Translations under genes and position numbers: made by a program
Shown here: in pieces, positions 1 through 64,000 of the stretch
Layout: every line of letters starts with the position of its first letter
How positions within the stretch are numbered: the stretch's first letter is position 1
The notes under the pieces: generated by a model
What the model saw: only the letters and a program-made list of their open reading frames with translations
What the model was told of the DNA's origin: nothing
Database searches by the model: none
Source of the DNA: Rhodothalassiaceae bacterium
GTDB lineage: Bacteria; Pseudomonadota; Alphaproteobacteria; Sphingomonadales; Rhodothalassiaceae
Length of the DNA: 64,000 nucleotides
Direction: 5' to 3'
NCBI GenBank assembly: GCA_026004935.1
Contig: BPKC01000001.1
Location: 186,001-250,000, forward strand

Positions 1-1305
1 GACCGGGCGCTTCAGAGCGATCTCGCCTGGCGGATTGCGGCGGAGCTGACCACCCGCATCGGCCCCCGGCTTGCGGGGTCGCCGGCGGAGGCCCGGGCGC
101 GCGCGCTGATGGTCGAGCGGTTGAAGGCGCTGGGCTTCGCCAATGTCCGCATCGAGCCCTTCGCGCTTGCCGGCTGGCGGCGCGGGCGCGAGGAGGCCGC
201 CGTCGTCTCGCCCGCCCCGCAGCCGCTCGCGGTGACGGCGCTGGGCGGCTCGGTGGCCACCCCGCCGGACGGGATCACCGCGCCGGTGGTGCGCTTTCCC
301 GACCTTGCCGCGCTGGAAGCGGCGGCGGAGGGAAGCCTTGCCGGCCGCATCGCCTTCATCGATCTGAAGATGTTCCGCGCCCAGGACGGCTCGGGCTACG
401 GCGAGACCGTCGCGATCCGTTCGCGCGGCGCGGTGGCGGCGGCGAAGAAGGGCGCGGCGGCGGTGCTCATCCGCTCGGTCGGCACCGATTCGCACCGGCT
501 GCCGCATACCGGGATGATGCGTTACGAGGAGGCGGTGCCGAAAATTCCGGCGGCCGCCCTCTCCAACCCCGACGCCGACCAGCTCGCGCGCCTGCTCGCG
601 GATGGCGGCGAGGTCACCGTCCGCCTCCTGCTCACCCCGGACGGCGGGTTCACGGCCCGCTCCGGCAACGTGATCGCCGAGATTCCGGGAACCGACCGGG
701 CCGGAGAAATCGTGCTCCTCGGCGCGCATCTCGACAGCTGGGACCTCGGCACGGGGGCGATCGACGATGCCGCGGGTGTGGGCATCGTCACGGCCGCCGC
801 CAGGCTTGCGGCGGAGGCGGCCCCGCCGCGGCGGACCATCCGCGTCGTGCTCTTCGGCGCCGAGGAGGTGGGGCTCGTCGGCGCGCGGGCGTATCTGGAG
901 GCCCACAGGGACGAGATCGCCCGCCACATGCTGGTCACCGAGGCCGATTTCGGCACCGGCCGCGTCTGGCGACTGGAAAGCGGCGTGGGACGGGATGCGC
1001 CGGCCTTCGTCGACCGGCTCCATGCGCTGCTCAGGCCGCTCGGCATCGGCCGCGGGGGCAACGACTCGCTCGGCGGCTCCGACGTCTCGGTGCTGGCGCG
1101 CGCCGGCGTGCCGGCGATCGGCTTGAGGCAGGACGGCCTCGGCTACTTCGACATCCACCACACCGCCGACGACACCCTGGACAAGATCGACCCCGATGCG
1201 CTCGCCCAGGCGACGGCGGCCTGGGCCGTGACGGCCTTCCTCGCCGCCCATGGGCAAGAAGACCTGCGCGCGGGCGGACGCGCAGGCGAACCCCGCGGCG
1301 AGTAG
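1..1305 (+). CDS. M28-family zinc metallopeptidase, 5' end outside window
   Basis: The reading frame is open from the first base, so the true start lies upstream; 434 residues are visible. An early PA-like segment (about nt 200-650) is followed by the M28 catalytic domain. The zinc and catalytic motifs can be read directly: GAHLDSWD near nt 721, IDDAAG near 760, the acidic pair in FGAEEVG near 856, TEADFG near 937 and the last zinc histidine in HHTADD at 1156-1173. Members of this family are aminopeptidases or carboxypeptidases, usually exported. The signal peptide would be upstream and cannot be checked. The final 20 or so residues are Arg/Gly rich and low complexity. Peptidase assignment is secure; substrate is unknown. 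Confidence 0.9.
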   Translation, partial: DRALQSDLAWRIAAELTTRIGPRLAGSPAEARARALMVERLKALGFANVRIEPFALAGWRRGREEAAVVSPAPQPLAVTALGGSVATPPDGITAPVVRFPDLAALEAAAEGSLAGRIAFIDLKMFRAQDGSGYGETVAIRSRGAVAAAKKGAAAVLIRSVGTDSHRLPHTGMMRYEEAVPKIPAAALSNPDADQLARLLADGGEVTVRLLLTPDGGFTARSGNVIAEIPGTDRAGEIVLLGAHLDSWDLGTGAIDDAAGVGIVTAAARLAAEAAPPRRTIRVVLFGAEEVGLVGARAYLEAHRDEIARHMLVTEADFGTGRVWRLESGVGRDAPAFVDRLHALLRPLGIGRGGNDSLGGSDVSVLARAGVPAIGLRQDGLGYFDIHHTADDTLDKIDPDALAQATAAWAVTAFLAAHGQEDLRAGGRAGEPRGE

Positions 1306-1383
1306 GAACTTGTTAACCCGGGCTCGGAAGACTCGATCCTGGGTCGGTGCGCGGCGTGCCGGGCGGGCCGGCGGCATGGCGTT

Positions 1384-1399
1384 CGGCAGGCTTCTTGCA
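1384..1399 (+). promoter_or_regulatory. Candidate sigma-54 promoter
   Basis: The segment carries a GG dinucleotide at 1385-1386 and a GC at 1397-1398 with exactly 10 bases between them, in the context CGGCAGG-N4-TTGCA. This matches the -24/-12 layout of sigma-54 promoters apart from two positions of the -24 box. It would start transcription near 1410, about 50 bases before the chosen start of the next gene. Flagellar genes of several alphaproteobacteria use sigma-54, which fits the flagellin-like modules of that gene. The call is inference from one match. Confidence 0.35.
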
Positions 1400-1460
1400 T
1401 GGAACGCCATGCGCGCCGGGCCGCGCGACGCGTCCCGCGGCAGGATCGGGAGAAGGCTCC

Positions 1461-4319
1461 TTGGCGTTCGGCGGTGTCGGCATCTTCAGCGGGCTCAACA
1501 TCTCCGGGCTGTTTGCGACGCTCAAGCAGCAGCAGGAGGTGCTGAACGCGCCGCCCGAGCCCGTCGCGCTCGATCTGTCGGTGCTCGCGCTCAACGCCGT
1601 TCAGCTCGCCCCGCCGCCGGACGTCCATGGCCCGGCCGTGATCCCGCCCTGGAAGCTGCCCTCCGACCCGGCCAATGAATCGCTTGACCGGCGGCTGGCC
1701 GAGATCCGGGGGATCACGAGCTTCATCGACACCGGTGCGCCGCAGGTGGCCGCCGCGGGCGACGACGTCGATTCGCGCACGAGCTTCATCCTCTTCGACG
1801 CCCTGCGCAAGCTCGAGACGCTCGCGCTCTACGCGGCGGAAGATGCGACCCCGGACGCCTCGCTGCCCCGCCTCGACGCCCAGTTCCAGCAGGGCCTGCA
1901 GGAGATCCGGGATTTCATCGAGACCGCGCCGACGAAGGAGCTGACCTTTCTGACGGGCGATCTCGTGACCAAGGTCGAGCCGGAAGTGGATCTCGGCAGC
2001 GACACCTACGAGTTCACGGGGCGCGCGGTCGCGACCGGCACCCGCGACGATCCCCTTCCCGGCCTCACCGGCACCGAGACCTTCACCATCGCGATCACCA
2101 AGAACGGCACGACCGACAACATCCCGATCGACCTCTCCCAGGTCTCGGGGCCGCTGTCGATCAACAACATCGTAAACTTCATCAACCAGCAGATCGCCGC
2201 CGTACCGCTGCTCGATTCGAACGGTCAGCCCGTGCTGGATGCGAACGGCCAGCCGATACCGAAATTCGTGACCCGCCTCGAGGTCGTCTCGGACGAGAAA
2301 TACGATCACGCCATCAAGGTGGCGGGCAGCTCCACCGAGACCGTCTCCTTCCTGCCGCAGGCGAGCACGCCGACGGTCTTCGTCGCCGAGAACCGCACCG
2401 ATCTGCGCCTCGATCCCGCGGCACCCGACGCCGTCCTCCGGCGGCTCCAGGACGTCACGGCCGCCCTCGACCCGTTCCTCGAGACGACGATCGCCTCCAC
2501 CGACGCGGACGCCACGGCCATCGCCCAGGCCGCCTCGCCGGATGCCGCCCCGGTGAGCGCGGAAACCCGGGTCTTTGCGGTCGCCACCGATTCGCAGGGA
2601 TTCGTCTACACCGTGGGCCGGGCGGCCGGCGACTTCGGCAGCCAGCGCAACACGGCATCCGGCGAGGACGTCTTTCTGACCAAGCTCGATAGCAACGGCA
2701 ATGTCGTCTTCTCGCGGCTGCTCGGTACCGCCAAGGACGCCAGCGCCTTCGCGCTTGCGGTCGATGCCAGTGACAACGTCATCGTCGCCGGCTCCACGAC
2801 GGAAAATCTGGCGAGCGGCACCGTGCTCTCCGGCACCGACAGCTTCATCGCCAAATTCGATTCTGAGGGCGCGCTGCAGTTCGTCCAGCAGCTGGACACG
2901 GTCGCCGATGACGCGGCCCTCGACGTGACCACCACGGCCACCGGCGACATCGTCGTCACCGGCTATACCAAGGGGGCCGTCGATGCGGCGCACCCGGGCT
3001 TCGGGGGGCGCGACGTGCTGGCCCTGCGCTTCGACGGCACCACCGGTGCCCGCGTCGATACGGCGGTGATCGGTACGGCAGGCGACGAGCGGGGATCCGC
3101 GGTCGCCATCGCTCCCGACGGCAATGTGCTGGTGGCCTCGCGCGAGGACGGCCGTCTCGTCCTGCGCCGGCTCGATGCCGCCAATCTGTCCAGCGTGCTG
3201 GAGACGGTGGATCTCGGCGGCATCGGGCTCGGCGGCGAGATCGGCGCGATCCGGGTGGTCGGCAACGACGTGTTCGTGGCCGGCACGACGGCCGATTCCA
3301 CCTTTTCCGGTGGCGGGGCGACGGTGGTCACCGGCGCCCGGGGCGGCAAGGACGGCTTTCTCGTCAAGCTCACCGACAACGCGGGCACGCTGAGCCCCGG
3401 CACGCTCACCTTCTTCGGCACCGCCGAGGACGATGCCATCAACGACATCGCGGTCTCGGGCGGCAAGGTCTTCGTGGCCGGCAACACCCGCGGCGACATC
3501 TCGGGACTCGGGCGGCGCGGACCGCGGGATGCCTTCGTCGCGCGCTTCGATGCGGGGACGCTCGCCTTCGAGGAGGTGGAGCGTTTCGGCCTGGCGCTGG
3601 AGGAGCATGATGCGACCGCGATTGCGGCGCTCGACCAGGGGCCGGACGTGCTCGATCTCCTCGGCCTGCCGCTGGGGCCGGTCTCGCGGGTCGAGCCGCG
3701 CACGCTCGACGTCCAGACGACGGCGCGCCCCGGCGACTTCTTCGAGATCTCGATCAACGGCCGCGCGCCGCAGAAGATCACGCTCGAGGCCGGTGACACG
3801 CTGGAGGACCTTGCCGCGCGCATCAACCGGCTGTCCTTCAAGAACGAGATCAAGGCGACCGTGACCGCCGGCCAGCTCAAGATCGAGGCGCTCGGCACCA
3901 ATCAGGTGGATCTGATCGCGGGCGATCCCGGCAGGGATCTGCTCGCCAAATTCGGGGTGAAGCCCCAGCGCCTGCTGGGGGCGACCGCGCTGTTCGATCT
4001 CGACAATGCGGGCGCGAAGCGGCCGAGCGATCCCATCGTGCCGGAGGTGGGCGGCGTCTTCGGCTTGAAGCTCGCCCAGCCGCTCTCGCTCAAGGACAAG
4101 ACGGCGGCGCGCTTTTCGCTGCAGGTGATCCAGGATGCGATCGCGACCGTCCAGCGCGCCTTCCGCTCGCTCACTCCCGACCCGCTCTCCCTGATCCGCC
4201 CGGGGCTCGAGAGCACGGTGCCCCCGCCCGAGATCGCGGCGCAGATCTCCGAATACACGACCGCCCTGGCGCGCCTGCAGGCGATCAATCTCTCGGGCCC
4301 CGTCTCGCTCTTCCTCTAG
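1461..4319 (+). CDS. Large beta-propeller (SBBP-type) protein with flagellin-like modules
   Basis: About 952 residues from a TTG start chosen because GGGAGAAGG lies just upstream; an in-frame GTG at 1347 has no such site. The N-terminus (AFGGVGIFSGLNISGLF) is not a classical Sec signal. Residues about 370-730 hold tandem blades of the form FAVATDSQGFVYTVG / DVFLTKLDSNGNVVFS, typical of SBBP beta-propeller repeats. Residues about 757-833 (FEISINGRAPQKITLEAGD, then ARINRL) resemble the flagellin hook IN motif of filament and cap proteins, and a weaker similar module sits at about 203-260 (TFTIAITKNGT). The C-terminal 90 residues are helical. Some alphaproteobacterial flagellar regulatory proteins (FlaEY type) may be relatives, but I am not sure. 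Role is unknown; secretion by the flagellar export machine is a guess. Confidence 0.75.
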   Translation: MAFGGVGIFSGLNISGLFATLKQQQEVLNAPPEPVALDLSVLALNAVQLAPPPDVHGPAVIPPWKLPSDPANESLDRRLAEIRGITSFIDTGAPQVAAAGDDVDSRTSFILFDALRKLETLALYAAEDATPDASLPRLDAQFQQGLQEIRDFIETAPTKELTFLTGDLVTKVEPEVDLGSDTYEFTGRAVATGTRDDPLPGLTGTETFTIAITKNGTTDNIPIDLSQVSGPLSINNIVNFINQQIAAVPLLDSNGQPVLDANGQPIPKFVTRLEVVSDEKYDHAIKVAGSSTETVSFLPQASTPTVFVAENRTDLRLDPAAPDAVLRRLQDVTAALDPFLETTIASTDADATAIAQAASPDAAPVSAETRVFAVATDSQGFVYTVGRAAGDFGSQRNTASGEDVFLTKLDSNGNVVFSRLLGTAKDASAFALAVDASDNVIVAGSTTENLASGTVLSGTDSFIAKFDSEGALQFVQQLDTVADDAALDVTTTATGDIVVTGYTKGAVDAAHPGFGGRDVLALRFDGTTGARVDTAVIGTAGDERGSAVAIAPDGNVLVASREDGRLVLRRLDAANLSSVLETVDLGGIGLGGEIGAIRVVGNDVFVAGTTADSTFSGGGATVVTGARGGKDGFLVKLTDNAGTLSPGTLTFFGTAEDDAINDIAVSGGKVFVAGNTRGDISGLGRRGPRDAFVARFDAGTLAFEEVERFGLALEEHDATAIAALDQGPDVLDLLGLPLGPVSRVEPRTLDVQTTARPGDFFEISINGRAPQKITLEAGDTLEDLAARINRLSFKNEIKATVTAGQLKIEALGTNQVDLIAGDPGRDLLAKFGVKPQRLLGATALFDLDNAGAKRPSDPIVPEVGGVFGLKLAQPLSLKDKTAARFSLQVIQDAIATVQRAFRSLTPDPLSLIRPGLESTVPPPEIAAQISEYTTALARLQAINLSGPVSLFL

Positions 4320-4339
4320 CCGCCTCTTGCAGGAGGCCC

Positions 4340-4846
4340 GTGCAGCCGGCGACAATGCCGGCCATGAGAGTGCCCGCCATCATCCGCGCCGCAAGCCGGC
4401 ATCTGGTGACGGCCGCCGCGGCCGGCCTGCTCGCCACGGCCGGCCAGGCACGGGCCCGGGATGCCCCGGCGCAGGAGCCGGGGCCGCAAGGGCTCCGGCC
4501 GCTCAAGGAGCATTGTCTGGCGATCGCGGACATCCGCGCGGGCAGGGTGCTCGACGACGAGCGGATCCTGCTGCATCTGGCCGACGGGCGGGTCGTGCTG
4601 ATGCGGCTGAAGCGCGTCTGCCCGCAGCTGCTCTTCCACAGGAGCTTCCGCTTCGCCGGCGAGATGGGCCAGATCTGCGCGGAGCTCGACCGCATCGTCA
4701 CCCGCGCGGGGCTCAGATGCAGCATCGCGGGCTTTGCGCTGTGGCCCTGCGGCGGCCGCGCGCCCGAGCACCGCTTCTGCGCGCCGCCGGAAGGGTCGGG
4801 GGACCTTGCCGGCACGCTGCCCGATGACGAGGAGGAGGGACCCTAG
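4340..4846 (+). CDS. Small exported protein, DUF6491-like
   Basis: 168 residues from GTG 4340, which has AGGAGG only 3 bases upstream; ATG at 4355 or 4364 are alternatives with poor spacing. The N-terminus is a plausible Sec signal (basic start, then TAAAAGLLATAG, cleavage after QARA). The mature part has paired cysteines and the pattern VLDDERILLHLADGRVVLMRLKRVCPQL, here quoted in parts, which recalls the DUF6491 family (basic RIRS..VLDD..I then NRLPR.CP). Function is unknown. Its TAG stop shares the bases CTAG (4843-4846) with the stop of the convergent acyl-CoA synthetase. Confidence 0.65.
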   Translation: MQPATMPAMRVPAIIRAASRHLVTAAAAGLLATAGQARARDAPAQEPGPQGLRPLKEHCLAIADIRAGRVLDDERILLHLADGRVVLMRLKRVCPQLLFHRSFRFAGEMGQICAELDRIVTRAGLRCSIAGFALWPCGGRAPEHRFCAPPEGSGDLAGTLPDDEEEGP

Positions 4847-6426
4847 CCGAAGCGGCGCCTGAGCTCGCGGCGCAGCACCTTGCCCGTCGCGTTGCGGGGC
4901 AGCGCCTCGACGAAGACGACCCGGCGCGGCACCTTGTATCCGGCGATCTTCCCGCGGGCGAAGGCGATGAGCTCGTCAGGGTCCGGCGCGGCGCCCGGTG
5001 CCGGCACGACCACGGCGCAGACCTCCTCGCCCCAGCGCGCGGACGGGGTTCCGATCACCGCCACCTCGGCGACCGCCGGGTGCCGCTGGAGCACCGCCTC
5101 CACCTCCGCCGGATAGATGTTCTCGCCGCCCGAGATGATCATGTCGCGCACGCGGTCGACGACGTAGAGATAGCCGTCCGCGTCGCGGTAGCCGGCGTCT
5201 CCCGTCAGCAGCCAGCCGTCCTTCAGCACCTCGGCGGTCGCCTCCGGCCGGCCGGCATAGCCCCGCATCACCGTCGGCGTGCGCACGGCGATCTCGCCGA
5301 TCTCGCCGGGCGGAAGAGGCCGGCCCGCGGCATCGCGAATCTCGATCTCGACCCAGGGATAGGGAATGCCGGCCGAGCGCATCCGCGGGTTCCGCCCGTC
5401 CGGATCATGGTCCCGCGGCGGCAGATAGCTCACCGATCCGCCCGCCTCCGTCATGCCGTAGACCTGCAGCAGCCTGCCCCCGAAGGCGCGCACCGCCGCC
5501 GTGAGCAGCGGCAGCGGCGTCGGCGAGCCGCCGTAGTAGATGCAGTCGAGACTGGAAAGATCCGTCTCGCCGAAGGCCGGATGGGCGAGCAGCGCCTGCA
5601 TCATCGCCGGCACGAGGATCATGCGGGTGATCCGCTCGCGCGCGATCGCCTCCAGCACCGCGGCCGGATCGAAGCGGCGCTGGATGACGAGCCGCGCCCC
5701 GCCGTAAAGCCCGATCAGCGCCCAGACGTTGCCGGTGAGATGGAAGACCGGGGCCTGGACGAGCTGCACCGCATCCGGCCCCCAGAGCGGGAACTCGGGG
5801 TCATGGGCCCGCATCTCGTCCTCGAACCGCCGGGCCAGCACCACCGCCTTGTGGCTGATCTCGGCCCCCTTGGGCAGCCCCGTCGTGCCCGAGGTGTACA
5901 TCAGAAACAGCGGATCGGCGGGCCGCGGCCGGCATTGGGGCGCCTCGGCCGGCTGGCGCGCCCGCCAGCGCGCCCAGCCCTGGGCGGCGCCGTCATCCTC
6001 GGCATCGGTGACGAGCAGAAGCCGGGGGCGCTCTTCGAGGGCGGCCAGAGCCTCCGCCACCAGCGGCGCGAAGGCCTGGTCGAAGACGAGCACGGGCGGA
6101 CGCGAGTCGCCGAGGAGGGTCGCAAGCTCCGGGGCGGCGAGCCGCCAGTTGAGGCTCGTCATCACCGCGCCGATGCGGGCGGCGGCGAACAGCAGCTCGA
6201 AATAGGCGGCGCCGTTCTGGCCGAAATGGGCGATCCGGTCCCCGGGCTGGACGCCGGCCGCAAGCAGCCCCTGGGCGACCCGGTTCGCGCGCTCGTCCAA
6301 CGCGCCATAGGTGATCCGCTCGCCCTCGAAGACGAGCGCCTCATGCCCCGCCCGTTCGCGGGCATGCCGCGTCAGGATGTCGCCGACCGTCTCGATCGCG
6401 GCCTCCCCGGCCGGCCCGTCGCGCAT
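4843..6426 (-). CDS. AMP-binding acyl-CoA synthetase (acid-CoA ligase)
   Basis: 527 residues of the ANL superfamily. The ATP-binding P-loop reads YTSGTTGLPKGAEISH, the adenylate motif YGMTEAGG, the hinge region GWLLTGD and the C-terminal GGENIYPAEVE; the catalytic lysine lies in PRNATGKVLRREL at the end. The layout is that of medium- or long-chain fatty acid or aromatic acid CoA ligases, which make acyl-CoA from acid, ATP and CoA. Start ATG 6426 has GAGGGA upstream; an in-frame start at 6495 would add 23 low-complexity residues. It stands alone between convergent and divergent neighbours, so the substrate cannot be inferred. Confidence 0.9.
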   Translation of the reverse strand: MRDGPAGEAAIETVGDILTRHARERAGHEALVFEGERITYGALDERANRVAQGLLAAGVQPGDRIAHFGQNGAAYFELLFAAARIGAVMTSLNWRLAAPELATLLGDSRPPVLVFDQAFAPLVAEALAALEERPRLLLVTDAEDDGAAQGWARWRARQPAEAPQCRPRPADPLFLMYTSGTTGLPKGAEISHKAVVLARRFEDEMRAHDPEFPLWGPDAVQLVQAPVFHLTGNVWALIGLYGGARLVIQRRFDPAAVLEAIARERITRMILVPAMMQALLAHPAFGETDLSSLDCIYYGGSPTPLPLLTAAVRAFGGRLLQVYGMTEAGGSVSYLPPRDHDPDGRNPRMRSAGIPYPWVEIEIRDAAGRPLPPGEIGEIAVRTPTVMRGYAGRPEATAEVLKDGWLLTGDAGYRDADGYLYVVDRVRDMIISGGENIYPAEVEAVLQRHPAVAEVAVIGTPSARWGEEVCAVVVPAPGAAPDPDELIAFARGKIAGYKVPRRVVFVEALPRNATGKVLRRELRRRFG

Positions 6427-6592
6427 CGCGTCGATCCCTCGCTCCGCTCGCCTCGGACGCAGGCGAGGATAGCCGCTGCGTCCGGGCGCACGCAATTTGC
6501 CGGAACCGGGCGGGCGGCGCCTTCGGCTTGCGGGCGCGCGGGGTGCGGCCTAAAGCTCGCCTGCGGATGCGCAGGAACGGAACCCGCCCGCC

Positions 6593-7663
6593 ATGGTCGA
6601 CCGCCTCTATCCCTTTGTGAGGCCCCTGCTCTTCGCCCTGCCGGCGGAGACCGCGCACCGGCTCGTGATCGCCGGCCTGCGGCTGCTGCCGCCCGGGCCG
6701 CCGCCCGACGTCGATCCGCGGCTTGCGGTCCGGGCGCTTGGCCTGACCTTTCCCTCGCCCGTCGGGCTTGCCGCCGGGTTCGACAAGAACGCCGAGGCCG
6801 CGGACCGCCTGTTCCGCTTCGGCTTCGGCTTCGCCGAGGTCGGCACCGTGACCCCGCGCCCGCAGGCGGGCAACCCGCGCCCGCGCCTGTTCCGCCTCGT
6901 CGCCGATGAGGCGGTGATCAACCGCATGGGCTTCAACAATGCCGGGGCCGAGGTGGTGGCGCGGCGGCTCCAGCGCATGCGGGCGCGCCAAGGCCGGCTC
7001 GGCCTCGGGCCGATCGGCGTCAACATCGGCGCAAACCGCGCGAGCCCCGATCCGGTCGCGGACTACGCCTTCGGCCTCGCCCGCTTCGCGCCGCTTGCGG
7101 ACTTTCTCGTCATCAACGTCTCCTCGCCGAACACGCCCGGGCTGAGGCGGCTGCAGGAGGGCGAGCCGCTCGCCCGGCTTCTCGATGCCCTGCGCGCCTG
7201 GCGCGCCGGCCCGCCGCCGCATCCGCCCGTGCTGCTCAAGATCGCCCCCGACATGGATGAGGGGCGGCTCGCGGCGCTGGTGGAGGCGGTGCTTGCGGCC
7301 CCGGTGGCGGGCCTCGTCGTCTCCAACACCACGACCGCGCGCCCGGCCGGACTTTCCGGCCGCCACGCGCAGCAGCAGGGCGGACTCTCGGGCCGGCCGC
7401 TTCTTGCGCCGTCCACGCGGATGCTGGCGCAGGTCTACCGGCTGACGGGCGGGCGGCTGCCGCTGGTCGGCGTCGGCGGGATCGCGGACGCGGCGGACGC
7501 CTATGCGAAGATCCGGGCGGGGGCGACGCTGGTCGAGCTCTATACGGCCCTCGTCTTTCATGGCCCCGGGCTGGTGCGGCGGCTGCTCGTGCAGCTCCCG
7601 CGTCTTCTCGAGGCCGACGGCTTCGCCTCCATCGCCGAGGCCGTCGGCGCCGATCACCGCTAG
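6593..7663 (+). CDS. pyrD: Dihydroorotate dehydrogenase (quinone), class 2
   Basis: 356 residues. It oxidises dihydroorotate to orotate with ubiquinone in de novo pyrimidine synthesis, at the inner face of the membrane. The N-terminal amphipathic stretch (LYPFVRPLLFALPAETAHRL) is the quinone-tunnel helix pair that marks class 2. FMN and active-site motifs are GLAAGFDKNAEA, MGFNNAG, the catalytic serine in NVSSPNTPG (about residue 177), LLKIAPD, SNTT and GVGGI. Length and order agree with the family. Its stop overlaps the stop of convergent xerC by 4 bp (CTAG). Confidence 0.97.
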   Translation: MVDRLYPFVRPLLFALPAETAHRLVIAGLRLLPPGPPPDVDPRLAVRALGLTFPSPVGLAAGFDKNAEAADRLFRFGFGFAEVGTVTPRPQAGNPRPRLFRLVADEAVINRMGFNNAGAEVVARRLQRMRARQGRLGLGPIGVNIGANRASPDPVADYAFGLARFAPLADFLVINVSSPNTPGLRRLQEGEPLARLLDALRAWRAGPPPHPPVLLKIAPDMDEGRLAALVEAVLAAPVAGLVVSNTTTARPAGLSGRHAQQQGGLSGRPLLAPSTRMLAQVYRLTGGRLPLVGVGGIADAADAYAKIRAGATLVELYTALVFHGPGLVRRLLVQLPRLLEADGFASIAEAVGADHR

Positions 7664-8619
7664 CCGCCGCGGCGCCGGCGCGCGCGCGGATGCGCCCGGG
7701 CGTAGGTCCCGCGCAGCATGCGCTCGTCGACTCGGGTGTAGATCTGCGTCGTCGACAGCGACGCATGGCCCAGCAGTTCCTGGATGCTGCGCAGATCCGC
7801 CCCGGCCTCGAGCAGATGGGTGGCGAAGGAGTGGCGCAGCGCATGCGGGGTGGCCGTCTCGGGCAGGCCGAGGCGGCGGCGCAGCGCCGTCATGCGCGCC
7901 TGCACCGCCCGCGCCCCGAGCGGCCGCCCGCGGCGCGAGCGGAACAGCGGCTCGTCGGGCCCGATCGCGAAGGGAAGGGCGGCGCGGTAATCCTCGACGG
8001 CGGCGCGCACCACGGCCAGCACCGGCACGATCCGCTCGCGCCCGCCCTTGCCGACGATCCGGAGCACCCCGTCCTCGCCGAAGCTGCGCGCGCTCAGCGC
8101 CAGCGCCTCGCCGATGCGCAGGCCGCAGCCGTAGAGCAGCATGAACAGCGCCCGGTCCCTGAGCGCCATCCAGTCGGCGGCGCCCCGGCCGCCCTGCGCC
8201 TCGATCAGCAGCGCCATGTCGTCGCGCGACAGCGCCCGCGGCACCCCGCGCCGCGCCGGCGGCGTGCGGATCAGCGCGAAGGCCGGATTGGCGATCCCGT
8301 GCCGGCGCTTCAGATACCGCAGGAAGCTGCGCGCCGCCGCCATCATCCGCGCCTGGGAGGCCGCGGCCGGACGCGCGGGCGCGAGCTGCGCAAGACCGGC
8401 GCGCCATTCAGAAACATCGAGCAACGCGATATCCTTCAGACCGAGCGGCCCGCCGCGCAGCCCCGCGACCGCCTCCAGGAGCCGCGCGACATCCCGTCCG
8501 TAACCATCCAAGGTATTGTCGCTGCATTTTCTTTCGGCCTTGAGATGCGCGAGCCAGCCGCGCCCGGCCTCCTGAAGATCGGCATGCAGTCGCGCGGATG
8601 TGAAATGTTTTGAAAACAT
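7660..8619 (-). CDS. xerC: Tyrosine recombinase XerC
   Basis: 319 residues. It acts with XerD at dif to resolve chromosome dimers. The N-terminal SAM-like core-binding domain starts near WLAHLKAERKCSDNTLDGY. The catalytic set is complete: Arg in YGCGLRIGEALAL, Lys in GKGGRERIVP, HALRHSFATHLLE, His in LLGHASLSTTQIY and the nucleophilic Tyr in that last motif. ATG 8619 was chosen because it gives the usual family length; the frame stays open upstream to 9333 but that part is non-homologous and lies over a divergent gene. XerC rather than a phage integrase is favoured by the housekeeping context and the absence of attachment repeats. Confidence 0.93.
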   Translation of the reverse strand: MFSKHFTSARLHADLQEAGRGWLAHLKAERKCSDNTLDGYGRDVARLLEAVAGLRGGPLGLKDIALLDVSEWRAGLAQLAPARPAAASQARMMAAARSFLRYLKRRHGIANPAFALIRTPPARRGVPRALSRDDMALLIEAQGGRGAADWMALRDRALFMLLYGCGLRIGEALALSARSFGEDGVLRIVGKGGRERIVPVLAVVRAAVEDYRAALPFAIGPDEPLFRSRRGRPLGARAVQARMTALRRRLGLPETATPHALRHSFATHLLEAGADLRSIQELLGHASLSTTQIYTRVDERMLRGTYARAHPRARRRRGG

Positions 8620-8883
8620 GTGATTCGCGTCCCGGCCGAGGATGGGCGTAGAATGCCAGAGTGATGCAGCAGCGACAACCGCGCCCCTGCCGCCGGTGGC
8701 GGCCGGCGGGTGAAATGGATGTTGGCGAAACGGGACGTGGCGGTTATGTGGAAGCAGGGCGGAAGACCGGGAGCGGGTGCGGAACGGGATGATGGAAAGC
8801 GGCATGTGGAAGCGCACGGGAGGGCGGCCCGCGTCGTGGCGCTGCCGCTCGGGGCGCGGGCCTGCGGTGGGGAAAGACGGGCG

Positions 8884-9423
8884 ATGATGGCGCTTCCCGG
8901 CCAGACGGGTTCCAGCGTGCACGCCGTGCATTTCGGCCCCTCGCGGCTGACCCAGGCGGCGGACCGGCTTGCGCTCGAGCGGTTCCGCGGCCAGCTGAAG
9001 GGCGAGCGGGTCCGACGCCTGTTCGACCACTGGCTCTCGCTGTGTCCCGACGTCGGCGTCCCGCGCCGGGCGGACATCAATCCCCGCGCGGTGAAGGATC
9101 TTCTGCCCTACCTCATCATGTGGGACTATGTGCCGGGCAAGCGCACGGCGCGCATCCGGCTGGCGGGCACCCAGGTCGTCGACCTTCTGCCCTTCGAGCC
9201 CACGGGGCGCGAGACGGCGCAGATGCTGCCGGGCGAATGGATCGCGCTGTTCCGCGCCCATGTGCCGCAGTTCTACGGCGAGCAGCGGCCCATGAGCTAT
9301 CATCTCTCCATGTCGCCCGTCGGCCGCCCCCACATCGCCATCGAGCTCCTGATGCTGCCGCTCAGGCGCGAGGGGGAACTTGCGACCATGGGGCTTGCGA
9401 CCTTCGACCGCCTCGAATTCTAG
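8884..9423 (+). CDS. PAS_5-type sensory/regulatory domain protein
   Basis: 179 residues from ATG 8884, preceded by GGGGAAAG; an upstream ATG at 8710 would add 58 residues that do not resemble the family. The pattern RRLFDHWLSLCP, PRRADINP, LLPYLIMWDY and ARIRLAGTQV is that of the PAS_5 family common in alphaproteobacteria, where a tryptophan/aspartate-rich N-terminus leads into a small PAS fold. No output domain, membrane segment or HTH is visible. Such proteins probably sense or bind a ligand, but none is well characterised by me. It is divergent from xerC across 264 bases. Confidence 0.8.
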   Translation: MMALPGQTGSSVHAVHFGPSRLTQAADRLALERFRGQLKGERVRRLFDHWLSLCPDVGVPRRADINPRAVKDLLPYLIMWDYVPGKRTARIRLAGTQVVDLLPFEPTGRETAQMLPGEWIALFRAHVPQFYGEQRPMSYHLSMSPVGRPHIAIELLMLPLRREGELATMGLATFDRLEF

Positions 9424-9442
9424 GAGGCGGGCGGGGACCGCT

Positions 9443-11392
9443 TCACGGTTCCGGCTGCCGGTCCAGCCAGGATTCGCCCATCAGGATCGCCCACAGCACG
9501 GGGCTCCAGTCCTCCTCTCCCGCCATATGCTCGCGCCAGAGGGCGGTGACGGTGGCGACATCGAAGAAGCCCTCGCGCGCAAGGCGGGCCTCGGCCAGAA
9601 GATCGCCGGCCCAGTCCCGGAGCGGACCCCTGAGCCAGGCCGCTATCGGCACGGCGAAGCCCTGTTTGGGCCGCTCGAAGAGCGCGGGCGGCAGATGGCG
9701 CGCGAGAAGCGCGCGCAGCGGCCATTTGCCGCGTCCGTCCCGGCAGCGCCATGCGTGCGGCAGGCGGGCGGCGAGATCCTGCACCTGCGGATCGAGGAAG
9801 GGGATGCGCGTCTCGAGACTGGCCGCCATCGCCGCGCGGTCGACTTTGACGAGAATGTCGTCGGAGAGATAGCCGGTCATGTCGGCCGCCATCAGGAATT
9901 CCATGAGCGGGCGGTCCGGAGCGATCTCGCGCCAGTGCGGTGCCGTGAGCGCGCCGCAGACGACGGGCGAGGTCCGGCGCGGCCAGTACAAGGTCAGCGC
10001 GTCGTACCATTCGCCGGGGCTTGCGGCTGCCAGCAGCTCGGCGGTCACCATCAGCCGATGGGGCGAGCGCACGCGCCCGAGCGGACGGATTCCCGCGGCG
10101 GCGAGCGCCGCGAGCAGCCGGGCCATGGCGCGCGGATGGCGGCGGATCACGGCCGCGGCCGCCCGCCGCAGCGCCGTCGGCACCAGGGCCGTGCGGCGCG
10201 CGATCTGATCGCCCCAGAGATAGCGGTGGTAGCCGCAGAAGGCCTCGTCCCCCCCGTCGCCGGAGAGCGCGACCGTCACATGTTCGCGGGTCATGCGCGC
10301 AAGCAGCACGGTCGGGATCTGGCTCGAATCCGCGAAGGGCTCGTCGTAGATGCGCGCGAGCTCGGGGATCACCGCGCGGGCCTCGGCCGGGGTGACGACG
10401 AGCTCGTGGTGCTCGGTGCCGAGATGCGCGGCGACCGCGCGCGCGAACGGCGCCTCGTCGTGGCTTTCCTCCTCAAAGCCGATCGAGAAGCTCCTGACCG
10501 GCCGGTCCGCCCGCTTCTGCATGAGGGCGACGACGAGCGAGGAATCGATGCCGCCGGACAGAAACGCCCCGAGCGGCACGTCGGCCACCATGCGCTCGGC
10601 AACCGCGTCACCGAGCGCCGCCTCGAGGCGATCGAGCAGCGCCGTCTCGTCGCCTTCGAGCGGCGCGCGCGCGCGCGGCGGCACGAGCAGGGGATGGCGC
10701 CAGTAGCGCCGCGGCTCCATGCTCTCTGGCGGGCCGTCGATGGGCACGGCCAGCAGGCTTGCCGGGGGCAGCTTGCGCACACCTTCGTAGATCGAAAGCG
10801 GCGCCGGCACCACGCTCTGGGCGACGAGATGGGCCAGCGCACGGCGGTCCACCGGCGGCCGGCGGCCGAGCAGCGGGATCAGCGCCTTGAGCTCGGAGGC
10901 AAAGGCGAGCCGCCCGTCCGCGAGCGCGTAGTAGAGGGGCTTCTCGCCGAAGCGGTCGCGGGCGAGCCAGAGGATGCGCCGGCGCGCATCGAGAAAGGCG
11001 AAGGCGAACATGCCGTCGGCGCGCGCGAGCGTCTCCTCCACGCCGAGACGCACGAGGGCTTCCAGCAGCACCTCGGTGTCCGAATGCCCGCGCCAGGCGA
11101 TCGCGGCCTCGGCATCGAGCTCGGACCGCAGGCGCGAGAAGTTGTAGATCTCGCCGTTGAAGACGATCGCCCCCGTGCCGTCCGCGGAGACCATGGGCTG
11201 GTGGCCGGCGGGGCTCAAATCGATGATCGCAAGCCGGCGGTGGCCGAAGAGCAGGCGGTCGTCCGCCAGCGCCGCGATGCCTTCGTCATCGGGCCCGCGG
11301 TGGGCGATGCGCGAGAGGGCGCGGGCAAGCCGCTCGCGGTCGTCCTCGCGCAGACGGCCATCGAAGGAGAGGATGCCCGCAATCCCGCACAT
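9443..11392 (-). CDS. asnB: Asparagine synthase (glutamine-hydrolysing) family
   Basis: 649 residues. The start is fixed by MCGIAGIL, where Cys2 becomes the N-terminal nucleophile of the glutaminase domain (about 2-190). The synthetase half has the pyrophosphate loop FLSGGIDSSLV near residue 278 and SGDGGDEAFCGYHRYLWG. Such proteins transfer glutamine ammonia to an AMP-activated carboxylate; besides asparagine synthesis, many alphaproteobacterial paralogues sit in surface-polysaccharide or natural-product loci. Here it lies 77 bp downstream of an ACP/AMP-ligase fusion on the same strand, so amidation of a tethered acyl or amino acid is possible. True asparagine synthesis remains the default. 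Confidence 0.88.
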   Translation of the reverse strand: MCGIAGILSFDGRLREDDRERLARALSRIAHRGPDDEGIAALADDRLLFGHRRLAIIDLSPAGHQPMVSADGTGAIVFNGEIYNFSRLRSELDAEAAIAWRGHSDTEVLLEALVRLGVEETLARADGMFAFAFLDARRRILWLARDRFGEKPLYYALADGRLAFASELKALIPLLGRRPPVDRRALAHLVAQSVVPAPLSIYEGVRKLPPASLLAVPIDGPPESMEPRRYWRHPLLVPPRARAPLEGDETALLDRLEAALGDAVAERMVADVPLGAFLSGGIDSSLVVALMQKRADRPVRSFSIGFEEESHDEAPFARAVAAHLGTEHHELVVTPAEARAVIPELARIYDEPFADSSQIPTVLLARMTREHVTVALSGDGGDEAFCGYHRYLWGDQIARRTALVPTALRRAAAAVIRRHPRAMARLLAALAAAGIRPLGRVRSPHRLMVTAELLAAASPGEWYDALTLYWPRRTSPVVCGALTAPHWREIAPDRPLMEFLMAADMTGYLSDDILVKVDRAAMAASLETRIPFLDPQVQDLAARLPHAWRCRDGRGKWPLRALLARHLPPALFERPKQGFAVPIAAWLRGPLRDWAGDLLAEARLAREGFFDVATVTALWREHMAGEEDWSPVLWAILMGESWLDRQPEP

Positions 11393-11469
11393 GGCGCCCG
11401 CCGCCTCCCGTCTTCCAGCCGCGCATCCGCGCCGCTTCTAGGAGGCGGGGCGGGAGGGGCGCAAGCCCG

Positions 11470-12747
11470 TCACCAATCCGCGATCTTGCCCAGCGGATCG
11501 CGGGGGATCTCGGGCCCGAAACGCAGATCATGGGGCATCTCGTGGGCGTGCAGCAGGGGCTTCAGGTCGCGGCGCAGACGCCGGGCCAGCCGCGCCGGGT
11601 CGTAGACGGCGGCCTGCGGCACCACGAAGGCCTTCAGGCGGCTGGCGAGGCGGTCGAAGAGGACGGCCGCATCCGCCACCTCCGGATGGCTCAGCAGCAC
11701 CGCGCGCACGCGCTCGAGATCGAGCTCGCCGCCCTTGGCTCTGACCAGCGGCTGGACGCGGCCGCCGAGCAGGAAGCGGCGCCCGCCCAGCCAGCGGATG
11801 CGGTCCTCCAGCCGCACCTGCCAGCTGCGCCCGGCCTTGCTGACCGTGACCGGTGTGCCCTCTTCCGTGTTCCGGCGCGCCGCGGCCTCCTCGTCCTCCG
11901 GGACCGGGTCCACGAAGGGCAGCAGCAGGAAGGGCGCGCGCGGGTCCTCGCGCCAGCCGATGCCGCCCGCTTCGCTCGCGCCGTAATTGTCGATGAGCCG
12001 CGCGGCTCCGAGATCGCCGAGACGCGCGGCGAGCTCGGGGGCCAGAGCCTGGCCCGAGCTCAGGATCACGACGTCCGGCGGCAGCGGATGGCCGTCTTCG
12101 GCGAGCCGCTTCAGCACCCGCGGGCTCGCGACCACGAGGTCCCCGGGTGCGAGCGCGATCAGCGCCTGCGGCACGCCGATCTCCTCGGCCCGCAGCACCG
12201 GCCAGCCCTCCGCCCCGGCGAGTAGGGCCGCGAACATGAAGCCGTAGAGATGCGCGCTCGGCACGAAGGTGACCACCCGCCCGCGCGCGCCGACGAGCCC
12301 GCGCCAGAAGACGGATTCGGCCGCAAGCTCGTGCAGCGAATGGGAGATGATCCTGGCCGGCCCCGTCGACCCGGAGGACCGCACCGAGATGCGGTCGATC
12401 CCCTGACGCGCCGCGAAGGCGACGACCTCGACGACGTCCCCGAGGCTGACGCAGTCGAAAAGATGGTCCTGGGCGCCGGTCTCGTGGAGATGGAAGAACT
12501 CGCTGATCCGCGCGGCCAGCGACAGCCGCTCGAGCGAATCGAGCCCCAGACCGTCCTCGCCGAGCGGGACGGAAAAATCGATCTCGCGCCCCGGGCGCGG
12601 CGTGCCGGCGGCCAGCGCCTGCCAGCGGCGGTGCTCGATGAAGAGATCGGCGATGATGTGGCGCAGGATGTCCGGGCGCTCCGTCCAGCGGTGCGCCACG
12701 CGATGGGGCGGGCTTGCGCGCGAGGATATTCCGAACATGGTGCTCAA
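11470..12747 (-). CDS. ACP domain fused to a short AMP-dependent acyl ligase
   Basis: 425 residues. TTG 12747 is the likely start (AAGGGGAG 9 bases upstream); ATG 12738 lies too far from that site. Residues about 20-110 look like an acyl-carrier domain, with LGLDSLERL supplying the phosphopantetheine serine near residue 69. Next comes an AMP-binding module that begins almost at the P-loop (SSGSTGPARIISHS), then YGASEAGGIGW, an arginine-containing LLGGRVQPLV hinge and a C-terminal PRDPLGKI that provides the catalytic lysine. About 150 residues of the usual ANL N-terminus are missing, as in some acyl-ACP ligases of polyene pathways. A self-loading acyl-ACP synthetase is the simplest reading. 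Partner asnB follows downstream. Confidence 0.75.
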   Translation of the reverse strand: MSTMFGISSRASPPHRVAHRWTERPDILRHIIADLFIEHRRWQALAAGTPRPGREIDFSVPLGEDGLGLDSLERLSLAARISEFFHLHETGAQDHLFDCVSLGDVVEVVAFAARQGIDRISVRSSGSTGPARIISHSLHELAAESVFWRGLVGARGRVVTFVPSAHLYGFMFAALLAGAEGWPVLRAEEIGVPQALIALAPGDLVVASPRVLKRLAEDGHPLPPDVVILSSGQALAPELAARLGDLGAARLIDNYGASEAGGIGWREDPRAPFLLLPFVDPVPEDEEAAARRNTEEGTPVTVSKAGRSWQVRLEDRIRWLGGRRFLLGGRVQPLVRAKGGELDLERVRAVLLSHPEVADAAVLFDRLASRLKAFVVPQAAVYDPARLARRLRRDLKPLLHAHEMPHDLRFGPEIPRDPLGKIADW

Positions 12748-12814
12748 GCTCGGTTGCTCCCCTTAAAAGAGTATTACCATGCCCGCAGTTCGCGCATCAC
12801 GCTTGATCAACTCT

Positions 12815-12832
12815 GCTCACGATCGCGTGAGC
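12815..12832. promoter_or_regulatory. Perfect inverted repeat in divergent promoter region
   Basis: GCTCACG and CGTGAGC flank a 4-base centre (ATCG), giving a perfect 7-bp-arm palindrome. It lies in the 240 bp gap between the ACP/AMP-ligase gene (minus) and the pseudouridine synthase (plus), about 70 bp upstream of the ligase start. It could bind a dimeric regulator or form a hairpin in the leader. No regulator gene is adjacent. Confidence 0.4.
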
Positions 12833-12987
12833 GGGACCGCCCCGCCATGCCCCTTGCAGAAGGGGTCGATTTTCTCGCGCGATCATATCAGCTTCATGCG
12901 CCCGCGCCAACTTGTCCCGCGCCCGCGGATCGGGCAAGGAGCCGACGGGCGGCGGCGGCCGCAGGGAACCCGCAGGGAGCGCGAGCG

Positions 12988-14010
12988 ATGTCCGGCTTCG
13001 AACCGCGCCTGCCGGTGGCGCATCTCACGGTCGGCGAGCAGGAGGCCGGCATGCGCCTCGACCGCTGGCTGAAGCGCCGCTATCCGGGGCTTGCGATGAC
13101 CGCGATCGCGAAGCTCGCCCGCACCGGCCAGATCCGGGTCGACGGCGCGCGCACCCCGGCGAACGCGCGGCTTGCGGCCGGCCAGGTCGTGCGCGTGCCG
13201 CCGCTTCCCGCCTCGGCGGCGGCACCTGCGCCGCGCGAGCGCCGGGCGGCGGAGCGGCCGCTTTCCCCGGCCGAGGAGGCCGAGGCCCGCTCCCTCCTCC
13301 TCCACGAGGATGAGTGGGTGATCGCGCTCGCCAAGCCGCCCGGGCTGCCCACCCAGGGCGGCCCCGGGATCCGCACCCATGTGGACCGGCTCGCCGCGGC
13401 GTTCCGGCGCGGACCCGACGACGAGATTCCCCGGCTCGTCCACCGGCTCGACCGCGAGACCTCCGGCGTGCTGCTGCTCGCCCGCGGGGCCGCGGCGGCC
13501 GCGCGGCTGGCCGCCAGCCTGCGCGCGCGCGAGGCCGAGAAGATCTACTGGGCCGTGGTCGCCGGCGTTCCGCGCCCGCCGGAAGGCGTCATCCGGGCGC
13601 CGCTCCTGCGCGAGCGGGCCGGGCACGGGGCGCGGGTGCGCGTCGATGCCGCCGGCAAGCGCGCCGAGACGCGCTATGCCCTTGTCACCCATGCCGGGCG
13701 CCGGCTCGCCTGGCTGAAGCTGATGCCGGTCACCGGGCGCACCCATCAGCTGCGCGCGCATCTCGCCCACATCGGCCACCCGGTCCTCGGCGACCCGGCC
13801 TATGGCGGGCGCGCCGGGCCGGCCGCGGCGGGCGGCATCCTTCAGCCCGGCCTGCATCTTCACGCGCGCCGCATCCGGCTTCCGCACCCCGACGGGAGCG
13901 GCCGCATCCTCGATGTCAGCGCGCCGCTGCCCGCGCACATGCGCGCGCTCTGGCAGGAGCTCGGCTGGGACGCCGACGACCCGGCCGCCTCGGCCCCGAT
14001 CGCCAGCTGA
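12988..14010 (+). CDS. rluC: RluA-family 23S rRNA pseudouridine synthase (RluC-like)
   Basis: 340 residues. An S4 RNA-binding domain (MRLDRWLKRRYPGLAMTAIA, then TGQIRVDG) covers about 10-75, followed by the catalytic domain with the invariant aspartate in HRLDRETSGVLLLAR (about residue 155), and GRTHQLRAHLAHIGHPVLGD near the end. Family members isomerise uridines of 23S rRNA or tRNA; the S4 domain points to RluC/RluD rather than RluA. ATG 12988 has GGGAGCGCGAGCG upstream. The exact target uridines cannot be read from the sequence. Confidence 0.92.
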   Translation: MSGFEPRLPVAHLTVGEQEAGMRLDRWLKRRYPGLAMTAIAKLARTGQIRVDGARTPANARLAAGQVVRVPPLPASAAAPAPRERRAAERPLSPAEEAEARSLLLHEDEWVIALAKPPGLPTQGGPGIRTHVDRLAAAFRRGPDDEIPRLVHRLDRETSGVLLLARGAAAAARLAASLRAREAEKIYWAVVAGVPRPPEGVIRAPLLRERAGHGARVRVDAAGKRAETRYALVTHAGRRLAWLKLMPVTGRTHQLRAHLAHIGHPVLGDPAYGGRAGPAAAGGILQPGLHLHARRIRLPHPDGSGRILDVSAPLPAHMRALWQELGWDADDPAASAPIAS

Positions 14011-14025
14011 GGACCCGCAGAGCGG

Positions 14026-15081
14026 CTATTCGGCGGCGAAGCGGGCCTTGAAGTCCACCTGGGCCTTGGCGAAGTCCTCGGGCCGACCGATGTCGTGCCA
14101 GTACTCGTGGATGGGAAAGACCGCGAGCTTCTCCCCCTCGTCGATGAGCTGCTGCAGGAGCTCCGGCATGTCGAGGTACTGGTTCTTCGGCACGCGGGCG
14201 ACGACCTCGGGTTCGAGCACGTAGATGCCGGCATTGATGAAGAACTGCTGCACCGGCTTTTCCGCGATCTCGACGGCGCGGTCGTCCTCCACAGTCACGG
14301 TGCCGAAGGGCACCTGATAGCCGTATTCGCGCACGCACATGGTCGCCTTGCCGCCGCGCTCCTCGTGGAAGGCGACGAGCGCCTCGAAATTCACCTTGGT
14401 GAGGATGTCGCCGTTCATGACGAGCACGGGCTTGTCCAGCGGCTCGTCGATGAGGCCGAGCGGGCCGGCGGTGCCGAGGCGCCGGTCCTCCTTGAGATAG
14501 CGGATCTCGACCCCGAAGCGGCTGCCGTCGCCGAAATGCTCCATGATCATCTCGGCGCGGTAGTTGACCGAGATCCTGAAGCGCCGGAAGCCGGCCGCCG
14601 CGATCGTGGTCAGAATCGTCTCGAGCAGCGGCTTCGGCCCGACCTTGAGGAGCGGCTTGGGCGCCGTGCGCGTGAGCGGCCCCAGACGGGTGCCGAGGCC
14701 GCCGGCCATGAGCACGACGAGATTGTCGCGCTCGGGTGCCGCGAGCAGGTCGCGCAGCGTGTCCATGCCCACGATCCGCCCGCCGTCGTCGAGGATGGGG
14801 AGCTGGTAGAGTCTGGCGCCGTCCATGATCCGCCTGCGCTCGTCTCTGCTGGCGTTGAGGGGAGCGGTCACCGGCGATCTCGTCATCACCTCGGCGACCG
14901 GTGTGGTCAGCGGCAGATGCCGGAGCAGCGCCCGGCGCAGGTCGCCGTCCGTCACGACCCCGAGAAGCCGGTCCTCGGCGTCGGCCACGAGCGCGATCCG
15001 CTCCGCGCCGCGGTCGATCGCCGCCATCGTCTCCTCCAGCGTCGCCTCCGGGCCGATCACGAGCTTGCGCCAGTCGCGCAT
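14026..15081 (-). CDS. CBS-domain sugar nucleotidyltransferase (PtmE/GDP-sugar type)
   Basis: 351 residues. Residues 1-115 hold a pair of CBS motifs (ERIALVADAEDRLLGVVTDG, YQLPILDDGGRIVGMDTL). The rest is a nucleotidyltransferase with the signature LMAGGLGTRLGPLTRTAPKP, the metal site VMNGDIL and a late FINAGIYVLEPEV. This fusion is known from Campylobacter PtmE, which makes a GDP-sugar for legionaminic acid, and from related LPS or glycan loci. No other sugar-nucleotide gene lies nearby except asnB 2.6 kb downstream on the same strand. Nucleotide and sugar specificity are open. It is the last gene of the long minus-strand run. Confidence 0.85.
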   Translation of the reverse strand: MRDWRKLVIGPEATLEETMAAIDRGAERIALVADAEDRLLGVVTDGDLRRALLRHLPLTTPVAEVMTRSPVTAPLNASRDERRRIMDGARLYQLPILDDGGRIVGMDTLRDLLAAPERDNLVVLMAGGLGTRLGPLTRTAPKPLLKVGPKPLLETILTTIAAAGFRRFRISVNYRAEMIMEHFGDGSRFGVEIRYLKEDRRLGTAGPLGLIDEPLDKPVLVMNGDILTKVNFEALVAFHEERGGKATMCVREYGYQVPFGTVTVEDDRAVEIAEKPVQQFFINAGIYVLEPEVVARVPKNQYLDMPELLQQLIDEGEKLAVFPIHEYWHDIGRPEDFAKAQVDFKARFAAE

Positions 15082-15211
15082 CGCCGCACCCTCGTTCCGC
15101 CGCGTTCCCGGCCGGGCGATTCCCGGCCACGCCAGCCATGCAAGCCGCAGGCCAGACGAGGATCGCCGAACAGGGTTAGCAAAGCGTTGACGGCGGGCCG
15201 GCGCGCCGCGG

Positions 15212-15904
15212 TCAGATCGCGACGGTGCCGAGGCGGTTGGCGCGCCCGCGCGGGCGGCGCTCGATGTCGACCATCCGCCAGTAGCCCTTCTCGCGGGCGG
15301 TCTCGTAGCGGATCTTGATCGGCAGCCCGAGGCGGGGGGCGTAGTAGACCGTGCGGTGGATGACCTCCACGGGATCGGCCTGATCGCCGATGCGGGTCCT
15401 GATGTCGAGGATCCACACCTCGAAGGCCCGCTCGCCCACCTCGCGCCGGCCGCGGCCGGTCACCGAGACGGTCAGATGCAGGGGCACGCTCGGGCGGTCG
15501 CCGAGCACCGTGCTGCCGTCGATCTCCAGCGTCTTGCCGGTCGTGAGCGGGAAGAGCGACTCGAGTTCCGCCAGATCCAGATCATGCTGGAAGCTGCGCC
15601 GGCCGTCGCTGCCGGAGAGCACGATGAGTCCCCGGAACAGGCGCCGCGTCGCGACCGGCTGGTCCTGCCAGTAGTAGCGCGCGGTGACGATGTCGTCGCT
15701 CACGTCGCCCACCTCGAAGCGGTAGTTCTGGCCGTCCACCTGGACGATGGCGGAAAACCCGGCCTCCAGCGGATAGGGCGGCTCGGCCGGGCCGGCGCAG
15801 GCGGCCGCCAGCAGGACGAGCGCGAAACCGGCGAGGCGCCGGAGGACGCCCCTGAGCCCGCCCGCCGCATCCCGGGAAGCCGCGATCGCGCCGCCCTCGC
15901 CCAT
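15212..15904 (-). CDS. DUF3108 outer-membrane-type lipoprotein
   Basis: 230 residues. A lipobox (LVLLAAACAGP) lies near residue 37 after a hydrophobic segment, so the mature protein should be lipid-anchored. The body (YPLEAGFSAIVQVDGQNYRF, VATRRLFRGLIVLSG, VIHRTVYYAPRLGLPIKIR) is a beta-rich DUF3108-like fold found widely in proteobacteria without a settled function. ATG 15904 has AGGAGAGGAC directly upstream. Eight bases separate it from the upstream hydroxylase gene, so the two are probably co-transcribed. Confidence 0.75.
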   Translation of the reverse strand: MGEGGAIAASRDAAGGLRGVLRRLAGFALVLLAAACAGPAEPPYPLEAGFSAIVQVDGQNYRFEVGDVSDDIVTARYYWQDQPVATRRLFRGLIVLSGSDGRRSFQHDLDLAELESLFPLTTGKTLEIDGSTVLGDRPSVPLHLTVSVTGRGRREVGERAFEVWILDIRTRIGDQADPVEVIHRTVYYAPRLGLPIKIRYETAREKGYWRMVDIERRPRGRANRLGTVAI

Positions 15905-15912
15905 GTCCTCTC

Positions 15913-16722
15913 CTATTCGCCCGCCGGCGGCCTGCGCGCGGGAAGCAGCAGGGCCGACCACGGCCGCACCGCCGCCTCGGGCGCCACGGCCTCGAGCCCG
16001 ATTCCCATCGCCGCCACGTCCGTGCGCGGCCGGGCCCGGCAGGTGCCGAATATATGGTCCCACCACACGAGATTGAAGCCGAAGTTGCGGTGGTGCTCGT
16101 CGGGGGCGAGGCCGTGGTGCACGGCATGGAAGTCGGGGGTGACGATGACGCGCCTGAGCAGCCGGTCGATGCGCCCGGGCAGACGCAGGTTCGCGTGGTT
16201 GAACAGCGCGAGCGCGTTGAGCAGCACCTCGAAGGCGACGACGGCCCCGACCCCGGCACCGAGCGCCAGCACGACGGCGGCCTTCCAGAGCATCGAGAGC
16301 AGGTATTCGAGAGGATGGAAGCGCACGCCGGTCGTCGTGTCGAGCTCGGGGTCGGCATGGTGCACGCGGTGCAGCCGCCACAGCGCCGGCAGCCGGTGGA
16401 AGGCCCGGTGCTGCCAGTAGATGGCCAGATCCAGCAGGATGACCGCGCCTGCGGCCTCCACGAGGCGGGGAAGATCCAGCAGATGGAAGAGGCCGATGCC
16501 GTGTCCGCCGGCCCAGACCGCCGCGGCGAGCGCGGTCAGCGGCCCGGCGAGCGCGAGCGGTGCAACCAGCAGCGCACCCAGCGCGGGCATGAGCAGATTG
16601 GTCGGCCAGCGGCGCATGCGCGGCCTGCGGCGTCGGCGGCGCGGCCACAGCGCCTCGGCCGCCGCGCAGACGGCCAGCGTCGCAAGGAAGAGCCCGATTC
16701 TGAGCGCGGCCGTCCCGTCCAT
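15913..16722 (-). CDS. Sterol desaturase / fatty acid hydroxylase family membrane protein
   Basis: 269 residues with about four membrane segments. The eight-histidine di-iron ligand set is present: HRAFH, HRVHH, NHANL and HAVHHGLAPDEHHRNFG. Bacterial members hydroxylate or desaturate lipids, carotenoids or hopanoids using O2. ATG 16722 is preferred to the GTG one codon upstream. It sits between an AI-2E-type permease and a DUF3108 lipoprotein on the same strand, which hints at an envelope or lipid role without giving a substrate. Confidence 0.9.
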   Translation of the reverse strand: MDGTAALRIGLFLATLAVCAAAEALWPRRRRRRPRMRRWPTNLLMPALGALLVAPLALAGPLTALAAAVWAGGHGIGLFHLLDLPRLVEAAGAVILLDLAIYWQHRAFHRLPALWRLHRVHHADPELDTTTGVRFHPLEYLLSMLWKAAVVLALGAGVGAVVAFEVLLNALALFNHANLRLPGRIDRLLRRVIVTPDFHAVHHGLAPDEHHRNFGFNLVWWDHIFGTCRARPRTDVAAMGIGLEAVAPEAAVRPWSALLLPARRPPAGE

Positions 16723-16758
16723 CACCGCCCCGTCCCGGCCGGCGCGCCGCCGGCCGTC

Positions 16759-17826
16759 TCAGGCCTGCGCCTCGCGCTCCAGCAGGTGGTCGCGCCACGC
16801 CTCGATGGTGGCGTGGATCAGCACCGCCAGCGGGATCGCGAAGAATACGCCCCACATCCCCCACAGATGTCCGAAGGCGAGGATCGCGAGCACCACCGCA
16901 ACGGGGTGGATGCGCACCATCTCGGACATCAGGAGCGGCGCGAGCAGATTGCCGTCGATCGCCTGGAGAATGAGATAGCCCGCCACCACGCCCCAGAAGT
17001 CCGCGCCGAGGCCCCACTGGAAGAAGGCGACGAGCGCGACGGGCAAGGTCACGACGGTGGCGCCGACATAGGGCACGATCACCGAAAGCCCCGTCAGCAC
17101 CGCCAGCAGCGCGGCGAAGGACAGCCCGAAGGCGGCGTAGAGGATCCAGGCGGCGAGCCCGACGATGAGGATCTCGTAGACCTTGCCGCGGGCGTAATCC
17201 CCCGCGCCGTCCACCACCCGCCGGAAGACGGCGTCGAGCAGCGGCCGCTCCGCCGGCAGGAAGCGCGCAAGCCAGGCCAGCACGCGGTGCTTGTCCTTGA
17301 GCAGGAAGAACAGCATCAGCAGCGTGAGGATGAGGTAGACCGCGCCGGTCACCACCCCGCGCAGGCTGCGCAGGACCGCATTCAGGATCTGCTGGCCGCC
17401 GGCCGTCACCGTGCGGCTCAGACTGTCGAGCACGTCCTGGAGGAAGCCGGCGCCGACGAGGCCCGGAAAGGCGCTCGGCAGCGTCTGGAAGATGCCCTTG
17501 AGGCGCTGGAACATCTCGGGCGCGACGCCGACGAACTGCTGCACCTGGGCGAGCACCGGCGGCAGGATGAGAAGAGCGGCCGCGGTGACGGCGACAAGAA
17601 AGAGGAGGAAGACGGCGCTCGCCGCCGCAAGGTCCGACCAGCCGCGCCCGCGCAGCCATTCCGTCGGCCTGTCGAGGATGAAGGCGAGCACCACCGCCGC
17701 GACGAAGGGTGCGAGCGGGCGCGCGAAGAAATGCAGCGCCAGAAGCCCGCCGCCGACGAAGGCGACGAGGAGCAGGGCCTGCGGGTCGTCGCCGACGCGC
17801 CTGAGCCAGCGGCCGAATGCGGTCAC
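16759..17826 (-). CDS. AI-2E family transporter (UPF0118 permease)
   Basis: 355 residues from GTG 17826, with AAAGAGGAT upstream. Seven or eight hydrophobic segments are evident; two N-terminal ones are followed by a large central helical stretch and the conserved late block LLAVLTGLSVIVPYVGA and IHPVAVVLAILAFGHLWG. The family includes TqsA and YdiK of E. coli; most members have unknown cargo and the AI-2 link applies to few. It lies 53 bp downstream of the SDR gene and 36 bp upstream of the hydroxylase. Confidence 0.9.
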   Translation of the reverse strand: MTAFGRWLRRVGDDPQALLLVAFVGGGLLALHFFARPLAPFVAAVVLAFILDRPTEWLRGRGWSDLAAASAVFLLFLVAVTAAALLILPPVLAQVQQFVGVAPEMFQRLKGIFQTLPSAFPGLVGAGFLQDVLDSLSRTVTAGGQQILNAVLRSLRGVVTGAVYLILTLLMLFFLLKDKHRVLAWLARFLPAERPLLDAVFRRVVDGAGDYARGKVYEILIVGLAAWILYAAFGLSFAALLAVLTGLSVIVPYVGATVVTLPVALVAFFQWGLGADFWGVVAGYLILQAIDGNLLAPLLMSEMVRIHPVAVVLAILAFGHLWGMWGVFFAIPLAVLIHATIEAWRDHLLEREAQA

Positions 17827-17879
17827 CCGGGATCCTCTTTCCGTCGCATCCCTTGCGCGCGTGCGCGCGCCCGCTCTTG

Positions 17880-18683
17880 CTAGCGAAGGCGCGGGGCGCC
17901 GTCCAGCACGAGCTCGATCCCCGGCCAGGCCGCCCCTTCCTCGGACAGCAGATAGAGCGCGGCCCGGGCCACCGCCTCGGCGGGCTGCGGGCCGGCCGGC
18001 GGCAGGCCGCCCGCGTATTTGGCCGGATCGCCCGCGATCTCGATCATCGCGCGGTGGAACATCGGCGTGTCGGTGGGACCCGGCGAGAGCGCGCGCACGC
18101 GGATCCCGAGCTCCCCGCATTCGGCCGCGGCCGTGCGGGTGAGCGCAAGCAGCGCATCCTTGCTGGCGCCATAGGCCGCCATCCAGGGCGCCGGCGCGCC
18201 CGCCAGCACCGAGACGATGTTGACGATCCGCCCGAAGCCCGCCTCGCGCATCAGCGCGATCTCGTGGCGCATGGCGCGGAAGGCGCCCCAGAAATTCGTC
18301 TCCATCACGGCCCGCGCCAGCGCCTCGTCCATGTCGACGAGGCGCACGGGCGGATGGTTGACGCCCGCGGCGTTGACGGCGAACGCCGGGATCCGGCCCG
18401 CCTCCTTAAGATCCCCGAAAAACCGGGCGAGCGCGGCGGCGTCGCGGACGTCGACGGCGGCAAACCGCGCTTTGCCCGCGGCCGCTCCCAGCTCCTCCTC
18501 CAGCCGGCGGCCCTGGGAGCCGATGAGGCCGAGGAAGTACACCTCCGCCCCCGCGGCCGCGAGCGCGCGCACGACCGCGGCGCCGATTCCGGAGGTGCCG
18601 CCGGTCACCACCGCGACCCGGCCGGCGAACTGGCCGGGCGCGAAGGCGAGAGAGGACGGCGTGGAGGGCCGGTCGCGGCTCAT
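17880..18683 (-). CDS. Short-chain dehydrogenase/reductase
   Basis: 267 residues from ATG 18683, which sits 9 bases after GGGAGGG; ATG 18692 would abut that site. The Rossmann glycine motif is [12 protein letters not shown], the NNAG-equivalent reads NAAGVNHPP, and the catalytic set is Ser in NIVSVLAG with Tyr and Lys in [11 protein letters not shown]. This is a classical NAD(P)-dependent SDR of about 250 residues. The cofactor is unclear because the usual acidic or basic residue at the end of strand 2 is replaced by [11 protein letters not shown], which favours NADP. Gene starts 28 bases after purH ends, so it is probably in the purH transcript. Confidence 0.9.
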
Positions 18684-18711
18684 GGCCCGCATCCCTCCCG
18701 CCGCGGACGCC

Positions 18712-20328
18712 TCAGTGGCGGAAATGGCGCACGCCGGTGAACACCATGGCGATCCCGGCCTCGTCGGCGGCCGCGATCACCTCGTCGTCGCGGATCGAGC
18801 CGCCCGGCTGGATCACGGCGGTGGCACCGGCCCGCACCGCCTCGATGAGCCCGTCCGCGAAGGGGAAGAAGGCATCCGAGGCGACCACCGAGCCCTCGGT
18901 CAGCGGCCGGCTCTCGCCGGCGGCCTCGGCGGCCTCCTTCGCGCGGATGGCGGCGATGCGCGCGCTGTCGCGCCGGTTCATCTGGCCCGCGCCGATGCCC
19001 ACCGTCATCTTCTCGCGCACATAGACGATCGCGTTCGACTTCACGTGCTTGACGACCGTCCAGGCGAACAGAAGATCCTCCCATTCGCGCGCGCTGGGGG
19101 CGCGCTTCGTCACGACCTTCAGATCCGCGCGCGCGATCCGGGCGTCGTCCGCGCTCTGGACGAGCAGACCGCCGGCGATCTGGCGGATGGCGAGGGCCTC
19201 GGCGGCCGGATCGAGCAGCCCGCCGGTCTCGAGCACCCGCAGATTCCTGCGGCCGGCGAACACGGCGCGGGCGTCCTCGTCCACCGCCGGCGCGATCACG
19301 ACCTCGGTGAAGATCTTGACGATTTCGGCCGCCGTCTCGGCATCGATCGTGCGGTTGGCCGCGACGATCCCCCCGAAGGCCGAAACCGGATCGCATTTGA
19401 GCGCCCGGCGCCAGGCTTCGGCGAGGCTGTCGGCCTGCGCCACCCCGCAGGGATTGGCGTGCTTGATGATCGCGATCGTGGGGGCCGCGCCGGAGAATTC
19501 GCTCACGAGCTGGAAGGCGGCATCGGCGTCGTTGAGATTGTTGTAGCTGAGCTCCTTGCCCTGCAGCTGGCGCGCGCGCGCCGGCGAGGGGCGCCTGTCG
19601 CGCGGGTCGAGATAGAGCGCGGCGCGCTGATGGGGATTTTCGCCGTAGCGCAGGACGGCCGCGCGCGTGCCGGCGATGGTCAGCCGCTCGGGCAGCTCCT
19701 CGCCCGAGGTCTCGGCGAACCAGCGCCCGATCGCCGCGTCATAGGCGGCTGTGCGCCGGAAGGCCTTGCCCGCGAGCCGGCGGCGGAAGGCAAGCGTCGT
19801 CGCGCCGTCGTGCGCATCGAGCTCGGCGAGCAGCGCGACGTAGTCCCCGGGCTCGGTCACCACCGTGACGAAGCGGTGGTTCTTGGCCGCCGCGCGCAGC
19901 ATGGCCGGGCCGCCGATGTCGATGTTCTCGATCGCCTCGGCCTCGCCGGCGCCGCGCGCGACCGTCTCCTCGAAGGGATAGAGATTGAGGACGAGCAGGT
20001 CGATCGGGCGGATGCCGTGGGCGCGCATCGCCTCCTGATGCGCGGGATCGTCTCTGAGCGCCAGCAGCCCGCCGTGGATCGCGGGATGCAGCGTCTTGAC
20101 CCGTCCGTCCATCATCTCGGGCATGCCCGTAAGCGCCGAGACCGGCACGACCGTGATCCCCGCCTGCTCGAGCGCGCGCGCCGTGCCGCCCGTCGAGACG
20201 ATCTCGACGCCGCGTGCCGCAAGCGCACGCGCAAGCTCGACGAGACCCGTCTTGTCCGAGACCGAGATCAGCGCGCGCGCGACTTTCACCAGATCCGCCG
20301 CACCGCCTGCCGCCGCCGTCGAAGCCAT
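18712..20328 (-). CDS. purH: Bifunctional AICAR transformylase / IMP cyclohydrolase
   Basis: 538 residues. It catalyses the last two steps of IMP synthesis. The N-terminal MGS-like cyclohydrolase domain begins [18 protein letters not shown] and contains [13 protein letters not shown]; the C-terminal transformylase domain has [20 protein letters not shown] and ends with the typical [19 protein letters not shown] and FTGVRHFRH. Start ATG 20328 has GGGAGACGGCC upstream. It follows the heparinase-like gene by 104 bp. Confidence 0.97.
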
Positions 20329-20432
20329 GGCCGTCTCCCGTGGATGAAGCGTTTTTCCGTGGCACCGCCCGGCGACCCGCGGGCCGCCGGCGCCGCCTTT
20401 TTTCCGATCCCGCGGCAAAGCGCAAGGGCCGC

Positions 20433-22166
20433 TCAGCCCTCCACCCGGCCGAGCTGCCAGCGGCAGCGCGTCGCATCCCCCGCGCGCCGGCCGGTGACGA
20501 CGATCTGCCGGGTCCGCTCGGGGCCGTCCGCGCCGAGATGCAGGCTGTCCTCGATGGCGAGCGCGACATCCTCCACGCCCTCGACCGCATCCAGCGCGAA
20601 GGCCCAGGCGCGATCCGGACCGAGCCTCAGCAGCACGCGGTCGCCGCCCTGGGTCGCAATCGCCTCGACATCGGGGTGCAGATGGAAGCGGATCGCGAAC
20701 GTGGCCGCCGCGCCGGCCTTCGCGCGCCCGGGCTCGGCGGCGATCAGCGCGTCCTCGCCGATGAGCAGCTTGCCGTCGCGGGCAAGAAGCAGCCGGCGCT
20801 CGACGTCGAGCCCGAAGCGGTCCCGGTAGCCGTCGTGGCGCGCGCCGGCGAGATGGCCTTCGGCGGCCTCGCCGCTCCACAGCCGGCTTTCGACCATGCC
20901 GCCGCCCAGTCCCGCGCGCAGCACCGGGCAGGCGTTGCGGTCGGCGACGACGATGGTCGCATGCGCCGCCGTCGCCGCGCCCAGCGGGGACCCGTCGACG
21001 ACGAGCGGCCCCATGTTCACCACGATCCGGCGCGCTCCGTCGGCCATCTCGAAGGCGAGAAGCCCGGCGGTGGCCTCCGGAAATCCGGCCGGCGGCGGCG
21101 GACCGCCGTCGAAGAGGACGACGGTGCGGCGCGCCTTCAGCCGCACATAGCCGCCGCGCTCCCCGCGCGCCGGTGCGACGAGATCCACCCGCGCCTCGTC
21201 CAGAAGCTGCTCCAGCGCCCTGCGCGGGACGAGCGCGAGGCCGTGCACATGCGCCCAGCCGTCCTCGAAGGCGAACTGAAGCAGGAAGGCGGCGAGCTGG
21301 CGCCGGGCCTCGACCAGCCAGCGCGGGCAGTCCTCGCCGCGCTCGCGAAAGCAGCGCTCGAGCGCAACCAGCGCCGCAAGCGTCCGGAAGGCCTCGAGCG
21401 GACGGCGGCTGAGCGGCGCGCCCGTCGCATCGCGGCTCCGGTAGAGGTGGTGGTTCAGCGCCTCGAGCCCCGCCCGCCTCCAGGTCTCGCCGTAGGGCAG
21501 CAGGAGCCCGGCCATGGCCAGCGCCACCGCAAGCTCCGCCACATCCTCGCCCGGCCAGGAACCGGCGGGAATCCTTCCGAGCTGGAGCGCGAGATGCCGC
21601 GCCTGCCGCGCCATCGAATCGATCACCGCCGAGCGGTAGACGAGGTCGCCCGTGGCGAGCAGCAGCCCCGCGTGCTGGAACCAGTTGACGAGACGCGCGG
21701 CGACGAGTCGCGGATGCCAGGCCTCGGCCCCGCCCCAGCGTCCGAAGCGCTTCAGCCAGGCCGCCGTCCAAGCCTGCGCGAGCGCGCGGGCCTCCTCCTC
21801 GCGCGTGGCGCGGGCGATGTCGCCGAGCCAGGAAAAGCGCTGGAGCGCCTCGGCGGTGGCGGGATCCAGCGCGGCGTCCGCCCAGGGATCGCGCCGGTCG
21901 GCGAGCGGCCGGCGCTCCGCATCATGCGCGCGGCGGCCGGCGAGCCAGTCCGCGCCGCGGCGGGCGTCGCCCGGGAGCACCGCGCCCGGGCTGCCCACCA
22001 GCCGCAGGGGATGGCGGCCGTTGAGCTGGGCGGCATAGAGCCTCTCGCCGCCCGGCAGCCGCACCCACCAGGGCATCGCCCAGTCGCGCCGGCGGCGGGT
22101 GCGCGCGGGTCGACGGATGCGCCTTTCCTCGCAGCCGGCCTCGAACAGCGCCTCGAGCCCGGTCAT
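20433..22166 (-). CDS. Heparinase II/III-like protein
   Basis: 577 residues. An all-helical N-terminal half ([40 protein letters not shown]) leads to a beta-rich C-terminal domain ([17 protein letters not shown]-like, [14 protein letters not shown]). The arrangement matches the heparinase II/III-like proteins found between rpe and purH in many alphaproteobacteria; their substrate is unknown and no signal peptide is visible here, so a cytoplasmic or unusual role is possible. The start codon overlaps the rpe stop (ATGA), indicating translational coupling. Confidence 0.85.
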
Positions 22167-22876
22167 GACGCGCCCCGGTCCAGCGCGATCTGCGGCAGCG
22201 CCGCCTCGCCGGCCCGGCGCAGCGCGGCGATGTTCGCCGCATAGCTCTCGCCGCCGCCGGCGAAGACGGCGGTGCCGGCCACCAGCCAGTCCGCGCCGGC
22301 CGCCACCACGTCCGGCGCGGTCTCCGGCGTGATCCCGCCGTCGACCTCGAGCGCGATGCCGCGGCCCGCAAGCGCGATCATCTCGCGCACCTCGGCGATC
22401 TTCTCGAGCATGCCGGGGATGAAGCTCTGGCCGCCGAAGCCGGGGTTCACCGTCATCACCAGCACGAGATCGACGATGTCCAGCACATGGCGGATGGCGG
22501 CGGCCGGGGTCGCGGGGTTGAGCGCCACCCCCGCCTTCGCGCCGAGCGCACGGATCCGCTGCAGGGTGCGGTGAAGATGCGGACCGGCCTCGGGATGGAC
22601 GGTGAGGATGTCCGCGCCCGCCTCGCGGAAGGCGGCAAGATAGGGATCGGCCGGCGAGATCATCAGATGGACGTCGAAGGGCTTGTCGGTGACCGGCCTC
22701 AGCGCCCGGATCACCGCCGGACCGATGGTCAGATTCGGCACGAAATGCCCGTCCATCACGTCGATGTGGATGACGTCGGCCCCGGCCGCGTCCACGGCCG
22801 CCACCTCCTCGCCGAGGCGGGCGAAGTCCGCGGACAGGATGGACGGCGCGATCGTGATCTGGCGGCCTGCGGTCAT
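22163..22876 (-). CDS. rpe: Ribulose-phosphate 3-epimerase
   Basis: 237 residues, a TIM barrel that interconverts ribulose 5-phosphate and xylulose 5-phosphate in the pentose phosphate and Calvin cycles. Signatures are [41 protein letters not shown] and VDGGI. ATG 22876 has TAGGAGAGGG upstream. It is 56 bp downstream of rsmB. No Calvin-cycle gene is visible, so the pentose phosphate role is assumed. Confidence 0.96.
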
Positions 22877-22932
22877 GGGCCCTCTCCTAGCAGCAGACCG
22901 CCGCCCGCTCAACGCCGCATGCCGGGCCGCCT

Positions 22933-24300
22933 TCAGGCGGCGCGGACGAGTCTTGCGACGAAGAATCCGTCGATCCCGCCCTCTTCGGCGAGAAGCGCGG
23001 GATGGGTGAGGACGTCGCCGGCAGGCGTCAGCGCCTCTTCGAGACCGAAGACCTCCTCGCGCGCGACCGGCAGGCGCCGGAAGCCCGGATGGCGCGCAAG
23101 AAAGGCCGCGATCTGCTCCGCCCCCTCCTCCGGCTCCAGCGAGCAGACGGCGTAGACCAGCACGCCGCCCGGGGCGACGAGCCGCGCCGCGTTGTCGAGC
23201 AGCGCCCGCTGGGCCGCGGCCAGTTCCGCAATGTCCCGCGGCCCGCGCTTGAAGGCGATGTCGGGATGGCGTCTGAGCGTGCCCGTGGCCGAACAGGGCG
23301 CATCCAGCAGCAGCCCGGGAACCGGCCGCGCCAGCGCAAATGTCGCGGCGTCGGCGGCGACAAGCTGCGCGTGAAGCCGCAGCCGGCGCATGTTCCGGGC
23401 GAGCCGGGCAAGACGCGCGGGCGAGCGGTCCACGGCCAGCACCTTCCACCCCGCCGCGGCAAGCTGGGCGCTCTTGCCGCCGGGGGCCGCGCACAGATCG
23501 ACGACCGGCCCGTCCGCCGGCGCATGTCCACGCGCGCGCAGGGCCGAGTCGAGCAGGCGGGCGGGCAGCGTCGCCGCCCAGTCCTGGACCCAGAACAGCC
23601 CCTCCTCATAGCCGGGCAGCGCGCGCACGTCCGTGGGTTCGGCCAGCCGCAGCACGCCGCCGGGCAGTGGCAGGGCGTTGAGATCGGCCCGCAGCCGCCC
23701 GGCGGCCGCGGGATCGCGCGCGACGAGATCAAGCGGCGCCGGCCGGCGCATCACGGCGGCGATCGCGCGCGCCCGGGATTCGCCGAGATTCGCCCGCCAG
23801 CGCGCGGCGAGCCAGTCGGGCAGCAGGGCGAGGGGATCCTGCCCGGCACACCATTCGGCAAGGAGGTCGCGCTCGCGGGCGGCGCGGCGCAGCACGGCGT
23901 TGACGAGCCCGGCAAGCGGGCGGCTGCGCACATCGCCCTCGCGCGCGAGCGCCACCGCGGTCGAGACCGCCGCATGGGGCGGGATCTCGAGCACGAGGAG
24001 CTGGGCGAGGCCCATGTGCAGGATGTGCCGGATCCGGCTATGCCGGGCCTTGAGCGGCCGGTCCATGAGGCGCCGGAGAACCCGGTCGAGTATCCGGCGC
24101 TCCTTGAGACAGGCGAGCACGATCGCGCGCATCAGCGCCCGGTCGGGCGCCTGAAGCATGTAGTGGCGCTCGGCGGCCGCGAAGAGCTCCGCGAGCACGC
24201 TCCGGGGCGCGCGCGCCTTCTCCAGCACCCACAGCGCCGCGCGCCGGGCGAACAGGCCGCTCCCGCAGGCAGTCCCGGAAACCGCCGGGGCGCCGCTCAT
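22933..24300 (-). CDS. rsmB: 16S rRNA (cytosine-967-C5)-methyltransferase
   Basis: 455 residues. A NusB-like helical RNA-binding domain (about 15-160) precedes the SAM-dependent methyltransferase domain. SAM and catalytic motifs are [29 protein letters not shown] and [12 protein letters not shown], giving the two conserved cysteines of m5C RNA methyltransferases. The start ATG overlaps the htpX stop by 4 bp. Target C967 is assumed from family membership. Confidence 0.93.
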
Positions 24301-25190
24301 CCCCAGGGCCCGCGCCGCCGCGCCGGCCGGACGGGTCGGATCGCGCCCATGCGCGCGGCCAGCGCCTCGAGTCGGGCGATGCGGTCCTCGGTGGAGGGAT
24401 GGGTGCGGAAGAGCGCCGCCATCTGCCGGCCGGAGAGCGGGTTCACGATGAACAGATGGGCGCTCGCCGGGTTGCGCTCGGCATGAGGATTGGGCAGCCG
24501 GCGGGCCGCCTGCTCGAGACGGGCGAGCGCGCTGGCGAGCGCGAGCGGCTTGCCGGAGATCTCGGCCCCGGCCTCGTCCGCCCCGAACTCCCGGGTGCGC
24601 GAGATGGCGAGCTGGACGAGCATCGCCGCCAGCGGCGCGAAGATCATGACCAGGATGACGCCGAGGATGCCGAGCTGGTTGTTGCGGTTGTGGCCGAAGA
24701 ACAGCGCGAAGTTGGCAAGCATCGAGATCGCGCCCGCCACCACCGCGGTCAGCGTCATCACCAGCGTGTCGCGGTTCCTGATGTGACCGAGCTCATGGGC
24801 GATCACGCCTTCGAGCTCGTCGTCGTCCAGAAGCTCGAGCAGCCCGCGGGTCGCCGCGACCGCGGCATGCGCGGGGTCGCGCCCCGTGGCGAAGGCGTTG
24901 GGCTGATCGGTCTCGATCACGTAGACGGCCGGCATCGGCAGCCCCGCGCGCGCGGCAAGCCGGCGCACGGTCGCGATCAGCCGGCGGTCCGCGACGGGAT
25001 CGGCCGGCCGCGCCCCGTACATGCTGAGCACCAGCCGGTCGGACTCCCAGTACGCCCACAGATTCATGACGCCGGCGACGATGAGCGCGATCACCATTCC
25101 GCCCTCGCCGCCGATGACGTAGCCGACGGCCAGAAACAGGCCGGTGAGCGCCGCGAGCAGCAGCGCGGTGCGCAGAAAACCTCCCGTCAT
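24297..25190 (-). CDS. htpX: Membrane zinc metalloprotease HtpX
   Basis: 297 residues. Two N-terminal transmembrane helices ([20 protein letters not shown] and [17 protein letters not shown]) are followed by the M48 active site HELGH near residue 131, two further hydrophobic segments and the third zinc ligand in EFGADEAGA. It degrades misfolded membrane proteins, often alongside FtsH. ATG 25190 was chosen because the open frame upstream lacks hydrophobic or conserved sequence. The gene heads the long minus-strand run and is divergent from DUF1674. Confidence 0.95.
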
Positions 25191-25299
25191 CCTTCGACCC
25201 TCGTCTTCATCCGCCCGATCCGCTTGCGCCGGCGCCGGGACGCGGCGTAGATGTGGCGACGGCGACACGCCGCGTCAATCATGAGAGGAAAGCGGGTCG

Positions 25300-25476
25300 A
25301 TGGCGCAGAACCGCAGAACGGAATCCGGCGGCAAGGAACGGCCGGCCGCGGCCGGCGCCGAGGAGGGGCAGGCTCCGCAGCCCCGCCGGCGCCCGCGCGA
25401 GATCGGCGGGCCGGCGGGCCCGGAGCCCACGCGCTACGGCGATTGGGAGCGCAAGGGCATCTGCGTGGATTTCTGA
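25300..25476 (+). CDS. DUF1674 protein (SdhAF4-like, succinate dehydrogenase assembly)
   Basis: 58 residues, starting at ATG 25300 with AGAGGAAAG about 8 bases upstream. The N-terminal half is polar and variable; the C-terminal block EIGGPAGPEPTRYGDWERKG and the final DF are the complete DUF1674 signature. Eukaryotic SDHAF4 belongs to this family and protects flavinated SdhA before complex II assembly; the bacterial role is inferred from that. Its position opposite htpX and rsmB is the usual alphaproteobacterial one. Confidence 0.9.
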   Translation: MAQNRRTESGGKERPAAAGAEEGQAPQPRRRPREIGGPAGPEPTRYGDWERKGICVDF

Positions 25477-25513
25477 GCGCGCGTCGTCCGGAACAGGCGA
25501 GGGACCGGCGGTC

Positions 25514-26380
25514 ATGGAGGAGGCCGAGCGCATCGGCGCCGATCTGTGGGAGCGGGCGCGCCCGCTGCTGCTCGAGGAGGGCGGATCGATGCTGTTCGCG
25601 CTCGTCGGCGCGATCGCGATCCTCGTCCTCGGCCTCGTGCTCTCGGGCTGGGCCGCACGCGGCGCCCAGCGCCTTCTTTCGCGCGTCAAGGTGATCGATC
25701 CGACGCTGGCGCGCTTTCTCGCGTCCCTTGCGCGCTACGCGGTGCTGGCGGTCGCGGTGCTGGCGGCGCTCGAGCGCTTCGGGATCGAGACGACGAGTCT
25801 GGCGGCGCTGATCGGCGCGGCGGGGCTTTCCATCGGGCTGGCGCTGCAGGGCACGCTCACCCATGTCGCGGCCGGCGTGATGCTCGCGATCTTCCGGCCC
25901 TTCCGCATCGGCGACAGCATCACGGTGGGCGGCAACACCGGCACCGTCACCGACATCAACATCTTCTTCACCGTGCTCGAGACGGCCGACGGGCTCCGGG
26001 TCTTCCAGCCGAACGGCCAGATCTGGGGCCAGCCGCTCGTCAACAATACGGCGCTCGCGCGCCGGCGCGCGGAGATCGTGCTCCCGCTCGAGGACCCGGC
26101 GGATCTCGGGCGCGCCAAGGCGATCGCCGAGGAGGTGGTGGCCGCCATGGTCGCGGCGGCAGACGGCGTGCTCGCCGAACCCGCGCCCCAGATCCTGAGC
26201 GAACCCGCGCCGGACGGAAGCGTCCCGCTCACCGTGCGCGTGTGGGTGGAGCTCCCGCGCCTCCTCGATCTGCGCACGCGGCTTGCGGAAGAGCTGCTCG
26301 CGCGCATCGCCGCGGCCGGCATCCCGCTCGGCCCGCCCAACCGGATGGCGGCCGCGAAAGGCCGCACCCCGCGCGGCTAG
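25514..26380 (+). CDS. mscS: Small-conductance mechanosensitive channel (MscS family)
   Basis: 288 residues. Three hydrophobic helices are seen at about 20-45, 65-90 and 95-125, the last carrying the pore motif GAAGLSIGLALQGTLTHVAAG with the expected Gly/Ala packing pattern. The cytoplasmic beta domain follows (FRIGDSITVGGNTGTVTDIN, then PNGQIW) and is typical of MscS. It opens under membrane tension to release solutes during osmotic downshock. Its stop shares CTAG with the convergent TonB receptor gene. Confidence 0.94.
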   Translation: MEEAERIGADLWERARPLLLEEGGSMLFALVGAIAILVLGLVLSGWAARGAQRLLSRVKVIDPTLARFLASLARYAVLAVAVLAALERFGIETTSLAALIGAAGLSIGLALQGTLTHVAAGVMLAIFRPFRIGDSITVGGNTGTVTDINIFFTVLETADGLRVFQPNGQIWGQPLVNNTALARRRAEIVLPLEDPADLGRAKAIAEEVVAAMVAAADGVLAEPAPQILSEPAPDGSVPLTVRVWVELPRLLDLRTRLAEELLARIAAAGIPLGPPNRMAAAKGRTPRG

Positions 26381-28437
26381 AAGCCGCCCTCGGCGGTCAG
26401 AATCAGCGACCGGCCGATGCGCCGGCGGCGCGCCTCGATGAAATCGAGGGGCGAGAGGGCGCGCAGGCCGGTGAACACCGCGCGTGCGCGCGCGGAGGGG
26501 TCATTGATCAGATTTTCGGCGCGGATGCGGATCTTGAAGCCGAAGAAGCGCGTCGTTTCGACGAAGACGTCGAGGGAGACGCCGGGATCATCCAGCACCC
26601 GCTCGTCGATGCCGAAGAAGGGCAGCGGCGCGCGTTGCAGGATCTCGAAGCCCCAGGCGAGGCGCGCGTGGCGGAAGTCCTGCCGGAACTGGATGTCGTT
26701 TTCGACCTTGCGCTCGAGCGAGAGCGGCCGCGGCCGGCCGGTCACGGGATCGCGCACCCGCGAACGCTGGGCGGAGCCCTCGACGTCGAGGCGCGCGCCG
26801 GCAAGACCGATCCATTCGGCGAGCGGCAGCGTCATCTCCCAGCGGATGCCGAAGCGCTTGCCCGAGCCGATGTTGCCCGGGACTTCGAGATCGTCCCTGA
26901 GCGGCAGCAGGTCCTGGACATCCTCGATGCGGTGGTAGAAGGGGGTGAGCGTCACCACCCCGATCTCGCCGAAGCGCTGCTCCATGCTCGCCTCGAGGAT
27001 CCAGGTCCGCTCCGGCTTGAGCTCCGGGTTGCCGAGGGCGAGCTGCTCGTCGGCGAAATTGGTCGCGCTCACGAAATCGAAGAAGTCGAGCTGGGCCACG
27101 TCACGGCGGATGTTGAGCCGGATGTTGCGCCGCGGATTCGGCGCCCAGGCGGTCATGAAGCGGGGCTTCATGAAGAAGAAGCTGCGGCGGTTGCGGGCGT
27201 CCCCCGTCTGGATGATGGTGGAGACCTCCGCACCCAGCCGCGCCTCGACCACCCAGGGCCCGCGGCTCCAGGTATCCTTGAGGCCGAAGTCGCCGCGCCG
27301 CTCGCGCACCAGCGTGTTCCCGCCGGGCACGGGGATGATCTCGGGTCCGTCTCCGGTATCGACCGTAAAAAGCAGAACGTTCGACAGGCGGTTGAGGGCG
27401 CCCTCGGCATCGAGCTCGAAGAGATGCTCCTCGACGCCCGCCCAGTCGAGCTCGATGCGGCCGATGATCTCGGTCTCGACCGAATCGGTGTCCGCCCGGC
27501 GCAGGATGAGGGGCGCGCCGTCGAGCAGGCGGTCGTCGCGCCGCGAGAGGATGTCGAAGTCCGTGCGCCGGCCGAGGCCGATCACCTTGGCGGTCAGCGG
27601 CCCGAAGCTCCTGGACCAGTCGGCGCCCAGCTCGAAGCGCAGCTCGTCCCTGTTCTCCGTCTCGCGCACGAGGCGTGCGAGCAGGTCCGGGATCACCGGC
27701 TGCCGACGAGAGAGCTCGTCGGACGTGCGGTGCTCGAAATTGATCTTGCCGTTCACATGGAGGAGATGGGCGCCGCGCCGGATCTCCGCATTGCCGGCCA
27801 GCTCGAGCTCGACCCCGTCGATGACGAGATCCTCGTCGCGCAGCTCGGCCGGCCCGCGCGCCTCGCCGAGCAGCAGGCGCTCCAGGCTCGTGGCGTTGAT
27901 GGCGAAGCGGCGCACGGTCGCGCCCAGGTCATAGGACAGGCCCGCGCCGGTGGCCGAGCGCGACAGAAAGCCCGTCGGCGTCACGGGGCCGCCGTCGACA
28001 TCCTGCTCGACGTCGATCCGCCACCGATGCACCACCTCGGCCGCGGTCTTGAGCCGCACGTCCACGATCACGTCCTGGCCCGGCAGATCGTAGCCGGCGG
28101 TGTTTCCGCGGATGAGGACGATCTTCTCCACCCGCTCCGCCGGGATCCGCGCAAGGATGTCGGAGAGCGAATCGCTCTTGGTGGACGGCCGCTCGCCGTT
28201 GATGAGCACGTTGCCGGCGGCCTCCGCGAAGCCGCGGCGCCCCGATCCCTCGTCCAGCCGGAAGCCCGGCACGCGGCGCACCATGTCGAGCGCGGTCACC
28301 GGATGATAGCGGGCGAAGAAGGAGGCCGGATAGACGATCTCCTCCGCTTCCCCGGTCCGCTCCGCCGGGGGCACGGGCTGGGCGGCGGCGATGGCAGGCA
28401 GGATGGCGAAAGCGAGACAGCACAGCAGCCGGAACAT
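26377..28437 (-). CDS. TonB-dependent receptor, plug-domain type
   Basis: 686 residues. A signal peptide (MFRLLCCLAFAILPAIAAAQ) precedes a plug domain with TALDMVRRVPGF, NVLINGERPSTKSD and RIPAERVEKIVLIRGNTAGY; a long beta-barrel region follows with aromatic strand ends, such as RRNIRLNIRRDVAQLDFFDF and LTPFYHRIEDVQD. The C-terminus ends SLILTAEGGF with the final Phe needed by the BAM complex. Start ATG 28437 has GGGGAGGACACC upstream. No TonB box or substrate clue was identified, and no transporter partner is adjacent. Confidence 0.88.
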   Translation of the reverse strand: MFRLLCCLAFAILPAIAAAQPVPPAERTGEAEEIVYPASFFARYHPVTALDMVRRVPGFRLDEGSGRRGFAEAAGNVLINGERPSTKSDSLSDILARIPAERVEKIVLIRGNTAGYDLPGQDVIVDVRLKTAAEVVHRWRIDVEQDVDGGPVTPTGFLSRSATGAGLSYDLGATVRRFAINATSLERLLLGEARGPAELRDEDLVIDGVELELAGNAEIRRGAHLLHVNGKINFEHRTSDELSRRQPVIPDLLARLVRETENRDELRFELGADWSRSFGPLTAKVIGLGRRTDFDILSRRDDRLLDGAPLILRRADTDSVETEIIGRIELDWAGVEEHLFELDAEGALNRLSNVLLFTVDTGDGPEIIPVPGGNTLVRERRGDFGLKDTWSRGPWVVEARLGAEVSTIIQTGDARNRRSFFFMKPRFMTAWAPNPRRNIRLNIRRDVAQLDFFDFVSATNFADEQLALGNPELKPERTWILEASMEQRFGEIGVVTLTPFYHRIEDVQDLLPLRDDLEVPGNIGSGKRFGIRWEMTLPLAEWIGLAGARLDVEGSAQRSRVRDPVTGRPRPLSLERKVENDIQFRQDFRHARLAWGFEILQRAPLPFFGIDERVLDDPGVSLDVFVETTRFFGFKIRIRAENLINDPSARARAVFTGLRALSPLDFIEARRRRIGRSLILTAEGGF

Positions 28438-28804
28438 GCGCACGGTGTCCTCCCCGGTCGGTCTTCTTTTTGCGCACGGCGGCCGGACCCGGGCCCGACC
28501 GCCCTTCCCACCGACAGCCGGGCGGCCGGCCTGCGGAACCGGCCCTTGCAACGAGCCCCGCTGCCCCGATCGGCCCGACGCCCGCAAGCCGGGTTGCGAC
28601 GGCCCGTGTCCGGACCGCGGTCAACTCCCGACCGGCCTGCCGACACCCCCCGCCGTCCGGTTTGGCGGCCCGGCGAGCCCTAGCAGCTTTCTGCGCGTCG
28701 CGGAAGAGGAGATGGATGCGTGAACTGCGCGCAGGTGGCAAAGATCCGCCCCGAAATGGCATAAGCCCCGGGGGTATGCCGATATTTTCATGGGAGAATC
28801 AAGG
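28438..28804. other. Intergenic region between TonB receptor and tRNA-Glu
   Basis: 367 bases without a supported gene. It should hold the receptor promoter (minus strand), but I found no convincing -35/-10 pair. The only clear structure is the hairpin at 28758-28780 next to the tRNA. Confidence 0.5.
28758..28780 (-). terminator. Hairpin downstream of tRNA-Glu, possible terminator
   Basis: GGCATA and TATGCC arms enclose CCCC/GGGG, forming a strong hairpin 25 bases beyond the CCA end of the tRNA. On the minus strand it is followed by only a short ATTT, so intrinsic termination would be weak; on the plus strand it is followed by GATATTTT. Confidence 0.35.
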
Positions 28805-28880
28805 TGGTGACCCCTACGGGACTCGAACCCGTGTTTCCAGCGTGAGAGGCTGGCGTCCTAGACCGCTAGACGAAGGGGCC
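28805..28880 (-). tRNA. tRNA-Glu (anticodon CTC)
   Basis: The minus-strand sequence folds into a full cloverleaf of 76 bases: acceptor GGCCCCT with AGGGGTC, D arm after TCGTCTAGCGG, anticodon stem CCAGC/GCTGG around loop CTCTCAC, and T arm ACGGG-TTCGAGT-CCCGT. The central loop bases give CTC, reading GAG. Discriminator A and an encoded CCA follow. The acceptor contains one G-T wobble (second pair). Confidence 0.97.
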
Positions 28881-28903
28881 ACGGTCGCATCGAAGCGGCG
28901 CCG

Positions 28904-28933
28904 TCCTTAGCCAAAAGCGGCCCGCGCTGTCAA
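28904..28933 (-). promoter_or_regulatory. Sigma-70 promoter of tRNA-Glu
   Basis: Minus strand: TTGACA at 28933-28928, 18-base spacer, TAAGGA at 28909-28904. It would start transcription near 28897, about 16 bases ahead of the mature tRNA end. The -35 match is perfect; the -10 is moderate. Confidence 0.6.
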
Positions 28934-28996
28934 CGCCGCCGCGCCGCTGCACCCCGGCCAACGTCCCCGCGGCCGGAAGGTTCCCGGCGCCGGCTC

Positions 28997-29584
28997 TCAA
29001 AAGCCCATCAGCGCCAGCACCTCGCGCCGGGCCTTGTCGTCGTCGCGGAACAGCCCCAGCATGCGGCTCGTCGTCATCACGACGTCCGGGGTTTCCACGC
29101 CGCGGCAGCTCATGCAGGCGTGGGTCGCCTCGATCACCACAGCCACCCCCACGGGATCGAGCACCTCGGCGATGGCATCCCCGATCTGGGCGGTCAGCCG
29201 CTCCTGGACCTGCAGCCGGCGCGCGAAGGCGTGGACGACCCGCGCGAGCTTGGAAATGCCGACGATCCGGTCGCGCGGCACATAGGCGACATGGGCCTTG
29301 CCGATGATCGGCGCGATGTGGTGCTCGCAGTGGGAGACGAAGGGAATGTCGCGCAGCAGCACCACCTCGTCGTAGCCCGAGACCTCCTCGAAGGTGCGCT
29401 TCAGATACTGGACGGGATCCTCGTCATAGCCGCGGAAGTATTCCCGGAAGGCCCGGACCACGCGGTCCGGCGTCTCGCGCAGCCCCTCGCGGTCCGGATC
29501 GTCCCCGGCCCAGCGCAGCAGCACGCGCACCGCCTCGCGCGCCTCCTCCTCGCTCACGCCCCCGCGGATCCGCTGTTCGTCCAT
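28997..29584 (-). CDS. folE: GTP cyclohydrolase I
   Basis: 195 residues. It converts GTP to dihydroneopterin triphosphate, the first step of folate (and queuosine) synthesis. Zinc ligands are the Cys and His in SHCEHHIAP and the Cys in HACMSCRGV; other signatures are [14 protein letters not shown] and [10 protein letters not shown]. Start ATG 29584 has AGGAAAGGG upstream. An unrelated in-frame extension to 30217 overlaps gspG and is rejected. It is divergent from gspG. Confidence 0.96.
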
Positions 29585-29734
29585 GCCCCGCCCTTTCCTG
29601 CCGTCCCGATTCCCGCATCCGGCGCGCGCACCGGCACACGCCGCCACAACGCCGTTGCGGCCGTCGCCCGGCATCTGGTATGGGCGCGCGGGAGGGGCGA
29701 GATCAAGTGCGGCATGCGGGAAGGAGGCGCGCAT

Positions 29735-30208
29735 ATGCGGGCGGACAAGGCCGGGCCTGCGGATCGGATCGCCGGAAGCCGCCGGCGGCGGGCACGCGGC
29801 TTCACCCTGATCGAGCTTCTCGTCGTGCTCGCGATCCTGGGCCTGATCGCGGCGTTCGCCGTGCCGCGGGTGGTGCAGTACCTCTCGCGCGCCAAGTCCG
29901 AGGCCGCCGAAATCCAGATCCGCAATCTCGAATCCGCGCTCGAGCTCTACCGGCTCGAGGTCGGCCGCTATCCGACGACGGAAGAGGGGCTGAAGGCGCT
30001 GATCGAGCGCCCGCGCGACGCCCGCGTCTGGAACGGCCCCTACATCGACAAGAAGGACGGCATCATCGATCCCTGGGGCCGGCCCTACCAGTACCGCCAT
30101 CCCGGCCGGCACGCCGAGTTCGACCTGTGGACCTGGGGCGCGGACGGCAAGCCGGGCGGCGAGGGCGAGAATCGCGACATCGCCAACTGGGACAGCCGCG
30201 CCGCCTGA
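29735..30208 (+). CDS. gspG: Type II secretion major pseudopilin GspG
   Basis: 157 residues from ATG 29735 (AAGGAGG 7 bases upstream). A 22-residue basic leader ends in glycine before [20 protein letters not shown], the prepilin peptidase site and N-terminal pilin helix. The C-terminal part has [20 protein letters not shown] and [11 protein letters not shown], the calcium-binding region of GspG. No other type II secretion gene is within the window, so this is an orphan or belongs to a dispersed system. GspH or a minor pilin is unlikely given the motifs. Confidence 0.93.
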
Positions 30209-30325
30209 TCGCGGCACCGGCGGCGCGGAGCGCGCCGACGGGCGGCCGCCGTCCCCATGCCGGACGAGGCCGCGGCCTGTGCAACCGAGGATGCGGGAAG
30301 CCGGCGCGGGATGCGGGCGGTTCGT

Positions 30326-30562
30326 CTATTTCTTGCCGGTCAGCGAGAAGCTGCCGTAGCGCTTCTTGAACCGCGCGACCTGGCCGCCGCGGTCGACGAT
30401 CCGCTGGCCGCCCCCCACCCACGCGGGGTGCGACTTGGGATCGATCTCGAGCTGGAGCACCGCACCCTCCTCGCCATAGGTCGAGCGGGTGATGAACTCG
30501 GTGCCATCGGTCATGACCACCTTGATGAAGTGGTAGTCGGGATGAATGTCCGGCTTCGGCAT
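30326..30562 (-). CDS. rpmE: 50S ribosomal protein L31, cysteine-free form
   Basis: 78 residues. [19 protein letters not shown] and [12 protein letters not shown] are the family signatures. The zinc-binding cysteines of the classic form are absent, as expected for the alphaproteobacterial C-minus type, so this is not damage. A sigma-70 promoter lies upstream. It is divergent from the ABC transporter gene, a common arrangement in this class. Confidence 0.96.
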
Positions 30563-30601
30563 CGCGTGTGAACTCCACGGCTTGCGGCTTCTTGGCGGCG
30601 G

Positions 30602-30630
30602 CTTATAACGGGGCGGCCGGGGCTTGACAA
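30602..30630 (-). promoter_or_regulatory. Sigma-70 promoter of rpmE
   Basis: Minus strand: TTGTCA at 30630-30625, 17-base spacer, TATAAG at 30607-30602. Start would be near 30595, 33 bases upstream of the rpmE ATG. Both boxes and spacing are good. Confidence 0.6.
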
Positions 30631-30678
30631 GGGCGCCCGATGCGCCGGCGCCGCCCGCGGCGCGGACCGGAAGCCGCC

Positions 30679-32505
<1,827 letters not shown>

Positions 32506-32555
32506 GTTTCCACCGGCCGCCCCCCCCCAAGTTTTGTTGCAGCGCAAAAATTTCC

Positions 32556-32583
32556 TTGACAGCGGCGCCGCCGGCTCTAGTCT
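32556..32583 (+). promoter_or_regulatory. Sigma-70 promoter of the serC operon
   Basis: TTGACA at 32556-32561, a 16-base spacer, then TAGTCT at 32578-32583. A start near 32590 would place the 5' end just ahead of the first leader hairpin, which agrees with a short structured leader. Confidence 0.6.
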
Positions 32584-32596
32584 CGCGGGCGGGCCA

Positions 32597-32638
32597 CGCC
32601 TCCCCAACGAGGCGCGTGCTCTCTGGAAGGAGAGTGAC
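32597..32638 (+). promoter_or_regulatory. serC leader RNA: two hairpins, second covers the ribosome site
   Basis: Hairpin 1: CGCCTC (32597-32602) pairs with GAGGCG (32609-32614) around a CCCAAC loop. Hairpin 2: CTCTC (32619-32623) pairs with GAGAG (32630-32634) around TGGAAG, so part of the Shine-Dalgarno stretch GGAAGGAGAG is in the stem, four bases before the serC ATG. This layout, position and class match the published serC RNA motif of alphaproteobacteria, whose ligand is unknown. Hairpins are seen in the sequence; identity with that motif is from memory. Confidence 0.65.
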
Positions 32639-33802
32639 ATGAGCGAACGACCTCTGCGCCGTCCGGCGCGGCCCCAGTTTTCGTCGGGGCCCTGCGCCAA
32701 GCGTCCGGGCTGGACGCCGGACTTCCTGAAGCACGCCCCCCTCGGCCGGTCCCACCGCTCGCGCATCGGCAAGCAGCGGCTCGAGGCCGCGATCGACCGC
32801 ACGCGTGCGCTGCTCGGCCTGCCGGAGGATTACCGGCTCGCCATCGTTCCCGCCTCGGATACCGGGGCGGTGGAGATGGCGCTGTGGAACCTGCTCGGTC
32901 CGCTTCCCGTCGATGTTCTCGCCTTCGAGAGCTTCTCGAAGACCTGGGCGGACGACATCACGAAGCATCTGAAGCTCGCCGACGTCCGGGTGCTGGAGGC
33001 GCCCTACGGCGCGCTGCCGGATCTCGATGCCGTCGATCCCGACCATGATCTCGTCTTCTGCTGGAACGGCACGACCTCGGGCGTGCGCATGCCGGACGGG
33101 GCCTTCTCATCCGCGCCGGGTGCGGGACTGAGGATCTGCGATGCGACGAGCGGGATCTTCGCCCAGCCCATCCCCGTCGACCGGCTCGATGTCGTGACCT
33201 TCTCCTGGCAGAAGGCGCTGGGGGGAGAGGCGGCGCACGGGATGCTGATCCTCTCGCCCCGGGCGGTCGAGCGGCTGCTCGCCCATGATCCGCCCTGGCC
33301 GCTGCCCAAGATCATGCGGCTGAAGAAGAAGGGCGCGCTCGACGAGGAGCTGTTCCGGGGCAGCACCATCAACACGCCCTCCATGATGTGCGTGGAGGAC
33401 TGGCTGGATGCGCTGGCCTGGGCCGAATCGCTCGGCGGGCTTCCGGCGCTGATCGCCCGCGCCGACCGGAACGCCGCCGTCCTCGACGCCTGGGTGCGCA
33501 GGACGCCCTGGATCGCGCATCTCGTGGCCGATCCCGCGATCCGCTCCAACACCTCGGTGTGCCTGAAGATCGTGGATCCCGCGGTGGCGGCGCTGCCGGA
33601 GCCGGACCAGCGCGCCTTCGTCAAGCGCCTGTGCCTGCTGCTCGAGGAGGAAGGCGTGGCCTACGACATCGCCGGCTACCGCAACGCGCCGCCGGGGCTC
33701 AGGATCTGGTGCGGGGCGACGGTGGAGGCCGAGAATGTCGCCGCCCTCGGCCCCTGGCTCGACTGGGCCTTCCATGAGACGAAGGCCGCGCTCGTCTCCT
33801 GA
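32639..33802 (+). CDS. serC: Phosphoserine transaminase
   Basis: 387 residues, class V aminotransferase of the alphaproteobacterial subtype (RPQFSSGPCAKRPGW at the N-terminus). It converts 3-phosphohydroxypyruvate and glutamate to phosphoserine, and also serves pyridoxal phosphate synthesis. The PLP lysine is in TFSWQKALGGEAAHG near residue 192. It is the first gene of serC-serA, 57 bp upstream of serA, and is preceded by a leader RNA. Confidence 0.95.
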   Translation: MSERPLRRPARPQFSSGPCAKRPGWTPDFLKHAPLGRSHRSRIGKQRLEAAIDRTRALLGLPEDYRLAIVPASDTGAVEMALWNLLGPLPVDVLAFESFSKTWADDITKHLKLADVRVLEAPYGALPDLDAVDPDHDLVFCWNGTTSGVRMPDGAFSSAPGAGLRICDATSGIFAQPIPVDRLDVVTFSWQKALGGEAAHGMLILSPRAVERLLAHDPPWPLPKIMRLKKKGALDEELFRGSTINTPSMMCVEDWLDALAWAESLGGLPALIARADRNAAVLDAWVRRTPWIAHLVADPAIRSNTSVCLKIVDPAVAALPEPDQRAFVKRLCLLLEEEGVAYDIAGYRNAPPGLRIWCGATVEAENVAALGPWLDWAFHETKAALVS

Positions 33803-33859
33803 CGTGCCGGCCGCCCGCAATCGACACCGCTTTTTCTCTTGCCACCGGGAGCAACCGAC

Positions 33860-35440
33860 ATGCCCAAGGTTCTGATTTCCGACAAGATGAGCCCGCTCGC
33901 GGCCCGGATCCTGCGCGAGCGCGGCATCGAGGTCGATGAGCGCACGGATCTGACGAAGGAGGAGCTGGCGGACGCCATCGGCGCCTATGACGGGCTCATC
34001 GTGCGTTCGGCGACCAGGGTGACCCCCAAAATCCTGGAGCGCGCCGAGCGGCTGAAGGTCATCGGCCGCGCCGGGATCGGGGTCGACAACATCGATCTCA
34101 AGGCCGCGACCGCGCGCGGCATCGTGGTGATGAACACGCCCTTCGGCAACGCCATCACGACGGCCGAGCACGCGATCGCCCTGATGCTGTCTCTGGCGCG
34201 CCAGATCCCCCAGGCGAACGCGTCCACCCACGCGGGCAGATGGGAAAAGTCGCGTTTCATGGGCGTGGAGGTGACCGGCAAGACGCTGGGCATCATCGGC
34301 TGCGGCAACATCGGCTCGATCGTCGCCGACCGCGCGATCGGGCTCAAGATGAAGGTGCTGGCCTACGACCCCTACCTCACCGAAGACCGCGCCCGCGAGC
34401 TCGGGGTCTCGAAGGTCGATCTCGACACGCTTCTCGCCCGCTCCGACTTCGTGACCCTGCACACGCCGCTCACCGAGCAGACCCGCAACATCATCGACGC
34501 CGCGGCGCTCGCGAAGATGAAGGAGGGCGCCTATCTCATCAACTGCGCCCGCGGCGGGCTCGTGGACGAGGCGGCCCTGAAGGAGGCGCTGGATTCGGGC
34601 CGGCTCGCCGGGGCCGCGCTCGACGTCTTCGTCGAGGAGCCGGCGCACGCCCATCCCCTCTTCGGCCATCCGCGGCTCATCGCGACCCCGCATCTCGGCG
34701 CTTCCACCCGCGAGGCCCAGACCAACGTCGCCATCCAGATCGCCGAGCAGGTGGCGGACTTCCTGCTGCTCGGCGGCGTGACCAACGCCCTCAACATGCC
34801 CTCCATGACGCCGGAGGAGGCGCCGCGGCTGCGCCCCTACATGGCGCTGGCCCGCCAGCTCGGCCATTTCATGGGCCAGCTCGTGCGCTCGGGTGTGCGC
34901 GAGGTGCGGATCGAGTACGAGGGCCATGTCGCCGAGCTCAACACCCGGCCGCTCACCGCCGTCGTGCTCGAGGGGCTGCTCAAACCCGTGATGGAGTCGG
35001 TCAACATGGTCAACGCGCCGGTGATCGCGCGCGAGCGCGACATCGCGGTCAGCGAGGTGATCCACGAGCGGGCCGGCGACTATCACACCCTGATGCGCCT
35101 CGTGGTGCGCAGCGAGAACCGCACCCGCTCGGTCGCCGGCACGCTGTTCTCCGACCAGAGCCCGCGCATCGTCCAGCTCGACGACGTCCAGCTCGAGGCG
35201 GAGCTGCTGGACGACATGCTCTTCGTCGTCAACGAGGACAGGCCCGGCTTCATCGGCGCGCTCGGCACGCTCCTCGGCCGGCACGGGGTGAACATCGGCA
35301 CCTTCAACCTCGGCCGCGCCGCCAAGGGCGGGCTTGCGGTGGCGCTGCTCGGCCTCGACCAGCCGATCCCGCCCGAGGTGCTGGAAGAGGTGCGCGCGCT
35401 GCCCTATGTTCGCCAGGCCGCGCCCTTGAGCTTCACGTAA
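33860..35440 (+). CDS. serA: D-3-phosphoglycerate dehydrogenase
   Basis: 526 residues, the long form with a C-terminal ACT domain. It starts serine synthesis by oxidising 3-phosphoglycerate. The NAD fold has GIIGCGNIGSIVADRA; catalytic residues are the Arg in NCARGGLVDEAAL, a Glu, and the His of ATPHLGAST. An intervening substrate-binding-like domain leads to the ACT domain (MLFVVNEDRPGFIGALGTLL, about 450-526), which probably binds serine as feedback inhibitor. ATG 33860 is preceded by GGGAGCAACCGAC. Confidence 0.96.
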   Translation: MPKVLISDKMSPLAARILRERGIEVDERTDLTKEELADAIGAYDGLIVRSATRVTPKILERAERLKVIGRAGIGVDNIDLKAATARGIVVMNTPFGNAITTAEHAIALMLSLARQIPQANASTHAGRWEKSRFMGVEVTGKTLGIIGCGNIGSIVADRAIGLKMKVLAYDPYLTEDRARELGVSKVDLDTLLARSDFVTLHTPLTEQTRNIIDAAALAKMKEGAYLINCARGGLVDEAALKEALDSGRLAGAALDVFVEEPAHAHPLFGHPRLIATPHLGASTREAQTNVAIQIAEQVADFLLLGGVTNALNMPSMTPEEAPRLRPYMALARQLGHFMGQLVRSGVREVRIEYEGHVAELNTRPLTAVVLEGLLKPVMESVNMVNAPVIARERDIAVSEVIHERAGDYHTLMRLVVRSENRTRSVAGTLFSDQSPRIVQLDDVQLEAELLDDMLFVVNEDRPGFIGALGTLLGRHGVNIGTFNLGRAAKGGLAVALLGLDQPIPPEVLEEVRALPYVRQAAPLSFT

Positions 35441-35461
35441 GGCGGGAGGGACGACCGGGAC

Positions 35462-36634
35462 ATGACGGGCCACACGGACGGCCGGGCCAGGGGCCTGCTG
35501 CCCCAGGGGCTGGCGGACACGCTGGCGCCCGATGCGGCCCGCGAGGCGGCGGCCTCGGAAGCGCTGATCGCGCATTTCGCCCGCTGGGGCTATGAGCGGG
35601 TGCACCCGCCGCTGCTCGAATTCGAGGAGGCGCTTGCCGCCTTCGCCGACGGCGGCCGGCTGCCGGACATGTTCCGGCTGCTCGATCCCGAATCGCGGCG
35701 GGTGATGGTGCTCCGGTCCGACATCACGCTCCAGATCGCCCGGCTCGCCGCCACCCGGCTGGCGGACGCGCCGCGCCCGCTCAGGCTCGCCTATGCGGGC
35801 CCGGTGCTCAAGGTGCGCGGCAGCGCGCTCCAGCCCTCGCGCCAGTTCCGCCAGGTCGGCATCGAGCTCATCGGCACCGACAGCCCCCGCGCCGACCGGG
35901 AGATCGCGCGGCTCGCGCTTTCGGCTCTGGCCGGCCTCGGGATTGCGGGGCTCGTCATCGACGTCGTCTGCCCGCCGCTGCTCGCCGCCCTGCTCGACGC
36001 CTGGGGGCTAGAAGGCGAGCGGCGGGCGCGGCTGCTGCGGCTCGTCGACGTGAAGGATCTGGCCGGGGCGGCCGATCTCCTCGGCCGCGAGGAGGCCCGG
36101 GTGCTGGGCCGGCTCATGGAGGCGACGGGCCCGCTGGCCGAGGCGGGAGCCCGGCTTTCCGCGCTCGCCCTGCCCGCCCCGCTCGCCGGACACCGCGATG
36201 CCGTGCTCGCCTTTGCGCGCGCGCTGGCGGACGAGCTGCCGGAGGTCGCGGTCACCATCGATCCCCTGGAGCGCCGCGGCTTCGAGTACCACCGCGGCAT
36301 CGCCTTTGCGATCTTCGCGCGCGCGGCCAGCCACGAGATCGGCCGCGGCGGCCGCTACCGCATCCGCCGCGCGGACGGGCGCTTCGAGCCGGCGGTCGGC
36401 TTTTCCGCCTACATGGACCGGCTCCTGCCGCTGCTGCCGCCGCCGGGCGACGGGCCGCGGCGGATCTTCGCCCTGGCCGATGCGGATCGGGCCGAAATCG
36501 CCCGGCTGCGGGCGCAGGGGGCGGTCGTCGTCGAGGCGCTGGACGATGAGGAGCCCGGCGCGGCCTCGGAGCGGGCGCGGGCGCTGGGCTGCACCGCGCT
36601 TCTCGATGCGGCTGGCCTCAAATCCCTTGCGTGA
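35462..36634 (+). CDS. hisZ: ATP phosphoribosyltransferase regulatory subunit
   Basis: 390 residues with a histidyl-tRNA synthetase-like catalytic fold but no anticodon domain. Motifs include LLPQGLADTLAPDA, RSDITLQIAR, SRQFRQVGIELIGTD and GFEYHRGIAFAIFA. HisZ pairs with short-form HisG to control histidine synthesis; hisG is not in the window. It lies 21 bp behind serA, so it is probably in the serC operon. Confidence 0.92.
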   Translation: MTGHTDGRARGLLPQGLADTLAPDAAREAAASEALIAHFARWGYERVHPPLLEFEEALAAFADGGRLPDMFRLLDPESRRVMVLRSDITLQIARLAATRLADAPRPLRLAYAGPVLKVRGSALQPSRQFRQVGIELIGTDSPRADREIARLALSALAGLGIAGLVIDVVCPPLLAALLDAWGLEGERRARLLRLVDVKDLAGAADLLGREEARVLGRLMEATGPLAEAGARLSALALPAPLAGHRDAVLAFARALADELPEVAVTIDPLERRGFEYHRGIAFAIFARAASHEIGRGGRYRIRRADGRFEPAVGFSAYMDRLLPLLPPPGDGPRRIFALADADRAEIARLRAQGAVVVEALDDEEPGAASERARALGCTALLDAAGLKSLA

Positions 36635-36703
36635 ACGGCGGGCGGCAGGGCACAGACCCGGCGCGGGCATCGGGCCCGCGTGCGGCGGACCGGGAACGGG
36701 ACG

Positions 36704-37997
<1,294 letters not shown>

Positions 37998-38105
37998 CGC
38001 GCAGCCCGCCGGGTGCGGCCGCCCGCAGCTCCCGCTCGCGGCGTGTTTGCCGCGGCATCGCTTGGCACTAGGCTTTGCCGTCGTCCGGGCAAGGAGCCGT
38101 CGCCG

Positions 38106-39272
38106 ATGAACATCGAGGATCCCTTCGCGCTGCCGGAGCGTTCGCCCTTCTACGGCCCGGAGCACCGGCAGTTCCAGGCGGCCGTGCGCCGCTTCGTGGA
38201 CCGCGAGATCGTCCCCTTCATCAACGAATGGGAGGAGGCCGGCCGCATCCCCCGCGCGCTCCACGAGAAGGCGGCCGAAGCCGGGCTTCTCGGCCTCGGC
38301 TATCCGGAGGAGCTGGGGGGCACGCCGGCCGATTCCTTCTTCTCGCTCATCCTCAACCAGGAGATGGCGCGCGCCGGCGCCGGCGGGCTCGTGGCGGCGC
38401 TGTTCTCCCACGGCATCGCCCTGCCTCCCGTCCTTGCGGCCGGCTCGGATGATCTCAAGCGGCGGATCATCCCCGACGTGCTGGCGGGCCGGAAGATCGC
38501 GGCGCTGGCGGTGACCGAGCCGGATGCCGGCTCGGATGTGGCCGCGATCCGCACGCGGGCGGTCCGCGACGGCGACCACTACGTGATCACCGGCACCAAG
38601 ACCACGATCACCTCGGGCATGCGCGCGGATCTGTTCACGGTCGCGGTGCGCACCGGCGGCGCGGGAGCGGAAGGCATCTCGCTCATCGTCGTCGAGGCGC
38701 CCGTCGAGGGGCTCGTGCGCCACGAGCTGCCGAAGACGGGCTGGTGGTGCTCGGACACGGCGACGCTGCATTTCGACGGCCTGCGCGTGCCCGCCGCCAA
38801 TCTTGTCGGCGTCGAGAACGGCGGCTTTCTGCCGCTCATGATGAACTTCAACCGCGAGCGGCTGGGACTCGCGGCGCTGGCGATCGGGCTGGCCAAGCGC
38901 GCGCTTGCCGATGCGCTCGACCATGCCCGCCGGCGGGTCACCTTCGGCCGGCCGCTCGCGAGCCGCCAGGTGATCCGCCACAGGCTGGTGGACATGGCCG
39001 CCCGCATCCGCTGCGTCGAAAGTCTGGCCGAGAATCTCGCCTGGCGCATCGACCGGGGCGAGGAGCCGGTGGACGAGATCTGCCTGCTCAAGATCGCGGC
39101 CGCCGAGATGCTCGACCATGTCGCGCGGACCGCCGTGCAGATCCTGGGCGGAACGGGCTTCATCCGCGGGCACGCGGTCGAGCGCATCTACCGCGAGGCG
39201 CCGATCTACGGCATCGGCGGCGGCGCCAGCGAAATCCTCGCCGATCTGGCCGCCCGCCGCATGGGGATATGA
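38106..39272 (+). CDS. Acyl-CoA dehydrogenase
   Basis: 388 residues with the three-domain FAD fold: helical N-terminus (about 20-130, FVDREIVPFINEWEEAGRIP), beta domain (ALAVTEPDAGSDVAAIRTRA, ITGTKTTITSGMRADLF) and helical C-terminus (ERLGLAALAIGLAKRA, ILGGTGFIRGHAVERIYRE). A glutamate just after IYR is the usual catalytic base position. It oxidises an acyl-CoA to the enoyl-CoA, passing electrons to ETF. AAGGAG lies 9 bases upstream of ATG 38106. It is 40 bp upstream of a flavin oxidoreductase gene, possibly one operon. Chain length is not readable. Confidence 0.93.
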   Translation: MNIEDPFALPERSPFYGPEHRQFQAAVRRFVDREIVPFINEWEEAGRIPRALHEKAAEAGLLGLGYPEELGGTPADSFFSLILNQEMARAGAGGLVAALFSHGIALPPVLAAGSDDLKRRIIPDVLAGRKIAALAVTEPDAGSDVAAIRTRAVRDGDHYVITGTKTTITSGMRADLFTVAVRTGGAGAEGISLIVVEAPVEGLVRHELPKTGWWCSDTATLHFDGLRVPAANLVGVENGGFLPLMMNFNRERLGLAALAIGLAKRALADALDHARRRVTFGRPLASRQVIRHRLVDMAARIRCVESLAENLAWRIDRGEEPVDEICLLKIAAAEMLDHVARTAVQILGGTGFIRGHAVERIYREAPIYGIGGGASEILADLAARRMGI

Positions 39273-39311
39273 GCCGGCTGCCGGGCCAAGGCGGAAAAGG
39301 AAGGAGCGCTC

Positions 39312-40617
39312 ATGACGGTCAGGCTGGACAGCCCGCTCACGCTTCCCTGCGGCGCGCGCATTGCGAACCGCATCGCGAAAGCGGCGATGACCGAGGGGCT
39401 CGCGACGCCGGCGGGCCGGCCGACCCCGGCGCTCGACCGTCTCTACGGGCTGTGGGCGGAAGGGGGTGCGGGGCTGCTGATCACCGGCAACGTGATCATC
39501 GATCCGGACCACCTGGAGCGGCCCGGCAACGTGGTGGTGGCAGGCGCACCGGATGCCGGGATGGCGGCGGCACTCGCGCGCTGGGCGGCGGCGGGCACGG
39601 CCGGCGGCAACCAGCTCTGGGTGCAGCTCAGCCATGCGGGCCGGCAGACGCCGAAGCTCGTCAATCCGCATCCCAAAGCGCCGTCGGCGGTGCCGCTTGC
39701 GCTGCCGGGCGGCCGCTTCGGCACCCCCGAGCCGCTCAGCCGCGCCGAGATCGCGGAGCTCGTCACCCGCTTCGCCGAAGCGGCGGCGGCCGTGAAGGCG
39801 GCGGGCTTTACCGGCGTGCAGATCCACGCCGCCCACGGCTATCTGATCTCCGAATTCCTCTCGCCGCTGACCAACCGGCGCGGCGATTCCTACGGCGGGA
39901 ACCTCAAGGGCCGCGCGCGCTTTCTCATGGAGGTGGTGGAGGCCGTGCGCGCCGCCGTGGGGCCGGACTTTCCCGTTTCCGTCAAGCTCAACAGCGCGGA
40001 CTTCCAGCGCGGCGGCTTCGCCTTCACCGACAGCCTCACGGTCGCGGGCTGGCTGGAGAAGGCGGGGGTGGACCTCATCGAGATCTCCGGCGGCACCTAC
40101 GAGCAGCCGCGCATGATGCGCATTAAGGGTCTTGCGGCGGAGGAGCGCCCTGCCGTGCCGGCCTCCACGGCCGCGCGCGAAGCCTATTTCATCGATTTCG
40201 CACAGGCGATGCGCGAAAAGCTCACGATCCCGCTCATGGTCACCGGCGGCTTCCGCCACCGCGCGGCGATGCGGGAGGCGCTGGCCACGGGCGCCGTCGA
40301 CCTCGTCGGCATCGCCCGGCCCTTCTGCGTCATGCCGGATGTTGCCGCCCGCCTGCTCGCGGGACTCGAGGCGCTGCCGCGTCCGGAGGATCATCTGCGG
40401 CCGCTGCCGCGCGCGCTCGCCTTCCTGCGCCCGGCTGCCGGCGGTGCGTGCGCTCACCGGCTTTGCGACGATCTACTGGTTCTACGAGCAGCTCTGGCAG
40501 CTGGGTCACAAGGGTCGGCCCGACGAGCGGATCCCGCCGCTTCTTGCGGCGCTCCGGGTGGAACGCCGCCATCAGGCGATCATGCGGGCGCGCCGGGCCG
40601 GCCTGGCGTCAGGGTGA
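39312..40617 (+). pseudogene. NADH:flavin oxidoreductase (old yellow enzyme family), frameshifted near 3' end
   Basis: FMN TIM-barrel protein. The first 370 residues are normal: RIAKAAMTEGLA, WVQLSHAGRQTPK, GVQIHAAHGYLISEFLSPLT, NRRGDSYGG, LMVTGGFR and GIARPFCVMPD. After LAFLR (about nt 40430) the frame becomes low-complexity, while the next frame gives a sensible C-terminus: LPAVRALTGFATIYWFYEQL then WQLGHKGRPDERIPPLLAAL, ending at 40617. One extra C in the CCC at 40430-40432 explains it; removing it gives 434 residues. If the insertion is real, the encoded protein instead ends at 40736 with about 100 foreign residues. Substrate is unknown. Confidence 0.88.
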
Positions 40618-41700
40618 GGGGGAAGACGCAGCCGCCCGGTCTGCGTCCGCGCTCCGGCGCCGGGAAAGCCCGGCCAGCCAGGCGTCCATGTCGCCGATCG
40701 CGTTTGCCACCGCATCGGGTGCCGTCCAGACGATGAAATGATCGAAGCCGGCAAGCGGACGCACCTCGAAGCGCGGGGCGCCTCCGGCCAGCCGCATCAG
40801 ATAGGCGACATTGCCGTAGGGCACGAGCCGGTCCCGGGTGCCGTGGAGGACGAGGACGGGCTGCCGCAGACGCAACAGATCCGCCCGCAGACGCTCGAGC
40901 TCGCCCCTGAGCGGAATCAGCTCGCGGTTGGCGTTGCGCAGGCTGCGCGAGAGCAGCCAGACGAAGGGCGGCGCCTCGCCCAGATGCTGCAGCGGATGGA
41001 CGCGCTCGAAGGCCGGATCGAAGGCGCCCGCCAGCACGACGAGCCCGCCGACCTTGTCCGGATCCCGGGTGGCGGCCGCCGCGATGATCGGCCCGCCGAG
41101 GGAATGGCCGACGAGGATGGCGGGCGGCGTCCCGGCGGGCAGCGCGGCGAGCAGGCCGGTGATCGCGGCCGCCTGGCGCTGCAGCGCGGGCTCGGCCCGC
41201 TTCGGCCGGGTCAGCCCGAAGCCCGGCCGGTCGATGCTGATGAGCAGGAAGCGGTCCACAAGATCCCGCCGGCGCAGATAGCCGGCGAAGGCCCGCGCCG
41301 AGCCGGGCGTGCCGTGGACGAAGACCACGGGCCGGCGGCCATGGAGGAGGACGGGCGCGGCAGGATCCGGCTCCGCCTCCCAGCGCTTCCAGTCCGGCCT
41401 CATGCGGCCGGCTGCGGAACCGTCGCGGGGATGGAGGACATGGCCGGCGGGGCAGGTGCCGGCCGGAAGCCCCGCCGTGATGTAGGCGAGCCGGAGCTCC
41501 GGCCGGCCGGGGATGCGCGTCGCGCAGGTGGTGATCGCCGGGCGGTCCGGTTCGCCCGCGGCACCGGTGCCGGAATGGTCGCTGCGGCCGCGCGGCTCGC
41601 CAAAGGCCGCCAGCACCAGAGATGCGACCGCAAGACAGGCGAGAAGCCCCGCAGGCGCCGGCACCGCGGCCGCACGAACACCGCGTCCCGCGCGGCTCAT
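40609..41700 (-). CDS. Alpha/beta hydrolase, exported or membrane-anchored
   Basis: 363 residues. The N-terminus has a basic stretch and a hydrophobic segment (AGLLACLAVASLVLAAFG), a signal peptide or anchor. The hydrolase fold begins with VVFVHGTPGSARAF (oxyanion), the nucleophile serine is in VGHSLGGPI, the acid near LHGTRDRLVPYGN and the histidine near AGFDHFIVW. It is coupled to the upstream MBL hydrolase gene (ATGA overlap) and overlaps the convergent oxidoreductase end by 9 bp. Substrate unknown. Confidence 0.9.
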   Translation of the reverse strand: MSRAGRGVRAAAVPAPAGLLACLAVASLVLAAFGEPRGRSDHSGTGAAGEPDRPAITTCATRIPGRPELRLAYITAGLPAGTCPAGHVLHPRDGSAAGRMRPDWKRWEAEPDPAAPVLLHGRRPVVFVHGTPGSARAFAGYLRRRDLVDRFLLISIDRPGFGLTRPKRAEPALQRQAAAITGLLAALPAGTPPAILVGHSLGGPIIAAAATRDPDKVGGLVVLAGAFDPAFERVHPLQHLGEAPPFVWLLSRSLRNANRELIPLRGELERLRADLLRLRQPVLVLHGTRDRLVPYGNVAYLMRLAGGAPRFEVRPLAGFDHFIVWTAPDAVANAIGDMDAWLAGLSRRRSADADRAAASSPSP

Positions 41701-42767
41701 GCCCGGCCCGCGCGGGCCTCGACCGAGCGGTAGGGCCAGACGGCGTCGATCTCGGCCGCGCCGGCCTGCAGCCGGCCCGTGGAATCGATGAGGCCGCGGG
41801 CGGCGAGAAAGTCCAGATGGGCGCGCACCGAGCCGGCAGCGGCCTTCCGGAGCCGCGGCGTGAGCCCCTCGTAGATGGCGGCGACGATCTCCTCGGGCGC
41901 GCGGATGCCGCGGGCGAGGCAGGCGACGATCTGGCGCTCGCGGCCGTGGCGATGGGCGATCAGCGCCCGCACCCATCCCCGCGCGTCGGCGACCGCCGGG
42001 CCGTGGCTCGGCAGATAGAGCTCCTCCGGGCGCCGCAGCAGCCGCACCAGCGAGTCGAGATAGTGCTCGAGATTGCCGAGGGGCGGCACGATCACCGTCG
42101 TCGACCACCCCATCACGTGATCACCGGAGAACAGCAGGCGCGCGGGCCCGGCGTCGCGATCATGGATGGTCAGCGCGTAGCAGAGATGGTTCGGGAAATG
42201 CCCGGGCGTGTGCACGGCCTCGAGCACGAAGCCCTGATCCACCTCAATCACCGCCCCGTCGGCAAGCACGATGTCCGGCCGGGTCGCAAGATCCACCTCC
42301 TCGTCGGTGCGGGATGCGAGCTGCGCATCGATCGGGCCGAAGCCGAAGACCGGGGCGCCCGTCGCCTCCTTGAGGGCGGCGGCCGCCGGGGCGTGGTCGA
42401 GATGGCTGTGGGTGAGGAAGATGCCGCTCACCGGCCGGCCCGCCAGCGCGCCGAGCACGGCCTCCACATGCTCGCGGCTCGCCGGGCCCGGGTCGATGAT
42501 CGCGACGCGCTCGCGGCCGACGAGATGGGTGTTGGTGCCGACCCAGGTGTAGTCCTTGGGATTGCGGGCGACGATGCGCCGGATTCCGGGTCTCAGCTCC
42601 TCCGCCGTCTCGTAGCGGAAGGCGAAATCGCGGTTGAAGCGCAGCACGACGGCCCCGCCGCGCCCCGCCGTCGCGCCAGGTCGGCCGCCGATGACCGCGC
42701 CGCCGCCCTCGCCCGGTGAGGCATCCGCAAAACGCACGGCCGTCGCCAGTCTCCTGTGAAGCTGCAC
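41697..42767 (-). CDS. Metallo-beta-lactamase-fold hydrolase, LACTB2-like
   Basis: 356 residues from GTG 42767, supported by GGGAGA 7 bases upstream. The zinc-binding site reads THSHLDHAPA, followed by HTPGHFPNHL, SGDHVMGW and PSHGPAV. A C-terminal winged-helix-like segment (IVAAIYEGLTPRLRKAAAG, LDFLAARGLID) marks the LACTB2/hydroxyacylglutathione hydrolase-like group, whose bacterial members may act on RNA or thioesters. The two genes 42767-40609 form a unit on the minus strand. Confidence 0.88.
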   Translation of the reverse strand: MQLHRRLATAVRFADASPGEGGGAVIGGRPGATAGRGGAVVLRFNRDFAFRYETAEELRPGIRRIVARNPKDYTWVGTNTHLVGRERVAIIDPGPASREHVEAVLGALAGRPVSGIFLTHSHLDHAPAAAALKEATGAPVFGFGPIDAQLASRTDEEVDLATRPDIVLADGAVIEVDQGFVLEAVHTPGHFPNHLCYALTIHDRDAGPARLLFSGDHVMGWSTTVIVPPLGNLEHYLDSLVRLLRRPEELYLPSHGPAVADARGWVRALIAHRHGRERQIVACLARGIRAPEEIVAAIYEGLTPRLRKAAAGSVRAHLDFLAARGLIDSTGRLQAGAAEIDAVWPYRSVEARAGRA

Positions 42768-43197
42768 GTCCGATTCTCCCGCGCTGCTGCCGACCGCCGG
42801 TCATGGCGGAGACCGGGCGGCCGGGACCTCGACAAGGACATCCCGTCCGCGGCTGCGGTCCCATTCTGACGCGCCGGGCGGGCGCGGCTCAAGTCACGAT
42901 CCCTCGCCCGCCATCACAATTCCTTGAGCGCCGGCAGGAGACGGAAACTGCCGGCCCTCCCGGCACCCGCCGGCGCCTTCGCCCTTGCCTTCCCCACAGC
43001 GGAGCGCTAAGCCCGCCGCCGGGACCGGGGCAGAGCACGCCGGTTCCGGCAGGGCAATAAAATTTCTGCTTCATGCGCATCTATTCTGGCAAGAATGGTA
43101 AGCATGATTACGCACGCGGCCCCGCGAGGGACCGGCGAGGCGCCGCGGCCGTTGCAACCGGCCGATGCGGCGGAGGATCTTGGAAGAGGTGACGGAG
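42768..43197. other. Divergent intergenic region, MBL hydrolase and saccharopine dehydrogenase
   Basis: 430 bases with no supported gene. The left two thirds are GC-rich and featureless. A short AT-rich block at about 43055-43115 (AATAAAATTTC, CTATTCTGGCAAGAATGG) is the likely control region for the rightward lysine-type operon and includes the inverted repeat at 43083-43096. Confidence 0.5.
43083..43096. promoter_or_regulatory. Inverted repeat ATTCT-GGCA-AGAAT, operator candidate
   Basis: Perfect 5-bp arms around GGCA, about 100 bp upstream of the saccharopine dehydrogenase start in the only AT-rich part of the gap. Lrp/AsnC-type regulators often control lysine catabolism and bind such palindromes, but none is encoded nearby, so the assignment is inference. 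Confidence 0.35.
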
Positions 43198-44334
43198 ATG
43201 GCGAAGGCGGACAGACTTCCGGTGCTGCTTCTGGGCGCGGGCAAGATCGGCGAGATGATCGCGGCCCTGCTGCATCACGCCGGCGACTATGACCTCCTCG
43301 TGGCCGACCGCGACGCCGAAGCGCTCGCCAGGGTCCGGGACATCGTCCCGGTGGCCACGCGCGTGATCGATGCGGGCGATCACGGCGAGCTGCTCAAGGC
43401 CATGGAGGGGCGTTTCGCCGTGCTCTCGGCGATGCCCTACTTTCTCAACCCCGGCATCGGCGCGGCCGCCAAGGAGGCGGGCGTGCACTACCTCGATCTC
43501 ACCGAGGACGTCGCCTCGACGCGGGCGATCAAGGCGATGGCGGACGGCGCAAAAACCGCCTTCATCCCCCAGTGCGGGCTGGCACCCGGCTTCATCTCCA
43601 TCGTCGCCTACGACATGACGAAGCGCTTCGAGGATCTCCATGCCGTGCACATGCGTGTCGGCGCGCTGCCGAAGTATCCGACGAATGCGCTCAAATACAA
43701 TCTCACCTGGTCCACCGACGGGCTCATCAACGAATACTGCAACCCCTGCGAGGCGGTGGTCGGCGGCAAGCTCAAGGAGGTGCCGCCGCTCGAAGAGGTC
43801 GAGCATTTCTCGCTCGACGGCGTCACCTACGAGGCCTTCAACACCTCGGGCGGCCTCGGCACGCTCGCCGAGACGCTCGCCGGGCGGGTGCAGTATCTCA
43901 ACTATCGCACGGTCCGCTATCCCGGGCACCGGGATCTCGTGAAGATGCTGCTGCATGACCTGCGGCTCGCAGAGCGCCGGGATCTGCTGAAAGACATCTT
44001 CGAGCACGCGATCCCGATGACGACCCAGGATGTCGTGCTGATCTTCGTCACCGTCTCGGGCCACCGGGAGGGCCGCTTCCTGCAGGAATCCTACGCCCAC
44101 AAGATCTATGCCGAGGAGCTCTTCGGCCGGCGCTGGAGCGCGATCCAGATCACGACCGCGGCCGGGATCACCGCGGTGCTGGATCTGCTGCGCGAAGGCC
44201 GCATTCCCGACCGGAGCTTCGTGCGCCAGGAGGACATCGCGCTCGATGCCTTCCTCGCCAACCGCTTCGGCCGTTTCTACGCGCGCCGGCCGGGGTCCGA
44301 TGCGCCGAGGGTGGAAAGCCGGCTGGCGGGCTGA
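43198..44334 (+). CDS. Saccharopine dehydrogenase family protein
   Basis: 378 residues; ATG 43198 follows AGAGGTGACGGAG. The NAD(P)-binding N-terminus is VLLLGAGKIGEMIAALLHHA, and the body (AGVHYLDLTEDV, FIPQCGLAPGFISIVAYDM, KYNLTWSTDGLINEYCNPCE) is typical of the Lys9-like half. In the saccharopine pathway this enzyme cleaves saccharopine to alpha-aminoadipate semialdehyde and glutamate; the reverse reaction serves lysine synthesis in fungi. The alpha-aminoadipate semialdehyde dehydrogenase two genes downstream supports catabolism here. A separate lysine-ketoglutarate reductase is not seen in the window. Confidence 0.9.
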   Translation: MAKADRLPVLLLGAGKIGEMIAALLHHAGDYDLLVADRDAEALARVRDIVPVATRVIDAGDHGELLKAMEGRFAVLSAMPYFLNPGIGAAAKEAGVHYLDLTEDVASTRAIKAMADGAKTAFIPQCGLAPGFISIVAYDMTKRFEDLHAVHMRVGALPKYPTNALKYNLTWSTDGLINEYCNPCEAVVGGKLKEVPPLEEVEHFSLDGVTYEAFNTSGGLGTLAETLAGRVQYLNYRTVRYPGHRDLVKMLLHDLRLAERRDLLKDIFEHAIPMTTQDVVLIFVTVSGHREGRFLQESYAHKIYAEELFGRRWSAIQITTAAGITAVLDLLREGRIPDRSFVRQEDIALDAFLANRFGRFYARRPGSDAPRVESRLAG

Positions 44335-44364
44335 GGGCCGGAACGGCGGACAGGGAGAGACCCG

Positions 44365-46008
44365 GTGCAGGCGGACGCGCGTGCAGCCGACGTGATCCTC
44401 GACATACTGGCGGCCGCCGGCGTGCGCCATGTCTTCGGGGTGCCGGGCGAATCCTATCTGGCGCTGCTCGATGCCTTCGTGGGGCGCCGCGACATCGCCT
44501 TCGTCACCTGCCGGCACGAGGCCGCGGCCGCCAACATGGCCGAGGCCGCCGGCAAGCTCACGGGCCGGCCCGGCGTGGTGGCGGTGACCCGCGGCCCCGG
44601 CGCGACCCAGGCGAGCGTCGGCCTGCACACCGCCTTCCAGGATTCGACGCCGCTCGTCTGCCTCGTCGGCCAGGTGGCGCGCGGCATGCGCGACCGCGAG
44701 GCCTTCCAGGAGATCGAGTACCGCCGCTTCTTTGCCGAGCTCACCAAATGGACGGGCGAGGTGCAGGATCCCGCGCGCATGGCCGAATACGCGGCCCGGG
44801 CGGTGGCGACGGCGCTCGCCGGCCGCCAGGGGCCGGTGGCGCTGGCGCTGCCGGAGGACATCCTCGCCGCCCCGGCCCCGCGCCTCGGCCTGCCGCCGCT
44901 CGGCCCCGTCCAGGCTGCGCCCGATCCGGCCGTTGTCGCCGATGTGGCGCGGATGCTGGGCGAAGCCGAACGGCCGCTCGTCCTCGTCGGCGGCGGGCCG
45001 TGGCAGGAAGAGGAGGCGCGCGCCTTCGCCTCGGCCTGCGCGCAGGCGGCGATTCCGGTTGCGGCGAGCTTCCGCGCCCAGTCGCTCATCGACAATGAAT
45101 CGCCGGCCTATGCCGGCCATCTCGGCATCGGCGCCAACCCGGCCCTCGTCGAGCGCCTGAGGGCCGCCGATCTCGTCGTCGCGATCGGCCCGCGGCTCGG
45201 CGAGATGACGACCGACCGCTACGGCCGCATCACCCCGCCGGTGCCGGAGGTCCGGCTCGTCCATGTCCATGCCGGCGCCGAGGAACTGGGCCGCGTCTAT
45301 CGCCCCGAGGTCGCGGTGAACGCCGCACCGGGGCGTTTTGCCGCGGCGCTGGCGGAGGCCCTCGATCCGGCCGGTGCCGGCCGGCGGCGGGCGTGGTTCG
45401 AGGCGGCGCGGGCCGACGAGCTGGCCTGGCGCGCGCCGATTCCGAACCCCGGTCGCGTGCAGGTCGCGGACTTCTACGCCGCCCTGCGCCGCCGGCTGCC
45501 GGAAGAGGCCATTATCACCAACGGTGCGGGCAACTATGCCGCCTTCCTCCACCGCTTCTTCGTCTACCGCGGCTTCCGGACCCAGATCGCGCCGACCTCG
45601 GGGGCGATGGGCTACGGCGTGCCGGCCGGGATCGCCGCCGCACTCACCCGCCCCGACCGGCCGGTGGTGGCGGTGGCCGGAGACGGCTGCTTCATGATGG
45701 CGGCGGCGGAGCTCGCCACCGCCGCGGCCGCGGGTGCGAATGTGCTGTTCGTGGTCGCCAACAACGGCATGTACGGCACGATCCGCATGCATCAGGAGCG
45801 GGATTTTCCGGGCCGCGTCTCGGGCACCGGACTCCGGAACCCCGACTTCGTGGCGCTGGCGGCAAGCTTCGGGATCGAGGCCTGGCGGATCGCATCCGAT
45901 GACGAGCGCGAGCGGGTGCTGGATGCGGCGCTGGCGGCGGACGGCCCGCGGCTCATCGAGCTCATGGTGGACCCGCGGGCGATCGCGCCGGGCCGCACGC
46001 TCGGCTGA
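44365..46008 (+). CDS. Thiamine diphosphate-dependent enzyme (acetolactate synthase-like)
   Basis: 547 residues from GTG 44365 with CAGGGAGAG upstream. Three domains are present: Pyr domain with the catalytic Glu in TCRHEAAAANMAEA, a central domain (about 185-330) and the PP domain with GDGCFMMAAAELATA and NNGMYGT, the ThDP/Mg motif. It looks like the large-subunit acetolactate synthase/benzoylformate decarboxylase class. No small regulatory subunit is near, so biosynthetic acetolactate synthase is unlikely. Its place between saccharopine and aminoadipate-semialdehyde dehydrogenases suggests a 2-oxo acid such as 2-oxoadipate as substrate, which is inference. Confidence 0.9.
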   Translation: MQADARAADVILDILAAAGVRHVFGVPGESYLALLDAFVGRRDIAFVTCRHEAAAANMAEAAGKLTGRPGVVAVTRGPGATQASVGLHTAFQDSTPLVCLVGQVARGMRDREAFQEIEYRRFFAELTKWTGEVQDPARMAEYAARAVATALAGRQGPVALALPEDILAAPAPRLGLPPLGPVQAAPDPAVVADVARMLGEAERPLVLVGGGPWQEEEARAFASACAQAAIPVAASFRAQSLIDNESPAYAGHLGIGANPALVERLRAADLVVAIGPRLGEMTTDRYGRITPPVPEVRLVHVHAGAEELGRVYRPEVAVNAAPGRFAAALAEALDPAGAGRRRAWFEAARADELAWRAPIPNPGRVQVADFYAALRRRLPEEAIITNGAGNYAAFLHRFFVYRGFRTQIAPTSGAMGYGVPAGIAAALTRPDRPVVAVAGDGCFMMAAAELATAAAAGANVLFVVANNGMYGTIRMHQERDFPGRVSGTGLRNPDFVALAASFGIEAWRIASDDERERVLDAALAADGPRLIELMVDPRAIAPGRTLG

Positions 46009-46047
46009 GGAAGAGGCGGACGGGAACGGGATGAAGGGAGCGCGAAG

Positions 46048-47544
46048 ATGACGGTCGATCAGGTGCTGGAATCGCTGGGGCTCGATCCGCAGGCGCTGAA
46101 CACGGGCGACCGGCCGGTGCGCTCGCCGATCGACGGGCGGGTGTTCGCGCATGTGGCGGACGACACGGCCGAGACCCTCGACGCCAGGATCGCCCGCGCC
46201 GCCGAGGCCTTCCGCGCATGGCGGATGGTGCCGGCGCCGAGACGCGGCGAGCTGATCCGCATCTTCGGCAACGTCCTGCGCGCCCACAAGGAGGCGCTGG
46301 GGCGGCTGGTGACCATCGAATGCGGCAAGATCCTGGAGGAGGGCCGCGGCGAGGTCCAGGAGATGATCGACATCTGCGATTTCGCGGTGGGGCTCTCGCG
46401 CCAGCTCTACGGGCTGACCATCGCCTCCGAGCGGCCGCATCACGCCATGCGCGAGATCTGGCATCCGCTGGGGCCGATCGGGGTGATTTCGGCCTTCAAC
46501 TTCCCCGTCGCGGTCTGGGCCTGGAACTTCGCGATCGCGATCGTGTGCGGCGATCCGGTGGTCTGGAAGCCCTCGGAGAAGACGCCGGTCACCGCGCTCG
46601 CCTGCCGGCGGCTGTTCGAGAAGGCGCTCGCGGAGTATGGAGAGGCGCCGGAGGGATTGATGGAGGTGGTGATCGGCGGGCGCGAGATCGGCGAGAGGCT
46701 CGCGGACGATCCGCGCCTGCCGCTGATCTCGGCCACCGGCTCCTGCCGCATGGGCCGCGCCGTGGGCCCCAGGGTCGCGGCCCGCATGGGCCGCGCGCTG
46801 CTGGAGCTGGGCGGCAACAACGCGATCATCGTGGCACCCTCCGCCGATCTCGATCTCGCCGTGCGTGCGATCACCTTCGGCGCGGTGGGCACCGCCGGCC
46901 AGCGCTGCACCACGACGCGCCGGCTGATCGTCCACGAATCCGTCCATGACGCACTGCTCGCGCGCCTGAAGAAGGCCTATGAGAGCATCTCCATCGGCAA
47001 TCCGCTCGAAGGCCATCTCGTCGGCCCGCTGATCGACCGCGCGGCGTATGAGGCGATGGAGGCGGCGCTCGATCGCGCCCGGGCCGAGGGCGGCGTCGTC
47101 TTCGGCGGCGGCCGGGTTCTCGCCGATCAATATCCCGAGGCCTATTATGTGCGGCCCGCGATCGTCGAAATGCCGGAGCAGAAGGGCATCATGCTGGAGG
47201 AGACCTTTGCGCCGATCCTCTATGTGGTGCGCTACCGCGAGCTCGAGGAGGCGATCGCGCTCAACAACGCCGCCGCCCAGGGCCTGTCGTCGGCGATCTT
47301 CACGAACGACCTGCGCGAGGCCGAGCTCTTCGTCTCGCCCATCGGCTCGGACTGCGGCATCGCCAATGTCAACATCGGCACATCGGGTGCCGAGATCGGC
47401 GGCGCCTTCGGCGGCGAGAAGGAGACCGGCGGCGGGCGCGAATCGGGCTCGGACGCCTGGAAGGCCTACATGCGGCGGATGACGACCACCGTGAACTACG
47501 GCCGCGACCTGCCGCTCGCCCAGGGGATCCGGTTCGAGGTCTGA
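46048..47544 (+). CDS. amaB: Alpha-aminoadipate semialdehyde dehydrogenase (ALDH7 family)
   Basis: 498 residues. The fold has the family motifs FNFPVAVWAWNFAIA, WKPSEKTP, ELGGNNAIIV with the general base, and the nucleophilic cysteine in AGQRCTTTRR near residue 287. The C-terminal block TSGAEIGGAFGGEKETG and SGSDAWKAYMRR is characteristic of ALDH7A1/AmaB, which oxidises alpha-aminoadipate semialdehyde to alpha-aminoadipate in lysine breakdown and in osmoprotection. Third gene of the operon; AAGGGAGCGCGAAG precedes ATG 46048. Confidence 0.93.
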   Translation: MTVDQVLESLGLDPQALNTGDRPVRSPIDGRVFAHVADDTAETLDARIARAAEAFRAWRMVPAPRRGELIRIFGNVLRAHKEALGRLVTIECGKILEEGRGEVQEMIDICDFAVGLSRQLYGLTIASERPHHAMREIWHPLGPIGVISAFNFPVAVWAWNFAIAIVCGDPVVWKPSEKTPVTALACRRLFEKALAEYGEAPEGLMEVVIGGREIGERLADDPRLPLISATGSCRMGRAVGPRVAARMGRALLELGGNNAIIVAPSADLDLAVRAITFGAVGTAGQRCTTTRRLIVHESVHDALLARLKKAYESISIGNPLEGHLVGPLIDRAAYEAMEAALDRARAEGGVVFGGGRVLADQYPEAYYVRPAIVEMPEQKGIMLEETFAPILYVVRYRELEEAIALNNAAAQGLSSAIFTNDLREAELFVSPIGSDCGIANVNIGTSGAEIGGAFGGEKETGGGRESGSDAWKAYMRRMTTTVNYGRDLPLAQGIRFEV

Positions 47545-47675
47545 CGACCGGTCCGGCGGCCTCTCCCCTCGTCAGCTGCCGCCACCGCGTCATGGGTTCG
47601 CCGATCAATTCGGCGAACGACGTATCGGTCATCGGTGATCGGAATGGCCGGCGCCACTCGGCACTCCCTTTCCAC

Positions 47676-47867
47676 GTCATCCACCGCCTTGACCGGCGGA
47701 TCCGGCCCCTCTCCTCGTCATCCGCCGGCTTGACCGGCGGATCCGGCCCCTCTCCTCGTCATCCGCCGGCTTGACCGGCGGATCCAGCCCCTCTCCTCGT
47801 CATCCGCCGGCTTGACCGGCGGATCCGGCCCCTCTCCTCGTCATCCGCCGGCTTGACCGGCGGATCC
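47676..47867. repeat. 41-bp tandem array of head palindromes
   Basis: Five head palindromes spaced exactly 41 bp apart (47676, 47717, 47758, 47799, 47840), each separated by the same GGCCCCTCTCCTC-type spacer with G/A changes. The near-identity of spacers indicates recent tandem expansion. Confidence 0.9.
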
Positions 47868-48203
47868 AGCAGGAAGCGGGGCCAATCCCGAGCGCCGGGC
47901 TTGTCTTCGCCAGCGCACGGGTTCGCCGGTGCAGCGGCAGGGGAAGCAACCCCAGGCGCCCGGACCGACACGCATGGCGGCTGGATTCGCCGCTTTCGCG
48001 GCGAATGACGAAAATGTGAGCGTCATCCGCCGGCTTGACCGGCGGATCCAGCAGGAAGCGGGGCCAATCCCGAGCGCCGGGCTCGTCTTCGCCAGCGCAC
48101 GGGTTCGCCGGTGCAGCGGCAGGGGGAGCAACCCCAGGCGCCCGGACCGACACGCATGGCGGCTGGATTCGCCGCTTTCGCGGCGAATGACGAAAATGTG
48201 AGC
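47840..48203. repeat. 182-bp direct duplication
   Basis: 47840-48021 and 48022-48203 are direct repeats that differ, by eye, at only two positions (T to C near 47902/48084 and A to G near 47944/48126). Each runs from a head palindrome to a tail palindrome and ends AAAATGTGAGC. Confidence 0.9.
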
Positions 48204-48442
48204 GTCATCCGCCGGCTTGACCGGCGGATCCAGCAGGAAGCGGGGCCGGCGTCCGGCCTTGGCGCGGGCGCGGCCGCCTCATGGGTTCGCCGCATCTGCC
48301 GGCGAACGACGAAATAAGATAGCGTCACCCGCCGGCTTGACCGGCGGATCCAGCAGGAAGCGGCGCAACCACGGGCGTCGGAGCTGCATGCACCCTCGGC
48401 CGGGTTCGCCGCATCTGCCGGCGAACGACGCCGGAGGGGCGC
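48204..48442. repeat. Two diverged 119-120 bp repeat units
   Basis: 48204-48323 and 48324-48442 share the head palindrome plus AGCAGGAAGCGG and the tail palindrome with an ATCTGC loop, but have different middles. Remnants of the head core follow at 48443 and 48470. Confidence 0.85.
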
Positions 48443-48542
48443 GTCACCCGCCTCTGCGAACCTCCAATTGTCACCCGCCGCTGCGTTCGCCCCCAAGGGA
48501 AAACTGACCACCGATGACCGATGACCGAAGGCCGATGACCGG

Positions 48543-49508
48543 TCACCCCCCGAAGCGGGGAAGGCGGCAGGCGGCGTCGTATTCCGCCTCGAGCCGCGCG
48601 ACGAGGTCCGCGACGGGCGGAATGTCGTGGATGGTGGCGACCCCCTGGCCGGCCGACCAGATGTGCTTCCAGGCCTTGGCCTCGCCCTCGACGGTCGCTT
48701 CCGCCTCGGCCGCGCGGCGGGTGAGATCCATGTCCACCTTCTTCTTCGGCCCCGGCTCCTCGACCCGGATGCCCGCGCGCGCGAGCGAGGGGCGCAGGAA
48801 ATTGCCGAAGATGCCGGAGACCTTGTCGGTATAGACGATGTCCTCGGCCCGCGCCTCGACCAGCATCCGCTTGTAGCCGGGATCGGCCAGCGATTCGGCG
48901 GTGGCGATGAAGCGCGTGCCGAGATAGGCCAGATCCGCCCCCAGCACCTCGGCCGCGCGCACCCCGCGCCCGTCCGAGATGCAGCCGGCGAGCAGGATCG
49001 TGCCGTCGAAGATCTCGCGCACCTCGCCCACCAGCGCGAAGGGATTGATCCGCCCCGCATGGCCGCCGGCGCCCGCCGCCACCAGGATCAGCCCGTCGAC
49101 ACCCGCCTCGATCGCCTTCTGCGCATGGTAGAGATTGGTGACGTCGTGCCAGACGATGCCGCCGTAGGCGTGCACCTTCTCCGCGATGTCGCCCGGATGG
49201 CCGACGGAGGTGATCACGATCGGCACGCGGTGGCGGACGACGAGCTCCGTGTCCTCGGCCAGCCGCGAGTTCGAGCGGTGGACGATGAGGTTGACGCCGT
49301 AGGGCGCGTCCGAATCCGTCAACGCACCCGTGATCCGTTGCAGCCAGGCATCGAGCTGCGCGATGGGCCGGGCGTTGAGGGCGGGGAAGGTGCCCACCAC
49401 GCCGGCACGGCAGGCCGCGATCACAAGCTCCGGTCCCGAAACCAGGAACATCGGTGCGGCCACCACCGGCAGCTTCAGGCGGCGCGCGAGATCATCGGGC
49501 AGCGGCAT
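48543..49508 (-). CDS. Nitronate monooxygenase family protein
   Basis: 321 residues, an FMN TIM barrel. Motifs: VVAAPMFLVSGPELVIAACR, GVNLIVHRSN, GHPGDIAEKVHAYGG, LVAAGAGGHAGR and the phosphate loop ISDGRGVRAAEVLGADLAYL, with GTRFIATAES. Some relatives oxidise nitronates; others are enoyl reductases or of unknown role. AGGAGGAG lies 7 bases upstream of ATG 49508. The stop at 48543 lies just beyond the repeat array. Confidence 0.9.
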   Translation of the reverse strand: MPLPDDLARRLKLPVVAAPMFLVSGPELVIAACRAGVVGTFPALNARPIAQLDAWLQRITGALTDSDAPYGVNLIVHRSNSRLAEDTELVVRHRVPIVITSVGHPGDIAEKVHAYGGIVWHDVTNLYHAQKAIEAGVDGLILVAAGAGGHAGRINPFALVGEVREIFDGTILLAGCISDGRGVRAAEVLGADLAYLGTRFIATAESLADPGYKRMLVEARAEDIVYTDKVSGIFGNFLRPSLARAGIRVEEPGPKKKVDMDLTRRAAEAEATVEGEAKAWKHIWSAGQGVATIHDIPPVADLVARLEAEYDAACRLPRFGG

Positions 49509-49632
49509 CGGGCGTCTCCTCCTCGACAGGTGATGAAACCCCGCCCTTGCGGCGGGCGCGTCGCCCCCCTCTTAGGCCGCTGGCGGCGCCCTGCGCAGCT
49601 CCACCAACCGTGGGGTCCGGACGGCCCTTGCC

Positions 49633-50544
49633 TTACGGCCAGGCGGCGAGCGGCGGCAGCGACATCAGGATCGCCTCGGTGTTGCCGCCGGTCATGAGGC
49701 CGAAGCGGGTGCCGCGGTCGTAGAGCAGGTTGAACTCCACATAGCGGCCGCGCTTGACCAGCAGCTTCTCGCGCTCTTCCTCGCTCCAGGGCCGATGCAT
49801 GCGCTCGCGCACGATCGGCAGGAAGGCGTCGAGGAAGGCGCGGCCGACATCGCGGGTGAAGGCGAAATCCGCCTCCCAGTCGCCCGAATCCAGATAGTCG
49901 TAGAAGATGCCGCCCGCCCCGCGCGGCTCGTCGCGGTGGGGAAGGAAGAAGTATTCGTCGCACCAGGCCTTGAAGCGGTCGTAATAGCCCGGATCGTGGC
50001 GGTCGCAGGCGGCCTTGAGCGCCGCGTGGAAATGCTGGACGGCGTCCGGCATCTCGAGCGCCGGGGTGAGATCCGCGCCGCCCCCGAACCAGCCCTTCGT
50101 CGTCACGATCATGCGCGTGTTCATGTGCACCGCCGGCACATGGGGGTTCATCATGTGGGCGACGAGCGAGATCCCGGAGGCCCAGAAGCGCGGGTCCTCC
50201 TCGGCGCCCGGGATCTGCTTGTTGAAGGGCTCCTTGAAGCGGCCGTAGACGGTGGAGATGTTCACGCCCACCTTCTCGAACACCCGCCCGCGCATGATGG
50301 ACATTTCGCCGCCGCCGCCCCTGCCGTCGGGCATGGCGGGATCCGGGCGCGTCCAGCGTTTGCGCATGAAGCGGCCCGGTTCCTGCTCGGCGCCCGGGCC
50401 CTCGTAGAGATCCTCGATCTTCTCGAAGGCGGCGCAGATCTCGTCGCGCAGCGCCTCGAACCAGGTGGCCGCGCGCGTCTTGCGGTCGTCCCAGATGTCC
50501 ACTCCGTCCTCCCAGTCAGCATTCTTCCAGTCGATGGCCGTCAT
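49633..50544 (-). CDS. hemF: Oxygen-dependent coproporphyrinogen III oxidase
   Basis: 303 residues. It decarboxylates coproporphyrinogen III to protoporphyrinogen IX with O2 in haem synthesis. Family blocks: [52 protein letters not shown]-like region ([16 protein letters not shown]) and [21 protein letters not shown] 50544 lies 29 bases inside the trmL coding end, so the two genes overlap. The enzyme implies aerobic growth. Confidence 0.96.
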
Positions 50545-51076
50545 CGTCCCGCTTCCCGCCCGGACCCTTGGGAAAGCCGGCAAGCTGGCGCAGCGCCTCG
50601 CCGAGCACCATCGCGCCCGCCACCGCCTGATTGAGCGAGCGGCAGCCCGGGGCGAGCGGGATGCGCACGCGCTCGTCCGCCTGGCGGTGGACCTCCTCCG
50701 GCACGCCGGCCGATTCTCGGCCCAAGAGCAGGACGTCGCCTTTGAGATAGATCAAATCCGTATACGCAGTCCCGGCGCGGGTGGTGAGCAGGACGATGCG
50801 CCGGCCCTCCTCATGCGCCCAGGCGCGAAAGGCCGCCCAGTCCTCATGGTGGATGCGGCAGGCGCGGGGCAGATAGTCGAGGCCCGCGCGGCGCAGCCTG
50901 CGATCCGAGAACACGAAACCGGCCGGCTCGACGATGTGCAGCGGAACCCCCAGACAGGCGCCCAGCCTCAGGAGCGTGCCGGTGTTCTGCGGGATGTCCG
51001 GCTCATAGAGCGCGAGCGCCAGCCGCGCGGGGTTTTCCGCCCGGCCGGATTTCACCTGTGCGCCATCACCCGGCAT
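50516..51076 (-). CDS. trmL: tRNA (cytidine/uridine-34-2'-O)-methyltransferase TrmL
   Basis: 186 residues from ATG 51076; a GTG at 51055 is an alternative that is nearer to the usual 155-180 residue length. The SPOUT fold shows [30 protein letters not shown] and the knot segment [20 protein letters not shown]. TrmL methylates the wobble nucleotide of certain leucine tRNAs. No clear ribosome site separates the two starts. It overlaps hemF downstream. Confidence 0.9.
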
Positions 51077-51243
51077 CTCAATCCCCGTGATCCCCGCCCG
51101 CCGGCCTGCGCGGCGGCGATGCCCGCATCCTCCGGCCCCGGTCCGGACCCGGCACCCATGACGGGCCGCGCCCCGCGCCCTTGCCACGGGAGGCCGCCCC
51201 GTGCAAGCCGCCGGGCGCGTCACGGATTTCTTGTAAGGCTACC

Positions 51244-51273
51244 TTGCATTATGTGTCGCCCTCGGCGTAGAAT
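51244..51273 (+). promoter_or_regulatory. Promoter candidate for OsmC-like gene
   Basis: TTGCAT at 51244-51249, an 18-base spacer and TAGAAT at 51268-51273. A start near 51280 would coincide with the GTG of the downstream frame, so the message could be leaderless or use ATG 51301. Confidence 0.45.
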
Positions 51274-51279
51274 CACGGC

Positions 51280-52515
51280 GTGAACCCCCTGCGTGCGGAA
51301 ATGGGCGACGCAGCCATGACACCCACGAGCGAGTCGATCGAAACCCTGGGCTGGCCGCTGGCCTTCGTCCTCCGGTCCGACCGCATCCCGCCGCCGGCGC
51401 GGGCGCCGCAGACGGAAGACGGTACGCGCAGGGTGCGCGTGCTGGGACGGGCGCTTGCCGGCATGCAGAAGCACGCCCTGGTGGACACGGGCGAGGGGGC
51501 CGCCTGGTCCTTTTTCTGCGACGAAGGCCCCTATCTCGACGGCACGGATCTCGCGCCCTTTCCACTCGCCTTCTTTGCCGCCGGCGGCGCGCTCAGCCTC
51601 GCCCGGGCGCTGATGGACCGCCTGGCGGCCGAAGGCATCGCCGCGGACATCCTGAAGGAACCGGCGGTCGACTAACTCTCCAGCATGGAAGGCTCGGCGA
51701 TCCGGGGCAGCATGCGGGCCGGCGCTCTTGATCCGGTCGTGCGCGTGACCGGCGCGCCGGGCAGCGGACCTGAAGATCTGCGCGGCCCTCTGGTCGAGGC
51801 GCTGCTGGCCAGCCCGATCGGGGCGCTCTGGCGCGAGGTGCATGCGAGCCGCTTCTCGGCCAGCCTCAACGGCAGCCCCGTCCCGAGCCGGGCGGAAGCC
51901 TCGGCAGGCGAGGCGGCAGGCGACGATCCGGCAGCGCTGCTTGCCCGCATCACGCCTCCGCCGGCCGGGCCGGATGAACCCGTCATCGCCAAGCTGGCGG
52001 CGGCCGAGAAACTCTTCGGCGTAGAGGGCGGGGCGGGAACCAGTCTGGCGGCCGAACAGAAGCGGCAGCTGCATGTGCGGGCGATCCTGGTCCCCGGCGC
52101 GGACGGTCTGGCGACGGTCCGCACCCAGCTGTTCAAGCCCATCGGCAGCGTCTTCGCCTTCCGCGGCCGGATCGGTCCACACGCAGGCGCGGATGCCGCA
52201 CCGGACGACCTTGCGTATCTGGCGGCCGGCGTCGCCTTCTGCTTTCTCACCCGGATCGGCCGCTATGCCCGGATCGTGAAGCTGCCGCTCGAGCACTATG
52301 CCGTCACCCAGGACATGCCCTGGCAGCCGGCGGATCCGGCGCACCGGCGGCCGGCGGCCGCCGCCCCGGTCCGCACCCGTGTGGTGCTCGAAGGCCCGCT
52401 CGATGAGGAGAAGGCGCGCCGGATCGTGCGGATGGGCGAGCAGACCTGCTTTCTGCACGCGGCCTGCCGGACGCCGCTCAAGCCCCGGCTCTCGGTCCGG
52501 GAGGCCCCGGCCTGA
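51280..52515 (+). pseudogene. Two-domain OsmC family protein, interrupted by in-frame TAA
   Basis: The frame from GTG 51280 (or ATG 51301/51316) to 52515 is continuous except for TAA at 51673-51675. Domain one reads GPYLDGTDLAPFPLAFFAAG before the stop and LSSMEGSAIRGSMRAGALDP after it: the stop lies between the first helix and the next strand of one OsmC fold. Domain two follows (TQLFKPIGSVFAFRG, FCFLTRIGRYARIVKLPLEH and RIVRMGEQTCFLHAACRTPL). The second part has no ribosome site at ATG 51685. Without the stop the product would be about 411 residues. OsmC proteins reduce organic peroxides, but the usual cysteine pair is not obvious here, so activity is uncertain. Confidence 0.7.
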
Positions 52516-52546
52516 ACGACCGGCGACCCCCGGAATCGCCGGCGGA

Positions 52547-54013
52547 TCAGGCGATGCGCCGGCAGACGTTGCGCCACTCGGCGTAGAAGTGGAGCGAGTG
52601 GGCACCGCCCTCGCGGCCGATTCCCGAGGCCTTCATGCCGCCGAAGGCCGTGCGCAGATCCCGCACGCCCCAGCAGTTGACCCACACCACCCCGGCCTCC
52701 AGCCGGGCCGCCACCCGCTCGGCCCGCACGCCGTCGCGACTCCAGACGCTGGCCGTCAGCCCGAAGCGGCTGTCGTTGGCGCGGGCGACCGCTTCCTCCT
52801 CGTCGTCGAATGGCGACAGGTGCACGACGGGCCCGAAGATCTCCTCGCGCAGAACGGGGTGATCGTCAGCGAGTCCCGTGAGCACCGTGGGCGCGAACCA
52901 GTAGCCCTTGTCGAAGGGATGCGGCGCCTCGGCGGGCCCGCCACCGGCGAGCAGCTCGGCCCCCGCCGCGCGCGCCTCATCGACGAAGCGGGCCACCTTG
53001 TCGCGGTGCGCGGCGCTGATGAGCGGCATCAGCCGCGTGGCCTGGTCGCGGGGATCTCCCGGAAGCATCGCCCGCGCCCGGCGGACGAGCGCATCGGCGA
53101 AAGCGCCGAAGGCGGGGCGTTCCACATAGATGCGCTCGTTGCCCACGCACAGCTGCCCGCAGTTGGCGAAGGCGGAGGCGGCGACCTCTCCGGCCGCCGC
53201 TTCGATATCCGCATCCGCGAAGACGATTCCCGGATTCTTGCCGCCGAGCTCGAGCGAGACATCCTTCAGCCCCGCCGCGGCCGCCGCCATGATCCGCACG
53301 CCGGTGGCGCTTTCGCCGGTGAAGGAGACGGCATCCACCCCTTCCGATTCCACTAGCCAGGCGCCGGCGGCATCCGGCCCGAAACCGTTGACGATGTTGA
53401 CGAGTCCGTCCGGCACGCCGGCGGCCTTCATGATTTCGGCCAGGCACAGCGCGCTCGCGGGGGTTTCCTCGGAAGGTTTGATCACCACCGCATTGCCGCA
53501 GGCGAGCGCCGGCGCGAGCTTCCAGGCCAGCAGGATGAGCGGCAGGTTCCAGGGCAGGATCAGCGCGATCACGCCCTTCGGCACCGGGTGCAGCGTGTTG
53601 AGGGCGCGCCCGCCCGCGGGCAGTTCCGTCTCGAAGGCCTCCAGCGGCCAGACCCGGATCAGGCGGGCGAACAGCCGGAACTGCTCGATCGCGCGCGGCA
53701 CCTCCTGAAAGCGCACCTGCGCCCAGGGCTTGCCGGTATCGCGCATCTCGTCCTCGGCCAGCAGATCGGCGGCGCCGTCCATGGCATCGGCGATGCGCTC
53801 CAGCATCCGCGCGCGTTCCTCGACGCTGCGTGCGCGATGGGCGGAAAAGGCCTTGCGCGCGGCCGCCACCGCTTCCTCCACGAGCGCCCGGTCCGCCGCA
53901 TGGACCTCGGCCCAGGGCTCGCCGCGGGCCGGGTCGAAATCGGGAAAGCGGTCCGCGCCCTTCAGCCGCTCCTTTCCCGCGATCCACTGGCCGATGATGC
54001 CGTTGCGGGTCAT
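52547..54013 (-). CDS. Aldehyde dehydrogenase, muconic-semialdehyde type (ALDH8-like)
   Basis: 488 residues. Motifs: LPWNLPLILLAWKLAPALA, KPSEETPASA, ELGGKNPGIV with the general base, and the nucleophile in NCGQLCVGNERIYV near residue 288. The C-terminal VNCWGVRDLRTAFGGMKASG resembles 2-hydroxymuconate and 2-aminomuconate semialdehyde dehydrogenases of aromatic ring cleavage. Other semialdehyde or betaine aldehyde activities are possible. It lies 30 bp downstream of the TRAP permease, so it is probably part of that operon. Confidence 0.9.
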   Translation of the reverse strand: MTRNGIIGQWIAGKERLKGADRFPDFDPARGEPWAEVHAADRALVEEAVAAARKAFSAHRARSVEERARMLERIADAMDGAADLLAEDEMRDTGKPWAQVRFQEVPRAIEQFRLFARLIRVWPLEAFETELPAGGRALNTLHPVPKGVIALILPWNLPLILLAWKLAPALACGNAVVIKPSEETPASALCLAEIMKAAGVPDGLVNIVNGFGPDAAGAWLVESEGVDAVSFTGESATGVRIMAAAAAGLKDVSLELGGKNPGIVFADADIEAAAGEVAASAFANCGQLCVGNERIYVERPAFGAFADALVRRARAMLPGDPRDQATRLMPLISAAHRDKVARFVDEARAAGAELLAGGGPAEAPHPFDKGYWFAPTVLTGLADDHPVLREEIFGPVVHLSPFDDEEEAVARANDSRFGLTASVWSRDGVRAERVAARLEAGVVWVNCWGVRDLRTAFGGMKASGIGREGGAHSLHFYAEWRNVCRRIA

Positions 54014-54043
54014 GGCTGTGCCTCCCGTTCCGTCCTTCCGGGC

Positions 54044-55339
54044 TCATTGCAGAAGCCGCGGCAGCAGGGTCGCAAGACCGGGCCAGAGAACGATGATGCC
54101 CAGTCGCAGCGCGTCGGCGGCAAGATAGGGGGCCGCGGCGCGAAAGACGGCCGCAGCCGGTGCGGCGGCCCCGGCGCCGGCGGTGAACACCGCCAGCCCC
54201 ATGGGCGGCGTAAGCAGGCCGGTGGCGGCGACCGAGGCGAGCGCCGCCCCCCACCACAGCGGCGAGTATCCCAGCGCCTCGACGACGGGCAGCGACAGCG
54301 GCAGGGTCGCCACGATCAGCGCGATCGGCTCCAGCACCATCCCCAGCAGGAGATAGGCCGCCAGCAGCACCACAACGACGGCGACAGGAGGCCAGTCCCG
54401 CCCCGCGACGGCCGCCAGCACCTGCTCGGGCAGACCCGAGAGCGCGAGATAGGTGGAGAAGACGAAGGCCCCGAGCAGCACCGTGAGAATGGCCGCGATT
54501 TCGGCACCCGCCGCGGCCGCCTCCACGCTCCACCCGCCCCGGCGGGCGAGATCCCGGAACCACCAGCAGCAGGCCAGAAACGCACCGAGGGCGGCAACCT
54601 CGAGCGCCGTCATCCATCCGCCGTACAGCAGGCCGAACACGAGAAGGAACAGGCCGAAGAAGACCGCCGTCGCCGTCGGCTCTCCGTGGACGGACCTCCC
54701 CGCCGGTTCATCGCCGCGGCGGCGGGGTGCGGGCCGGGGCGTCGCGAAATGGGCGGCAAGAGCCGCGAGGAGAGTCCCGAGAACGCCCGCGGGCAGGGCG
54801 GCGAGGAACACCTCGCGCACGGGCAGCTGGGCGAAGGCGGCATAGAACACGAGAACGAGCGATGGCGGAATCAGCGTGCTGAGCGAGGCGCCGGCGGCAA
54901 CCAGCGCCGCCGCGCCCGCTTCCGGCAGCCCGGCGGCGATCAGGGCCTCGCGCGCCATCTGGCGCAGCGCGCCGACGCTGGCCAGCACCGAGCCGGATAC
55001 CGCCCCGAGCAGCCCGGCGAAGATCGCGGTGATGACCGCGAGCCGCCGCGGGCGGCTGCCCCCCGCGGCAGCGATGCCGGCGAACGCGCGGGCGGCAAGC
55101 CCCGAGCGGGCGAGCGCGGTCGCCATCAGCAGGAAGAAGGCGGCCATCCACATCGGCTCGCGCGCAAGCACGCCGGCCGTCTCGGCGCCGAGCACGGCGA
55201 AGGCGGCCGCGGGCGAAGCCGTGTGCCAGGCGATGCCGATGAGGCCGGAAAGCGCGAGCGCGACGCCGACCGCAAGCCCCCGCCAGATGGCGAGCAGGGC
55301 GGCGGCCACGACGACGAGATCGACCGCGGAATCCGTCAT
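54044..55339 (-). CDS. dctM: TRAP transporter large permease (DctM family)
   Basis: 431 residues, about 12 hydrophobic segments. The family-typical block ASLSTLIPPSLVLVFYA and the late TGLLTPPMGLAVFTAGAG are present. DctM carries out the sodium-coupled translocation of organic acids delivered by DctP. The start ATG overlaps the dctQ stop (ATGA), indicating coupling. Confidence 0.93.
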   Translation of the reverse strand: MTDSAVDLVVVAAALLAIWRGLAVGVALALSGLIGIAWHTASPAAAFAVLGAETAGVLAREPMWMAAFFLLMATALARSGLAARAFAGIAAAGGSRPRRLAVITAIFAGLLGAVSGSVLASVGALRQMAREALIAAGLPEAGAAALVAAGASLSTLIPPSLVLVFYAAFAQLPVREVFLAALPAGVLGTLLAALAAHFATPRPAPRRRGDEPAGRSVHGEPTATAVFFGLFLLVFGLLYGGWMTALEVAALGAFLACCWWFRDLARRGGWSVEAAAAGAEIAAILTVLLGAFVFSTYLALSGLPEQVLAAVAGRDWPPVAVVVVLLAAYLLLGMVLEPIALIVATLPLSLPVVEALGYSPLWWGAALASVAATGLLTPPMGLAVFTAGAGAAAPAAAVFRAAAPYLAADALRLGIIVLWPGLATLLPRLLQ

Positions 55340-55779
55340 CGTACACCTGCCGGGGTCAGCGCGCGCGCGAGCACGCCAAGGCTCGCAAGCAGGAAGCCGG
55401 GCATGAGCGGCCAGTCGGAGAGGATGCCCCGGCGGGGCGCAAGATCGAGCGCGTAGGCGGCAAGTGCCGCTGCGGCGAGCAGGAACAGAAGCTGCGCCGC
55501 CCGCGTCTGCCAGCCGCGGCTGCGGCCGGTCACGGCAATCTCCGCGCGCGATCCCTGCGGCAGCAGAAGCGCGAGCAGAAGCGGCATCGCCAGCGCGGGC
55601 ACGTCGCCGAAGGCCGGCGCGAACAGCGGCATGCCCAGCTGGCGGGCGAGCGCCTGAAGCACCAGGCAGGCAGCGAGCAGGAAGAGGCCCAGAATCCCCG
55701 TGAGCGCCGCGATCCCGCGCACCCGGTTCGCGATGCGCGCCGCATGGGCCCCGGTATTGCTGCGGCCGGCGGCGGTCAT
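55336..55779 (-). CDS. dctQ: TRAP transporter small permease (DctQ family)
   Basis: 147 residues with four hydrophobic helices (LTGILGLFLLAACLVLQALA, ALAMPLLLALLLP, LLFLLAAAALAAYAL, LMPGFLLASLGVLARAL), the expected topology. It bridges receptor and large permease. The start overlaps the dctP stop and the stop overlaps the dctM start. Sequence is low in charged residues, so family is assigned mainly by position, size and topology. Confidence 0.85.
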   Translation of the reverse strand: MTAAGRSNTGAHAARIANRVRGIAALTGILGLFLLAACLVLQALARQLGMPLFAPAFGDVPALAMPLLLALLLPQGSRAEIAVTGRSRGWQTRAAQLLFLLAAAALAAYALDLAPRRGILSDWPLMPGFLLASLGVLARALTPAGVR

Positions 55780-56774
55780 GGCACGCGACCTCCTTTGTCC
55801 CGGGGACAGGCCGGCGCAGCCAGGGCAAGCCGCATGCCGGGCGGCACGCGCCGCTCCCAGCCCGATACGGGACGAATGATGTCGCCGCGCGAGAGCGCCT
55901 GTTCGCGTGCGGCGGCGGCGGCGCGGCACAGCGCCGCGGCATGGCGGACCGAAAGGTCCCGGCCCGCGTTCCCGTTCACTGCGCCGGCAAGATCATCGGG
56001 CAGCGCCTCCAGCGAGCGGCGGCGCGCGGCCAGGACGGCGACGCTCATACCAAAGGGGCCTTCCAGGTGGACGCGGGACGCCGCCAGCACGCCCGTGGGG
56101 CCGACGGCGTGCCAGCTGAGCAGCGCCCCGTCGATCACCCCGCGTGCCAGCGCATCGCCGAGCTCCATCGGCGCAATCCCGGTGACGGGAATGCCTCCCA
56201 AGGCGGCGACGAGGGCGGCGGTCGCCCGGTCGATGATCCGGATGCGGCGTCCGGCGAGCGAGCCGCCCGGATCGGGAGCTGCCGCGAGATGAAGAACATA
56301 GGGCGGCGAAAAGTAGATGGCGAGCGGGCGCGTTCCCGTACCGGCGGGCCACAGCATGCGCGCCGCTTCATACAGCCGGGCGCTCGCCTCCACCGCATCG
56401 GCGGCATCGATGCGATGCGCCGCATGCTCGAGCGCAGGGAAGCGCCCATGTTCGTATGCGAGGGTGAACCAGCCGACGTCGGCGACACCGGTTCTCACGA
56501 GCCAGTGCTGCTGGCCGGGATCGCGGCCCAGCATGCCGCCGGCAAGAAGCCGCATGCGCAGGCGGCCACCGGTTGCCGCCTCCACCTCCTTCAGCCAGGG
56601 CACGAGCACGGCCCGCACATGGACGACGCGCTCGGAGGCGATGGTCGCCACCCGCAGCTCCGTCACCGCAGCCCGGACGGCCGGGACGGTGGACAGGTGC
56701 AGCGAAAGCGCAATCCCCAGCACGGGGAGCAGCTGCCAGGTGCGCCGCGGCCCTGCCTCGTGTTCATGCGGCAT
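55776..56774 (-). CDS. dctP: TRAP transporter substrate-binding protein (DctP family)
   Basis: 332 residues. A signal peptide (LPVLGIALSLHLSTVPAVRA) leads to a periplasmic two-lobe fold: TELRVATIASERVVHVRAVL, TGGRLRMRLLAGGMLG, GVADVGWFTLAYEHGRFPAL, and the arginine region GRRIRIIDRATAALVAALGG which normally holds the ligand carboxylate. The ligand is probably an organic acid. The start region overlaps the end of the DUF3179 gene by 11 bp. Confidence 0.9.
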   Translation of the reverse strand: MPHEHEAGPRRTWQLLPVLGIALSLHLSTVPAVRAAVTELRVATIASERVVHVRAVLVPWLKEVEAATGGRLRMRLLAGGMLGRDPGQQHWLVRTGVADVGWFTLAYEHGRFPALEHAAHRIDAADAVEASARLYEAARMLWPAGTGTRPLAIYFSPPYVLHLAAAPDPGGSLAGRRIRIIDRATAALVAALGGIPVTGIAPMELGDALARGVIDGALLSWHAVGPTGVLAASRVHLEGPFGMSVAVLAARRRSLEALPDDLAGAVNGNAGRDLSVRHAAALCRAAAAAREQALSRGDIIRPVSGWERRVPPGMRLALAAPACPRDKGGRVP

Positions 56775-57999
56775 CGGATGCGCGAGACCTCCCGCCCGGT
56801 CCGAAGATCCGGCAGCCCGGATGAAAATCCGCCCAGACATACCAGAACATCTTGTTGTAGTGGGGAACGGGCCTGAGAATCCGGCCTGAAAGCGGGCCGG
56901 AGACGGCCTCGCCCCTGACCGTGAACAGGCTGCCCGTCTCCCTTTCGCGCCAGGCGCCGGCCTGCGGGTCGAAGGCAAAGGAAAGAGTGCGGCCGTCGAG
57001 CCGGCGGTCATAGACGGCGATGAAATCACCCTCCTCGTCCGAGAAGATCGCGATGGGCAGTCCGCCCACGGCATCCTCCACCAGCCGGTTTTCGGGAAAG
57101 AGCCCCGCCGGATAGGCGACCGCCTCGCCGTCCGCCTCCACGCCCAGCACGAGGGATTTCATGGGCAGGCGGCGATCCTGCGGATGCTGAAGCGGATAGA
57201 CGATGGTGGGGCTGGCCGGATCGATGACATCGGCGCGGGCCAGCAGTTTCAGATAGAACTGGTCGCGCCACTCGGGATCGCGGTACCAGATCGGCGAATC
57301 CGGGAACAGCTCCGCCCAGCGCTTGAGCGAGACCGAATAGGTCGGCAGCGTCTGGAGTCGCCAGTCGCCCCGGCGGGAGCGATTGTGCATCTGGATCACG
57401 CTGCAGCCCTTGCGCCCCTCGTAGAAGACGAGGTTGTTGGCGATGGCCGCCGTGATCGCGAGATCCGGATCACGGCTGTCCTCGTCCAGCGCGTAGGCGA
57501 TCGAGCTGTGGGCGAGGATGCAATGGCTCATCATGAAGGGCGCCTCGCCCGTGCCCTGGACGACGATGTGCGGCCGGCGGGCGAGGCGGGCGATGAATCC
57601 CCAGGGCCGGCCCGCCGCGTCGATCACGCCGACGACTTCCTCGCCGTCACCGAAGCGCCGACGCGCCTCCTCGGCGCTCAGGAATTTCGGCCGTTTGACC
57701 GGCCGGAAGAGAAAACGGGTGTGCATGAGAAAGCCGAAGACGAGCACGCCGAGGAAGCCGGCCAGTCCCAGCCGGCCCCAGATCGTGATGTCGCCCATCT
57801 GCCACCAGCGCCAGACCGCCAGCGCCGCCGGCAGGAGGGAGGCCGCCAGCACCCAGGGGGCGATGCGGTAGATCAGCCGGGCACCCCAGTCGGTCGCCGC
57901 GATCCGGTTGGTCAGCATCAGGACGCCGAGCGAGCCGGGCAGCACGGCAAGCGCCGCGAGCAGGGCGGCGGAGAGAGCGAGCATGTCCGTCACAGTCAT
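56764..57999 (-). CDS. DUF3179 protein with N-terminal membrane helices
   Basis: 411 residues. Three hydrophobic helices near the N-terminus (MLALSAALLAALAVLPGSL, IAPWVLAASLLPAALAV, LGLAGFLGVLVFGFLM) are followed by a soluble part that matches DUF3179: KSLVLGVEADGEAVAYPAGL, VEDAVGGLPIAIFSDEEG, GRTLSFAFDPQAGAW and the late VSGPLSGRILRPVP with FWYVWADFHPG. DUF3179 proteins often lie next to oxidases or transporters and have no assigned function. Here it is the first gene of the TRAP operon and overlaps dctP. Confidence 0.85.
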   Translation of the reverse strand: MTVTDMLALSAALLAALAVLPGSLGVLMLTNRIAATDWGARLIYRIAPWVLAASLLPAALAVWRWWQMGDITIWGRLGLAGFLGVLVFGFLMHTRFLFRPVKRPKFLSAEEARRRFGDGEEVVGVIDAAGRPWGFIARLARRPHIVVQGTGEAPFMMSHCILAHSSIAYALDEDSRDPDLAITAAIANNLVFYEGRKGCSVIQMHNRSRRGDWRLQTLPTYSVSLKRWAELFPDSPIWYRDPEWRDQFYLKLLARADVIDPASPTIVYPLQHPQDRRLPMKSLVLGVEADGEAVAYPAGLFPENRLVEDAVGGLPIAIFSDEEGDFIAVYDRRLDGRTLSFAFDPQAGAWRERETGSLFTVRGEAVSGPLSGRILRPVPHYNKMFWYVWADFHPGCRIFGPGGRSRASDAA

Positions 58000-58044
58000 C
58001 GCTTGGGCACCCTTTCCACACGGGGGCTGGACGCGGACGGCGGA

Positions 58045-58072
58045 CCCGGGTGACCGGCAGCCGGTCTCCGGG
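58045..58072 (-). terminator. Strong GC hairpin after the TonB receptor gene
   Basis: CCCGG (58045-58049) pairs with CCGGG (58068-58072) and the inner GACCGG (58052-58057) with CCGGTC (58061-58066), around CAG. It lies 16 bases past the receptor stop. A T-run is lacking, so termination may be weak or Rho-assisted. Confidence 0.35.
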
Positions 58073-58087
58073 CCCGCCGCCTGCGCC

Positions 58088-61039
58088 CTAGAAGCCGAAC
58101 TTCAGCCGCACGTAGACCATCCGCTCCCGGGGGTCATGAAGCTTGGAATCGAAGCGGAATGTCTCGTTGGGCACGGCTGGCACGTGGTTGTTGAACAGAT
58201 TGACCACGCCGGCCGTGAGCTCGGCAAAATCCAGCGCATCGAACAGCTCTTCCAGCCGGTAGGCGTACTGGACGTCGAGATAGGTTTCGGCATCGACCTT
58301 GAAGCCGGTCGCGTCATCGCGCACGCCGTCGATGATCCGCGGCGTCACATTGACGCGATGGCGTCCCAGCATCCAGTTGATGGGGAAATTCGCCCGCCAT
58401 TCGGGCACCGAACGAAACGGATTGGTGCGGTTGCGCGAGCCGACGCCCTTGATCACATGGCCCGGCCCGAAGGGGCCGAGATCGATGTTGAACTTGTTCA
58501 CCCAGCTGACGCTCGCCGTCGTGTTCACGAGACCGAAGCGCCCGAGATCGCGGGTGTAGCTCACCAGCAGGTCGAAGCCGTCGGTCTTGAGGGATGCCGC
58601 GTTGAAGTACTGGCGCGAAACGTCGATGATCGAGCCCGAGGCGTTGCGGGTGACCCGCGGATCGTTCGCGATGCCGTCGTCCAGACAGTCGTTGATGACG
58701 ATCGCCTGATTGTCTTCGAGCACGATCACGTCGTCATAATCGTAGAACCAGTAGTCCGCGGCCACCCGGAGCCCGTCCACCGGCTCGACCACGGTCCCCA
58801 CATTCACATTGGTCGCCTCCTCGGGCTTCAGGTTCGGATTGGGCAGCTTGCCGAAGGCCGTGTTCACGCCGCGGAACTGCGTGATCGTGCCGTCGGGATT
58901 GACGTTGCAGCTGAGCCCGCCCGGACCGGGGAAGAAGGGGTCCTGCATGCGCTGGGTGCCCTTCTCGATGATGTCGGTCTGGGTGACGTTGGGCGCCCGG
59001 AAGGAGGTGCCCACCGAGGCGCGGATCGCGACCCGTTCGGTGACATCCCAGCGCAGCGCCGCCTTGGGATCGAGGGTGTCCCCGATGCCCTCACCGTAGT
59101 CCTCGTAGCGCAGCGCCGTCTGCAGTTCGAGATTGGCAAGAATCGGCAGCGACAGTTCGCCGAAGATGCCATAGACGTCGATGCTGCCGCGCCCGTCGGG
59201 GCTGGCCGGCTGGAAGAAGTCGTCGCCGATCTCCAGAAGATCGTCATTGTCGAGGACGAAATTGTTGTCCCGCCAGGCGGCACCAAAGGCGACACCCACC
59301 TCGCCACCCGGCAGGCGCAGCGCCTCGATGATGCCGGAGACCACGCCTTCGACGGTGGTCAGCTCCGAGCGGGTGCGCCGCTCGGAGGTGCGGATCACCG
59401 CATCCTCCAGCGCCGCGGGGTTGGGCCTGTCGAAGGCCTCGCTGGCGAAGGGATTGAGGAACTGGCCCTCGAAGCCCGGCAGCTCGCCCTTCAGGGCCGC
59501 CTGGACGAAGCTGGTCACCGTGGCGGCATTGTCAGAAAACAGGACGTCCGAATCGCTGCGCTGATAGTGGAGGTCCACCGACCAGTTGGGCGAGAGATCG
59601 GCCCGCAGGCCGCCGACCACCCGCCAGAAGGTGGTGTCCACCTGCATCTGCCCGGAGCCGTCGACATTGTTTTTGACGCGATACTGCACGAAGACCGGCC
59701 GCGGGCTGCCGTCCGGATTGTGGAACACCGGATTGATGCCGCCCAGCTCTTCGGGTGTCGGAATGAAGGGGTTGTTCGCCGGAACGAGCAGCGGGGTGAA
59801 CTGGTTCGGCAGAGACGGCGAGGCGTCCACGGTGGCGCGGTTGTCGGCCCAGTTGAACTCGCCATAGACCTCGATGGCGTCGTTCAGCCTGTGGCGGCCT
59901 TCGGCGAACAGCAGCTTGCGGCGCTCGTCCGGGACAAGCGAGAAATTGTCCGCAAAATTGAAGGAGCAGAAGCCCCGCACGCTGGGATCGAGCACCGGGA
60001 TGTCCGCCCCCACCGGGATCCCGGCCCGCGTGTCGGCACCCGGCCCCAGCAGCTTGAAGCTCGCCGCCCCGTCGAGCCCCGAGCGGTCGAGACAGCGCGG
60101 ATCGGGCACCGGGCCGGTGCCGGTCGCCTGGCTCGGCGGCGGCAGACCGGGGCTGCCGGGCGGCAGGCCGGGCGGTCCCGGCGCCACGCGATAGCCGCCC
60201 ATGCCGTCCGGCACGGCGGGAAAGAAGGTGGCGGGGAAACCGAGGCCGGTGTCGGTTTCGGTCGACAGCACGGTCGGGAAGAAGGCGCGCTTGATGCCCG
60301 GCAGATCCGTGCGGTCGAAGAAGGTGAAGAAGACGGCGACATGGCTGTCCTCATCACCCGCCCCGAAGGCGGCGTTGATGTTGACGTCCTCCTGGCTGGC
60401 CTGGGTCGTGGTCTGGTAGCGGCCCTCGATCTCGAAGCCGGTGAAGTCATGGCGCGTGATGATGTTGACGACGCCGGCCACCGCATCCGAGCCGTAAAGG
60501 GCGGAGGCGCCGTCTTTGAGGATCTCGATGCGCTGGATCATGTTCATCGGCAGGGTGTTGACGTCGACGAACTGCGAGCCGTCGTTGGCCACCGCCGCCG
60601 AGGGCACCACCCGCCGGCCGTTGATCAGCGTCAGCGTCGCCCCCAGCCCCAGCCCGCGGATGTTGAACTGCGCCGTGCCGAAGGTGAAATTCTGGTTGGT
60701 GCGGTCGAAATTGAACTCGGAACCCGTGTTGACCGCGATGTATTTCACGATGTCGGTGATGTTGGTGGCGCCCTCGACCGCCATGTCCTCTTCGTCGATC
60801 ACCTGCAGCGGCGACGGCGAATTGTAGCCCTCGCGCCGGATGTAGGTGCCGGTGATGACGATCTCCTCCAGCTCGCCGGCCTGCTCCGCCTGTTGGGGCG
60901 CGCCCTCGGCGCCCGATTGCGCGCCTGCGACTTCCTGGGCATGAACGAGCGCCAGGGGTGAAAGTCCGCACGAGAGGGCAGCAAGCAGGATGCGCCCCGC
61001 CTTCGGCCCGCATGCGCGGGCGGGATGCGGCCTCGACAT
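58088..61039 (-). CDS. TonB-dependent receptor, large oligomer type
   Basis: 983 residues. A signal peptide (AGRILLAALSCGLSPLALVH-A) is followed by a TonB-box-like ELEEIVITGTYIRR and a plug domain (SPSPLQVIDEEDMAVEG, QFNIRGLGLGATLTLINGRR, RIEILKDGASALYGSDAVAG). The barrel occupies the rest, with DPKAALRWDVTERVAIRASV and FNIRGLGL-type landmarks, and ends VRLKFGF with the terminal Phe. ATG 61039 has a strong GGAGGAGGGAGGAG site. Such receptors import carbohydrates, peptides or aromatic compounds. A proline-rich GPPGLPPGSPGLPPP loop near residue 270 is unusual. The gene is divergent from a MarR gene with shared operator-like sites. Confidence 0.93.
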   Translation of the reverse strand: MSRPHPARACGPKAGRILLAALSCGLSPLALVHAQEVAGAQSGAEGAPQQAEQAGELEEIVITGTYIRREGYNSPSPLQVIDEEDMAVEGATNITDIVKYIAVNTGSEFNFDRTNQNFTFGTAQFNIRGLGLGATLTLINGRRVVPSAAVANDGSQFVDVNTLPMNMIQRIEILKDGASALYGSDAVAGVVNIITRHDFTGFEIEGRYQTTTQASQEDVNINAAFGAGDEDSHVAVFFTFFDRTDLPGIKRAFFPTVLSTETDTGLGFPATFFPAVPDGMGGYRVAPGPPGLPPGSPGLPPPSQATGTGPVPDPRCLDRSGLDGAASFKLLGPGADTRAGIPVGADIPVLDPSVRGFCSFNFADNFSLVPDERRKLLFAEGRHRLNDAIEVYGEFNWADNRATVDASPSLPNQFTPLLVPANNPFIPTPEELGGINPVFHNPDGSPRPVFVQYRVKNNVDGSGQMQVDTTFWRVVGGLRADLSPNWSVDLHYQRSDSDVLFSDNAATVTSFVQAALKGELPGFEGQFLNPFASEAFDRPNPAALEDAVIRTSERRTRSELTTVEGVVSGIIEALRLPGGEVGVAFGAAWRDNNFVLDNDDLLEIGDDFFQPASPDGRGSIDVYGIFGELSLPILANLELQTALRYEDYGEGIGDTLDPKAALRWDVTERVAIRASVGTSFRAPNVTQTDIIEKGTQRMQDPFFPGPGGLSCNVNPDGTITQFRGVNTAFGKLPNPNLKPEEATNVNVGTVVEPVDGLRVAADYWFYDYDDVIVLEDNQAIVINDCLDDGIANDPRVTRNASGSIIDVSRQYFNAASLKTDGFDLLVSYTRDLGRFGLVNTTASVSWVNKFNIDLGPFGPGHVIKGVGSRNRTNPFRSVPEWRANFPINWMLGRHRVNVTPRIIDGVRDDATGFKVDAETYLDVQYAYRLEELFDALDFAELTAGVVNLFNNHVPAVPNETFRFDSKLHDPRERMVYVRLKFGF

Positions 61040-61086
61040 GATCTCTCCTCCCTCCTCCGCGGCCCTGTCCGGGCATTTGTATGTGA

Positions 61087-61115
61087 ACCTTAGCACCGAT
61101 TCGTTGCAGAGGCAA
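61087..61115 (-). promoter_or_regulatory. Promoter of the TonB receptor gene
   Basis: Minus strand: TTGCCT at 61115-61110, 17-base spacer, TAAGGT at 61092-61087. The start would be near 61080, about 41 bases before the ATG. The -35 box is inside palindrome 61103-61116. Confidence 0.5.
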
Positions 61116-61116
61116 C
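61103..61116. promoter_or_regulatory. Operator candidate 1 for MarR regulator
   Basis: Perfect palindrome GTTGC-AGAG-GCAAC overlapping the -35 box of the receptor promoter. Binding here would repress the receptor gene. The same GTTGC-N4-RCAAC pattern recurs at 61223-61236. Confidence 0.5.
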
Positions 61117-61222
61117 TCATATTTTGGCCGAGTGCGACTTCATCCTGCACCCGGTTCCCTGCAGATTGGGCGGTCACCCGGCCACATATCCCTCTGATCT
61201 CTTCCCTCCATCATCATATAAA

Positions 61223-61236
61223 GTTGCGTATACAAC
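61223..61236. promoter_or_regulatory. Operator candidate 2 for MarR regulator
   Basis: GTTGC-GTAT-ACAAC has one mismatch from palindromic symmetry and shares its outer bases and spacing with 61103-61116. It lies 115 bp upstream of the MarR start, next to an AT-rich stretch, and just upstream of a TTGACA hexamer at 61256-61261, so it could act in autoregulation. Confidence 0.45.
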
Positions 61237-61337
61237 CTTTTGTGGGGTTTGAGCGTTGACAGCGCGGCCTCTTTGTGGCTGAGCGCTCGCGACAGGACGG
61301 GTGCGCGGGCAGTGGACAGGCGGTCTTCCCGTGACCG

Positions 61338-61901
61338 ATGCATGAACGGCGCAGGGCCCTCGGCATGACGCGAACGGCAGGCAGGCGGCAGGAATCGGCT
61401 TTCGCGCGGGTGCGCGAGCCGCTCGATCTGCCCAGCCATCTGCCCTATCAGCTCGTGCATGCCTCAAGCATGCTGTCGGTCGGCTTCGCCCGCCTGCTCA
61501 ACCGGCGTTTCCGCATCGGCATCCGCGAATGGCGGATCCTCGCGGTGCTCGGTCACGGCGGCCCGATGGCGCCAAGCGATCTCGTCGGCCGGGCCGCCTA
61601 TGACAAGGGCACCGTATCGCGGGCGCTGCAGCGGCTCGAGCGCCGCGGGCTCGTCCGTCGCGTGCCCGCGGGGCCGGGGCGCCAGCGTTGGATCGTCGGG
61701 CTGACGGCCGAGGGTGCGGCGCTCCACGACCGGATCGCGCCCCTTGCGCGCATGCGGGCGCGGATTCTCCAGGCCGTACTTGATCCCGAAGAGGCGCGCG
61801 TGCTGGAGCGGGCTCTGGACCGCCTGATCACCAAGATCGCCTGGCTCAACGAGGAGGAGCGCAGCGATCTTGCGGCGCTCTCCGATCCCGAGACACGGTA
61901 A
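61338..61901 (+). CDS. MarR-family transcriptional regulator
   Basis: 187 residues from ATG 61338; ATG 61365 has a better AGGG spacing and would give 178. The winged-helix domain is clear: FRIGIREWRILAVLGHGGPM, APSDLVGRAAYDKGTVSRAL, QRLERRGLVRRV and a wing GPGRQRWIVGLTAEG. MarR proteins bind palindromes as dimers and respond to aromatic or phenolic ligands. It is divergent from the TonB receptor across 298 bp that hold two matching palindromes. Confidence 0.92.
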   Translation: MHERRRALGMTRTAGRRQESAFARVREPLDLPSHLPYQLVHASSMLSVGFARLLNRRFRIGIREWRILAVLGHGGPMAPSDLVGRAAYDKGTVSRALQRLERRGLVRRVPAGPGRQRWIVGLTAEGAALHDRIAPLARMRARILQAVLDPEEARVLERALDRLITKIAWLNEEERSDLAALSDPETR

Positions 61902-61939
61902 AGACGGACGGACCTCCCGAGCGTCCCTCGCGCCGGCGG

Positions 61940-62578
61940 CTATTCGGCATCCGGCTGGGCCTCGGGCGCGGCGGCGGCGAAGGCGGGAAGCGCGCGCAGC
62001 GCCCCGTCGATCGCGACAAGCCGCGGGAAGGGAGCCAGATCCACCGCGAAGCGCCGGGCGTTCGCCATCTGCGGCACGAGACAGACGTCGGCCAGCGTCA
62101 CCTCTTCACCGAAGCAGCGTTCGGAACTGCCGTACCGGCCGACGAGCGCCTCCAGCGCCGCAAAGCCCCGGTGGATCCACTGCGCATACCAGCGGCCGAT
62201 CGCCTCCTCGTCGGCGCCGAAGTCGCGCTTCAGGGTCTTCAGCACCTGCAGATTGTTGAGGGGGTGGATGTCGCAGGCGATGATCTGGGCCATCCGCCGC
62301 ACCTGCGCGCGGGCGAAGGGGTCGGCCGGCAGCAACGGCGGCGCGGGATGGGTCTCGTCGAGATATTCGATGATCGCAAGCGACTGGGCAAGGACGCCCT
62401 TTTCCGTTTCCAGCGCCGGCACCAGCCCCTGCGGATTGACGGCGCGGTAGCTCTCGCCCTCCTGCTCGCCGCGGCGCAGATGCACGAAGACCGGCTCATA
62501 GGCGATCTTCTTGAGATTGAGGGCGATCCGCACCCGGTAGGCGGCCGAAGACCGGAAGTAGGTGTAAAGCCGCAGCAT
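61940..62578 (-). CDS. maiA: Maleylacetoacetate isomerase (zeta-class GST)
   Basis: 212 residues. The glutathione-site motif is YFRSSAAYRVRIALNLK, which is the SSxxxRVR pattern of zeta GSTs; the C-terminal helical domain includes DIHPLNNLQVLKTL and GEEVTLADVCLVPQ. It isomerises maleylacetoacetate (or maleylpyruvate) in tyrosine, phenylalanine or gentisate breakdown. No homogentisate dioxygenase or fumarylacetoacetase is in the window. GGAGAAAGG precedes ATG 62578. Confidence 0.9.
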   Translation of the reverse strand: MLRLYTYFRSSAAYRVRIALNLKKIAYEPVFVHLRRGEQEGESYRAVNPQGLVPALETEKGVLAQSLAIIEYLDETHPAPPLLPADPFARAQVRRMAQIIACDIHPLNNLQVLKTLKRDFGADEEAIGRWYAQWIHRGFAALEALVGRYGSSERCFGEEVTLADVCLVPQMANARRFAVDLAPFPRLVAIDGALRALPAFAAAAPEAQPDAE

Positions 62579-62593
62579 GATCCTTTCTCCGCT

Positions 62594-64000
62594 TCACAGG
62601 GGCCGTGCCGGTTTCTCGTCCGCTCCGCCGAGGGACGCCCGGATGCGGCGGTAGCGGGCGAGCAGGCCGGCGGCGGTCGCCATGTCCTCGACCGAATCGA
62701 AGGTCAGCACGCCCGCCTGCTCGAGGACCGCGAACCAGGCGGCCTTGTGCTCGAGGGTGCCCATCATCGCATGCATCACGGGCCAGGGCGCCGCCCGGGC
62801 TCTTTCGGCGAGACAGGCGACGACCGGCCCGGCGTCCACCATGAAGGGCACGACGTGGATCATCAAGACCGCATCGAACGCCCGGCTGTGGCGAACGGCG
62901 GCGTCGAAGCATGCGGCGAAACGGTCCTCGCGCGCATCGGCGAGGATGTCCAGCGGATTGCGGACCGCGCATTCGCCCGGCAGCAGCGCCCGAAGCTCCC
63001 GGGCCATCGCACGGGGAAGCGCGCGAAGCTTGAGCCCCATGAGCGCCGCACGATCGGTGCACAGCACCCCCGGCCCGCCGGAATTCGACAGGATGAGCAC
63101 CCGCTCGCCGATCCCGGGCGGAAAGCGGCCGAAGGCCCGCATCGCGATCTGGAGTTCGCGCAGATCCGCCACCCGGAGAAGACCCGCCCGGGCGGCGAGT
63201 CTGCGGATCGTCCGCTCGTCCGCAAAGGCCGCGCCCGTGTGCGCCGCGGCCGCGCCACGCCCGGGGCGGCGGCGGCCGGGGATCAGCGCCACGACGGGTT
63301 TGCGGCGGGCGGCCCGGCGGGCGGCGCGGATGAAGGCTTCCTCATCCGCCACCGACTCGAAATAGAGCAGGATCGCCGTGGTGGCCGAATCGGCGGCGAG
63401 AAACTCCAGATGCTCGGCGATCCCGAGCTGCAGGGCATTGCCCACCGAGACCACGGTCCCGAGCGGCGCGCTCGTGGCGACCGCATGCGCGATCATTTCC
63501 TCGGCCAGCGCGCCGGACTGGGATACGAAGGCCACGCCGCCGCCGGGCGGCAGGTCCCGGAAGAAGGTCGCCGCCAGCCGCGTCTTCGCGTCCAGACGGA
63601 TGAGACCGCCGCAGTTGGGACCGGCGACGAGCAGCCCGAACCGGCGGGCGAGCTCCGCCAGCGCCTCTTCCCGGGCAACACCCTGCGGCCCGGCTTCGCG
63701 GAAACCCCCGGGCAGGACCAGAAAGTGGCGGTTGCCGAGCCGCGCGGCCGCCTCGACCGCCTCCAGGATGGCATCGGGGCGGATGGCGACGACGACGAGA
63801 TCGACCGGCCCGTCCAGCGCATCGAGGCCCGGCACCGCCGGCAGTCCCTCGATCGCGCCGCCTTTCGGATTGACGGGAACGATCCGTCCCGCATAGCCGG
63901 CCTTGCGCATCATGCGCACCACCGCGCCCCCCGAACTCGTCGGCCGGGCGCTCGCACCGAGAACCGCCACCGAGCGTGGCCGGTAGAGCGGCTCCAGCCG
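62594..64000 (-). CDS. NDP-forming acyl-CoA synthetase, alpha chain, 5' end outside window
   Basis: 468 residues visible; the frame is open past the first methionine at 63970 to the window edge with LEPLYRPRSVAVLGAS, the typical N-terminus of the family, so only a few residues are missing. A CoA-binding Rossmann domain is followed by succinyl-CoA-synthetase-like domains with AGPNCGGLIR, FVSQSGALAEEM, the phosphohistidine in AAHTGAAFADE and LILSNSGGPGVL. These enzymes interconvert an acyl-CoA and acid with ADP/ATP. The ATP-grasp beta part is absent from this chain, so a separate beta subunit is expected. The gene is 15 bp upstream of maiA on the same strand. Confidence 0.87.
   Translation of the reverse strand, partial: RLEPLYRPRSVAVLGASARPTSSGGAVVRMMRKAGYAGRIVPVNPKGGAIEGLPAVPGLDALDGPVDLVVVAIRPDAILEAVEAAARLGNRHFLVLPGGFREAGPQGVAREEALAELARRFGLLVAGPNCGGLIRLDAKTRLAATFFRDLPPGGGVAFVSQSGALAEEMIAHAVATSAPLGTVVSVGNALQLGIAEHLEFLAADSATTAILLYFESVADEEAFIRAARRAARRKPVVALIPGRRRPGRGAAAAHTGAAFADERTIRRLAARAGLLRVADLRELQIAMRAFGRFPPGIGERVLILSNSGGPGVLCTDRAALMGLKLRALPRAMARELRALLPGECAVRNPLDILADAREDRFAACFDAAVRHSRAFDAVLMIHVVPFMVDAGPVVACLAERARAAPWPVMHAMMGTLEHKAAWFAVLEQAGVLTFDSVEDMATAAGLLARYRRIRASLGGADEKPARPL

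Follow-up and report, generated by a model that had tools for sequence, protein, structure and literature searches.

REPs of the types CGTC-1 to CGTC-4 have much in common with the repeats described here: a CGTC tag at one end, a CCA tail, a 9-bp stem starting with A-T, a 5-nt loop of the CTTGA type (or a 4-nt loop), and an organization in head-to-head dimers, commonly heterodimers, of conserved spacer length. They are mostly alphaproteobacterial, lie in intergenic DNA near 3′ ends, and have no dedicated transposase (Di Nocera 2013, PMC3733652). Assignment to this superfamily is based on an unpaired CGTC (or TGTC/CCTC) tag, an 8-9-bp stem, and a 4-5-nt loop (PMC3733652). Rickettsia RPE-4 and RPE-6 belong to CGTC-4 and Neisseria dRS3 to CGTC-1 (Di Nocera 2013, PMC3733652); by tag, stem, and tail they fall in the same superfamily as our repeats, and their stem sequences are expected to differ from ours. 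How CGTC REPs spread was stated as an open question in 2013 (PMC3733652).

The RAYT-associated GTAG REPs, REPINs, and BIMEs (Nunvar 2010, PMC2817692; Bertels and Rainey 2011, PMC3116915) are likewise short, tagged, alternating palindromes that reach high copy number and form dimers. Unlike these, the repeats described here do not carry a GTAG tag and reside in a genome without a RAYT/Y1 gene. A further resemblance is to the CcrM-associated repeats of Caulobacter (Chen and Shapiro 2003), which, in the account given by a later review (PMC10969869), are alphaproteobacterial and strictly intergenic.

Results

Organization of the array

The window, a stretch of 64,000 nucleotides, corresponds to G000:C1:186001-250000, where G000 denotes the 2.9-Mb source genome, assembled in two contigs. 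The array at 47593-48541 of the window is wholly intergenic, in the interval where a sequence-only reading had placed it, between an aldehyde dehydrogenase gene (PF00171, 46048-47544, + strand) and a convergent nitronate monooxygenase gene (PF03060, 48543-49508, − strand), which end at 47544 and 48543, respectively. Eight head palindromes start on the + strand at 47676, 47717, 47758, 47799, 47840, 48022, 48204, and 48324. Their start-to-start spacings of 41, 41, 41, 41, 182, 182, and 120 bp reproduce the three spacing classes noted in that reading (four of 41, two of 182, and one of 120 bp). Five tail palindromes lie on the − strand, inverted relative to the heads, the last three spaced by 118-119 bp, and the core that heads and tails had been said to share in inverted orientation is seen as GTCRYYCGCC...GGCGRRYCC.

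From the left, the array opens with tail palindrome 1, GTCGTTCGCCGAATTGATCGGCGAACCCA (47593-47621, −), and a 7-bp tandem repeat, ATCGGTCATCGGTGATCGG (47624-47642), that is inverted relative to its right-hand counterpart. A tandem array of five heads follows (47666-47870, +), whose 41-bp period consists of a head and a pyrimidine-rich CCCTCTCCTC leader. Head 1 (47676-47704, +) is degenerate, with three mismatches, and heads 2, 3, and 4 occupy 47717-47745, 47758-47786, and 47799-47827 (all +). Head 5 (47840-47868, +) has the 9-bp stem ATCCGCCGG/CCGGCGGAT, the loop CTTGA, the tag CGTC, and the tail CCA. The first copy of the 182-bp unit (47839-48020, +) is composed of a head, a 113-nt spacer, tail palindrome 2 (47982-48009, −, GAAA loop type), and a purine-rich spacer; the second (48021-48202, +) holds head 6 (48022-48050, +) and tail palindrome 3 (48164-48191, −, GAAA loop type). 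The two copies, previously described as differing at about two positions, differ at exactly two, 47902 (T/C) and 47944 (A/G). On that count the duplication can fairly be called recent, though the likeness of the copies could also be maintained by gene conversion. Within this unit, the long spacer (47869-47981; copy at 48051-48163) reads GGGTTCGCCGG and then a second spacer-like stretch. Judged from its sequence, the spacer looks like it contains half a T arm, which would fit two dimers joined by a deletion that took out their inner arms, with duplication of the fused unit afterwards.

The right-hand part contains the two canonical head-to-head heterodimer units of the array, unit A (48203-48311, +; head 48204-48232, tail 48282-48310) and unit B (48323-48430, +; head 48324-48352, tail 48401-48429). 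Two degraded half-heads, GTCACCCGCCTCTGCG and GTCACCCGCCGCTGCG (48443-48485, +), come next, and a 7-bp tandem repeat of the GATGACC type (48505-48541) abuts the stop codon of the nitronate monooxygenase gene. An Rfam search of the array returned no family match. Elsewhere in the window, a serC leader RNA (RF00517) was recognized at 32587-32639 (+) with 57.6 bits.

Dispersal through the genome

A genome-wide count of the head pattern with at most three mismatches gave 651 sites (342 forward and 309 reverse), whereas the reversed-pattern control at the same threshold gave 0, so the head pattern of the window is not a product of chance and the core is not confined to this locus. A replichore orientation bias of the heads was considered and dropped, the strand totals being 342 and 309. 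Density and clustering were taken from an even sample made up of 20 segments, each 20 kb long (400 kb in total), in which 160 head or tail palindromes form 31 clusters; this extrapolates to about 1,160 palindromes on the chromosome. The same scan found 2 matches in 80 kb of shuffled sequence and no palindromes in the second contig (12.6 kb). Statistics on fetched stretches rest on 844 kb including the window, or 29% of the genome, of which the second sampling batch is biased, having been chosen partly from forward-strand matches. About 7% of palindromes in this larger sample (25/363) fall inside predicted genes, the largest arrays in the 844 kb reach 21 palindromes, and many heads are identical between different loci. 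A run of 100 N inside the contig (G000:C1:2119281-2119380) represents either a gap in the assembly or masked sequence, and the array copy numbers of the assembly are thus uncertain.

Compared with published CGTC REPs, clusters dominate in this genome, with 146 of the 160 palindromes in clusters of at least three, and same-orientation head pairs in tandem at 39-44 bp are frequent (31 in the even sample). In contrast, clusters are rare outside Neisseria and Wolbachia and same-orientation tandems are negligible in the published families (PMC3733652), a descriptive trend with stated exceptions and not a defining feature. The arrays of G000 also differ in being interleaved with 7-bp tandem repeats.

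The dimer unit

Among 118 facing neighbor pairs with outward tags, 111 lie 76-79 bp apart (85/90 H+T− pairs and 26/28 T+H− pairs in the 844 kb), unlike the spacing between units, which can be anything between 40 and about 200 bp. The dispersed unit is therefore a head-to-head heterodimer of about 107 bp with its CGTC tags pointing outward. It reads CGTCAYCCGCCGG-CTTGA-CCGGCGGRTCCAGC, followed by a loosely conserved spacer of about 45-50 nt and by a T arm in inverted orientation that ends in ...CGGCGAAYGACG. The palindromic elements RIME and Bru-RS, of about 100-106 bp, have a similar two-palindrome layout.

Each arm is a 9-bp hairpin, and the T arms are of two types, one with a 5-nt loop and one with a GAAA loop. 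Columns 1-4 of the unit alignment are CGTC in 76 of 77 units and TGTC in the remaining one. Many units have C as stem base 2 and many T arms have G as base 1, where the published start is A-T. Both sides of a stem pair had changed in 75 cells, and neither this count nor the covariation score was reached in any of 500 shuffles, while slid controls gave no signal. These compensatory changes support the 9-bp hairpin as the structure read from the alignment, although kinship among the sequences can also exceed shuffles. The folding of the unit is stable (z −3.3). A GANTC methylation site is present in 37 of the 77 units, its presence following an A-T/G-C swap in the T arm; a GANTC/CcrM role was rejected on this count, the site not being conserved.

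The tag, the stem, loop, and CCA, the head-to-head dimers, and, within the enzyme families searched, the lack of an associated transposase are all found in G000. Overall, the window array is an array of CGTC-tagged REP heterodimers; it belongs to a known superfamily and is unusual within it for its density and clustering.

Gene context and local amplification

Clusters occupy convergent gaps in 25 of 47 cases compared with 107 of 548 adjacent gene pairs (p = 3e-7), and in 9 of 19 cases in the even batch alone; genes outside the window were called by a simple home-made codon-usage finder, and the test took no account of gap length. A similar convergent bias has been published for REPs. This strong bias and the position at gene 3′ ends would fit a selected function, in which the paired hairpins serve as bidirectional terminators or as stabilizers of mRNA 3′ ends and were amplified for that purpose, and the stable folding and compensatory changes point the same way. 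The bias also fits tolerance at sites where insertions are least harmful, however, and arrays of up to 21 palindromes surpass any need for a terminator.

Spacers at least 95% identical are found in 33% of within-cluster unit pairs but in 0 of 400 between-cluster pairs, which, together with the tandem repetition at 41 and 182 bp, indicates amplification in place. Of the reading first made from the window, what is supported is a REP/BIME-like family that has expanded and dispersed, lies mostly in intergenic DNA, and shows recent duplications in place.

Tandem runs of the 7-bp repeats (GATSACT/GACCGAT type) accompany the arrays: in the 844 kb, each of the 14 runs detected is no more than 73 bp from a REP array, and arrays with 100-bp flanks make up only 4.6% of that sequence. 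On G000:C1, besides the two runs at the ends of the window array, such runs are at 488858, 849727, 1087930, 1088111, 1220564, 1321114, 1541289, 1542490, 1900343, 2043953, 2181036, 2185773, 2402660, and 2468449. Similar heptamers occur in the draft genome of the same genus, some of them near contig ends, and in kind these repeats resemble the heptanucleotide repeats of cyanobacteria.

Distribution among relatives

The exact head had no match in five genomes from other genera of the family. In the same-genus draft (G004) its single match lies where a contig begins and has a T arm at a distance of 78 bp; the unit is therefore no younger than the genus. Breaks between contigs may have cost this draft some of its copies; the genes that flank the window array sit on different contigs in it. 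A covariance model of the unit found matches with genome-specific stems in 25 of the 30 genomes searched, including dimers with other stems, some in arrays, in a related genus (17 and 54 matches in its two genomes with such dimers). Many further class genomes had dimers as well. Two arrays of the related genus (G001:C5:156687-160241 and G001:C3:96785-99100) have different stems (ACCCCCGGA/ATTCCCGGG) in the same heterodimer layout with 66-bp spacing. A generic CGTC pattern was present in 50 of 385 class genomes, with 540 sites in G000 and 82 in the next highest.

On contig C188 of G005, a genome from another genus of the family, a collinear stretch lacks an array that G000 has at C1 about 2.18 Mb (~2,179,580-2,180,991), an array other than that of the window; the homologous flanks are 83 bp apart in G005 compared with 1710 bp in G000. 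The two genomes are 73-80% identical here, which is too low for reading insertion boundaries or target duplications. Either the lineage of G000 gained this array or G005 lost it; the relatives that lack copies make the gain probable. An array-free site of 83 bp, along with copy numbers that range from 0 to hundreds among relatives, argues against selection for termination or 3′-end stabilization as the driver of amplification, which we consider unlikely. Plasmid records gave only weak matches, in Streptomyces and Kitasatospora, which were judged to be chance.

Candidate mobilizing enzymes

The sequence-only reading had tied the array both to intergenic dispersion and to RAYT transposases; the dispersion is real, whereas a RAYT-like gene is absent and the link to RAYTs is not supported. 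A profile search for Y1_Tnp (PF01797) gave no match and no first-look candidate in G000, with control genomes positive, and no match in G001, G002, G003, G004, or G006; on this search, which took in 36 relatives in all, a RAYT/Y1 mobilizer was rejected for G000. In favor of a family mobilized as REPs or REPINs by a RAYT whose gene is now lost or carried elsewhere, the BIME-like alternating palindromes, with their tetranucleotide tag and head-to-head dimers, resemble REPINs, and one related-genus genome (G005) does have a Y1_Tnp gene. However, G001 and G003 carry dimers with no Y1_Tnp, the gene shows no association with the repeats across 30 class genomes (3/15 CGTC-rich and 3/15 CGTC-free), the tag is CGTC and not GTAG, and a published survey found CGTC repeats to have no transposase gene associated with them (Di Nocera 2013, PMC3733652). 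Taken together, these points make such a RAYT origin highly unlikely.

Two rve-domain genes are present in G000, encoding an IS-type transposase of ~328 aa and a Mu-like transposase beside a MuB-like ATPase; neither is bracketed by the repeats, and both were rejected as mobilizers. The Mu-like transposase gene and the following gene for the MuB-like AAA ATPase (G000:C1 about 2214750-2217860) are a probable Mu-like prophage, and REP arrays begin about 0.8 kb beyond these genes. IS110/Piv-type enzymes act at Neisseria dRS3 and were searched for on that ground; neither an IS110/Piv-type recombinase nor a DDE_Tnp_1 transposase was found genome-wide in G000. The absence of Y1_Tnp, IS110, and DDE_Tnp_1 agrees with the conclusion of Di Nocera 2013; the search covered these families and rve, and an enzyme of another family may supply the activity.

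Copies could also spread between arrays by recombination or gene conversion, without transposition. If this were the main route, with no recent transposition, the repeats would be a decaying remnant family, consistent with the lack of an enzyme among the families searched, with inner stems shared by the arms within a genome, as in concerted evolution, and with the suggestion that CGTC families may be going extinct (Di Nocera 2013, PMC3733652). Against it stand the copies at many different intergenic sites, the array that a related genus lacks at a collinear position, and the many heads still identical across loci, and we hold this explanation to be very improbable.

Asymmetry of the dimer arms

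Heterodimers prevail in some CGTC families, a preference said to have "no obvious explanation," and protection from SbcCD-type cleavage has been proposed (Di Nocera 2013, PMC3733652). We compared the arms of 77 dimers from 27 other genomes, transcribed among the matches listed for a pattern that left the arm stems open. Only 1 of these 77 listed dimers has identical arms, whereas random within-genome re-pairing predicts 16.4 (sd 3.5, minimum 5 in 2,000). At stem positions 1-9 the arms differ in 0, 21, 56, 37, 8, 2, 7, 6, and 36 of the 77 listed dimers, respectively; position 9 often differs under random re-pairing too (29/77). Likewise, the two arms are never identical among 112 units of G000, all of which differ at position 3.

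DNA folding of the 60 units of G000 in which all 18 base pairs can form gave two hairpins a lower energy than one long cross-paired hairpin in 55 cases (mean −24.5 and −20.9 kcal/mol, respectively). When the T arm was replaced in silico by a perfect copy of the H arm, the long hairpin won in 60 of 60 (−40.4 kcal/mol). The folding models therefore favor two hairpins over a single long one when the arms differ, mainly next to the tag. As far as the papers cited here show, this stem-position pattern adds to the published remark on heterodimers, and the protection idea is that of Di Nocera et al.

Discussion

The account that we regard as probable is that the repeats are CGTC-REP dimers mobilized in trans by an enzyme other than a Y1/RAYT protein, amplified locally in tandem, and kept different in their two arms. 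Dimers of ~107 bp would insert as nonautonomous elements into the gaps that follow genes at their 3′ ends, above all between convergent genes. The activity would be supplied in trans by an enzyme that is not a Y1/RAYT protein of G000 and that may since have been lost. Once on site, the unit and parts of it, such as the 41-bp single-head and 182-bp modules, would multiply by replication slippage or by unequal recombination among palindromes that are nearly identical, as the near-identity of the tandem copies leads us to infer. Keeping the H and T arms different beside the tag would make two hairpins more stable than a long cross-paired one, and this asymmetry may serve to shield the element from palindrome-cleaving nucleases, to preserve the form that is recognized, or both.

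A broader reading, which we put forward tentatively and consider rather doubtful, is that CGTC-REP dimers throughout the Alphaproteobacteria are one asymmetric mobile element, with a left and a right end told apart by stem positions 2-4 and an inner stem acting as a lineage-specific recognition code, moved by an enzyme other than a Y1/HUH RAYT that acts on the two-hairpin form. If this were true, the mobilizing enzyme would best be looked for in a genome such as G000, which has about a thousand copies.

The near-absence of matched arms among the dimers listed from 27 genomes turns the remark on heterodimer preference into a testable rule. G000 carries roughly a thousand copies, has arrays specific to its lineage, and lacks a Y1 transposase; it thus speaks against RAYT mobilization and offers a tractable system in which to study the mechanism by which CGTC REPs spread.
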